Shown piece after piece: positions 1 through 40,074 of a DNA stretch of 40,074 bases (position 1 is its first letter; each line of letters starts with the position of its first letter). The position numbers were made by a program, and so were the translations under genes. Location of the stretch: positions 1 to 40,074 of the forward strand of contig JAHEEI010000005.1 in the NCBI GenBank assembly GCA_024640785.1, written 5' to 3'. The notes beneath the pieces were generated by a model. It was not told the DNA's origin, made no database searches, and saw only the letters and a program-made list of their open reading frames with translations. The DNA comes from Pseudomonadota bacterium. Lineage in GTDB: Bacteria > Desulfobacterota > WTBG01 > CAIYCZ01 > CAIRTM01.

Positions 1-41
1 CCTTTACGATTTATCTGCCAGTCAATCTTGTGCTTGGACAT
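1..41 (-). CDS. N-terminal start of an unidentified gene, cut by the window edge
   Basis: An ATG at 41-39 on the minus strand opens a frame that leaves the window after 13 codons (MSKHKIDWQINRK). It is preceded by a strong Shine-Dalgarno sequence, GGGAGG (complement of 48-53), six bases upstream, so this is very probably a real start. Too little is visible to name a product. It lies downstream of, and in the same direction as, the enolase-like gene, with about 170 bases between. Confidence 0.55.
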   Translation of the reverse strand, partial: MSKHKIDWQINRK

Positions 42-212
42 TACAAACCTCCCTAATCCTTAAGGATATAGACCCTGACAGGCATATTTTTCAGTCCGCC
101 AGGATCTGTATTTTTCGGTTTCGAATATAAAAAGCTAGCAGCATGTCTCTGCCTATAACATGAAATCTAACAACCCGCAAGCTAGTCCCTCTTCAGCGGA
201 GTATGCGGAACA

Positions 213-1727
213 TCACTTTAAAAGTGGGATTTCCACTTCATCAGGAAGACCTCCAAAACCTGCCACAACTGTCTTGATTTTCTTTTCAAGCATTTCTTCT
301 TCTGCGCGTATCAGCGGATTATAGTTCTGGAGGTTTCTTTCACCGTTTGGCGCTCCCGCCTTAAACCACACTTTACGGGATACCGCCCCATATATCAGCG
401 GCATGTAGGGCAGAAATTCAGAAGTTCCTTCTGTTGAACGGTGGGAAAAGAATGCGGTGAACCCGCTGTTCTTTATGTTTATAATTGCTTCCTTTAAAGA
501 ATAAATACCGAGATATTTCAGCTGTTCGATAACATTTTTCAGATCATTACGGGCTGTGAGAAATTTTTCAACAGTCTTCACATCAGCCAGCCCGAGTACA
601 ATTTCCGTTGCCAGCCGGGTTTCAGTAAAGGTACCAGCCTGATTAAGTTTAATCAAAACGGAATTTCCGCATCTTTTGCTGCGATCAGGAGATGCCAGGA
701 AAGGAATAATAAAACGCATCTGTGTTACTGCAGCATCATCGATGACGATCTGTACACGGTTACCGTACTTACCCGTCATCAGGCGGTGTGCTTCAGGATC
801 GCTTTCACTTCCGGGATCTTCCATGGTTACAAAATTTGGCGCACTTTTTACGACACTCCAGTTAAAGTTTATAAGTTGCTGGCGTGTTTTAATCCCCATA
901 CCTGAAAAACGCATATCATATTTTCCTTCATTGCGAAGAATATCTGTTTTCTGTAGTTCAGAAAATGCGTTATCTGTTCCGATTGCCCAGTCTGTATTTT
1001 TCAGTTTCAGCTGTTTTGCACACTCCTTAATTCTTTTTAATCCTTCAAAGTTATCTTTAACCGGAAAAACAAAACCGCGTTCTTTTGCTGTACCTGTGGG
1101 CAGACCGTCCCGCACAAGATTTTTCTCAAACTGTTTGAAAAACTTCACGCCTGTGGTGAAAACACCTTTGACCGATTTTTCGTTCATTGCAAAAAAGAAC
1201 ATTTCCTGAATGTCCTGTTTTGTCCCGGGCACATGCTCTCCTCCGCATACCATGTTAAAAGCAATGTTCGGCATGTAAAAGGTTTTAAGTCCGCCCTTGG
1301 GTTTCAGTATCTCCCAGGCTTTGTATCCGGAAGCGTTAAGCAGGGTCTGAAAAAATATGGTGGAGGCGGCAAGACAGGCGTTACCACCCCAGTTTTTTTT
1401 GTTCGGTCCTGCTTTTTCAACAAGTTTCAAATCAAACTCTCCACAGGCATCCAGAATATCCTGAGGTTTACTGATGACAACCTTTTTAGGCAGAAGAGGT
1501 TCAATATTTTTACTGATTGATTTTATCGCTTTGTCGTTTGGTATGTAAATGGCTTCGGCTTCACCATCTGATGTCCCTTTTGCAATTCCATTTCTTTCAG
1601 TTATGGTAAAATTTTCTTTACCGCGCTTTACTTTAGCCGACATCACACCTTCAAGCGTGAATGCCGCATACGAAGAAAGAATCTCTCTTCCTTTTAACTT
1701 AAAATTGGAAATAATAGTTTTTGCCAT
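213..1727 (-). CDS. Divergent enolase-like protein (phosphopyruvate hydratase family) with an insertion
   Basis: A 504-residue enolase-superfamily protein, against about 430 for ordinary enolases. By eye the family path is present throughout: GREIL near residue 13, a GTSDGEAEA loop at 51-59 in place of SGASTGEFEA (Ser53 would match the Mg-binding loop serine), QE at 174-175, E216 in KERGF, D252 in GTDNAFSEL, MEDP at 302-305, the DD at 330-331, K360 in LIKLNQ, SHRST at 428-432 and K456 in FKAGAP. All catalytic and metal-ligand positions of enolase therefore seem filled, although the flanking motifs are strongly changed (DSRGNPT has become SSYAAFT). An extra segment of about 37 residues sits at about 378-415, between the TFTET and SHR motifs. 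An AAAGGA ribosome site precedes the ATG. It lies downstream of gpmI, which acts at the preceding glycolytic step, so conversion of 2-phosphoglycerate to phosphoenolpyruvate is the likely role. A changed substrate cannot be excluded. Confidence 0.8.
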   Translation of the reverse strand: MAKTIISNFKLKGREILSSYAAFTLEGVMSAKVKRGKENFTITERNGIAKGTSDGEAEAIYIPNDKAIKSISKNIEPLLPKKVVISKPQDILDACGEFDLKLVEKAGPNKKNWGGNACLAASTIFFQTLLNASGYKAWEILKPKGGLKTFYMPNIAFNMVCGGEHVPGTKQDIQEMFFFAMNEKSVKGVFTTGVKFFKQFEKNLVRDGLPTGTAKERGFVFPVKDNFEGLKRIKECAKQLKLKNTDWAIGTDNAFSELQKTDILRNEGKYDMRFSGMGIKTRQQLINFNWSVVKSAPNFVTMEDPGSESDPEAHRLMTGKYGNRVQIVIDDAAVTQMRFIIPFLASPDRSKRCGNSVLIKLNQAGTFTETRLATEIVLGLADVKTVEKFLTARNDLKNVIEQLKYLGIYSLKEAIINIKNSGFTAFFSHRSTEGTSEFLPYMPLIYGAVSRKVWFKAGAPNGERNLQNYNPLIRAEEEMLEKKIKTVVAGFGGLPDEVEIPLLK

Positions 1728-1915
1728 AATTTAATCCTTTATTAGCATAAATTTTATGTTATTTAATTTTTCAGCTAATGAAAACCTCTTTTAACTCTTT
1801 TTATATACCCTATAAAAAAAATATTTTCAATGTAGAATAACCTCGTTTACCAAAAGCCTTCTTTTTCCAGTCCACATTTTTAAACCGGTATATACCGTCT
1901 TCCAGAAACAGGTAA

Positions 1916-3613
1916 TCACTTTTTTACACTGATTATTGAATCCAGATAATCATCAGGCTTGTTAAACCCAAGGAGCATAAGTATGGTTGAAGCGATGTTG
2001 CCCAGTCCCGGGTCTTTAACTTTATCATTAAGTTCAAATTTGCCGACATCAGGGCTTCGTATCATAAATGGAACAGGATTAAGCGTATGACTTGTCATTT
2101 TATCAAAGTTCCCTCCTGCCCCCTGAACAGCTTCTCCTGTTTTTTTATTTACCGCATACATCTGCTCGCAGTTGCCGTGGTCCGATGTAATAATTACCGT
2201 ACCCTCAAGTTCATCTATTATTGCCACCAGATGTCCCACAGCTTCATCCACTGCTCTCACGGCTTTTACTGCAGCATCAAGCGACCCGGTATGGCCAACC
2301 ATGTCTCCATTGGCAAAATTAACCCTTAAGAATTTATATTTTCCAGAAGTCAGGGCTTTTTCCAGTTCTTGGGTTATTTCTTTCGCTTTCATATTCGGCG
2401 CCTGGTCAAAAGGAATTCTGTCAGATTCTATTTCTACCCACTCTTCGTTTTCTTCACTGAATTTTTCCGAATTGTTTCCATTCCAGAAATAGGTAACATG
2501 TCCAAATTTCTGGGTCTCACTTATAGCGTACTGGGCAATATTATTCTTCGCAAGATATTCTGAAACTGTTCTTTCAATGGCAGGGGGTGAAACAAGATAT
2601 TTGGGCGGAATATGCAAGTCGCCGTCATATTCCATCATTCCTGCAAAAAATACTTTTGGAAAGCTTTTCCGGTCAAAACCCTTAAAATCCATATCAACAA
2701 ATGCGCGGCAAATCTCAATCGCCCTATCACCTCTGAAATTATAAAATATTACATTATGGTTATCATCTATTTTCGCTATTGGTTTTTCAGAGTTTTCAGG
2801 GTCGCGAACTACCCAGTGAGACAGATACTGGTCATCTTCAAAATGTTTTTTCCGCATCTCTTCTATTGCGGTCAATGCATCTGAAAACATGGGTCCCTCG
2901 CCAAGAACATGAGCATGGTATCCTCTTTCTACAATCCTCCAGTCAGCTTCATAACGGTCCATTGTGGTCACCATGCGTCCGCCGCCTGAAGCAATATGAT
3001 ACCGTCTTTTCTTATTATTTTTTAATGCCTGCACTCTTAAGGACCACAGAAAATCTTGAATCTCTCCAAAATAACGCAGAGCACTTAAAGGCGGAACATC
3101 CCTTCCATCAAGCAGGCCGTGAACATATACCTCTTCAATCTCTCTTTTGTCACACTCGCTTATAAGGGCCTTTAGGTGAGAGATGTTGCTGTGAACATTT
3201 CCGTCTGATATAAGTCCGATAAAGTGAACAGGCGTTTTGTTGTTTAAAGCATTGTCAATCATTTCTTTCCAGGTATCACCCTCGAAAAGGCTACGATCAT
3301 TGATTGCCTTGTCAACAAGACTCGCACCTTGAGAAAATATACGTCCGGCTCCCATTGCATTATGTCCGACTTCGCTGTTTCCCTGGTCATCATCTGACGG
3401 CAACCCGACTGCAGTGCCGTGCGCTTTTAGATAAGTTACAATCTTTTCGTTTTCAAGAAGCTTTGTGATGTTTTTCGGCTGTGCAAGATCAATTGCATTT
3501 CCAGGATAACCATCCGCGTTCTTTTTAAAAATCCCTAAACCATCCAGGATAATAAGCAGAAGGGGTCCTTTTATGCCGCTGTAGTTGGGGAGTTTTTCTA
3601 GCTTGAAATTCAT
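1916..3613 (-). CDS. gpmI: 2,3-bisphosphoglycerate-independent phosphoglycerate mutase
   Basis: This cytosolic enzyme interconverts 3- and 2-phosphoglycerate without 2,3-bisphosphoglycerate, using two metal ions and a phosphoserine intermediate. The 565-residue protein has the alkaline-phosphatase-fold metal motifs DGLG (24-27), the nucleophile Ser80 in QGNSEVGHN, NGDMVGHTG and TSDHGNCEQ near the C-terminus. Its length and the GLPSDDDQGNSEVGHN context resemble the long plant-type subgroup rather than the roughly 510-residue form of Bacillus or E. coli. The ATG follows AAAGGAGT at good spacing. The next gene downstream, 188 bases away, encodes the enolase-like protein, so two consecutive glycolytic steps are probably co-transcribed. 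The gap between them contains a perfect 12-base palindrome (1886-1897, CGGTATATACCG) of unknown role. Confidence 0.95.
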   Translation of the reverse strand: MNFKLEKLPNYSGIKGPLLLIILDGLGIFKKNADGYPGNAIDLAQPKNITKLLENEKIVTYLKAHGTAVGLPSDDDQGNSEVGHNAMGAGRIFSQGASLVDKAINDRSLFEGDTWKEMIDNALNNKTPVHFIGLISDGNVHSNISHLKALISECDKREIEEVYVHGLLDGRDVPPLSALRYFGEIQDFLWSLRVQALKNNKKRRYHIASGGGRMVTTMDRYEADWRIVERGYHAHVLGEGPMFSDALTAIEEMRKKHFEDDQYLSHWVVRDPENSEKPIAKIDDNHNVIFYNFRGDRAIEICRAFVDMDFKGFDRKSFPKVFFAGMMEYDGDLHIPPKYLVSPPAIERTVSEYLAKNNIAQYAISETQKFGHVTYFWNGNNSEKFSEENEEWVEIESDRIPFDQAPNMKAKEITQELEKALTSGKYKFLRVNFANGDMVGHTGSLDAAVKAVRAVDEAVGHLVAIIDELEGTVIITSDHGNCEQMYAVNKKTGEAVQGAGGNFDKMTSHTLNPVPFMIRSPDVGKFELNDKVKDPGLGNIASTILMLLGFNKPDDYLDSIISVKK

Positions 3614-3681
3614 TTTTTTACTCCTTTTATAATTTTTGGATCACGGTTGTGCAGCACGGCAGGACAATACGGTTCGGTGCC

Positions 3682-6600
3682 TTACAGCACGTTAAATGTT
3701 TTAAGAAAGTTTTCTTTTTCTTTGTTTGCAAGGTTAATACTGTTTTCTGAACCAAGAACCTTCACAATGCTTCTCTCTTTAAACTTATTCAGTATCTCTG
3801 AAAAGGCTTTAAAATCACCCGGTTTTGTTTCCAGAATCTGTTCACGCATAACTTGTCTTGAATCGTCTGTTGTGCCATTTAAATAACGCTTCATGGATAC
3901 AAGACCCATTGTATCCGGAAACATGTATCCATCGACCTCAGCTATTGCACCTATGATACTTTTAGTAATTTCTGCTTTCTCAATTTTGAGCTCAGTAAGA
4001 AATTGCGGGGTTTTATCAAAGATATTAAGCGTTTCAAGCAAGTTCGGGTCACGGTATGAAACAAGACTGAATGCACCGGAGAATTTGTCAAAACAGCAGA
4101 GTGCCCCATATGCACCTCCCCGCACCCGAACCTGTTCCCACAGCCAGGTGGTTCTAAGCAAATGGATAATTACATGAACAGAACCGTGGTATGTATAACC
4201 AAGGTCATAAAGATCAGCTCCCTTCCCAACATAATTCACCTGTGCAGGTATGATCATCCCTTCAAATTCAGTAAGATTTTCAGGCAACCATTTTTCAGGG
4301 TTTACTTGTTTTGCAGGAAGAAGTTCCGTGAATGAGGTCACCTTGCTTTTAAGATTCTCCCAGCCGTTTTTGTCAGCAGTTATGTTTATTACCATTGATG
4401 CCCTGTTTAACAGGATTGCGCACATTTCTTGAAGACAGGTCAGAACCGAACCCCAGTCAGAATCTATGATGTTTTCAAGTTCTCTTAAAAATAGAAAGTA
4501 GCTTAAACCCGTCATTTTTTCCGTTATCCAGTCTGATTCGTTCAAGTGAGCCCTTATTCTACTGTTAACGATAAGATGTCCGGAAGGTATTATCTTCTGC
4601 TCCTGTTTTGCTTTTTCTTGAAGAAGTATCTGTTTGAAGCGTTGTCTGTTATCAAATTCTGAACTGCGGAAAATATCTGAAAGAATTTCAAGAAGATCGG
4701 GGGCGCGTTCCATGGTGGCTTTGCCCCTTAAAAGCAGCCATGCTGTAGCATCTTTTGAATCCATTATGCTGGATGCAAACTGTCCGGTTTTTATTCCGCC
4801 GGTTTTACAGCTGATGTGCTGTGAGAGAGACACAAAATCTTCTTTTTTGGTTCCCATTTCAAGAAGGGCACGCCCAAAAAGAGGCACATAGGACAAATAT
4901 TTTTGCGGCAGAAGATGAAGGTTTAATCCTATGTCAAAATAAAAGATACCGCTGGTTGGGATATCATGATAAAGGAACTTAAGACCGTCTTCTTCTATCA
5001 GTTCTAAAGGTATCAGCTGGTTCTTCCGCTCAATATCCGAAAGATCCAAAGATGGAATTGTTGCCAGAGCTTCTGGACTGTCGGGAGTGTTCTGCATTTT
5101 TTGAAGCACCTTTGTATCTTTACTGATCATACGAATTTCATCTTCCGTCATTTTTGACCGAATCTGCTGAAGCTCTTTCAGTTCCTCTGCATTCTTTTTC
5201 TGGGCCAGTCCAGCGTCCGGTTTAAGAACTACGGTTGTCCTGTGATTGTTCTGCAAAAAGTGTTCTGAGATGAGCTTCTCAAAGAATTTTTGTTCAGACT
5301 GAAGCTCTAATTTCAACTGGTTAAGAGGATCTTCAAAAGTAAGCGTCTTTAAAGGATCTTTATCATACAGCCAGGTGGTAAGCGCTCTTAACATCAGAGA
5401 GAGGCCGCGAGGGAAACTGCCGCTGTTATTTTCCCGAAGCCTGAATTCTATTGTATTTAAGGCCGCTTCAATGGTTTTAATGTCAATTCCATTTTGAGAC
5501 AGTTCTTTTAGTGTATCAAGGATCAGTTTTTCCACTTTTTGAAAATCTTTAACATTAACACCTTTTAGTCCTGTTGAGAAATACATCTGGCGCAGTTCAT
5601 TTTCAAGGCCTATACCTGCAATTCCATCACCCAATCCGGAGTCAATAAGAGCTTTTTTCAAAGGTGAAGCAGGCATACCCAAAAAAATATATTCCAGCAT
5701 GCAAAGCGCCATGTTTGTTTTTAATTCACAAGTTTCAGGAAGAAGCCAGTTAACAGTTACCATTCCTTTCTGCTGTTCCCGGCTTTCCGACCCGGACGGG
5801 AAAGGCTTTTCTATTTTTACAGGTTTATTAATATGGGGATGCAGTGAGATGAAAGAACTGGGCTCTATCTGATCGAAGTTCTGGAGGTATTGGTTTGTGA
5901 ACTCCAGACGTTTTTCAATATCATCGTCTCCGTAATAATATATTTTTGCATTTGAAGGATGGTAGTATTTCCGGTGAAAATCTTTAAACTGTTCATAGGT
6001 CAGGTCAGGTATTTTCCAAGGGTCACCGCCCGAATCAAAACTGTAGGTATTCTCAGGAAAGAGAGAGTGCTGACAGGTGCTGTAAAGAATACTTTCAGGT
6101 GAAGAGTGAGCACCTTTCATTTCATTAAACACAACTCCTTTACGGATCAATGGGGAATCCTTATTTTCCAGCTCATAGTGCCAGCCTTCCTGTTGGAAGA
6201 TAAGGGGAGATATCCGGGGATAAAAAACAGCATCAAGATATACGTCTACAAGGTTGTAAAAATCCTTAAGGTTTTGACTTGCTACGGGATAACAGGTTTT
6301 GTCAGGATAAGTAAAAGCATTTAAGAATGTCTGAAGAGATCCTTTTAACAGTTCCACAAAAGGTTCCTTTACCGGATATTTTCTTGATCCGCACAGGACA
6401 GAATGTTCTAGAATATGGGCAATACCAGTGGAATCAGAAGGAGGGGTCCTGAAGGTTATACCAAAAACCTTATTTTTGTCATCATTTTTTAGAGATACGA
6501 GTTCTGCGCCTGTCTTAATATGCCTGAAGAGCTTTGCCTCAATTTTCAGCTCAGTTAGCTCCCTTTTCTCTAACTGTTCAAACCCATGTAGAAATCTCAT
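3682..6600 (-). CDS. M16C zinc metalloprotease, presequence protease (PreP) family
   Basis: A 972-residue peptidase of the insulinase/pitrilysin clan, subfamily M16C. The inverted zinc motif HxxEH is H62-I-L-E65-H66, followed by the family's LEHSVLCGS block, and the distal glutamate ligand is E160 in FNEMKG. The length and the two-half architecture (a catalytic N-half and a degenerate C-half containing RVRGGAYGA near residue 835) match PreP/Cym1-type enzymes. These degrade short unstructured peptides inside a closed chamber. I see no signal peptide, so it is probably cytosolic. The start has an AAAGG sequence nine bases upstream. It is 68 bases upstream of gpmI in the same direction, but a metabolic link is not obvious. 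Confidence 0.93.
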   Translation of the reverse strand: MRFLHGFEQLEKRELTELKIEAKLFRHIKTGAELVSLKNDDKNKVFGITFRTPPSDSTGIAHILEHSVLCGSRKYPVKEPFVELLKGSLQTFLNAFTYPDKTCYPVASQNLKDFYNLVDVYLDAVFYPRISPLIFQQEGWHYELENKDSPLIRKGVVFNEMKGAHSSPESILYSTCQHSLFPENTYSFDSGGDPWKIPDLTYEQFKDFHRKYYHPSNAKIYYYGDDDIEKRLEFTNQYLQNFDQIEPSSFISLHPHINKPVKIEKPFPSGSESREQQKGMVTVNWLLPETCELKTNMALCMLEYIFLGMPASPLKKALIDSGLGDGIAGIGLENELRQMYFSTGLKGVNVKDFQKVEKLILDTLKELSQNGIDIKTIEAALNTIEFRLRENNSGSFPRGLSLMLRALTTWLYDKDPLKTLTFEDPLNQLKLELQSEQKFFEKLISEHFLQNNHRTTVVLKPDAGLAQKKNAEELKELQQIRSKMTEDEIRMISKDTKVLQKMQNTPDSPEALATIPSLDLSDIERKNQLIPLELIEEDGLKFLYHDIPTSGIFYFDIGLNLHLLPQKYLSYVPLFGRALLEMGTKKEDFVSLSQHISCKTGGIKTGQFASSIMDSKDATAWLLLRGKATMERAPDLLEILSDIFRSSEFDNRQRFKQILLQEKAKQEQKIIPSGHLIVNSRIRAHLNESDWITEKMTGLSYFLFLRELENIIDSDWGSVLTCLQEMCAILLNRASMVINITADKNGWENLKSKVTSFTELLPAKQVNPEKWLPENLTEFEGMIIPAQVNYVGKGADLYDLGYTYHGSVHVIIHLLRTTWLWEQVRVRGGAYGALCCFDKFSGAFSLVSYRDPNLLETLNIFDKTPQFLTELKIEKAEITKSIIGAIAEVDGYMFPDTMGLVSMKRYLNGTTDDSRQVMREQILETKPGDFKAFSEILNKFKERSIVKVLGSENSINLANKEKENFLKTFNVL

Positions 6601-6746
6601 TGAAAATTACCTTTGTATAGTTTGTTTGCAAGAAGTGAAAATTTACACTGCCCTTCGGATTGCTGATGAAATGTTTCTTTGAGTTTATGATATGAAAAAA
6701 TAAAACTATGGTCAATTCCCTACAGGAAGGATGGTTTTAAGATTGT

Positions 6747-7781
6747 TTATTCTGTAACCTTCATCCTTATGTCTCTAAGCTGCGGCAAAACTTTTAGAAA
6801 TATTTCGAACATATCAGGGTCAAAATGAAAGCCCTTGTCTTTTTCCATTTGTTCCAATGCTTTTTCTTCCGGAATTGCCGCTCTGTAAATTCGGGCATGC
6901 ACAAGCGCATCGTAAACATCAACAATAGCTGTTAGCCTTGCAGCCTCGGGAGTATCTTTTCCTTTTAGTCCATTTGGATAACCGGTGCCATCCCATTTCT
7001 CATGATGAGAAAGGGCAATTGTTTCTGCCAGAATCAGAAGAGGGATATCTGAATCAGAGAGTATTTTTGCTCCAATAGAAGTATGTGTTTTAATTATAAC
7101 AAGCTCTTTTGGAGAAAGTCTTCCCGGTTTAAAGAGTATGGAATCTGGAACCCCTATTTTCCCAATATCGTGCATTGTCGCGGCTATTCTTATTTCGTCT
7201 GCTTCCTTTTGCTTCCAAGCCAGTTCCTTGGCCATTACTGACGCATAAAGGCCGAGTCTCCGGTTGTGAGAATTTGTCTCTTCATCACGGTATTCGCATG
7301 CAGCAGTAAGGCGATAGCATATCTCGTCCTCTCTGCGATGAAGCTCTGCTGTGCGTTCTTTAACTTCTCTTTCAAGCCGAAGTTCATATCCTTTGCTCTG
7401 GAGAGTAAGTTCGCGACGTTTTAATGCGTTAACAACGTTGATGATCATCTCGTTCAAGTCAAACGGCTTTATAACATATCCAAAAGCGCCCAGTTGCAGA
7501 GCCTGTATGGCTATCTTTCTGTCATCAACAGCTGTAACCATTATTACCGCCACATCAGAATATTGTTCTTGAATGATGGAGAGAAGTTCAATCCCGGATC
7601 TGCCCGGCATGTTTATGTCCGCGACAACCAGGGCATATTCCTGATGTTCAAGTAATTTTAGTGCAGCAACTACGCTGTCTGCAATATCACAGACATAGCC
7701 TTCTGCTTCCAGACATTGTGCTATGATATCACTTACCAGAGATTCATCGTCAACAACCAGAATTCTTTCGTCAGCAATCAT
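6747..7781 (-). CDS. Response regulator with HD-GYP cyclic-di-GMP phosphodiesterase domain
   Basis: The N-terminal receiver domain (about residues 4-125) has phospho-acceptor D55 in VVADINMPG. A helical linker leads to an HD-GYP domain with H204-D205 (ATMHDIGKIGVPD) and the GYP signature in HHEKWDGTGYPNGLKG (GYP 267-269). All metal-binding hallmarks are present, so it probably hydrolyses cyclic-di-GMP when phosphorylated. There is no membrane segment. I chose the ATG at 7781 because GAGAG lies just upstream. An in-frame ATG at 7829 would add 16 residues but has no ribosome site. No histidine kinase is adjacent, so this is an orphan regulator here. Confidence 0.92.
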   Translation of the reverse strand: MIADERILVVDDESLVSDIIAQCLEAEGYVCDIADSVVAALKLLEHQEYALVVADINMPGRSGIELLSIIQEQYSDVAVIMVTAVDDRKIAIQALQLGAFGYVIKPFDLNEMIINVVNALKRRELTLQSKGYELRLEREVKERTAELHRREDEICYRLTAACEYRDEETNSHNRRLGLYASVMAKELAWKQKEADEIRIAATMHDIGKIGVPDSILFKPGRLSPKELVIIKTHTSIGAKILSDSDIPLLILAETIALSHHEKWDGTGYPNGLKGKDTPEAARLTAIVDVYDALVHARIYRAAIPEEKALEQMEKDKGFHFDPDMFEIFLKVLPQLRDIRMKVTE

Positions 7782-7953
7782 ATTTTCTCTCAAAAAAGGT
7801 GGATATAGCCTGATAATTTTTTTAAACATAAAATATAGAATTATATATTATGCTTGTCAAGTTGTTAGATTTTAGTGTACAGCCAACATAAAAGAATATA
7901 TTTATGAAAAAAATAGGTATTAAAAAGATTAAGCATTTTCTCTTAATAATTTC

Positions 7954-7982
7954 TTGCCATTATAAGCTGATACAGATACAAT
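7954..7982 (+). promoter_or_regulatory. Sigma-70-type promoter for the selenoprotein gene
   Basis: TTGCCA (7954-7959) and TACAAT (7977-7982) are separated by 17 bases. Each box matches the sigma-70 consensus at five of six positions. A start near 7989 would leave a leader of about 30 bases before the ATG at 8020. Confidence 0.6.
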
Positions 7983-8019
7983 TCCCTTACTAATAATAAA
8001 ATTTATGAAAGGACCGCTT

Positions 8020-8877
8020 ATGAAAAACCTAATGTTTCGGAAAACCGCTCTGTTCTTTGCGGTTTTTGCCCTACTCTGTTTTGCAGGCAATGTCTCTGCA
8101 AATGCCGAGTGGGAAACCTTAAAGAGCATCTCACTGCAAGACACGCCAAAAGACATTGCCGTATCAAATGACGGAACAACAGCATATATTCTGTGCACAA
8201 AAAGTATTCAGGTCGTATCCACCCTGTCCGGCAAGACTACCAGCTCTGTTCCTGTTAATGAAAATTTTACAAAAATTGCACTTTCTGCTGACGGCGAAAC
8301 GGTTTACCTTACCGACAGTAAAAATAAACAACTAACCGTCATGGAGTTCTCACAGGTTTATGACATTGAAATCGGAAACTCAGCGGTTATTGGAAAAAAA
8401 GACGCAAAAGTCAATTTGGTGGCATTTCTGGATTACCAATGACCTTACTGTGCCAGGATTTTTCCTGTACTTGAGCAGTTGCTCAAGAAATACCCAAATG
8501 ATGCTAACCTCGTAATAAAACAATATCCTTTAAGAATGCATAAAGCTGCCAAAATCGCTTCCATCGCATCTCTTGCCGCAGACAAACAAAATAAGTGTCT
8601 GGAACTGTCACAACTAATGTTTAAAGACTACAAAAACCTCGATGACGCTCTAATCAGATCTCTTGCTGAAAAAGCCGGCCTTGACATGGCTGCTTTTGAC
8701 AAAGATATTAAAGATCCGGCCCTAAGCAAAATTATAGATGCTGAGATGATGCTGGGGACGAAAGTGGGTGTACGCGGTGTGCCGGCAATATTTGTAAATG
8801 GAAAACCCGCAAAAAAAGCACGTTCTCTAGAGGGACTTTCAAGCATGATCGATGCCGCACTTAAGTCCTCTAAGTAA
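8020..8877 (+). CDS. Secreted DsbA-like thiol oxidoreductase with in-frame TGA read as selenocysteine
   Basis: The frame runs from the ATG at 8020 (AAAGGA upstream; an ATG at 8005 overlaps that site) to TAA at 8877, interrupted only by TGA at 8440-8442. Read through, it gives 285 residues with the active site U141-P-Y-C144 in the context FLDYQ-U-PYCARIFP, where DsbA relatives have CPYC. The domains in order are a signal peptide (about 1-29, ending SANA), a segment of about 80 residues with two beta-propeller-like blades (DIAVSNDGTTAYI and KIALSADGETVYL), then a thioredoxin-fold DsbA domain with helical insert and cis-Pro255 (GVRGVPAIFV). Coding continues with no loss of similarity after the TGA, and it falls exactly on the redox residue, so selenocysteine is far more likely than a nonsense mutation. 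The probable role is periplasmic thiol-disulfide exchange. An ordinary annotation would report two fragments (8005-8442 and 8479-8877). Confidence 0.85.
8440..8487 (+). promoter_or_regulatory. Candidate bacterial SECIS element (UGA plus downstream hairpin)
   Basis: After the TGA (8440-8442), a perfect inverted repeat CTTGAGCA/TGCTCAAG spans 8470-8487 with only GT between the arms. Folded as RNA it gives a seven-pair stem with the tetraloop AGUU. The loop G is the second loop base and lies 36 nucleotides after the UGA. From memory of the bacterial SECIS model (apical loop about 16-37 nucleotides after the UGA, with a G among the first loop bases) this fits, at the long end of the range. It should recruit SelB with Sec-tRNA. 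No folding program was run. Confidence 0.6.
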
Positions 8878-8902
8878 TTATAATTTTTATCATTTCCTGA
8901 AC

Positions 8903-8933
8903 AAAAAAGGGTGCGCTTTCAGCACCCTTTTTT
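8903..8933 (+). terminator. Rho-independent terminator after the selenoprotein gene
   Basis: AAAAAAGGGTGC and GCACCCTTTTTT form a perfect 12-pair stem around the loop GCTTTCA, ending in six T residues. It separates the selenoprotein gene from the arsenic operon. Because the left arm begins with six A residues it could also work for transcription from the other side. Confidence 0.9.
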
Positions 8934-8972
8934 GTCTATCGCTTTCAACTTCACAAACCCGCATGATAATGC

Positions 8973-9024
8973 TTGACACCTTCCACATCAAAAGCTATTA
9001 AACTATATAGTTAACTAGCTATAT
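8973..9024 (+). promoter_or_regulatory. Arsenic operon promoter with ArsR-type operator dyad
   Basis: TTGACA (8973-8978) and TATTAA (8996-9001) are spaced by 17 bases. Immediately downstream is the inverted repeat ATATAG (9005-9010) / CTATAT (9019-9024) around an 8-base spacer, just where a bound repressor would block the polymerase. ArsR proteins bind imperfect AT-rich dyads in this position, and the arsR gene starts 24 bases further on, so autorepression relieved by arsenite is the likely control. Confidence 0.65.
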
Positions 9025-9047
9025 GTCCAGAGGGAAACTTTACAAAA

Positions 9048-9392
9048 ATGAGAGAGCTGATACAGGTCCTTAAAGCGGTTTCTGACAAAAACCGCATTAG
9101 AATCATAAAGATGCTTGAACAGAAAAAGATGTGCGTCTGTGAACTTTCGGCTGTACTTGAGATTACTCAGCCCAGTGTTTCCAAGCATTTAAGCATACTA
9201 AATAATGCAGGCATTTTGAAAGACGAACGAAACGGCCAGTGGATAGACTATTCATTAAATGATGAAATAATAAATCAGTACGCCCCGACCATAAAAAATA
9301 TCATCAGGGAATATCTGAACAGCGACCCCACAATAAAAGATGATTTGAAAAAAGCAAAAAATCATTCGAGAAAAGATAACTGTAAAAAATAA
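9048..9392 (+). CDS. arsR: ArsR/SmtB-family arsenite-responsive repressor
   Basis: A 114-residue winged-helix regulator. The metalloid-binding motif C29-V-C31 (MCVCEL) lies at the start of the recognition helix, as in classical As(III)-sensing ArsR proteins, followed by the helix-turn-helix ITQPSVSKHLSIL. The lysine-rich C-terminal tail may carry a further cysteine ligand (NCKK). It leads the operon acr3-arsC and is preceded by a promoter and dyad that it probably represses. Binding of arsenite to the cysteines would release the DNA. Confidence 0.92.
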   Translation: MRELIQVLKAVSDKNRIRIIKMLEQKKMCVCELSAVLEITQPSVSKHLSILNNAGILKDERNGQWIDYSLNDEIINQYAPTIKNIIREYLNSDPTIKDDLKKAKNHSRKDNCKK

Positions 9393-9408
9393 AATATAGG
9401 AGAATAAA

Positions 9409-10537
9409 ATTAAAACTGACGCCATAAAAAACGACAGAAAAATGGCCGGCATCTTTGAGCGGTACCTCACACTCTGGGTGGGACTCTGTATCGCGGGAGG
9501 AATCGTGCTTGGCAGAATTGCCCCCCGGCGTGGCACATAAGCTGGACAGCATGGCTTTTTTTGTAAATAGGATGCCCATAGTTTCCATTCCCATAGCCAT
9601 ACGCCTTTTTTTCATGATGTATCCGATTATGGTCAAAATTGATTTTGCCAGTGTTGTAAAGACCCGAAAAAGTAGCAAACCGGTTCTCCTGACCCTTTTT
9701 CTCAGCTGGTGTATCAAGCCGTTTTCTATGTACGGCATTGCAATTATTTTTCTGGGATTTCTCTTTCGAGAACTTATCGGTGCAGAAGCAATGGATATTG
9801 TAAAAATGCCGTTTGGACTGGACCTGCCCATGGGGGCAACCCATGGCGCAGGCACGGTGATACTCCAGATAGGTATAAAAGCACTACAACTTCCCCTCTG
9901 GCGCAGCTATTTTGCCGGATGCATTCTGCTCGGCATTGCACCTTGTACAGCCATGTTTTTGGTTTGGGGTTATCTGGCCCGGGGTAATGACGGTCTCACC
10001 CTAGTCATAGTGGCCATCAATTTGTTTACCATGCTGCTGCTTTACGGCATTCTGAGCGGATTTTTGCTCGGCGTCGGCAGCCTGCCAGTTCGGCAGGCCT
10101 TATTGCTTTCTGTTGCCATATATGTTGCCCTACCCTTGGCAGTAGGTTATATTTCCCTCAAACTAATCATCGCTGCAAAGGGAGAAACATGGTTTAAAGA
10201 GGAATTTCTTCATTTACTCATCCCCATTACGATCATTTCCCTACTGACAACACTGGTACTTCTGTTTAGCTTCAAGGGTGACGTTATCCTGGCAAATCTT
10301 CCGACCATCCTCTGGATCGCAGTTCTCCTCTTTATCAAGACTATACTGATCTTCGGACTGGGGTACTGGCTTGCCAAACTGTTTAACCTGACCTATGAAG
10401 ATTCAGCACCAACGGCCTTGATCGGTGCATCAAACCATTTTGAGGGTGCTATCGCAACATCCGTCATGCTTGTCGGATTTTGCAAACACACCCGCAACTC
10501 CTTTCGACACAGCACAGCTGAAGACCTAAATCATTAA
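9409..10537 (+). pseudogene. acr3: Arsenite efflux permease Acr3/ArsB, frameshifted and internally deleted
   Basis: The protein is clearly an Acr3-family (BART superfamily) arsenite exporter: [17 protein letters not shown] at the N-terminus, [30 protein letters not shown] with the functional cysteine, and LIGASNHFE near the end. Three defects are visible. (1) The well-placed TAGGAG site leads to ATT at 9409 rather than ATG; the first ATG in that frame is 9442. (2) The N-terminal frame stops at 9538-9540, and the rest continues in the +1 frame. The shift is at a run of six C residues (about 9520-9525), where five would give the expected [12 protein letters not shown]. (3) Near the C-terminus [14 protein letters not shown] runs straight into [11 protein letters not shown], lacking the 25 or so residues of the last helix. 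It is most likely inactive; a sequencing error could explain only the C run. Confidence 0.8.
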
Positions 10538-10574
10538 ACTGTAAAAACTTACCGCAGAGAAAGGAACTTAACGC

Positions 10575-11012
10575 ATGGATATTTTAGCAAAAAAAAAGAT
10601 TCTCTTCCTGTGTACCGGCAATTCCGCTCGCAGCCAGATGGCGGAAGGGCTGATCCGACATTTTAGAGGGGAAGAGTTTGAAAGCTTCTCTGCAGGAATT
10701 GACCCAAAAGGTGTTCACCCAAAAGCACTTGAGGTAATGAAGGAAATAGGTATTGATATCTCAGGCCAACATTCCAAACATCTTGATGAGATCAAAAACA
10801 TCGAGTTTAATTATGTCATCACCCTTTGTGACCACGCTGAGAAGAACTGCCCTCTTTTCTTTACCAAAGGTAAACGTATCCATAAAACCTTCAGTGACCC
10901 CGCAACAGTAAAGAAAAAAGGTGACGATATTACGGCTTCATTTAGAATTGTCCGCGATCAGCTGAAAGAATATATCCTTGATTTTACAGACGACGAGGAT
11001 GATATTGCATGA
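10575..11012 (+). CDS. arsC: Arsenate reductase, thioredoxin-coupled (low-molecular-weight phosphatase fold)
   Basis: A 145-residue enzyme that reduces arsenate to arsenite. The anion-binding loop C13-TGNSARS-20 is intact, the shuttle cysteines C85 and C92 lie in TLCDHAEKNCP, and the general acid D108 is in SDPA. This is the pI258-type arrangement, which is recycled by thioredoxin, not the glutaredoxin-dependent E. coli type. An AAAGGA site precedes the ATG. It follows acr3 by 37 bases, and its stop overlaps the start of a truncated permease gene. If acr3 is inactive, the arsenite produced would need another exporter. Confidence 0.93.
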   Translation: MDILAKKKILFLCTGNSARSQMAEGLIRHFRGEEFESFSAGIDPKGVHPKALEVMKEIGIDISGQHSKHLDEIKNIEFNYVITLCDHAEKNCPLFFTKGKRIHKTFSDPATVKKKGDDITASFRIVRDQLKEYILDFTDDEDDIA

Positions 11013-11143
11013 AACTAAGAAACGAATCAAAACCCCTCTTTCTGATAACGGGTATCTTTCTTATCCTGTATTATATACCTGTCGGCTTTGTCCGACTTGA
11101 AAAGGCTCTGATCGAAGCCATCTACCTTTTCTGCAAGACATGA
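11009..11143 (+). pseudogene. N-terminal stub of an ArsP-like (DUF318) permease
   Basis: The ATG overlaps the arsC stop (ATGA), typical of an operon. The 44-residue product has one membrane segment (FLITGIFLILYYIPVGF) followed by RLEKALIEAIYLF, which resembles the start of the predicted permeases often found in arsenic operons. It then stops at TGA (11141-11143) with the whole body missing. I read it as the 5' end left by a deletion. Confidence 0.5.
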
Positions 11144-11254
11144 ATGCGTAATCTGTGGGACGAAGAGTTAGGGCAGATGAGAAAGACTGTTGGAAGTGAG
11201 TTTCCAACCTGCAAAGGATGTATCTGGGTGCAGGGCTTAGTTAGATGTCCGTAG
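11144..11254 (+). pseudogene. C-terminal stub resembling a radical SAM/SPASM protein tail
   Basis: Directly after the permease stop, and in the same frame, lie 36 codons beginning MRNLWDEELGQMRKTV and ending GSEFPTCKGCIWVQGLVRCP. The NLWD...FP-CKGC pattern resembles the auxiliary cluster end of SPASM proteins. It has no ribosome site of its own and looks like the 3' remnant of a second gene joined to the permease stub by a deletion. Its end overlaps the convergent binding-protein gene by 18 bases. Confidence 0.4.
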
Positions 11255-12814
11255 TTCGTTCCACTTTTCCATGACTGGAATCGGAGCAACAGAGTACTCC
11301 TTAACCCATGGCTGACAGACAGCCACCGATGCCTTGTGCCAGAAAAATATCCAAGGCGCTTGATCTATGATTATCTCTTCAATTCTTTTATACAGCTCAG
11401 ATCTTTTTTTATCATCCAGGACCTTAACCGCCTGAGACAGAAAGTCATCAACCTTGTTATTGTAAAACCTGCTCCGATTCCCTCCTGGACCTCGATTTGT
11501 TGAATGAAAGGTGGGAAAAAGAAAGTTTTCAGCATCAGGATAGTCTGCCCACCATGAAAGCCAGAAAGACTGGGCCTCTCCCTTTGTTACTGTCTCTAAA
11601 AATGAACTCCATTCAAGCTGTACAATATCTGCCCCAATATTTATATCCTTCAAATAACTTTGGATAACCAGACACAGATTAAGATTTTCTATGTCTGCAG
11701 TTTGATATATCTTCATGGAAAACCCCTTCGGATACCCGGCCTCTTTTAAAAGTTTTTTTGATTTTGCCGGGTCATATAAATACCTTTCTTCAACTGGAAA
11801 TTTTCTTAAGATCGGCGGTATGGGCCCTGATGCAGGCGTTCCCCTTCTGTTCATGATTGAAGAAAGTATCTTTTCCCGGTCAATGGCATAACTTAAAGCC
11901 TTTCTCACTCTTGGATCATTGAAAGGTTTTTTTTCACAGTTAAATCCAAGATAATACGTGTTCAGCCCGGGAGCAGTTTTAATCTGCCCTTTCCACTTCG
12001 GATCATCTGCATATCTTTTATATTCTGAAAAAATAATTTCCGGCAAAACATCAATGCTGCCTTTTTCAAACTCCACCATAGCGGTAAAGTCTTCAGGAAC
12101 AATTTTGTAATAGATTCCCGAAATATTCGGTCCCTCTCCAAAATATTTATTATTTGCCCTGAATACTATAAACTGATTATGATTCCAGGTATCAAGCACA
12201 AAAGGGCCGGTACCTGATCCATGAAACGAAAAATCAGCGCCCCATCTTGCCACTTCTTCCCTAGGAACAACGTATGCTGTTGTAAGACCCAGAAAACATA
12301 AAAAAGGCGCAAACGGTTCATCAAGTCTGATTTCTATTTCATTTTCACTAATTATAGATATCCCTGAAACATGATCGGCTTTTCTGTTCATATACTCTTT
12401 TGCCCCTTTTATCCGTGACAGCACCCAGGTCCGCGGAGAACGGGTTTCAGGATCAAGAACACGCTCAAATGAATATTTAAAATCAGAAGCCATAACTCTT
12501 CTACCGTTAAAAAACATCACATCTTCTTTAAGTTTGAACCTGTAATTCAGGCCATCTTCAGAAATTGTCCAGGCTTCAGCAATATCAGAAACCGGTGAAA
12601 GATTTTCATCAAAGGCAACAAGCCCGTTATAAAGTTTTGCAGCAATTCGGGCACCGTCAACATCAACTATAAGAGCTGGATCAAGAGTTGTGGGATTTGA
12701 TTTAAGCCGCACACACAGATATTCGGGAAAAAGTCTCTCGCTTTCTTTTGTACAAGAAAAAAGAACGATTGCCATGATTATAAATAATGCTTTATATCTG
12801 AATAAGTTTTTCAT
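11237..12814 (-). CDS. Peptide/nickel-type ABC transporter solute-binding lipoprotein (SBP family 5)
   Basis: A 525-residue extracytoplasmic binding protein of the OppA/DppA family. The N-terminus MKNLFRYKAL...IVLFSC is a lipoprotein signal with a plausible lipobox and lipidated C21. Family hallmarks follow: NPTTLDPALIVDVDGARIA, LAEAWTIS-like text at about 80, FKLKEDVMFFNG, AYVVPREE, KALSYAIDREKIL and the C-terminal YKRIEEIIIDQAPWIFFWH. Such proteins deliver oligopeptides or similar ligands to an ABC permease, but no permease or ATPase gene is next to it. It may serve a transporter encoded elsewhere. It converges on the broken end of the arsenic operon. Confidence 0.9.
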   Translation of the reverse strand: MKNLFRYKALFIIMAIVLFSCTKESERLFPEYLCVRLKSNPTTLDPALIVDVDGARIAAKLYNGLVAFDENLSPVSDIAEAWTISEDGLNYRFKLKEDVMFFNGRRVMASDFKYSFERVLDPETRSPRTWVLSRIKGAKEYMNRKADHVSGISIISENEIEIRLDEPFAPFLCFLGLTTAYVVPREEVARWGADFSFHGSGTGPFVLDTWNHNQFIVFRANNKYFGEGPNISGIYYKIVPEDFTAMVEFEKGSIDVLPEIIFSEYKRYADDPKWKGQIKTAPGLNTYYLGFNCEKKPFNDPRVRKALSYAIDREKILSSIMNRRGTPASGPIPPILRKFPVEERYLYDPAKSKKLLKEAGYPKGFSMKIYQTADIENLNLCLVIQSYLKDINIGADIVQLEWSSFLETVTKGEAQSFWLSWWADYPDAENFLFPTFHSTNRGPGGNRSRFYNNKVDDFLSQAVKVLDDKKRSELYKRIEEIIIDQAPWIFFWHKASVAVCQPWVKEYSVAPIPVMEKWNELRTSN

Positions 12815-13209
12815 TTAAAATAAAAATCCCTAATTAAACTCAGAAGAATTGACTCTATTTTCTCACTGGGTCTTCTATGTAAAATATTTTTCTAACATTC
12901 TATTAATATATTTTATATTTTTAATATCTTTTTATTGAATAGCAATATTATGCATTATTATATAATTGATCAAACAAGTTTAAGCATGGAAAACCCACCT
13001 TAAGAAATAATAGAGCTCAATAGGAAAACTTAAGCTATGATTATAAATATATATTATAAGATAAAATATTTTTAAACTTAAAATTAATCAGAAAACGGCT
13101 TACCCTCAATTTAATTGACATATCAAAAATTTGCGATTAATCTCATACTTAGTCTGTGAAGAAGACTTCTTTCGGAAAATCACAAAATGATTATTATCTA
13201 GAGAACAAA
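12815..13209. other. AT-rich divergent intergenic region
   Basis: About 395 bases separate the binding-protein gene (leftward) from glmM (rightward). The stretch is very AT-rich with several near-homopolymer tracts. Apart from a candidate glmM promoter near its right end I see no gene, RNA motif or strong hairpin. Confidence 0.6.
13115..13143 (+). promoter_or_regulatory. Possible promoter for glmM and the GGDEF regulator
   Basis: A perfect TTGACA (13115-13120) is followed after 17 bases by a weak -10 box, TAATCT (13138-13143). A start near 13150 would make the GTG at 13156 virtually leaderless, which favours the ATG at 13210 as the glmM start. Confidence 0.4.
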
Positions 13210-14559
13210 ATGACTAAAAAACTGTTTGGAACTGACGGGATAAGAGGCATAGCAAATACATACCCAATGACTGCTGAAGTAGCGCTGAACATCGGACGGG
13301 CGGTTGCCCATCTCTTTAAAAAAGAAAAACACCGAACAAAAATAATCATCGGCAAAGACACCAGAATTTCAGGATATATGCTTGAAGAAGCAATCGTATC
13401 CGGAATATGTTCAATGGGGGCAGATGCTTACATAATGGGACCGCTTCCAACACCGGGAGTATCTTATATGGCCGTAAGCCAAAGAGCTGATGCCGGGATT
13501 GTTATTTCCGCCTCCCATAACCCCTACCATGATAATGGCATAAAAATATTTTCAGGAGACGGTTTTAAGTTACCGGATGAAAAGGAAAAAGAGATCGAAA
13601 AGTTCTTTTTTAATGGCCATCAAGAGCATCTACCAGCTCCGGGAAATCTCGGCAAGGCTTATAGAATTGAAGATGCAGAAGGAAGGTACATTGTTTTTCT
13701 GAAAAACACCTTTCCAAGAAATGTTTCAATGGAAGGAATGAAAATTGTTCTAGACTGTGCAAACGGAGCAACCTACAAGGTAGCACCCCATGTCTTCTGG
13801 GAACTGGGCGCTGATATTCATACAATTCACAATGACCCTAATGGACTTAATATTAATGATGCGTGCGGATCGCAATATACCAAAGACCTTTCAAAGGCCG
13901 TACTCAAGGAAAAAGCAGCCATGGGCATGGCTTTTGATGGTGATGGTGACAGAATAATTGTTGTTGATGAAAAGGGAAACACCTTAACCGGAGACCAGAT
14001 CGTAGCCATCTGCGCTAACACATTAAAAAAAGAGCACCGCCTTAAAAAGAACACTGTAGTGACTACCGTAATGTCAAACAAGGGCCTTTCAAACTTTTTC
14101 AGAGATATGGGGATAACGCATCTTAGATCAGATGTTGGTGACCGATATGTCCTGGAAAAAATGCTTAAAACAGGTTCAGCAATCGGAGGAGAAGACTCCG
14201 GACATATTATTTTCCTTGACCATCATACTTCCGGGGACGGTATAATATCCGGACTTCAGCTGGTTGCCACCGTGCTCAAAGAAAATAAGTCTCTTTCTGA
14301 ACTGGCCAAGATGGTAACCGTCTATCCGCAAGTCCTTATAAATGTTAAAGTAAAAACAAAGCCTAAAATCACAAGCATACCTGAAATTGTTGAAATAATC
14401 GAAAAGACTGAAAAAGAGCTCGGCGACAACGGAAGAGTTCTAGTACGATACTCCGGCACAGAGCAAATCTGCCGTATAATGGTTGAAGGCCCGGATGAAA
14501 AAACCACAAAGACTTATTGTAAAAATATCTCAAAAGTTGCAAAAAAATTACTAAATTGA
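13210..14559 (+). CDS. glmM: Phosphoglucosamine mutase
   Basis: It converts glucosamine-6-phosphate to glucosamine-1-phosphate on the way to UDP-GlcNAc for peptidoglycan and lipopolysaccharide. The product is 449 residues, close to the E. coli length. FGTDGIRG stands at 6-13, the catalytic phosphoserine is S102 in VISASHNPYHDNG, the metal loop is DGDGD at 243-247, GGEDSGH marks the sugar-binding domain, and VRYSGTEQICRIMVEGPD is the phosphate-binding domain. An upstream in-frame GTG at 13156 would add 18 residues unlike the family, so I prefer the ATG. Its stop overlaps a possible TTG start of the next gene, so both are probably co-transcribed. Confidence 0.95.
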   Translation: MTKKLFGTDGIRGIANTYPMTAEVALNIGRAVAHLFKKEKHRTKIIIGKDTRISGYMLEEAIVSGICSMGADAYIMGPLPTPGVSYMAVSQRADAGIVISASHNPYHDNGIKIFSGDGFKLPDEKEKEIEKFFFNGHQEHLPAPGNLGKAYRIEDAEGRYIVFLKNTFPRNVSMEGMKIVLDCANGATYKVAPHVFWELGADIHTIHNDPNGLNINDACGSQYTKDLSKAVLKEKAAMGMAFDGDGDRIIVVDEKGNTLTGDQIVAICANTLKKEHRLKKNTVVTTVMSNKGLSNFFRDMGITHLRSDVGDRYVLEKMLKTGSAIGGEDSGHIIFLDHHTSGDGIISGLQLVATVLKENKSLSELAKMVTVYPQVLINVKVKTKPKITSIPEIVEIIEKTEKELGDNGRVLVRYSGTEQICRIMVEGPDEKTTKTYCKNISKVAKKLLN

Positions 14560-14576
14560 AAGTTAAGATTTTCCAA

Positions 14577-15572
14577 ATGCAAAAACATGGACAATCCCAA
14601 AAAAATGATTTAACAGTAGAAGACAAAAACAGTTTTGAAACCAGCGCCATCAGACTGCTTGTTGTCGATGATGAAGAGTCCCCAAGAGAAGCGCTTGGGG
14701 AACTGCTTGCCGCTCACAATTTTAAGGTCAAAGCTGTGGGCACAGCAAGAGAAGCTCTGGACATCCTTGAACAGGATTCCTTCGATCTGATTATCTCGGA
14801 TCTCATAATGCCGAAAATGGACGGCATAACCCTTACCAAAAACATAAAATCAATGGGGATTGAAACACCCGTGATCGTTATCACTGCTTTTGCAACAATC
14901 GAACATGCAGTCGAATCTATGAAAGCAGGAGCCTTCGACTTTATTACAAAACCATTTAACTATGAACAGATCAAGCTGATCATAAATAAAGCTCTCGAAA
15001 ATAAGCGTCTGAAAAAACTTGCTATGGAGCGGGAATATTATAAAAAGCTTTCAGACTGCGACGAATTAACAGCGCTTTTTAATTATCGTTATTTTAATGA
15101 AACCCTTGAAAAAGAAATCCAGAGAAGAGAACGTTACAACAGACCTCTTACGCTCATGATGATAGATATTGACAATTTCAAGGCTACAAATGATACGTTT
15201 GGACATCTTGTAGGGGACACCGTCTTGAAACAGGCTGCAACTTTAATAAAGAGGAACACCCGTGGTTGCGACCTTGTCTCACGTTACGGAGGAGATGAGT
15301 TCAGTGTTATCTTGCCTGAAACCACCGAGGAAGAAGCCCTGATTGTTGCATACCGTATTCGAGAGGCAGTTGATGAATTCAGCTTCAAGACTTTCGAAGG
15401 TAAATCAATTTCCGATCTGAGCGTAACAATTGGCCTGTCTTCCCTGCCTGACAAATCAAAAGATAAAAGGGAACTTATAGATACCGCTGACAACGCCCTG
15501 TACAAGGGGAAAGCTAAAGGCAAAAACTGTGTGGTTATTTATAATAAAGACGAAAAAATCCAGCAGGAATAA
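14577..15572 (+). CDS. Response regulator with GGDEF diguanylate cyclase domain
   Basis: A soluble two-domain regulator that probably makes cyclic-di-GMP. The receiver domain has DDE at its acidic pocket and the phospho-acceptor in IISDLIMPKMDG. The cyclase domain begins DELTALFNYRYF and contains the intact active site RYGGDEF. The product-inhibition I-site RxxD (RGCD) sits exactly five residues before it, so feedback control is expected. The start is uncertain: the ATG at 14577 is used here, but a TTG at 14556 overlapping the glmM stop (TTGA) would add seven residues, and neither has a strong ribosome site. No partner kinase is adjacent. Together with the HD-GYP regulator at 6.7-7.8 kb it gives opposing cyclic-di-GMP activities in this window. 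Confidence 0.92.
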   Translation: MQKHGQSQKNDLTVEDKNSFETSAIRLLVVDDEESPREALGELLAAHNFKVKAVGTAREALDILEQDSFDLIISDLIMPKMDGITLTKNIKSMGIETPVIVITAFATIEHAVESMKAGAFDFITKPFNYEQIKLIINKALENKRLKKLAMEREYYKKLSDCDELTALFNYRYFNETLEKEIQRRERYNRPLTLMMIDIDNFKATNDTFGHLVGDTVLKQAATLIKRNTRGCDLVSRYGGDEFSVILPETTEEEALIVAYRIREAVDEFSFKTFEGKSISDLSVTIGLSSLPDKSKDKRELIDTADNALYKGKAKGKNCVVIYNKDEKIQQE

Positions 15573-15757
15573 TTTTTCAGACTTAATAAATGGCTTTCAC
15601 TGCATTGAGGTTAAAATCATAAATCCCAGCTCAAAACATTACTCCTTAAAAAACAATGTGTTACCATAGTATTTCAATTGTATTTCCTCATATTTCCTGA
15701 TATATTATTTCTTCTTAACAAAAAGACAAATACTGGCTTCACTGAAGGAGTAATAAA

Positions 15758-16768
15758 ATGGAGTTTAAAATTGGAATTTTCGGTATAACAGGAATGGTCG
15801 GCAAAGAACTTCTAAAAGTTCTTTTTGATAGAAATTTTCCGGTTAAAGAGCTTAGTGTATATGCCTCAGAAAGATCCGTTGGCAAGAAAGTTGAGACACC
15901 TCTTGGAACAAAGACCGTTATAAATGCTGATTCAGTAGATTTTTCAGAGCTTGATATCGCACTTTTTGCAATCGGCGGGAACTGGCCGAAAGAGAATGCA
16001 AAAAAAGCAATTGATGCGGGTTGCTTTGTAATTGATAATTCATCAACCTTTAGATATGACGACGACGTACCTCTGGTAATTCCCGAGATAAATCCCGATT
16101 CAATCGGGGATTCGAAACTTATTGCAAATCCAAACTGTACAACAGCAATTGCAGCTATACCTTTATGGCAGATATATAAAAATTTTGGTCTGAAAAAGGT
16201 CATTATTTCTACATACCAGGCTGCCAGCGGAGCAGGAAACGGAGGCATGGCAGAGCTCGAAAAAGAAACCCGAAAAGTACTTGCAAATGAGAAAGCAGGC
16301 TGTGATATTTTCAGACATCCCATTGCTTTTAACGTTATTCCTCATATTGATGTTTTTCAGAAGAATCTGTACACAAAGGAAGAGATGAAGGTGGTTTGGG
16401 AAACACAAAAAATATTTGGGAACAAAAACATACCCATTTCCTGCACCTGCGTCAGGATCCCCACCATGAGAGCTCACTCTGAAAGTATTGTGGTTGAGAC
16501 TGAAAAACCGGTAACCCCAGAAAAAGCCCGAAAAATATTCGAAAAAACCCAAGGAATCATTTTAAAAGACAGCATTGAAGACTGTGTCTATCCAATGCCT
16601 CTCACTGCAAGTGAAAAGTATGATGTGGAAATAGGAAGAATTCGTCAAAACCTAATATTTGGAGATCATGGTCTTGAATTCTTTGTCTGTGGAGACCAAA
16701 TCCTAAAAGGAGCAGCATTAAACGCTATACAAATAGCAGAAGTTGTCGCATCTAAGTTGCAAGGCTAA
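15758..16768 (+). CDS. asd: Aspartate-semialdehyde dehydrogenase
   Basis: NADPH-dependent reduction of aspartyl phosphate to aspartate semialdehyde, the branch point to lysine/diaminopimelate, threonine and methionine. The 336-residue protein has the nucleotide-binding start FGITGMVGKELLKVL (GxxGxxG), the catalytic cysteine C127 in ANPNCTTA and the catalytic histidine H240 in RIPTMRAHSES. AAGGAG lies just upstream of the ATG. It stands as a single gene between the GGDEF regulator and cysC. No aspartokinase gene is nearby. Confidence 0.95.
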   Translation: MEFKIGIFGITGMVGKELLKVLFDRNFPVKELSVYASERSVGKKVETPLGTKTVINADSVDFSELDIALFAIGGNWPKENAKKAIDAGCFVIDNSSTFRYDDDVPLVIPEINPDSIGDSKLIANPNCTTAIAAIPLWQIYKNFGLKKVIISTYQAASGAGNGGMAELEKETRKVLANEKAGCDIFRHPIAFNVIPHIDVFQKNLYTKEEMKVVWETQKIFGNKNIPISCTCVRIPTMRAHSESIVVETEKPVTPEKARKIFEKTQGIILKDSIEDCVYPMPLTASEKYDVEIGRIRQNLIFGDHGLEFFVCGDQILKGAALNAIQIAEVVASKLQG

Positions 16769-16800
16769 TTTAATTAAAGGATAGCGAGAGCAAGTGAAAA

Positions 16801-16920
16801 AACTTAAAATTTAATGCGCTCAAATCCGATGGAGTGCGGCATACCCGAAGTATGCTGCAATGACCAAGGGATACAGAGTAACGCAGAAATTGGACTTTTT
16901 ACGAAACTTTCAAAGTTAAA
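16801..16920. other. Intergenic segment resembling a short dispersed repeat
   Basis: This more GC-rich stretch between asd and cysC includes a phrase like GCAGAAATTGGACTTTTTAC followed by GAAACTTTCAAAG. I recall similar phrases as intergenic repeats in Desulfobacterales genomes, but only one copy is present here, so repetition cannot be shown from this window. Confidence 0.25.
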
Positions 16921-17538
16921 ATGGAAAAAACCAAAAGCAGCAACACGGTATGGCATAACGCCGCCATTACAAAACGGGACAGGGAAAAACGCTTTGGTCA
17001 AAGAGGTGTCGTGCTCTGGTTTACAGGTTTATCCGGATCCGGCAAATCAACTGTTGCCAATGCTGTTGAAAACAGACTTTTTGAAATGGGTTATCACACC
17101 TATGTTCTGGACGGAGACAATGTGCGTCACGGACTGAACAGCGACCTCGGTTTTTCTGAAACAGACCGGACAGAAAACATTAGAAGACTTTCAGAACTGG
17201 TTCATCTTTTTACCGATGCCGGACTTATTGTTCTCTCGGCATTCATATCTCCTTATAGAAAAGACCGAGAAAACGCACGAAAACTTTTAAATACAGGTGA
17301 TTTTTTTGAAGTCTTCTGCAGATGCGATATCTCGGAATGTGAAAAAAGAGATCCCAAGGGTCTTTACAATAAAGCAAGAGCAGGAGAAATACCTGAATTT
17401 ACCGGAATATCATCATCCTATGAAAAACCTGAGAATCCTGAGATAATAATTAATACAGATAAGGACCGTGTTGAAAAGTGCGCAGAAAAAATAATTGCTC
17501 ATTTAAAAAAAGAAGGGGTTCTAAACAGAAACATCTGA
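16921..17538 (+). CDS. cysC: Adenylyl-sulfate (APS) kinase
   Basis: It phosphorylates APS to PAPS with ATP. The 205-residue protein has the P-loop GLSGSGKST (36-44), the APS-binding [17 protein letters not shown] (64-80), the RTENIRR motif and the phospho-acceptor-type serine S110 in [25 protein letters not shown] is the family's C-terminal lid. No sat, cysD or cysN gene is adjacent. In a sulfate reducer this enzyme would serve sulfation or assimilation rather than respiration, which uses APS directly. No clear ribosome site precedes the ATG, but conservation begins within the first 25 residues ([15 protein letters not shown]). Confidence 0.94.
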
Positions 17539-17577
17539 CAGAACCCTTCAACTATTCAGTTGGCTTAGGCTTGGCCC

Positions 17578-18687
17578 CTAATCTGAAAGAAGCTTCATCC
17601 CCTTTTCAGAAATAGCAACAAGTAAATCAAGATATGATTTTTCAAAAGCTTTAACTCCTGCAGACTGAAGGTCTTCATATACCTTATCCAGGTCAATACC
17701 GTATTCTTCTATCTGAGAAAGTATTAAAGCCCCCTCACCACAACTCGGCTCAAAAGTATTTATAATATCACCATGATCCCTAAAAGCTTCGATTGTTTTG
17801 GGAGGAAGCGTATTAACCGTGTTGCTTACAATAAGCTCTTCTACATACTTGACATCACTGTAAGACGGGTCTTTTGTTCCCGTACTTGCCCATAACAGCT
17901 TCTGGGGAGAAGCTCCTTTTTCTTTTAATTTTAAGAATCTCGGACTAGAAAAAAGTTCTTTATACATGAGATAGGTGACTTTCGCCACACTTACAGCGGC
18001 CCTCCCCCTTAACAAGGACGCACTATCTTCACCTATTTCATCTATCAGTTTATCAACACTTGTGTCTATCCTGCTTAGAAAAAAACTGGCCACGGAACGT
18101 ATACCGGACACATCTTTTCCCTGATTAAGCCTGTCTTCCAGTCCGGCTATATATGCAAAAGCCACATCTTGGCAACATTCCGGAGAAAAAACAAGAGTGG
18201 CATTTACATTAATCCCATCATAGATAAGCTGCCTAATAACTGAAATACCCTCTTTAGTAGACGGCACTTTGATCATAATATTGGGGAGCCCAATCTCTTC
18301 AAGAATTGCTCTAGCCTGGCTGATACTTTTCTCAACATTAAAAGCAAGCTGAGGATTTATCTCGATTGAAACAAAACCCTCTTTTTTACCGCTTTCTTCA
18401 TAAACCGGCAAAAAAAGCTTTGCTGCGTCGCGGATATCTTCTATGATAACCGAATGGTAAATATCTGAAGCAGCCTTTCCCTCTTTTGTGAGTTTTGCAA
18501 TCTGATCATCATAATCAAAGCTTTTTGATACAGCATTCATAAAAATAGTTGGATTTGAGGTAATTCCGCTGATACCGTCCTCTGCTATCATGTTCTTTAG
18601 TGTGCTGTCGTGAAGCTCTCTGCGCTGAATATTATCCAACCACAAACTCTGACCGGCTTCCTTCAATTTGCGTGTCCTAGTTCCCAT
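17578..18687 (-). CDS. tal: Transaldolase (long actinobacterial/cyanobacterial-type)
   Basis: It transfers a dihydroxyacetone unit between sugar phosphates in the non-oxidative pentose phosphate pathway. The 369-residue protein has LWLDNIQRREL, GITSNPTIFM (41-50) and the Schiff-base lysine K140 in IMIKVPSTKEG, followed by INVNATLVFS and a WASTGTKDPSYSD block. The length matches the longer Tal group rather than the TalC-like short forms. GGGAGA precedes the ATG. It is convergent with cysC. The pgi gene 4 kb further on belongs to the same sugar-phosphate metabolism but is on the other strand. Confidence 0.93.
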   Translation of the reverse strand: MGTRTRKLKEAGQSLWLDNIQRRELHDSTLKNMIAEDGISGITSNPTIFMNAVSKSFDYDDQIAKLTKEGKAASDIYHSVIIEDIRDAAKLFLPVYEESGKKEGFVSIEINPQLAFNVEKSISQARAILEEIGLPNIMIKVPSTKEGISVIRQLIYDGINVNATLVFSPECCQDVAFAYIAGLEDRLNQGKDVSGIRSVASFFLSRIDTSVDKLIDEIGEDSASLLRGRAAVSVAKVTYLMYKELFSSPRFLKLKEKGASPQKLLWASTGTKDPSYSDVKYVEELIVSNTVNTLPPKTIEAFRDHGDIINTFEPSCGEGALILSQIEEYGIDLDKVYEDLQSAGVKAFEKSYLDLLVAISEKGMKLLSD

Positions 18688-18768
18688 GTTTCTCCCTCTT
18701 GTTTCATTAATTTATTATCCATATACAGCTTTGAACCGAACAGGTATAATTAGTGCAAAGTTCATGTC

Positions 18769-20592
18769 TTACTTAACAGACAGTTTTATCCTGAAAACTG
18801 TCCAGTTTTTATCCGGCAGACTCTCAAAATCCATTAGACCATTATGCATCAATGTAAAGATTTTTACAATTGATAAACCAAAGCTTTTATCTTCCCGGTC
18901 ATGTTTCTGGATTGGATTATTATCATGCATAATTTTCATCTGCAGTTCCCTGGAAATACTTCCTGTGTTTCCAATTTCAATAACTGCGTATTCCCCTTCA
19001 AAATAGGAAGCGACTGAAAGTTCTCCACCGCCTAATTCATCCAGTTTTTTGTAGGCATTATCCAGAAGATTTCCAACAATTCTTCCGACTTTTTTTCTGT
19101 CCGCTAAAATCTGAACACTTTCATCATTCAATTTTTTTCTGAGAGTCACCCCAGCCGGAAAGTGATAAGCATCAAGCCTTTCCAAAATTACATCATTTAA
19201 ATTAAAAAGCTCCTTCTGAGCAAACGGAACATTGTCTGTGACAATATCATCCACTGCATACATGCTTCTGCAAAGTTTTTTATAAAGAATATCAAGCTCT
19301 TCCTGGGTCGTTTCAGAATTTGCAAGCTTTTTAGTATAAAGCCTTGAAATCGCACTGAAAGAAAGAATCTGGTTATAAAAATCATGACGCTCATTGGAAC
19401 GAATAGAAGTCTGGATACAAAGTTCAATATCCTGAATAAGCTCATTGCAAAAAAACATTGCATTCTTTTCAATAGGCTTTGACTCATCCCCATCAAGAAC
19501 AAGCACATTAACAACCTTGTTTGCATCTTTAATCGGAATAAAGTAAACATTCTCAATTTTCTTCTGCAAATAAAGATCATAACTTGCTTTCATACGCACA
19601 TCTTTTTTTGCATCCTCAATTAGAAGTGGCTCACCAAAATCACAGACCTCTCTAAAAGCAGGGTGTTCATCAAAAGAAAGAGTGACCCCATATTTGTGAG
19701 CAAAAGGAGAGAGGGGATAGCCTGCAATAAGAACAGCAACCTCGTGCCCTTTTGAATCCTTTTCTATAGAAAAAAGCGAACAGCGTTTAACACCTATTAT
19801 CTCCGCGATTTTTGTAACTAGAAAACTTAGAACCTGGTCAAGGGACTGTGTATGTTTAAAAACCGACGCAAGCGCTTTACGACTTTCATGAATAATCTGA
19901 GCCCCCTTTTGAAGTTCACGTTTTCTCTTCTGTGCCATAACAAAACTGAAACGGTTTACGATACTCTTCAAAAGTTTTATCTGTGCTTCATAAAAAACCT
20001 TGTTCTTTTCTCCATAATAAAGCTGTAACACACCAATAAGTACTTCTTTTTTTTCTGCACCCTCATAATCAATAAGTAGTAAAGGAAAAGCAAGTACCGA
20101 ATTAAGACCCAGCGCTAATATTTTTTCTTTTTCTTCATACATTATTTCACTCTTTACATCAGGAACACAATAATGGGTTTTGGTTCTCATTACCTGTCCA
20201 CATATTGAGTCCTCACAAGAGATCTCTTCAATCCTTTTACCCTTCCAGTTAAAAGAACCTCCGGCAACCATAGTGTTTTTTCTGGGATCATATGTCCGGC
20301 AGGTAGCGCTTTTTGCGTTTGTAATAAAAGCAGTATTTCGACACAGAACATTTAACAGCTCCTCATCAGAAATCTCTGGGGATATATTCATTATTCCATC
20401 AGCGGTTTCTACTATCTTCTCAAGATCTATCCACGGATTGCTAATTAGATAATCTACCCGGTCTGCATCTTCTCTAAATAAAAGCTTTAGTATTTCCCTT
20501 TTCCTGGAACTTTTAAAAACATTATAAAGATCAGGGGTTTTTTCTAAAACAGCTTTTATTTCATCAAAATTAATTTTTTCGTCTTTTGGCAT
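18769..20592 (-). CDS. Soluble sensor histidine kinase with two GAF domains
   Basis: A 607-residue protein without membrane helices. Two GAF-type sensor domains occupy about 75-220 and 240-395, and the first contains several cysteines (SATCRTYD, CEDSICGQ, HYCVPD). A helical segment carries H403 in NERHDFYNQIL, which resembles the RHD phospho-acceptor box of Spo0B/LytS-like kinases. It is followed by an ATP-binding domain (N box GRIVGNLLDNAYKKL at about 503-517, a short GNTG G1 box, SFGLSIVK G2 box). It probably senses a cytosolic small molecule or redox state and phosphorylates a regulator encoded elsewhere, since no response regulator is adjacent. The start lacks a clear ribosome site. Confidence 0.82.
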   Translation of the reverse strand: MPKDEKINFDEIKAVLEKTPDLYNVFKSSRKREILKLLFREDADRVDYLISNPWIDLEKIVETADGIMNISPEISDEELLNVLCRNTAFITNAKSATCRTYDPRKNTMVAGGSFNWKGKRIEEISCEDSICGQVMRTKTHYCVPDVKSEIMYEEKEKILALGLNSVLAFPLLLIDYEGAEKKEVLIGVLQLYYGEKNKVFYEAQIKLLKSIVNRFSFVMAQKRKRELQKGAQIIHESRKALASVFKHTQSLDQVLSFLVTKIAEIIGVKRCSLFSIEKDSKGHEVAVLIAGYPLSPFAHKYGVTLSFDEHPAFREVCDFGEPLLIEDAKKDVRMKASYDLYLQKKIENVYFIPIKDANKVVNVLVLDGDESKPIEKNAMFFCNELIQDIELCIQTSIRSNERHDFYNQILSFSAISRLYTKKLANSETTQEELDILYKKLCRSMYAVDDIVTDNVPFAQKELFNLNDVILERLDAYHFPAGVTLRKKLNDESVQILADRKKVGRIVGNLLDNAYKKLDELGGGELSVASYFEGEYAVIEIGNTGSISRELQMKIMHDNNPIQKHDREDKSFGLSIVKIFTLMHNGLMDFESLPDKNWTVFRIKLSVK

Positions 20593-20902
20593 TTTTTTTA
20601 TTAAAAAGATAAATTATTGCTTAATATATTACAAATTAAATTAAATATAAAACAAAATACCAGATTAAATTTATTAAATCAACAAGGAAGGATATTTTCT
20701 CTTATAATTTTTTAACAAAAATCACTGAATGCTGTAAAATAGAATGTTTACGAATTTGTAGCCTGGCCCGATGATTTTAAAAGAAAAGTATCATTTTTAA
20801 ATCATTACAAAATTTAATGATTTAAGAACATATTTGTTGCAGTCAAAATCATGGATTCTATTGAAGGAAAGACCTGGATATTGCTATGAGAAAAAATTTT
20901 AA
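20593..20902. other. AT-rich intergenic region between recJ and the GAF kinase gene
   Basis: About 310 bases with no supported gene. The only notable structure is the inverted repeat at 20797-20825. Very short reading frames (for example ATG at 20771, nine codons) are not convincing. Confidence 0.6.
20797..20825. repeat. Perfect 11-bp inverted repeat, AT-rich
   Basis: TTAAATCATTA and TAATGATTTAA flank a 7-base loop CAAAATT. A related ATGATTTTAA lies at 20771-20780. It has no T tract suited to a terminator for recJ or the kinase gene. It could be a protein-binding dyad upstream of the leftward kinase promoter or a weak hairpin. Confidence 0.5.
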
Positions 20903-22645
20903 TCAGTTTTTTACTGAGGACGTCAGGTCAACATACTTTATATCCTTCAGGTTTAGCTGAATACTTTTTTCACCATTATAAAAATGGATCTGGGGAATAA
21001 ATGCAAGCCTTATTTTTTCATCTTTAAGGCAGTATCTCGATGCCATATTAAATCCTATGGCATCAAATAACTGATCATCCTCTTTTATCTTTATTTTAAG
21101 ATGACCTTTGCCAACAGTCATGGAACTGTAATAATTAATATCGTAGCTTGAAAACACCGGCTGCGGATTATCGGGCCCAAAAGGTGAAAGATTTTCAAGC
21201 TCCTGCAAAACATCATAAGTTAACATATCCAGAGATATTTCAGCATCCACTTCAATTATCGGAGTAAAGTTCTTATCTGCAAGTTCATCCTTAACAATTT
21301 TAGTAAAGTTCTTGCTGAATGAATCTATTTTATCTGCTGCAAGAGTAAGACCTGCAGCTGCTTTATGCCCTCCAAAGGCCTTTAAGTCAGACTCACATTT
21401 TTTAATGGCACTGTAAATATCAAAACCGCTTATACTTCTTGCTGAACCGCGCGCATCTCCGGTCTGATCATCAATTGCAAGCAAAACAGTGGGCACAAAG
21501 AACTCATCGCTTAAACGGGATGCACATATTCCCACCACACCTTGATGCCAACCTGGAGATGAAAGAATAAGGGGGCCCTTAAAATCCTCGGCTTTTCCTA
21601 TCATCTCTTTTGCATCTGCAAGAATTTTCCGTCCTATCTTCTGACGCTGAGTATTTTCATTATCGATCTTTTTTGCCAAAGAGTATGCTTCTTCATAGGT
21701 AGTGGAAATAAGAAGCCTGACCACATCTTCCGCATCTGACAAACGCCCTGAAGCATTCATGCGTGGAGCAAGCCTGAATGCAACCATGGTTGAATCGACT
21801 TCACCATCTGGGATACCGCTAACATCTTTTAACGCTTTAATTCCAGGTCTTTTTCCTTTTGCAATAACTTTAAGGCCATTTTTGGCAAAAATACGATTTT
21901 CATCTATCATGGGAACAATGTCTGCAATTGTTCCAAGAGCAACAAGGTCAAGGTAATCTTTAAGATTGGGCTCCAGTCCATTTTGCCAGAACCCAAGCTC
22001 TCTGAGTTTCTTTCTGAGTCCTATAATAAGGTTAAAAGCAACTCCTACTCCTGCAAGTCCCTTAAAAGGAAAACCACAGCCCAGCTGTTTGGGATTAATA
22101 ATTGCATATGCATCAGAAGAATTATCCGGTATTTCATGGTGATCCGTAACAATAACATCGATATTATTATTATGCGCATACTCAACTGCATGAACATCAG
22201 AAATTCCACAGTCCACGGTTATCAGAAGAGACGCACCATTTTCTTTTATTTCCTTTACAGCATTTACATTCAGCCCATAGCCTTCTTTCAGTCTTTTAGG
22301 GATATAGTAAGATACATTTATATTTACTTCCCTTAGAAAAAGAATCATTACAGCTGTTGCCGTTATACCATCAACATCAAAATCTCCGTAAATGTATACT
22401 TTTTCATTATTTTTTATCGCAGATATGATTCTGCCAACCGCCTTTTCCATATCTTTCATCAAAAAAGGAGAATGAAGATCCTGAAGCCTGGCAGACAAGA
22501 ACAACTGCGCCTTCTCAGGAGTTTCAAAACCCCTGTTGATAAGTACTTGAGCTACAATTTGTGAGATATTGAGCGCCTGTGAGAGTTTAAGGCATAAATC
22601 AGTAGACTTATCCCTTAAATCCCATTTTATTTCCATATTTTCCAC
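20903..22645 (-). CDS. recJ: Single-stranded-DNA-specific 5'-3' exonuclease RecJ
   Basis: A DHH-family nuclease used in recombination and mismatch or base-excision repair. The 580-residue length matches the family. Motif I is YGDFDVDGITA (86-96), motif II ITVDCGIS (141-148) and motif III TDHHE with D167-H168-H169. The DHHA1 domain has GGHKAAAGLTL, and a C-terminal OB-like domain follows (ENLSPFGPDNPQPVF). The first codon is GTG at 22645 with AGGTGA upstream; an in-frame ATG three codons later is an alternative. It stands alone between the intergenic region and pgi. Confidence 0.95.
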   Translation of the reverse strand: MENMEIKWDLRDKSTDLCLKLSQALNISQIVAQVLINRGFETPEKAQLFLSARLQDLHSPFLMKDMEKAVGRIISAIKNNEKVYIYGDFDVDGITATAVMILFLREVNINVSYYIPKRLKEGYGLNVNAVKEIKENGASLLITVDCGISDVHAVEYAHNNNIDVIVTDHHEIPDNSSDAYAIINPKQLGCGFPFKGLAGVGVAFNLIIGLRKKLRELGFWQNGLEPNLKDYLDLVALGTIADIVPMIDENRIFAKNGLKVIAKGKRPGIKALKDVSGIPDGEVDSTMVAFRLAPRMNASGRLSDAEDVVRLLISTTYEEAYSLAKKIDNENTQRQKIGRKILADAKEMIGKAEDFKGPLILSSPGWHQGVVGICASRLSDEFFVPTVLLAIDDQTGDARGSARSISGFDIYSAIKKCESDLKAFGGHKAAAGLTLAADKIDSFSKNFTKIVKDELADKNFTPIIEVDAEISLDMLTYDVLQELENLSPFGPDNPQPVFSSYDINYYSSMTVGKGHLKIKIKEDDQLFDAIGFNMASRYCLKDEKIRLAFIPQIHFYNGEKSIQLNLKDIKYVDLTSSVKN

Positions 22646-22716
22646 TTCTTCACCTGAAAACTAATTTATATTTCAATTTTATCAGAGCAGAACATGAAGT
22701 CAAGAAAACAAATTTT

Positions 22717-22744
22717 TTGTAAAAAGATATTAATTTGTTATAAT
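22717..22744 (+). promoter_or_regulatory. Candidate pgi promoter
   Basis: A consensus TATAAT (22739-22744) has TTGTAA (22717-22722) sixteen bases upstream. The leader to the pgi ATG would be about 50 bases. The surroundings are AT-rich, so chance matches are common. Confidence 0.4.
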
Positions 22745-22803
22745 TAAATTGTTTTTTAAAATAAATTACAACAATATCAGTTTTTAAATCAGAAAGGATA
22801 AAA

Positions 22804-24450
22804 ATGGATATTCCCCAGACTCCTGCCTGGAAAGCCCTGACCGAACACACAAAAGAACTCAAAACAAAAAAAATTTCAGCTATTTTCAAAGAGGAAGAAG
22901 ACCGTTTTGAGAAGTTTTCTATTAATGCGTCAGGAATATTCGTTGATTTTTCAAAAAACATCTTAACAAAAGAAACATTTTCACTCCTATTAAAGCTCGC
23001 ACAGGAACGTGATGTAAAAAACTGGATTGAAAAGATGTTCTCCGGTGAAAAAATAAACTTCACTGAAAACCGGGCCGTACTCCATACAGCACTTAGAAAC
23101 CGCTCTGACAAACCGGTTCTTTTAGACGGAAAAGACATAATGCCTGAAATAAGAAAAGTGTTAAACAAAATACGGATTTTTTCAGAAAAAATTCGAAGCG
23201 GGAACTGGAAAGGCTATACCGGAAAAAAAATAAACGATATCGTAAACATCGGAATCGGCGGATCAAACTTAGGTCCAGCCATGGCAGTCGAAGCGCTCAC
23301 TCCTTATACTGACCCCAAACTGAATTTTCATTTTGTTTCAAATATTGACGGCACTCACATCGCAGAAACAGTTAAATCCCTTAACCCTGAAACAACTCTT
23401 TTTATTATTGCATCAAAGACCTTTACTACCCTGGAAACTATGACCAACGCAAAAACCGCCCGAAAATGGTTTCTGGAACAGGCTAAAAAAGAACCCTACA
23501 TTGAAAAACATTTTGTGGCCGTATCAACCAACAAAAATGCAGTTGAAGAATTCGGCATTGATTCACAAAACATGTTTGAGTTTTGGGACTGGGTCGGCGG
23601 ACGGTATTCCATGTGGTCTGCAATTGGACTCTCCATAGTAATTGCTGTAGGGATGGATAACTTTGAAGAATTTCTTTCCGGTGCACATGAAATGGACAAA
23701 CACTTCAGAACAGCTGACTTTGAAAACAACATTCCGGTTGTTCTGGCTTTGATCGGCATACTGTATAACAATTTTTTCGGATTTGAAACCCATGCACTTC
23801 TTCCATATGACCAGTACCTAAGAAGGCTTGCAGCATATGTTCAGCAATTGGACATGGAATCAAACGGTAAACATATTCGAAAAGACGGAACAGAAAGCAC
23901 CGCCTCTACCGGTCCCATCATCTGGGGTGAGCCGGGCACAGATGGTCAGCATGCCTTTTACCAGTTGATCCATCAGGGTACAAAAACCATTCCTGCGGAC
24001 TTTCTTGCTCCTGCAAACAGCCACAACCCAATCAGTAACCACCATGAACTGCTGCTTGCAAACTTCTTCGCTCAGACTGAGGCACTCATGAACGGAAAAA
24101 CGAAACAGCAGGTAAAGGAAGAACTTAAAGACTCCGGACTGGATGACAAAAAAATAAATGAACTTTTGCCTCACAAAGTTTTTGAAGGAAACAGGCCCAG
24201 CAATTCTATTATATTTAAACTGCTTGATCCCAAAACACTCGGCGCTTTAATTGCCATGTATGAGCACAAGGTCTTTGTACAGGGCATTATCTGGGACATC
24301 TGCTCATTTGACCAGTGGGGCGTAGAACTGGGCAAACAGCTGGCAAACAAAATCATTCCTGAGCTTAAAGGTTCGGAAGAAATCACCACCCATGACCCGT
24401 CAACAAACGGCCTGATAAACTATTATAAAAGAATAAGGAAATCAGAATAA
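22804..24450 (+). CDS. pgi: Glucose-6-phosphate isomerase
   Basis: It interconverts glucose-6-phosphate and fructose-6-phosphate in glycolysis and gluconeogenesis. The 548-residue length equals the E. coli type. Family signatures are [34 protein letters not shown], the catalytic stretch [37 protein letters not shown] with the active-site histidine, and the C-terminal lysine region [16 protein letters not shown] precedes the ATG. With transaldolase, gpmI and the enolase-like gene it is one of several central carbon genes in the window, though these are not in one operon. Confidence 0.96.
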
Positions 24451-24495
24451 GCGGACATATTCATGGTAAAAAACTGAGGGGAAAAACTTCTGCCC

Positions 24496-24510
24496 TAGCT
24501 GTTACAGCTA
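24496..24510. repeat. 15-bp palindrome between convergent pgi and rlmB
   Basis: TAGCTGT-T-ACAGCTA is symmetric about a single T. It lies in the 105-base convergent gap. It is too short in the loop to be a normal hairpin terminator and may be chance. Confidence 0.3.
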
Positions 24511-24555
24511 CCAACAGAACGGTACCTGCCACATTGGAATTTTTAAATATTTTAT

Positions 24556-25293
24556 TTAATGCCCAAACCTCTGCCGCATAACCTCAAACATGATAACCGC
24601 ACCGGCAACAGATGCGTTAAGAGAATCAAACTTATCCGCCATGGGTATGGAAACAGAAAAATCACATTTTTTCTTTATTAGCGGCCTGACTCCCTTTTCT
24701 TCATTCCCAAGCACAATCGCCAGGTCCATATTAAAGTCAACACTGTACATGGTGTCCTTGCTGTCTACAAAAGCGCCTGCGATCCACACATTCTCTTTTT
24801 TTAAAATATCAAGAGCTGAAGCAATGTTAACCACCCTGCAGAACTGCATGTGCTCGATCGCCCCGGCAGAAGCCTTTGCAACGGTGCCGTTAAGCTGGGC
24901 AGACCGGTCTTTCGGAAAAATAATGGCCTGAACCCCGCTGCACAGAGCGCTTCTTATAAGTGAGCCGAAATTATGGGGGTCCTGAATAGAATCCAGCACC
25001 AGAAAAAAGAGCTTCTGATCCTCTTTCTCTGCGTTCTTTAAAAGGATCTTTAAATCCAGAAAGGAATAGGGCTCAACCTCGGCAACAACTCCCTGATGAC
25101 TGTCAGACCCTGCAAGCTTTGAAATCTTTTCAGGAGCCTCATGACAAATATTAATTCTTGCACGAGAAGCCAGCGCTAAAATCGGCTCAAGCGTTTTCCC
25201 CTCTTTTCTTGAAAGCGTAATAGTCTTAAATGCTTGGGGGCGCTTTTTAAGCGCCTCCAGAACCGGGTGGATACCGTAAAGCCTGATTGTCAT
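24556..25293 (-). CDS. rlmB: 23S rRNA 2'-O-ribose methyltransferase (TrmH/SpoU family, RlmB-like)
   Basis: A 245-residue SPOUT methyltransferase expected to methylate the ribose of G2251 in 23S rRNA using S-adenosylmethionine. The N-terminal RNA-binding part begins LYGIHPVLEALKKRP, typical of RlmB. The knotted domain carries the three SpoU motifs: LDSIQDPHNFGSLIRSA, VLGNEEKGVRPLI and SIPMADKFDSLNASVAGAV. It is the last gene of the leftward run from mtnP, 18 bases after pyrF. The exact RNA target (RlmB against a TrmH relative) is inferred from the N-terminal extension. Confidence 0.88.
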   Translation of the reverse strand: MTIRLYGIHPVLEALKKRPQAFKTITLSRKEGKTLEPILALASRARINICHEAPEKISKLAGSDSHQGVVAEVEPYSFLDLKILLKNAEKEDQKLFFLVLDSIQDPHNFGSLIRSALCSGVQAIIFPKDRSAQLNGTVAKASAGAIEHMQFCRVVNIASALDILKKENVWIAGAFVDSKDTMYSVDFNMDLAIVLGNEEKGVRPLIKKKCDFSVSIPMADKFDSLNASVAGAVIMFEVMRQRFGH

Positions 25294-25311
25294 AAGAAAA
25301 TTTCCGGACAG

Positions 25312-26028
25312 TTAATGAAGCTCTTTATTGATGCTCTGTGCTGCTGAAAGCGGGTCTTCAGCCTGGGTAATAGGCCGGCCCACAACAATATAGTCTGCAC
25401 CTGCATCCACAGCTTCAAGGGGTGTCATGATCCTCTTCTGATCATCTTTTGAAGAAGATGCCGGTCTTATCCCTGGAGTTACAATAGTAAAAATATTTCC
25501 ACAACTTTTCCTGATCGCCTTTATTTCTTTTGGTGATGCCACCACACCGTCAACCCCGGCTTCTTTTGAAAGGGAAGCAAGCCTTACCACCAAATCTTCC
25601 ATTCCCATATTTATGCCCAGCCGCTTTAAGTCTTCCGGTCCCTGACTGGTCAGGACCGTTACTGCCAGGATGATCGGTTTTTTTTCCCCTTTTCCCAAAG
25701 CTTTTTCCTTAACCTCACAAACTGCTTTTTTCATCATATCCAGACCGCCCAAGGCATGCATGTTAAACATAAAAACACCAAGCCGCATAACCTCTAAAGA
25801 AGCTTTTGCCACAGTCGTGGGAATATCATGAAATTTCAGATCAAGAAATACTCTGCCACCCTCATCATGTATCATTTTAACCGCATCAGGTCCGCATCTT
25901 GTAAACAGCTGTTTTCCTATTTTAAATGCAGCAACATCATCCTTTAAAAGCTTTACCAGTTTTTTCGCTTTTTCAAGCTCATCCACATCAAGCGCTGTTA
26001 TTATCCTGCTTTTGATCTCAGCTGCCAT
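25312..26028 (-). CDS. pyrF: Orotidine 5'-phosphate decarboxylase
   Basis: Last step of de novo UMP synthesis. The 238-residue protein has the catalytic DLKFHDIPTT motif (D63, K65, D68) of the bacterial type, the start ALDVDELEKA, and the phosphate-binding end VTPGIRPA...DYIVVGRPITQA. Its start overlaps the 3' end of gmk by 11 bases, suggesting translational coupling of a pyrimidine gene with a purine nucleotide kinase gene. Confidence 0.95.
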   Translation of the reverse strand: MAAEIKSRIITALDVDELEKAKKLVKLLKDDVAAFKIGKQLFTRCGPDAVKMIHDEGGRVFLDLKFHDIPTTVAKASLEVMRLGVFMFNMHALGGLDMMKKAVCEVKEKALGKGEKKPIILAVTVLTSQGPEDLKRLGINMGMEDLVVRLASLSKEAGVDGVVASPKEIKAIRKSCGNIFTIVTPGIRPASSSKDDQKRIMTPLEAVDAGADYIVVGRPITQAEDPLSAAQSINKELH

Positions 26029-26647
26029 TCTTTAAGAGTCTTTCTACCAAGCCATGATCATGCCTGCATCTTTCTGCAGTTATTATTGCCTTAAGTTCTG
26101 AAACAGCTTTTTCAACGTCATCATTAACGATTACATAACTGTACCATGACATGCCTTTTATCTCTTCTTCTGCCTGCTTTAACCTGCGCTTAATATCCTC
26201 TTCCTTATCTGTGCCCCGGTCAATCAAGCGATTCTTTAATCTTTCCATTGAAGGAGGCAGGATAAGAACGGTGACCACATCAGAAAATGCTTCTGACAGC
26301 TGACGGCCCCCTCTCTCATCAATATCAAAGATGAGGTCAATACCCCGGGCAAACTCTTTTTCTATGGTTTCTTTTGCTGTACCGTAAAAATTGCCGTAAA
26401 TCTCTGTCCATTCTGCAATTTTACCGTCTTTAAGGTTAGCTTTAAATGTTTCTTCTTTAACAAAATAATAGTCTTCGCCATGTTTCTCACCAGCTCTCGG
26501 CTCTCTGGTAGTATGGGAGACTGAAAAAGAAAGATTCGGCAGTTGCTTAATCACCTCGTTGCAAAGCGTTGTCTTACCCGTTCCTGACGGAGCGGAAACA
26601 ACAATCAGAAGTCTTTTTTTATGTCCAATTTCTGCCTGTCCAGTCAC
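26018..26647 (-). CDS. gmk: Guanylate kinase
   Basis: It phosphorylates GMP to GDP with ATP. The 209-residue protein has the P-loop [11 protein letters not shown] (18-28), [20 protein letters not shown] for GMP binding, and [13 protein letters not shown]. The canonical text at the last is DIDVQGA-like, so this ERGGR variant is slightly unusual. It begins with GTG overlapping the remA stop (GTGA) and ends inside pyrF. The remA-gmk pairing is widely conserved in Desulfobacterota and Firmicutes. Confidence 0.95.
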
Positions 26648-26898
26648 CTTATCTGTTCCTCACTGTTAGCCCTGAGAGCAATTGTCTCGGCCTGAACTCC
26701 TGAAAGAATAACATGGTTACTGTCCGTAACAATAATTGCACGGGTCTTACGTCCCTGAGTTGCATCTACCAGTCTCCCGGCCGCCTTTGCCTCATCCTTA
26801 AGACGCTTCATTGGAGCAGAACCGGGAGTAAGAATGGTTACCACTCTTGAAAAAACTATTGAATTTCCAAAACCAATATTTAGAAGCTGTAAATTCAT
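26644..26898 (-). CDS. remA: RemA/DUF370-family DNA-binding regulator
   Basis: An 84-residue protein of the RemA (DUF370, UPF0296) family, recognised by the start [21 protein letters not shown], the [22 protein letters not shown] centre and [17 protein letters not shown]. In Bacillus RemA forms an octameric ring that wraps DNA and activates matrix genes. The role outside Firmicutes is less clear. A strong GGGAGG site precedes the ATG, and its stop overlaps gmk. It sits between yicC and gmk, the usual order. Confidence 0.92.
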
Positions 26899-26933
26899 AA
26901 CATCCTCCCGCCTTTCTAACCAGCAAATCTTTA

Positions 26934-27815
26934 CTACATTACATTTTGTGCCTGTTCGCGGATTTTCTCCTGTTCATTTTTTATATTAACCACTTTTAAA
27001 GCGATTTCCGAATCAGATGCTTTTGCGCCGATTGTATTTATTTCACGGTTAATTTCCTGAATTAGAAAATCCAGTTTTTTCCCAACCGGTTCATTTGTCT
27101 CAAGCCACTCATTAAACTGCTTTAAGTGACTTTTTGCACGTACGATTTCCTCTGTTATATCACTCTTATCAGAAATGATCGCGATCTCCTGCACCATCCT
27201 TGACTCATCAACAGCCACTCCCTCGCACAGTTTCTTCACCCTTTCTTTAAGGCCTGTCTTTTTCAGCTCAAGGATTTCGGGGGCAAGGGCTTCAATCTGA
27301 TTTATAACAGATTCAACAAAACGCATCCTGCCTTGAATGTCTTTTTCTATTTCTTTTCCTTCAGCCGCCTGCATCTGGCTCATGGCAGACATAGCCTTCT
27401 CTAATGCGGGTTTGAGACACTTCCAGTAGACTCTTTCATCAAGCTCCTCTTTTTTTGCTTCAAATATAACATCCTTAAATTCAAGAAGCATTTGAAGGTC
27501 GATATCTCCTGGTGCGGCAGCAGCCCCTTTTAATTTTTTTAAAAGACTATAAATATGCTCTGCCATCACCATATTCACGCTCAAACTGTTTTCACCGCTC
27601 TCATCATCACCCAGCTGAACAGAAATTTCCACCTTCCCCCGAGACACAAAAGAAGAAATCAGCTTTTTTATTTTACTTTCAAGGGGAAGCAAACACCTGG
27701 GAACCCTGAGCTGCACATCAAGATACCTGTGGTTGACAGCCCTTATCTCAACCGTGGCATTTTGAGTTCCAACAACAGCCTCTCCGCGTCCGTAACCTGT
27801 CATACTTTTTAACAT
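26934..27815 (-). CDS. yicC: YicC-family endoribonuclease
   Basis: A 293-residue protein with the YicC N-terminal signature [10 protein letters not shown], the [15 protein letters not shown] stretch and the DUF1732 C-terminus ([12 protein letters not shown]...[21 protein letters not shown]). E. coli YicC is an RNA endonuclease linked to small-RNA turnover. The conserved acidic and histidine residues of the C-terminal domain appear present. Its ATG overlaps the last base of the DUF4416 stop (TAATG). The alanine-glycine stretch near residue 95 ([11 protein letters not shown]) is unremarkable. Confidence 0.92.
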
Positions 27816-28357
27816 TATTTAGTTTCTCCCATCTCTTTTAGCCGTTCGTAATAGTCTGCCCGCATACCGTTTAAAATATTTATAAGTCCATCAGAAGCAT
27901 AATCAGGAAAAGTCCATTCCAGAGGCTGAAAAGTTTTTTTTCTAAACACTAGCGTCAGGTCAGCGTAAACACCTTCTCCAAGGTAGGGACGGTGAGTAAA
28001 ACTTTTACATGAAGCAAGCACAAAATGACAAAGCGCAATATACCCCGGATCAACATTAACGCTTCGGTTAACTCCCCCTTTTAAAAACTGCTCTTCAATA
28101 TCATTGGTGAAAAGTTTTATTTGAGGAAGCATGTCCGGATTTATCAACTCTTTAAAACTTACAATATGCCGGATAAGGTCTTTGCCAAATTCTTTTTCAT
28201 AGTAGTCAGTAAAATCAAAAGCAAGTGTCTCACTGGTATAATCAATTTCACCAAACTTTTTTACAAGTTTTTCACAGACATTCTCAAAATGATCCTTATT
28301 TCCTGTTATGACGCTCACAACAAGCTTAACAGGCTGCGGAGACTTTGGTTTGCTCAC
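27815..28357 (-). CDS. DUF4416-family protein of unknown function
   Basis: A 180-residue protein that I recognise as DUF4416, a family common in Desulfobacterota. Visible features are the start PVKLVVSVITGNKD, a TSETLAFDFTDYYEKEFGKDL block, VNVDPGYIALCHFVLASCK and a C-terminal FPDYAS. There is no signal peptide or membrane segment. The GTG start overlaps the hldE-kinase stop (GTGA), and the stop overlaps the yicC start, so it is translationally coupled on both sides. Placement among RNA, nucleotide and heptose genes does not settle a function. Confidence 0.85.
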   Translation of the reverse strand: MSKPKSPQPVKLVVSVITGNKDHFENVCEKLVKKFGEIDYTSETLAFDFTDYYEKEFGKDLIRHIVSFKELINPDMLPQIKLFTNDIEEQFLKGGVNRSVNVDPGYIALCHFVLASCKSFTHRPYLGEGVYADLTLVFRKKTFQPLEWTFPDYASDGLINILNGMRADYYERLKEMGETK

Positions 28358-29370
28358 AGCGTTGGGATCCTGTTTTCAAGTATTGCGCTTTTTAGCTGTT
28401 CGACTTTTATCACTGAAGTTCCGATATAGTGAATGACGATACCCGCGGCAAAATTGGCAATCTGCGCAGCTTCTTCCCATGTTGAGCCAGCTGTCTTTGC
28501 TGACATCAAGGTACTTATAACCGTATCTCCGGCTCCGGTAACGTCATAAACCTGTTCTGCTACGGTTTCGATAAATACATGGCTGCCGTCTTTTTCGAGC
28601 AGCAACATGCCGCGCTCACTCAGCTTAACCAGCACACATTCACTTTTTAAGCTCTCCATGATGTTTTGGGCTGCTTTAAGCGCCGAACTTTTATCAATAA
28701 TCTCATGGCGCACAAAACCACTAGCCTCTTTTCGGTTGGGAACGACAATGGTAACTCCCTTAAAATAACGGAAATTGGTAAATTTTGGATCAACCGCAAC
28801 AAGCACTCCATTTTCTGCTGCCAATGGAAGAATTTCTTCAAGCAGATTCTTTGTAATCACCCCTTTTTCATAATCAGAAAAAATGATTGCATCAAGACTG
28901 CCCAGTTTGTCTTTAATATAACCGGCCACAGACTGTCTAGTGCTTTTAGAAATCGGCCGACTTTCTTCCCTGTCAAGCCTTATCACCTGCTGGTTGTGAG
29001 CAATGACCCTGGTTTTCACGATGGTGGGTCTCTCTTTGTCAAGTATGAGGCCTTCGGCATCCGCCCCCATGGAGCTGATTTTTTCACGTACCAGCATCCC
29101 GTCAGTATCGTCACCGATAACCCCGCACAAAAAGATCCCTTTTCCACCAAGAGACACCAGATTGCTGAAAACATTTGCGGCGCCGCCCAGCCTAATATCC
29201 CGACATCGATTGTTTTTCAAATTAACAACTGGAATAGGAGCCTCGGGTGATATCCGGTCAACAGTGCCTTCCATGTATTCATCAAGCATAATGTCACCGA
29301 CAACCATGATCCTGTTTTCGGAAAACCTTCTGATAATAGACTCTAGTCTTTTTTTATCTATCTTGCTCAA
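28354..29370 (-). CDS. hldE: D-glycero-beta-D-manno-heptose-7-phosphate kinase (RfaE1/HldE kinase domain)
   Basis: A 338-residue PfkB-type kinase that makes heptose-1,7-bisphosphate for ADP-heptose and the lipopolysaccharide core. Signatures are VVGDIMLDEYMEGTVDRISP, EAPIPVV, the GGAANVFSNLVSLGG block, FSDYEKGV, DPKFTNFRYFKG and the C-terminal PfkB box DVTGAGDTVISTL. The nucleotidyltransferase half of bifunctional HldE is missing, so it is the split type (also called RfaE1/HldA), with the partner encoded elsewhere. The start is TTG after GGAGATTATA. It implies a Gram-negative heptose-containing envelope. Confidence 0.9.
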   Translation of the reverse strand: MSKIDKKRLESIIRRFSENRIMVVGDIMLDEYMEGTVDRISPEAPIPVVNLKNNRCRDIRLGGAANVFSNLVSLGGKGIFLCGVIGDDTDGMLVREKISSMGADAEGLILDKERPTIVKTRVIAHNQQVIRLDREESRPISKSTRQSVAGYIKDKLGSLDAIIFSDYEKGVITKNLLEEILPLAAENGVLVAVDPKFTNFRYFKGVTIVVPNRKEASGFVRHEIIDKSSALKAAQNIMESLKSECVLVKLSERGMLLLEKDGSHVFIETVAEQVYDVTGAGDTVISTLMSAKTAGSTWEEAAQIANFAAGIVIHYIGTSVIKVEQLKSAILENRIPTL

Positions 29371-29395
29371 TATAATCTCCTGTTTGTTCTATCGC

Positions 29396-29908
29396 TTAGT
29401 AGGTTACCATGGAGTAAATATCATATCCCTTTAGTCTGTCTCTGCCGTTTAGAAATGCAAGCTCAATCAGGAAGGAACATTCAGCAACTTTTCCGCCAGC
29501 TTTTTCAATCAGGCTACAGGCAGCTGCCATGGTTCCGCCGGTAGCCAGAAGGTCATCTATTAAGAGCACCCGGTCACCTTCTTTTATGGCGTCAACATGC
29601 ATTTCTATTTTGTCGGTTCCGTACTCAAGCGAATATTCTTCAGACACGGTAGTGGAAGGAAGCTTCCCGGGTTTCCTTATCGGCACAAACCCTTTGTTTA
29701 TCCTGTAAGCCAGCGCTGAACCGAAAATAAACCCCCTTGATTCAATCCCCGCAATAATATCAATATCTTTATCATTGTAACGTTTAAAAAGCTCTTCCAC
29801 CACAAAGCTAAAACTTTTTTTGTCTTTTAAAAGAGTTGTAATATCACGAAACAGAATTCCTTTTTTGGGAAAATCGGGAACATCTCTTATCTTTTCTTTT
29901 AGATCCAC
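29396..29908 (-). CDS. apt: Adenine phosphoribosyltransferase
   Basis: Salvages adenine to AMP with PRPP. The 170-residue protein has [21 protein letters not shown] at the start (canonical), the ESRGF loop, PIRKPGKLP, and the PRPP-binding [17 protein letters not shown] (114-130). It begins with GTG after a GGGGGG stretch. It lies next to mtnP, which releases adenine from methylthioadenosine, so the pair forms a sensible adenine-recycling unit. Confidence 0.95.
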
Positions 29909-29946
29909 TTTTACCCCCCTAAAATATCCTGGGTCTCCTTTAATAT

Positions 29947-30729
29947 TTAAAGTAATGCGCTTTTAATTGCCTCTTTACAGCTGCACTCTACAAAATTTAT
30001 TTCTTTTACAGCTGTCATAAGAATATTCTGAACCTTTGCCGCATTTTCTTCCATGGTTTTTTTGATCATCTCCCAGGAAACACTCTCTTCGGTTTCACGC
30101 CAGCAATCATAATCTGTACTCATGGCTATTGAGGCATAACAGATACCCGCTTCTCTTGCCAGCACAACTTCAGGAACCGTACTCATATTGATAATGTCCG
30201 CACCCCACTGCCTGAACATCCTGCTTTCCGCTCGGGATGAAAATCGCGGGCCTTCCACTGTAATAACCGTGCCCTGCCCGTGATACGCAAAGCCAAGTTT
30301 GTCTGCTGTTTGTGCAAGAATCTTTCTCATCTTTTCGCAGAAGGGCTCAGTCATTGGAATGTGACAGACTTTTTGTCCTTCATAAAAGGTGGACTTTCTT
30401 TTCGTTGTCCTGTCAATAAACTGGTCAGGAAAAACAAGATGACCGGGTTCAATCTCCTCACGAAGTGACCCGACTGCGGTTATTGCAAAAATATGGGTTA
30501 CGCCAAGCTCTTTCATGGCACGGATATTTGCACGAAAATTTACCAGGGAAGGCTGAATGCTGTGCTCCTCACCATGCCTGGGTAGGGTTGCCACCTCAAT
30601 TCCTTCTATTTTCCCTCGGGTAACAACGGCAGATGGAGAACCGTAAGGGGTATGAATTTTTATTTTACTGATATCGCTTAGTATTTCGGGATTACCGACT
30701 CCTGTTCCACCTATAATTCCAATTTTCAT
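29947..30729 (-). CDS. mtnP: S-methyl-5'-thioadenosine phosphorylase
   Basis: Cleaves methylthioadenosine to adenine and methylthioribose-1-phosphate. The 260-residue protein has [53 protein letters not shown] and [20 protein letters not shown]. The MSTDYDCW motif is typical of methylthioadenosine rather than inosine/guanosine enzymes. GGAAGG precedes the ATG. It is the first gene of the leftward run ending at rlmB, upstream of apt. The specificity assignment rests on DYDCW and context. Confidence 0.9.
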
Positions 30730-30867
30730 AAGACAAACCTTCCGTTCTGTAATTTTTTAATATAGCTGTTGGAAAAGAATAACAAAAGGCCCTAAAAGGA
30801 GCAAGAATAATATTTAAAGCAGGTATGACTGGATTTTAGGAAAGAAATCGTACTTAATACTTAAAAA

Positions 30868-31701
30868 TCAGTGGAGAACCCTTTTTTCTTCCGATTTAAG
30901 CCGTTTAACCATGGTCACAATATTACCTTTTTCATTAAACGATACTTCATCCATAAGATAATTTACAATAAAAAGTCCGCGCTTGGTCGGAAGTCCCGGG
31001 TCTCTTCCGGCAAAAGCAGAAAGTATTTCTTTATAATCAAAACCTTCACCCTCATCTTCAATGCTTAATCTGAATTCTTTCTGATCAAAAACAAGTTTGA
31101 TTTTAATTTTCTTTAACTCGTCCATATCATTGCCGTGATCCAGAGCATTATTAAGCAGCTCATCTATACAAATCGATATATTTGTCAGAACATTCTCGTC
31201 TTCTATCCCTCTCCATTGGCACTCCCTTACAATATAAAGGACCGCAGAAGGCAAAAGATGCGTAAAATTTGGAAGTTCTATCTCTGTAGAATTTTTTATT
31301 CCCTGAGTCAGCCTGTGCGTTCCCAAAGAAAACTCTCTAAGCCTGAGTCCCCTTTTAATAACATTTTCTATTTCCCTGATTGTAAATGGTTTTGTGATAA
31401 AATTATAGGCGCCTCGGCTAAGCGCATCTACAACATTTTTACCTTCAGCAAAACCTGATATTACCGCAATGGGAATATTTGCATTCATCTGGCGTGCGTT
31501 CTTTATAAACTCAAAACCATCCATGTTGGGCATTAGGAGATCAGTAATAATAAGATCTACCTTTTGGCTGTTTATAACCTTCAGAGCCTCAACCCCGTCA
31601 GAAGCAGTTAGGGGAGTAAGGCGCAATTCCTGAAGGATAACAGAAAGAGTATTCAATACATCTTTATCATCATCAACAACCAAAACAAATATCTCTTTCA
31701 T
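30868..31701 (-). CDS. Response regulator fused to an RsbW-like serine kinase/ATPase domain
   Basis: The receiver domain (about 1-125) has phospho-acceptor D54 in IITDLLMPNMDG. The C-terminal domain (about 140-270) is a HATPase_c_2 fold with N box ISICIDELLNNALDHGN, G1 DEGEGFD and the G2-like KRGLFIVNYLMDEV. This is the anti-sigma-factor kinase type (RsbW/SpoIIAB), not a histidine kinase. Phosphorylation could switch partner binding or phosphorylation of an anti-anti-sigma (STAS) protein, as in known partner-switching systems. GGAG precedes the ATG. No sigma factor or intact STAS gene is adjacent; the only STAS-like gene in the window (about 39 kb) is broken. Confidence 0.88.
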   Translation of the reverse strand: MKEIFVLVVDDDKDVLNTLSVILQELRLTPLTASDGVEALKVINSQKVDLIITDLLMPNMDGFEFIKNARQMNANIPIAVISGFAEGKNVVDALSRGAYNFITKPFTIREIENVIKRGLRLREFSLGTHRLTQGIKNSTEIELPNFTHLLPSAVLYIVRECQWRGIEDENVLTNISICIDELLNNALDHGNDMDELKKIKIKLVFDQKEFRLSIEDEGEGFDYKEILSAFAGRDPGLPTKRGLFIVNYLMDEVSFNEKGNIVTMVKRLKSEEKRVLH

Positions 31702-31790
31702 TTTAGTCTCCGGTTTCTTTAATTAATGAAATATTTAATACTTTAGAATTAGTTATAACAATGCAACAAGAGACATATTCTAGTCAAGAA

Positions 31791-31810
31791 AATTATAGAT
31801 ACCTATAATT
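31791..31810. repeat. 8-bp inverted repeat upstream of the B12 operon
   Basis: AATTATAG and CTATAATT flank ATAC. It lies in the region shared with the leftward response-regulator gene (start 31701) and could be an operator for that gene. It is short and AT-rich, so chance is possible. Confidence 0.3.
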
Positions 31811-31932
31811 AATGGTAAAACTCCCAGATATTATATTCCATAAAAGATAAAAATAACTACCAAAACAAAATAAAAAAGTAAGTTAATGAACAAAGTGTGT
31901 AGCCACAGTTAAGACACCAAAAAGATTTCTCA

Positions 31933-31955
31933 TTTTATGTGAGCACCACATAAAA
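31933..31955. promoter_or_regulatory. 9-bp dyad just upstream of the B12 operon promoter
   Basis: TTTTATGTG and CACATAAAA form a perfect dyad around AGCAC, ending 10 bases before the -35 box. TGTG and CACA half-sites resemble CRP/FNR-family operators, and the location suits an activator. As RNA it could also form a hairpin for leftward transcription. Confidence 0.45.
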
Positions 31956-31965
31956 AAGAGCTTTA

Positions 31966-31994
31966 TTGACAAACAAATACTGCACATGTATATT
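31966..31994 (+). promoter_or_regulatory. Strong sigma-70-type promoter of the B12 operon
   Basis: A perfect TTGACA (31966-31971), a 17-base spacer and TATATT (31989-31994, five of six). Transcription would start near 32001, right at the riboswitch 5' edge. Confidence 0.75.
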
Positions 31995-31998
31995 AATA

Positions 31999-32210
31999 GA
32001 TGGTAGCTCAAAGAGCTTTAATAGGGAAAACGGTGAAAAACCGTTGCGGAACCGCCGCTGTAACTTCGCTTCCTTTAAAAAGGAAACCTTCTAATCACTT
32101 GTGCCACTGTCCTTCTGGGATGGGAAGGCGATTAAAAGGGCGGAGAAGCCAGAAGACCTGCCCGGCAACACTACATGGCGGGAACCCTCGTTTTTAGTGG
32201 TTTCCACAAA
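31999..32210 (+). promoter_or_regulatory. Cobalamin (B12) riboswitch
   Basis: The adenosylcobalamin-type aptamer is recognisable from its conserved segments in order: AATAGGGAA, the GGTGAAA...CCG arm, TTGCGGAACCGCCGCTGTAA, GTGCCACTGT, and the B12 box AGCCAGAAGACCTGCC at 32147-32162. An intrinsic terminator follows, so cobalamin binding probably switches off transcription of the uptake operon downstream. The ends of the aptamer are approximate. Confidence 0.93.
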
Positions 32211-32230
32211 ACTGGTGACTAAATACGAAG

Positions 32231-32263
32231 TCCCTGTGCCTCATTAGAGATGCAGGGATTTTT
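32231..32263 (+). terminator. Riboswitch-controlled terminator
   Basis: TCCCTG pairs with CAGGGA across an inner CTC-ATTA-GAG hairpin, followed by five T residues, shortly before the btuF start at 32278. This is the likely expression platform of the riboswitch. Confidence 0.8.
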
Positions 32264-32277
32264 ATTTTGGATAAAGC

Positions 32278-33204
32278 ATGAGGACAATCATTCATAAAAA
32301 AAAATATAGCCTACTGTTAAAGACCCTGCTGATTCTTCAGGTTGTTCTTCTCTGGAATATCCAAGAAAAGGATAGCACTGCAGCACAAAAACAGTCCGAC
32401 AGTTACCCTGAACGCATAATATCCATGTCTCCCGGCGTCACTGAAACACTTTTTGCCCTTGGCCTTGGAGATAATGTTGTGGGGATTACACGGTACTGCA
32501 CCTACCCCCCTGAAATTGAAAAGATATCAAAAGTCGGCGGTTTCTATGACCCAAGTTATGAAACCATTGTTTCACTTAAGCCGGATCTGGTAATTTTACT
32601 TACTTCACATAAAAGCATAGAGAAAAATCTGGAAAAGCTCGGCTTAAAGATTCTGACAGTTCAAAACAACGAAATCGAGGATATCCTCGATTCTATTACG
32701 ACTATCGGCAATTTTTGCGGGACAGAAAAAAAAGCAGCAGAGCTGATTAAAAATATTAAAAAAAGAATCCGGATTATCAAAAACATTACCTCTGATCTTT
32801 CAAGACCAAAAGTGCTGATATCGGTCGACCGTAATGCCGGCACGCAATTATTCAATGAGGTCTATGTTGCGGGAAAAAATATCTTTTATGATAGGCTTAT
32901 TACACTTGCCGGTGGAAAAAATGTCTGCGACTCCCGTAATATCCGCTATCCGGTACTTTCTGGAGAAGGCATTATCCGGCTTAACCCTGATGTGATCATT
33001 GACATTGTTCCTGATTATAGAGAGAAGGGTCTTGAAATAAAAAATATTATTGCTGAATGGGACAGCTTTTCGTCTATTGAAGCAGTTAAAAATAAGAGGG
33101 TCTATGTTTTTGATAATCCTTATACCGCAATACCCGGACCCAGATTTATTCTTACCCTAGAAGCTCTTGCAAAGACCCTACATCCGGAGGTTAAGTGGAA
33201 GTAG
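32278..33204 (+). CDS. btuF: Cobalamin ABC transporter periplasmic binding protein
   Basis: A 308-residue class III binding protein of the BtuF/FhuD type. A hydrophobic N-terminal segment (about 11-27) acts as signal or anchor. The mature part begins ERIISMSPGVTETLFALGLGDNVVGIT, followed by KVGGFYDPSYETIVSLKPDLVILL and a C-terminal NKRVYVFDNPY. Such proteins carry cobalamin or siderophores to the BtuCD-type permease. The B12 riboswitch in front decides for cobalamin or a precursor. The gene overlaps the ATPase gene, consistent with one operon. Confidence 0.88.
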   Translation: MRTIIHKKKYSLLLKTLLILQVVLLWNIQEKDSTAAQKQSDSYPERIISMSPGVTETLFALGLGDNVVGITRYCTYPPEIEKISKVGGFYDPSYETIVSLKPDLVILLTSHKSIEKNLEKLGLKILTVQNNEIEDILDSITTIGNFCGTEKKAAELIKNIKKRIRIIKNITSDLSRPKVLISVDRNAGTQLFNEVYVAGKNIFYDRLITLAGGKNVCDSRNIRYPVLSGEGIIRLNPDVIIDIVPDYREKGLEIKNIIAEWDSFSSIEAVKNKRVYVFDNPYTAIPGPRFILTLEALAKTLHPEVKWK

Positions 33205-33995
33205 CCGCAGAAAATAAACTGATTGAAATAGAAAACTTTTCTTTTTCAATAAACAGAAAAAAGATATTAAAAGATATTTCTGTCTCAATAAAAAAGGGCG
33301 AATATGTTTCAATTGTGGGCCCCAATGGCGCCGGGAAAACCACGCTCATAAAATGTCTTAACCGTATCCTGTCAGGTGGAACAGGCATAATAAAGATCGC
33401 GGGGAAACCTCTTGGCACATACAAACAAAAGGATCTGGCAAAAAAAATAGGCTATGTTCCTCAGGCAAACGGACACCATTTTTCATTCAGTGTGCGGGAG
33501 TTTATCATGATGGGCCGTTATCCTTACATCAGCCCCTTTTCTTCAGTTTCTTCACAGGATGAAACAGCAGTTGAAAGAGCCATTGAGCTTACCAATACAA
33601 AGAAATGGGCAGACCGGCTCATTACCACCCTTTCAGGAGGAGAAAGGCAAAAGGTTCTGATTGCCGCTGCCCTTGCACAGGAGGCTGATGTTCTTCTGCT
33701 TGATGAGCCCATAACCTTTCTGGATCCGGGCTATCAGGATGAAATATATGCTATTTTAAAAAGTATTAATTTTGACCAGGGAACAACTATTCTTTCTGCG
33801 ACCCACGACATTAACAGTGCGGTTCTTCACAGTCAAAAAATAATTGCGCTTAAAGAAGGTGAGTTATGCTTTTTTGGATCACCAAAAGACATTATGAACA
33901 ATGATAAACTTTACAAACTTTATGGAAAAACATTTTTATTTATTGATCATCCTGTGGCCAGAATTCCTATTATTCTTCCGGGAGGACCTCTCTAA
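33195..33995 (+). CDS. btuD: Cobalamin ABC transporter ATP-binding protein
   Basis: A 266-residue ABC ATPase of the iron-chelate/B12 group. Walker A is GPNGAGKTT (42-50), then a Q loop in GYVPQANGHH, the signature LSGGERQKVLIAAALA, Walker B VLLLDEPITFLD and the switch histidine in SATHDINSA. The start is GTG at 33195 after GGAGG, overlapping the btuF stop by 10 bases. The permease ATG overlaps its stop. It should power the BtuF/BtuC system. Confidence 0.92.
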   Translation: MEVAAENKLIEIENFSFSINRKKILKDISVSIKKGEYVSIVGPNGAGKTTLIKCLNRILSGGTGIIKIAGKPLGTYKQKDLAKKIGYVPQANGHHFSFSVREFIMMGRYPYISPFSSVSSQDETAVERAIELTNTKKWADRLITTLSGGERQKVLIAAALAQEADVLLLDEPITFLDPGYQDEIYAILKSINFDQGTTILSATHDINSAVLHSQKIIALKEGELCFFGSPKDIMNNDKLYKLYGKTFLFIDHPVARIPIILPGGPL

Positions 33996-34996
33996 TGCGT
34001 AAAAAAACCGTTATACTTACTCTATTCATGACGACAATTACTGTGATTTTGATCGCACCCTTTGCGGGCATAAAGGTGATTCCTCTTAACATTCTGTTAA
34101 GTTCTGCCGCAGGCAGCATAGATGCCGATATATTTTTTAAGATCAGGGTCCCCCGGGTGTTAACTGCAGCACTGGCTGGTGCCGGGCTTGCCTTAAGCGG
34201 AATGACCTTCCAGTCCATGTTTAGAAACTCTCTTGCAACACCGTTTACCCTGGGAGTATCAAGCGGCGCATCACTTGGAGCTTCTGTCTATGTCTGGTCG
34301 GGCTTGTCTATTGCTCTTGCAGGCATCCCGGGAGTTTCTGTGTTTTCATTTGCCGGAGCAGGCCTGGCCATTCTGTTTGTTTACGGAATCACAAAAATGA
34401 AAGGCGGCTTTTCAACAACAACCATGCTGCTGGCCGGTGTTGCAATCAGCTTCTTTTTCTCAAGCCTGATACTATTAATTCAGTATGTGTGCGACCTTGC
34501 CCATTCTTTCAGGATAGTCCGCTGGTTAATGGGAGGACTTGAAGCTGTTGGCTATGATCCGGTCATTAATATGCTTCCCTTTGTTCTTCTGGGATGTGTT
34601 ATCGTCTTTTTTCAGTTAAACGGACTCAACCTGCTGTCCATGGGTGAGGAGATTGCCATCAGCAGAGGAGTTGATGCTTCAAAGACAAAAAAACTTCTTT
34701 TCTTTGCCACTTCACTTATGGTAGGCGGGGTTGTTTCGGTCTGCGGGCCGATCGGTTTTATAGGCATGATGGTTCCTCATATCTGCCGTTTGATAATAGG
34801 CCCTGACCATCGTTACTTAATGCCTGCAACAATTCTTTTTGGAAGTGCTTTTCTGGTTGTATGCGATACCCTGGCCCGTACACTTTTTGCTCCGGTTGAA
34901 ATGCCGGTGGGAATAATAACCGCGCTTCTTGGCGGCCCTTTCTTTATCTGGCTGCTTTTAAGCAGATTATCTGAAAGGCTGGTCTTTCAGGAATAG
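33995..34996 (+). CDS. btuC: Cobalamin ABC transporter permease (FecCD family)
   Basis: A 333-residue, mostly hydrophobic protein with about nine to ten membrane helices, of the FecCD/BtuC type. Signatures are RVPRVLTAALAGAGLALSGM, FQSMFRNSLATPFTLGVSSG, ASLGAS, and the C-terminal coupling region GPIGFIGMMVPHICRLIIGPDHR. Its ATG overlaps the btuD stop by one base (TAATG). It forms the membrane channel of the B12 importer, probably as a dimer with two copies of the ATPase. Confidence 0.92.
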   Translation: MRKKTVILTLFMTTITVILIAPFAGIKVIPLNILLSSAAGSIDADIFFKIRVPRVLTAALAGAGLALSGMTFQSMFRNSLATPFTLGVSSGASLGASVYVWSGLSIALAGIPGVSVFSFAGAGLAILFVYGITKMKGGFSTTTMLLAGVAISFFFSSLILLIQYVCDLAHSFRIVRWLMGGLEAVGYDPVINMLPFVLLGCVIVFFQLNGLNLLSMGEEIAISRGVDASKTKKLLFFATSLMVGGVVSVCGPIGFIGMMVPHICRLIIGPDHRYLMPATILFGSAFLVVCDTLARTLFAPVEMPVGIITALLGGPFFIWLLLSRLSERLVFQE

Positions 34997-35006
34997 GAGA
35001 AATGTA

Positions 35007-35633
35007 ATGATAAGTATCATATTAAAGGGCGGTATCCTGATGATCCCCATACTGCTCTGTTCTCTGGCAGTAGCTACCATTCTAATTGAACGGATATACT
35101 ATTTCATAAAGTCATCGACAAAAAATAACGGTTTTATGGAGGATATCGTTGCTGAAATAAAAGGAAAAAATGAAAAAGAGGCCCTTCAAAAAACAAAAGC
35201 TCTTAAAGGTGTCGTTCCAAGAGTAATTGCAGCGGGCATTAAAGAATATATTAACCACAAGGCTGAACATTATATTGAAAAAGCTATTGTGAGAACAGGG
35301 ACTCATGAGCTTTTTCTTTTAGAGCGAAACCTGCGCGGCTTAAATGTTATTGCTAATGTTGCTCCGCTTCTTGGGCTTCTTGGAACAGTGCTTGGCATGA
35401 TCAAGGCATTTATGCAGATAGAAGTGCTTGGAGGAAGCGTTGACCCCTCCAGTCTTGCCGGCGGCATCTGGGAGGCCATGACCACCACTGCCGCCGGACT
35501 TACCGTTGCTATACCGGCCCTTCTTTTTTACAACTATTTTATGGGACGAATTAATAGAATAGAGGCTGAGATGAAGAGCGCTTCCGTCGATCTGATCGAT
35601 GTTGTCAGAGAAAGGGAAAAGAATGCAGTTTGA
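35007..35633 (+). CDS. exbB: ExbB/TolQ-type proton channel
   Basis: A 208-residue MotA/TolQ/ExbB-family inner-membrane protein with helices at about 5-24, 112-133 and 150-172. The conserved LNVIANVAPLLGLLGTVLGMIKAF and GGIWEAMTTTAAGLTVAIPALLFYN blocks line the proton path. It starts 10 bases after btuC with AGGAG upstream, so it is in the same operon, and overlaps exbD. With ExbD and TonB it uses the proton motive force to drive outer-membrane receptors. Confidence 0.92.
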   Translation: MISIILKGGILMIPILLCSLAVATILIERIYYFIKSSTKNNGFMEDIVAEIKGKNEKEALQKTKALKGVVPRVIAAGIKEYINHKAEHYIEKAIVRTGTHELFLLERNLRGLNVIANVAPLLGLLGTVLGMIKAFMQIEVLGGSVDPSSLAGGIWEAMTTTAAGLTVAIPALLFYNYFMGRINRIEAEMKSASVDLIDVVREREKNAV

Positions 35634-36048
35634 GAGAAACCGCAGAGGTTCAGGAGATATTAATATCACACCTCTTATTGATATGGTCTTCCTGCTTTTA
35701 ATATTTTTTCTTCTTACCTCAAGTTTCATTATAGATAGAGGAATAAAAATTAACCTGCCGAAAGCCGTGTCCTCAGAAACAGCGCAAGATAACCGAATTA
35801 CCGTTGCGATAGATTCAGCCGGAGCTGTTTTTGTTGATAATGAACCCCTGTTAATCGAATCGCTTTTAGATAAACTAAAAAAAGCCTATTCTGAAAAAGA
35901 GACTAAAACGGTTTACTTAAAAGCAGACAAGCGAAACAGCGTGGATATTCTTGTACATGTCATGGACATTATAAAGCAGTCCGGTTCTGAAAAAATAAAC
36001 CTTATCACCGAACCGAAACAAAAAATTAATAAAGTTGATCAGCAGTGA
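35623..36048 (+). CDS. exbD: ExbD/TolR-type energy-transducing protein
   Basis: A 141-residue protein from the ATG at 35623, with AAAGGGAAAAG upstream. A TTG at 35599 would add eight residues. It has one N-terminal membrane helix containing the conserved aspartate of ITPLIDMVFLLLIFF, then a periplasmic domain with RITVAIDSAGAVFVDN and VYLKADKRNSVDILVHVMD. It overlaps exbB by 11 bases and tonB by one. Confidence 0.92.
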   Translation: MQFERNRRGSGDINITPLIDMVFLLLIFFLLTSSFIIDRGIKINLPKAVSSETAQDNRITVAIDSAGAVFVDNEPLLIESLLDKLKKAYSEKETKTVYLKADKRNSVDILVHVMDIIKQSGSEKINLITEPKQKINKVDQQ

Positions 36049-36746
36049 TGGACGTCTCATCTTACAGCCCCCTGATTAAATCTTTTGCCGCAGCATTAAT
36101 CCTGCACCTACTTTTCTTTGCTGTGATGCTTAGTGTTTTTCCGGAAATAAAACAAAAGGTTATAAAACCAGTAGCTCTTGACCTTGATTTTGTCCAGGAG
36201 ACAATTCAGGTAAAGAAAAATGATCGGCTCCCTCAAAAAGAAGTTTCCCCAACAAAAAAGCAGGTAATCCTTGAAAAAAAAGAGCTGAAGAAAAGCCCCC
36301 TGCCTGTTAAAAAAATGCCCGCAGAAATCAAGGGAGAAACTTTTCAGTCTCAGGAACATGTAAGCGTTCCTGAAGGGGCCATCTGGGAAGAACCTCAGCC
36401 TCTAAAGCAAAAACAACCTGTCCCAGAAACAGCCATTAAAAAATCGGATCAGAAAAAAGAGACGGACAATTTTCTGGCTGAGATACTGATGCGGATTGAA
36501 AAAGCAAAATACTATCCAAATGTTGCCCGAAGAGGTGGGATGACAGGTACCATTACCTGTAAATTTTCAATTTTCCCGGATGGAAGCGTTAAAGATATTT
36601 CTCTTTTAAAATCTTCAAAGTATACACTCCTGAACAAAGCAGCTGTTGACGCAATAAAAAAGGGGGTTCCATATCCAGACTTTCCTTCTAGTTTTAAAAA
36701 AAATGTTTTTACTTCACAGGTAGACATAAAGTTTTATCTGAACTGA
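36048..36746 (+). CDS. tonB: TonB-family energy transducer
   Basis: A 232-residue protein starting at the ATG that overlaps the exbD stop (TGATG); a GTG one codon earlier is also possible. It has a single N-terminal membrane helix (about 10-30), a long Lys/Pro/Glu-rich spacer (about 45-145) that would cross the periplasm, and a TonB C-terminal domain (YYPNVARRGGMTGTITCKF, FPDGSVKDISLLKSS, DAIKKGVPYPDFP). It is last in the riboswitch-led operon and is followed by a terminator, so it is probably dedicated to the B12 receptor, whose gene is not in this window. Confidence 0.9.
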   Translation: MDVSSYSPLIKSFAAALILHLLFFAVMLSVFPEIKQKVIKPVALDLDFVQETIQVKKNDRLPQKEVSPTKKQVILEKKELKKSPLPVKKMPAEIKGETFQSQEHVSVPEGAIWEEPQPLKQKQPVPETAIKKSDQKKETDNFLAEILMRIEKAKYYPNVARRGGMTGTITCKFSIFPDGSVKDISLLKSSKYTLLNKAAVDAIKKGVPYPDFPSSFKKNVFTSQVDIKFYLN

Positions 36747-36810
36747 GATAGCCTAGTTTTACTGCTGGACACCTTGAAACATATTATTTTTGATTAACTT
36801 TTTTGTTATA

Positions 36811-36846
36811 AAGGATTATAATTTTAAAAATTATAATCCTTTTTTA
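36811..36846 (+). terminator. Rho-independent terminator after tonB
   Basis: AAGGATTATAATTTT and AAAATTATAATCCTT (36811-36841) form a near-perfect 15-pair AT-rich stem followed by a run of T residues. It closes the B12 operon before the oxidoreductase gene. Confidence 0.85.
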
Positions 36847-36897
36847 TATTTTGAGTATGGTATGTTCCAAAAAGCTTAAAACAAATCAGGAGGAATC

Positions 36898-38733
36898 ATG
36901 AAATATAAAGGATATGCCGGCAAACTTCTGAAGGTAAACCTCAGCAAAAAAAGTATTAAAATCGTCCCGCTTTCAGAAAAGCTGGCAGAAAATTATATCG
37001 GAGGCGTCGGGATTGCGGCAAAGATAATTTCAGACCTGATCAAGCCCGGCATGGATCCATTAGAAGAGAAAAATCCTCTTGTGTTTATGACCGGGCCCAT
37101 CACAGGAACCATAGCGCCCTGGAGCGGCAGGCACTGTGTTGCCTCCATCTCGCCTTTGACCGGAATATGGGGAGAGTCTTATGCCGGCGGTACTTGGGGA
37201 AGAGAACTCAAAAAAGCGGGTTTCGATGGAATTATTATAACCGGCAAATCTGACCACCTCGTATATCTCAAAGTTGACAATCAAAATGTTATGATTGAAA
37301 ACGCGGCTTTTCTTAAAGGCAAAGACACCTGGCAGACAGATGAACTTATTAGAAAAAGCTTTGGGAAAAAGGTTAAAACAGCAGCCATAGGAATTGCCGG
37401 AGAAAACTGTGTCCGGTTTGCATCTATTATTCATGACGGAAAAGCATCGCGTGCAGCTGGCCGGTGTGGAATGGGTGCGGTGATGGGCTCGAAAAATCTT
37501 AAAGCAGTTGCAGTTCTCGGGACAGGTAAAGTTGGGGCTGCTTATAACCATGAGTTTTCTGTTTCAGCAAGGGAGGTTATACCTGAGCTGGTTAAAGAAC
37601 CTGAGCACCGTCTTAAAAAATCCCAGGCAGTGTTTTCCATGTTTATAGATGATCACAGACACGGGGTAAACAACTGGAAAGGCAGTGAGCTTGCCGGGTT
37701 TAAAAAAGCGGTTATGGATGAGCTTGAGAAACATGCACGGCAGGATAATCCGTACCTGTGTGCGGGCTGTGTCACCGGATGTTCTGAATCTACGGTAGAT
37801 GACAAGGGAGTCCGGCAGACTGTGTGGGAAGTTATCGCTCCGCTTGGATCGCAGTGCGGGATAACGGATATGGATACGGTAAAAAAAGCCAATGATCTCT
37901 GCAACCGTCACGGAATGGACACAATTTCAGCCGGGGGTTCTATCTCTTTTGCCATGGAATGTTATGAAGAAGGAATCATAACGGATGAAGATACAGAAGG
38001 GATCAAGATTAACTTTGGAAACAGAGAGGCAGCGCTATGCATGCTTGAAAAAATCTGTAAGCGTGAAGGCCTTGGCGAAATTTTGGCACAGGGAGTGAAA
38101 AAAGCTTCCGCACTGATTGGAAAAGGGTCTGAAAAATTTGCCATTGAAGGAAAAGGGCTTGAAGTTCCAGCCCATGATCCGCGCGCGCATAACTTTCTCG
38201 CCCTGGCTTATGCCACTGAAAACAGGGGCGCTATCCACACAGGGGCGGCAGACCCCAAAATCGAAGGATTTAACCTGATGAATATGGAAGATGTAAGGTT
38301 TAAATTGGAGGATACCGCGGAAACCGTTGCCAGGGGTCAGGACTATGCCGGAATTTTAAACAGCATGGTTCTGTGTGCCTTTTCCCATGCGGGTTACGCC
38401 CAGAACTTTTCAGCTGACGGGTTTATGGGAATCACGGCCAGAGAAGTTACCGAATGGTTTCGGCTGGTAACAGGCATTGAATATGATTTTGATGAACTTA
38501 TGCGCTGTGGAGAGCGAATCTTTACCCTTAGGCGGCAGATCAATCTTAAACTGGGTCTTGATCCAAAAGATAACCGCCTGCATGAACGGCTTGCAATGCT
38601 TAAACGAGAAAACAGTCCGGCCAAAGACCATCTCCCACCCATTGAAAAACTGGTTGATAATTACTTTAAATACAGGGGCTGGGATGAGGATGGTTTGATC
38701 ATGGCTGAGAAGCTTAAACAGCTGGGACTTTAA
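36898..38733 (+). CDS. aor: Tungsten-containing aldehyde:ferredoxin oxidoreductase
   Basis: A 611-residue enzyme that oxidises aldehydes to acids with ferredoxin, using a tungsten (or molybdenum) bis-pterin and one [4Fe-4S] cluster. The start GYAGKLLKVNLSKK and GPITGTIAPWSGRH...SPLTGIWGES are typical of the family. Cluster ligands are C288, C291 and C295 (LCAGCVTGCSES) with C493 (MVLCAFSHAG), and GRCGMGAVMGSKNLKAV is the cofactor region. AGGAGG precedes the ATG. It is a single gene after the B12 operon terminator. No ferredoxin or pterin-maturation gene is adjacent. Its substrate cannot be told from sequence. Confidence 0.93.
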   Translation: MKYKGYAGKLLKVNLSKKSIKIVPLSEKLAENYIGGVGIAAKIISDLIKPGMDPLEEKNPLVFMTGPITGTIAPWSGRHCVASISPLTGIWGESYAGGTWGRELKKAGFDGIIITGKSDHLVYLKVDNQNVMIENAAFLKGKDTWQTDELIRKSFGKKVKTAAIGIAGENCVRFASIIHDGKASRAAGRCGMGAVMGSKNLKAVAVLGTGKVGAAYNHEFSVSAREVIPELVKEPEHRLKKSQAVFSMFIDDHRHGVNNWKGSELAGFKKAVMDELEKHARQDNPYLCAGCVTGCSESTVDDKGVRQTVWEVIAPLGSQCGITDMDTVKKANDLCNRHGMDTISAGGSISFAMECYEEGIITDEDTEGIKINFGNREAALCMLEKICKREGLGEILAQGVKKASALIGKGSEKFAIEGKGLEVPAHDPRAHNFLALAYATENRGAIHTGAADPKIEGFNLMNMEDVRFKLEDTAETVARGQDYAGILNSMVLCAFSHAGYAQNFSADGFMGITAREVTEWFRLVTGIEYDFDELMRCGERIFTLRRQINLKLGLDPKDNRLHERLAMLKRENSPAKDHLPPIEKLVDNYFKYRGWDEDGLIMAEKLKQLGL

Positions 38734-38810
38734 TTATTTTTAATATCTTTTTCTAATTTTTCTTATCAACCCAACCTATCTGTCAAGAGCAGAACACTTG
38801 CCCTATTTTT

Positions 38811-39296
38811 CTATCTTGAAGAGCTTAAGAAGCAAGATAATGGTATGTTATGTTGACTATTGGTTTTGTTAAAGTTACTCGTGGTTATGTGTAGTAGCGC
38901 AAAGATTAAGAATGTAAAAATGTCTTTATCTCCCAACAGCCAGGTTATTGCTTCATCATAATTTTTGAAATGTTTTATATGTGTTTTACTTACTAGTTGT
39001 ACAAGTTTCATAAAGTTATCGTGAACAACTTCTTCTTGTGTACTGAAAAAAGCGATTTAGTATTATTTTTTTATTTCGAGGCTACTCATATAGTTAATCA
39101 AGCCCACGAATTGACCGTAGTATAGTCTTGTGATACTTTCGAACCAGTAACATCAATTAACATTCTATGGTAACCATTTGTGTTAAGTTCATAACACTTC
39201 TGAAAGGCTTTTTCCCCTCGTATTTTGATTTAGTGTACCCGAAACAGAAATTCTAAGGATTTCTAAATCAGGTAATTTGTCAATTATAAATTCCAT
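38811..39296 (-). pseudogene. Decayed STAS/SpoIIAA-like gene with frameshifts and stops
   Basis: Read on the minus strand from the ATG at 39296, pieces of one roughly 130-residue protein appear in order but in different frames: MEFIIDKLPDLEILRISVSG; then KCYELNTNGYHRMLIDVTG after a one-base shift in an A run (complement of 39209-39213); then QFVGLINYMSSLEIKK after a second shift; then, past two TAA codons in frame, IAFFSTQEEVVHDNF and KHFKNYDEAITWLL. The plan (N-terminal strand-rich start, central DVTG, final F..YDEA..WLL) matches small STAS/SpoIIAA-like proteins. An intact tail of 66 codons (39011-38811) remains but is unlikely to be functional alone. Confidence 0.6.
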
Positions 39297-39342
39297 AGTT
39301 TTTAATATTTAAACATATAACAGAATAACTACTTAATTCGAT

Positions 39343-39405
39343 ATTACTTCAGACAACCTTAACATTTCAGCAATTATCAAAAGTAAAATAAGCGATAAGA
39401 ATGTT
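39343..39405. repeat. Diverged direct repeat, left copy
   Basis: This 63-base unit starts ATTACTTCAGACAACCTTAA and ends GCGATAAGAATGTT. The second copy at 39779-39843 is about 75% identical by eye with small gaps. The two copies flank the small HTH gene. Confidence 0.6.
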
Positions 39406-39422
39406 GGACTTGAGCACCTGTG

Positions 39423-39620
39423 TTAAACTTGAAGACAACGAGATTTTGGACTTTTACCAGGTGAAGCTTGTTCAAACTTGGCAATTATTCGTAGCCTGAT
39501 CTTATTGGCCTCACCAGTTGTAAACCCTTGGGTGTCTGCTACTTGCGAAATAGGCAATCCTTTTAACAGCTGTGAAAATACCCTTTTCTCATTTTCATTT
39601 AAAAGGTCTAATACATTCAT
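39423..39620 (-). CDS. Small helix-turn-helix protein (LuxR/sigma region 4-like)
   Basis: A 65-residue intact frame: MNVLDLLNENEKRVFSQLLK, then GLPISQVADTQGFTTGEANKIRLRIIAKF and a basic tail. The spacing of hydrophobic residues resembles the LuxR/NarL C-terminal helix-turn-helix (LTxRExxVxxLLxxGxxxxxIA...). AGAGG lies about 11 bases before the ATG, a little far. There is no receiver or effector domain. It may be a tiny regulator or a fragment of a larger one. It lies in a gene-poor stretch next to a pseudogene and between two direct repeats. Confidence 0.55.
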   Translation of the reverse strand: MNVLDLLNENEKRVFSQLLKGLPISQVADTQGFTTGEANKIRLRIIAKFEQASPGKSPKSRCLQV

Positions 39621-40054
39621 ATACTTTGCCTCTGATGTTTTAATACTAATATTAATAGAACAAAATAATCCTGTAGTCTATAAGGTAAAACACTCATTTT
39701 ATGTGGGGGTATACACCTAGATAAATCTGGGAGTGGGAATATTAAAAGAAAGTAATTAGGCTGGATGAATAGCTTAAGATTACTACAGACAACTTTAACA
39801 ATTCAGGGACAGTCAAAGGTCAATAGTATGCGATAATAATGTTAAATATGCTTACTCGCTAAATAGTTAACATAATCATAGTAATATTGAATAAATTTAT
39901 TTTGAGGGTTTGTTTTAAAATACTTAAGATTAACAAATCTACCAACTTGTAAGTGCTTAGAATTGAATTTTGAGATTGAAAAAGAAAAAAGGTGTTTAAA
40001 TCACAGTTACAAGCTGGAAATACTCTTGGAAAAAATAATCAAGAAAAATCAAAT
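39621..40054. other. AT-rich gene-poor stretch next to the tRNA
   Basis: About 430 bases with no supported gene. It holds the right copy of the direct repeat and a GGGGGTATACACC phrase at 39705-39717. The rest is AT-rich sequence with no clear hairpin. Confidence 0.5.
39779..39843. repeat. Diverged direct repeat, right copy
   Basis: The 65-base unit starts ATTACTACAGACAACTTTAA and ends GCGATAATAATGTT, in the same orientation as the copy at 39343-39405. The spacing between copies is about 436 bases. Confidence 0.6.
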
Positions 40055-40074
40055 TGGCACGCCCGGAGGGATTC
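40055..40074 (-). tRNA. 3' end of a tRNA gene (probably tRNA-Arg), cut by the window edge
   Basis: On the minus strand the last bases read GAAT (part of the T loop), CCCTC (T-stem 3' side), CGGGCGT (acceptor 3' side), discriminator G and an encoded CCA (complement of 40055-40057). The CGGGCG-type acceptor arm with G73 resembles E. coli tRNA-Arg(CCG), but the anticodon lies outside the window, so the identity is a guess. Confidence 0.7.

Follow-up and report, generated by a model that had tools for sequence, protein, structure and literature searches.

A probable DsbA-like selenoprotein gene encoding a two-bladed propeller fragment and carrying a probable double-hairpin recoding signal

The window, the whole 40,074-nucleotide stretch of DNA analysed here (contig JAHEEI010000005.1 of assembly GCA_024640785.1, positions 1 to 40,074), contains a reading frame at 8020-8877 that starts with ATG at 8020, ends with TAA at 8875-8877 and is interrupted only by the TGA at 8440-8442. 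The features of the gene and its flanks, all on the plus strand, are as follows.

8008..8013, +, Shine-Dalgarno-like AAAGGA ahead of ATG 8020 (from the sequence)
8020..8877, +, probable selenoprotein gene, 285 codons counting the TGA as Sec; stop TAA
8020..8106, +, predicted Sec-type signal peptide, residues 1-29, ANA|EWE (sequence inspection; N-terminal helix in the model)
8107..8364, +, two-bladed YVTN beta-propeller fragment, approximately residues 30-115 (profile matches, model, structural matches)
8377..8874, +, DsbA/Thioredoxin_4 catalytic domain, residues 120-285 (Pfam, model, structural matches)
8440..8442, +, TGA, putative selenocysteine 141, the first (N-terminal) residue of the UPYC motif
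8449..8451, +, resolving Cys144 (TGT), invariant (alignment)
8454..8467, +, SECIS hairpin 1, CAGGA-TTTT-TCCTG, 11 nt past the TGA (folding and covariation)
8470..8487, +, SECIS hairpin 2, CTTGAGC-AGTT-GCTCAAG, loop 8477-8480, 34 nt past the TGA (folding and covariation)
8782..8784, +, codon of the cis-Pro, Pro255 in GVRGVP (alignment and DsbA background)
8909..8933, +, terminator-like hairpin and T run, 3' of the gene

With AAAGGA upstream of its ATG and the terminator-like hairpin downstream, the gene appears to form a transcription unit by itself. An earlier, sequence-only reading of this DNA had placed the TGA at the nucleophilic Cys that opens the active-site motif (DYQ-U-PYC) and reported protein similarity unbroken for 144 residues beyond it, and both the coordinates and the reading prove right: the Pfam matches to Thioredoxin_4 (E 2e-25) and DSBA (E 3e-21) span the TGA, and the 144 further residues include a GVP motif whose proline, residue 255, is the cis-Pro. 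The window protein has Val ahead of this proline, where many relatives have GTP. Past the TGA, changes fall at third codon positions 58 times versus 36 and 29 times at the other two, and the downstream codons are under purifying selection.

The catalytic domain belongs to the DsbA family (PF01323; 76.6 bits against a cut-off of 25.6), as it contains a CxxC-type site (UPYC), the cis-Pro Pro255 and the helical insertion, and its model (pLDDT 94) matches DsbA folds, the nearest solved ones being 3gyk, BdbD and ScsC. It is preceded by approximately 85 residues that match YVTN propellers. In the AlphaFold model, 86 residues of this piece form seven strands that make up two YVTN/WD-like blades and no further ones (pLDDT 91.8), and across 37 aligned sequences the fragment has a similar length. 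Structurally, it is best matched by Pizza2-SR (3wwb) and by portions of larger propellers, 1l0q for example. None of the NCBIfam models scores above its cut-off against the window protein. The best of them, NF041057, which describes the Rcas_1661 family thioredoxin-like (seleno)lipoprotein ('DsbG-like'), resembles it in having a thioredoxin-like domain with UxxC; it covers residues 120-279 only and reaches 45.1 bits against a cut-off of 190, and membership was rejected. With this as the best model, the expectation that standard annotation would mis-call the gene is plausible.

The active-site column alternates between selenocysteine and cysteine codons among relatives, as the sequence-only reading had anticipated. 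A full-length protein is present in nine of nine same-family genomes, with TGA at the column in three and Cys in six, one of the latter carrying two copies; the TGA genomes include two other genera of the family, at 50-53% protein identity. Across the phylum, relatives (counted at E below 1e-40) occur in 44 of 395 genomes, and 14 of these 44, the window's own and 13 others, have TGA at the same codon, with protein identities of 31-53%. The TGA is thus not a chance event, given its presence at this column in two other genera and in 14 of the 44 genomes. Where relatives lack the TGA and the codon was read, it is TGC or TGT with a single TCA exception; one relative with the Cys form belongs to Geothermobacter hydrogeniphilus (L078). 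In 30 aligned rows column 141 is always Sec or Cys and Cys144 is invariant. Close relatives that carried some other sense codon together with accumulating downstream damage had been named as grounds for abandoning the selenoprotein reading; the relatives instead have Cys or TGA, and their frame is intact past the column. The TCA (Ser) codon lies in genome G393 (L154), where it has a tandem TGA copy as its neighbour, approximately 955 bases away; the TCA copy is possibly a non-nucleophilic paralogue. A first scan of genome contigs with the single protein as query returned no relative, and a scan based on the alignment covered Cys codons at the column only, TGA forms being outside its reach. Searches of viral contigs yielded no relatives, and plasmid records yielded distant DsbA-domain matches only.

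The 45 nt that follow the TGA in the window fold as two adjacent hairpins. The folding energy of this region lies below that of all 1000 recodings that preserve the amino acid sequence (z -3.4), and with synonymous recodings the mean folding z is -2.9 in ten TGA genes versus -0.25 in 21 Cys genes. Across the 14 TGA genes, the 12 base pairs are formed in 92.9% of cells and seven of the 12 show compensatory changes; none of 500 shuffles paired as well, control alignments in which the partner was slid by 1-3 columns were 33-46% paired, and RNAalifold, unprompted, gives the same 12 pairs. Both hairpins form in 11 of the 12 further TGA relatives and in no Cys relative among 101 (56 full-length and 45 domain-only); hairpin 1 is broken in two of the 14 TGA genes. 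Hairpin 2 has seven base pairs and a 4-nt loop whose second position is G and whose third is U or G, and alone it folds at -8.9 kcal/mol. The SECIS of E. coli fdhF is likewise a hairpin 3' of the UGA with a G-G/U loop motif; in contrast to that single hairpin, 11 nt after its UGA, the G-loop hairpin here is the second, placed behind a spacer hairpin. The published limits for bacterial SECIS elements are a distance of 16-37 nt to the UGA, a loop of 3-9 nt with G among its first two positions, 4-16 bp and an MFE of at most -7.5 (PMC13188914). Hairpin 2 agrees with all of these, its loop at 34 nt being near the far limit of 37, whereas the model has no counterpart of the conserved hairpin 1 in the spacer (PMC13188914).

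A tree of 67 proteins shows the Sec form at scattered positions and requires at least 10 changes of state, which cannot by themselves tell gain from loss. That TGA genes have hairpins in common at the same place suggests an old Sec form that was lost many times. Fossil hairpins are in slight excess among the Cys relatives (mean z 0.33 and 0.29, standard error 0.13), an excess too weak to settle gain versus loss.

The window's own genome, a draft of 2.84 Mb in 305 contigs that is 92% complete, encodes the full selenocysteine machinery for which the sequence-only reading had proposed a search: SelA (600 bits), SelB (386 bits, cut-off 242), SelD (365 bits, with one in-frame TGA) and a tRNA-Sec, selC (78.8 bits, anticodon TCA). 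Its absence would have spoken against the reading, but its presence is a weak and non-discriminating test, because SelA is found in 355 of the 395 genomes of the phylum. The in-frame TGA of the SelD gene (L019, C234:2740-3657) is followed by a hairpin with the loop GTT, and two FdhA (formate dehydrogenase) genes of the same genome also have an in-frame TGA and a hairpin, with the loop GGTCT. One TGA-form genome, the draft G050 (L053, L155), has no SelA match, probably owing to a draft gap. Within the family, G008 (L027, L139) alone lacks a SelA match, and it carries the Cys form, as expected if use of Sec had been lost there. Read-through frames elsewhere in the window were gone through for further selenoprotein candidates, and none was convincing.

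Taken from sequence comparison, these results make it very probable that 8020-8877 is a functional selenoprotein gene in which the TGA is read as Sec. A nonsense mutation, or a misread TGC or TGT, in a pseudogene or faulty assembly would produce the same interruption, and the draft state of the genome and a nearby frame-disrupted acr3-like gene lend this some plausibility. It is nonetheless extremely improbable and already refuted by the recurrence of the TGA at one codon in 14 divergent genomes and by the SECIS, as the covarying structure stands right after the TGA in TGA genes and not in Cys genes; the purifying selection past the TGA also contradicts it. UGA is the leakiest stop codon, so inefficient read-through by a near-cognate tRNA (Trp or Cys) has to be considered along with a genome-wide reassignment of TGA, yet we regard both as very improbable. 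Approximately 10 of the window's 29 largest ORFs still have TGA as their apparent stop, so that no reassignment has taken place; exchange at the active-site column is with Cys and not Trp, the SECIS-like structure is under selection and the genome has a full set of sel genes. The selenoprotein reading of the earlier work is therefore upheld overall, but it had overlooked both the propeller fragment at the N-terminus and the SECIS with its two hairpins.

In the mechanism that we propose, the UGA at 8440-8442 would be decoded as selenocysteine by SelB and tRNA-Sec under the direction of the SECIS at 8454-8487; SelB probably binds hairpin 2, whose loop is AGUU or AGGU, and hairpin 1 would fold up the spacer. 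The product would be exported as a periplasmic thiol-disulfide oxidoreductase with a UPYC active site, in which Sec141 is predicted to attack and Cys144 to resolve. The two-bladed N-terminal pieces may assemble the subunits, most simply three of them into a six-bladed ring, and the enzyme may act as an isomerase or reductase like ScsC and not as the main oxidase, the direction of the redox reaction being inferred.

This last part of the proposal, a selenol-dependent disulfide isomerase or reductase that is oligomeric and periplasmic, is tentative, and we put its chances at a little under even. It draws on two analogies, which together point to the propeller piece as an oligomerisation module. 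The two-bladed Pizza protein trimerises into a six-bladed propeller (PMC7734218), and ScsC (from Proteus and Caulobacter), alpha-DsbA2 and BcfH trimerise by way of their N-terminal domains and have isomerase activity (PMC8900818). The propeller piece resembles Pizza2 (3wwb), whose whole chain is two blades, with a TM-score of 0.73 normalised by the Pizza2 chain; however, Pizza2 is artificial and stands alone, whereas here a natural fragment is fused to an enzyme and a trimer is suggested by analogy only. With ScsC, alpha-DsbA2 and BcfH the window protein shares an extra N-terminal domain before the DsbA head and a catalytic fold among the nearest solved ones (PMC8900818). In ScsC, that domain is alpha-helical and the site is CxxC, in contrast to the propeller piece and UPYC found here; the N-terminal domain is all-beta in the model, with no helical trimerisation stalk of the ScsC type. 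Elsewhere in its own genome are a DsbB adjoining another DsbA and a CcdA-type DsbD protein, so that oxidase and reductant pathways exist. VKOR, considered as a partner, is absent.

Alternatively, Sec could be incorporated into an ordinary monomeric reductase, or into a redox protein linked to peroxide, arsenic or metals, with the propeller merely binding a partner. This explanation is compatible with the selenoprotein reading and competes with the oligomeric isomerase only; it is a realistic contender, at about one chance in three. Propeller pieces can bind partners, and in the window the gene is followed directly by arsR-, acr3- and arsC-like genes. Against it, the terminator-like hairpin at 8909-8933 separates the gene from arsR, and the gene neighbourhood is not conserved among the relatives examined, where no adjoining partner gene recurs; operon context was accordingly set aside as a functional clue. 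A lone two-bladed fragment would moreover leave its blade edges open, and a close structural match over nearly the whole chain is to a fragment that trimerises. The acr3-like arsenite efflux gene (9393-10537, Pfam SBF), between the arsR-like and arsC-like genes, itself seems to be frame-disrupted at both ends, with its start in another frame and its end without the usual last helices, and is put down to a pseudogene or an assembly error.

DsbA-like selenoproteins are already known, and the window protein is a well-supported further one. A list of them appeared in 2006 (PMC1794560), a 2016 count gave 45 genes in 41 organisms (PMC5029168) and a 2026 table includes them (PMC13188914); the first two sources bear out the earlier statement that they occur in deltaproteobacteria. 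NIP15863.1, Anaeromyxobacter and Desulfovibrio desulfuricans are among the recorded examples. The window protein, from an anaerobic delta-type bacterium, shares with these proteins (PF01323, UxxC; 'DsbA-like protein form 1') the DsbA fold, a UxxC motif that opens with Sec and occurrence in deltaproteobacteria (PMC1794560, PMC5029168, PMC13188914). The passages available from these sources give no domain architecture, and its two-bladed N-terminal domain and double-hairpin SECIS go unmentioned there. A literature search of partial coverage found selenocysteine, DsbA and a beta-propeller together in no paper, and the propeller architecture and double-hairpin SECIS are possibly new. A more far-reaching and rather unlikely idea is that the protein represents a selenoprotein lineage so far unrecognised in Thermodesulfobacteriota, a trimeric disulfide isomerase in which three two-bladed fragments would close a six-bladed propeller bearing three UPYC heads; the SECIS would form a distinct bacterial class with tandem hairpins, and an ancestral Sec would have been replaced by Cys repeatedly (at least 10 switches), with both hairpins lost each time.

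The gene illustrates how annotation based on stop codons misses a catalytic selenocysteine in a protein-folding enzyme. The many Sec/Cys switches at one active-site position, with the recoding RNA gained or lost in step, provide a natural experiment on why selenium is retained or given up, and the covarying double hairpin can serve as a model to find further members and to test how SelB reads a loop placed far from the UGA. Elsewhere in the window, a Cobalamin riboswitch (31984-32179, 86.7 bits) is followed by genes that, judged by eye, appear to encode a substrate-binding protein, parts of an ABC transporter and ExbB/TonB-like proteins.
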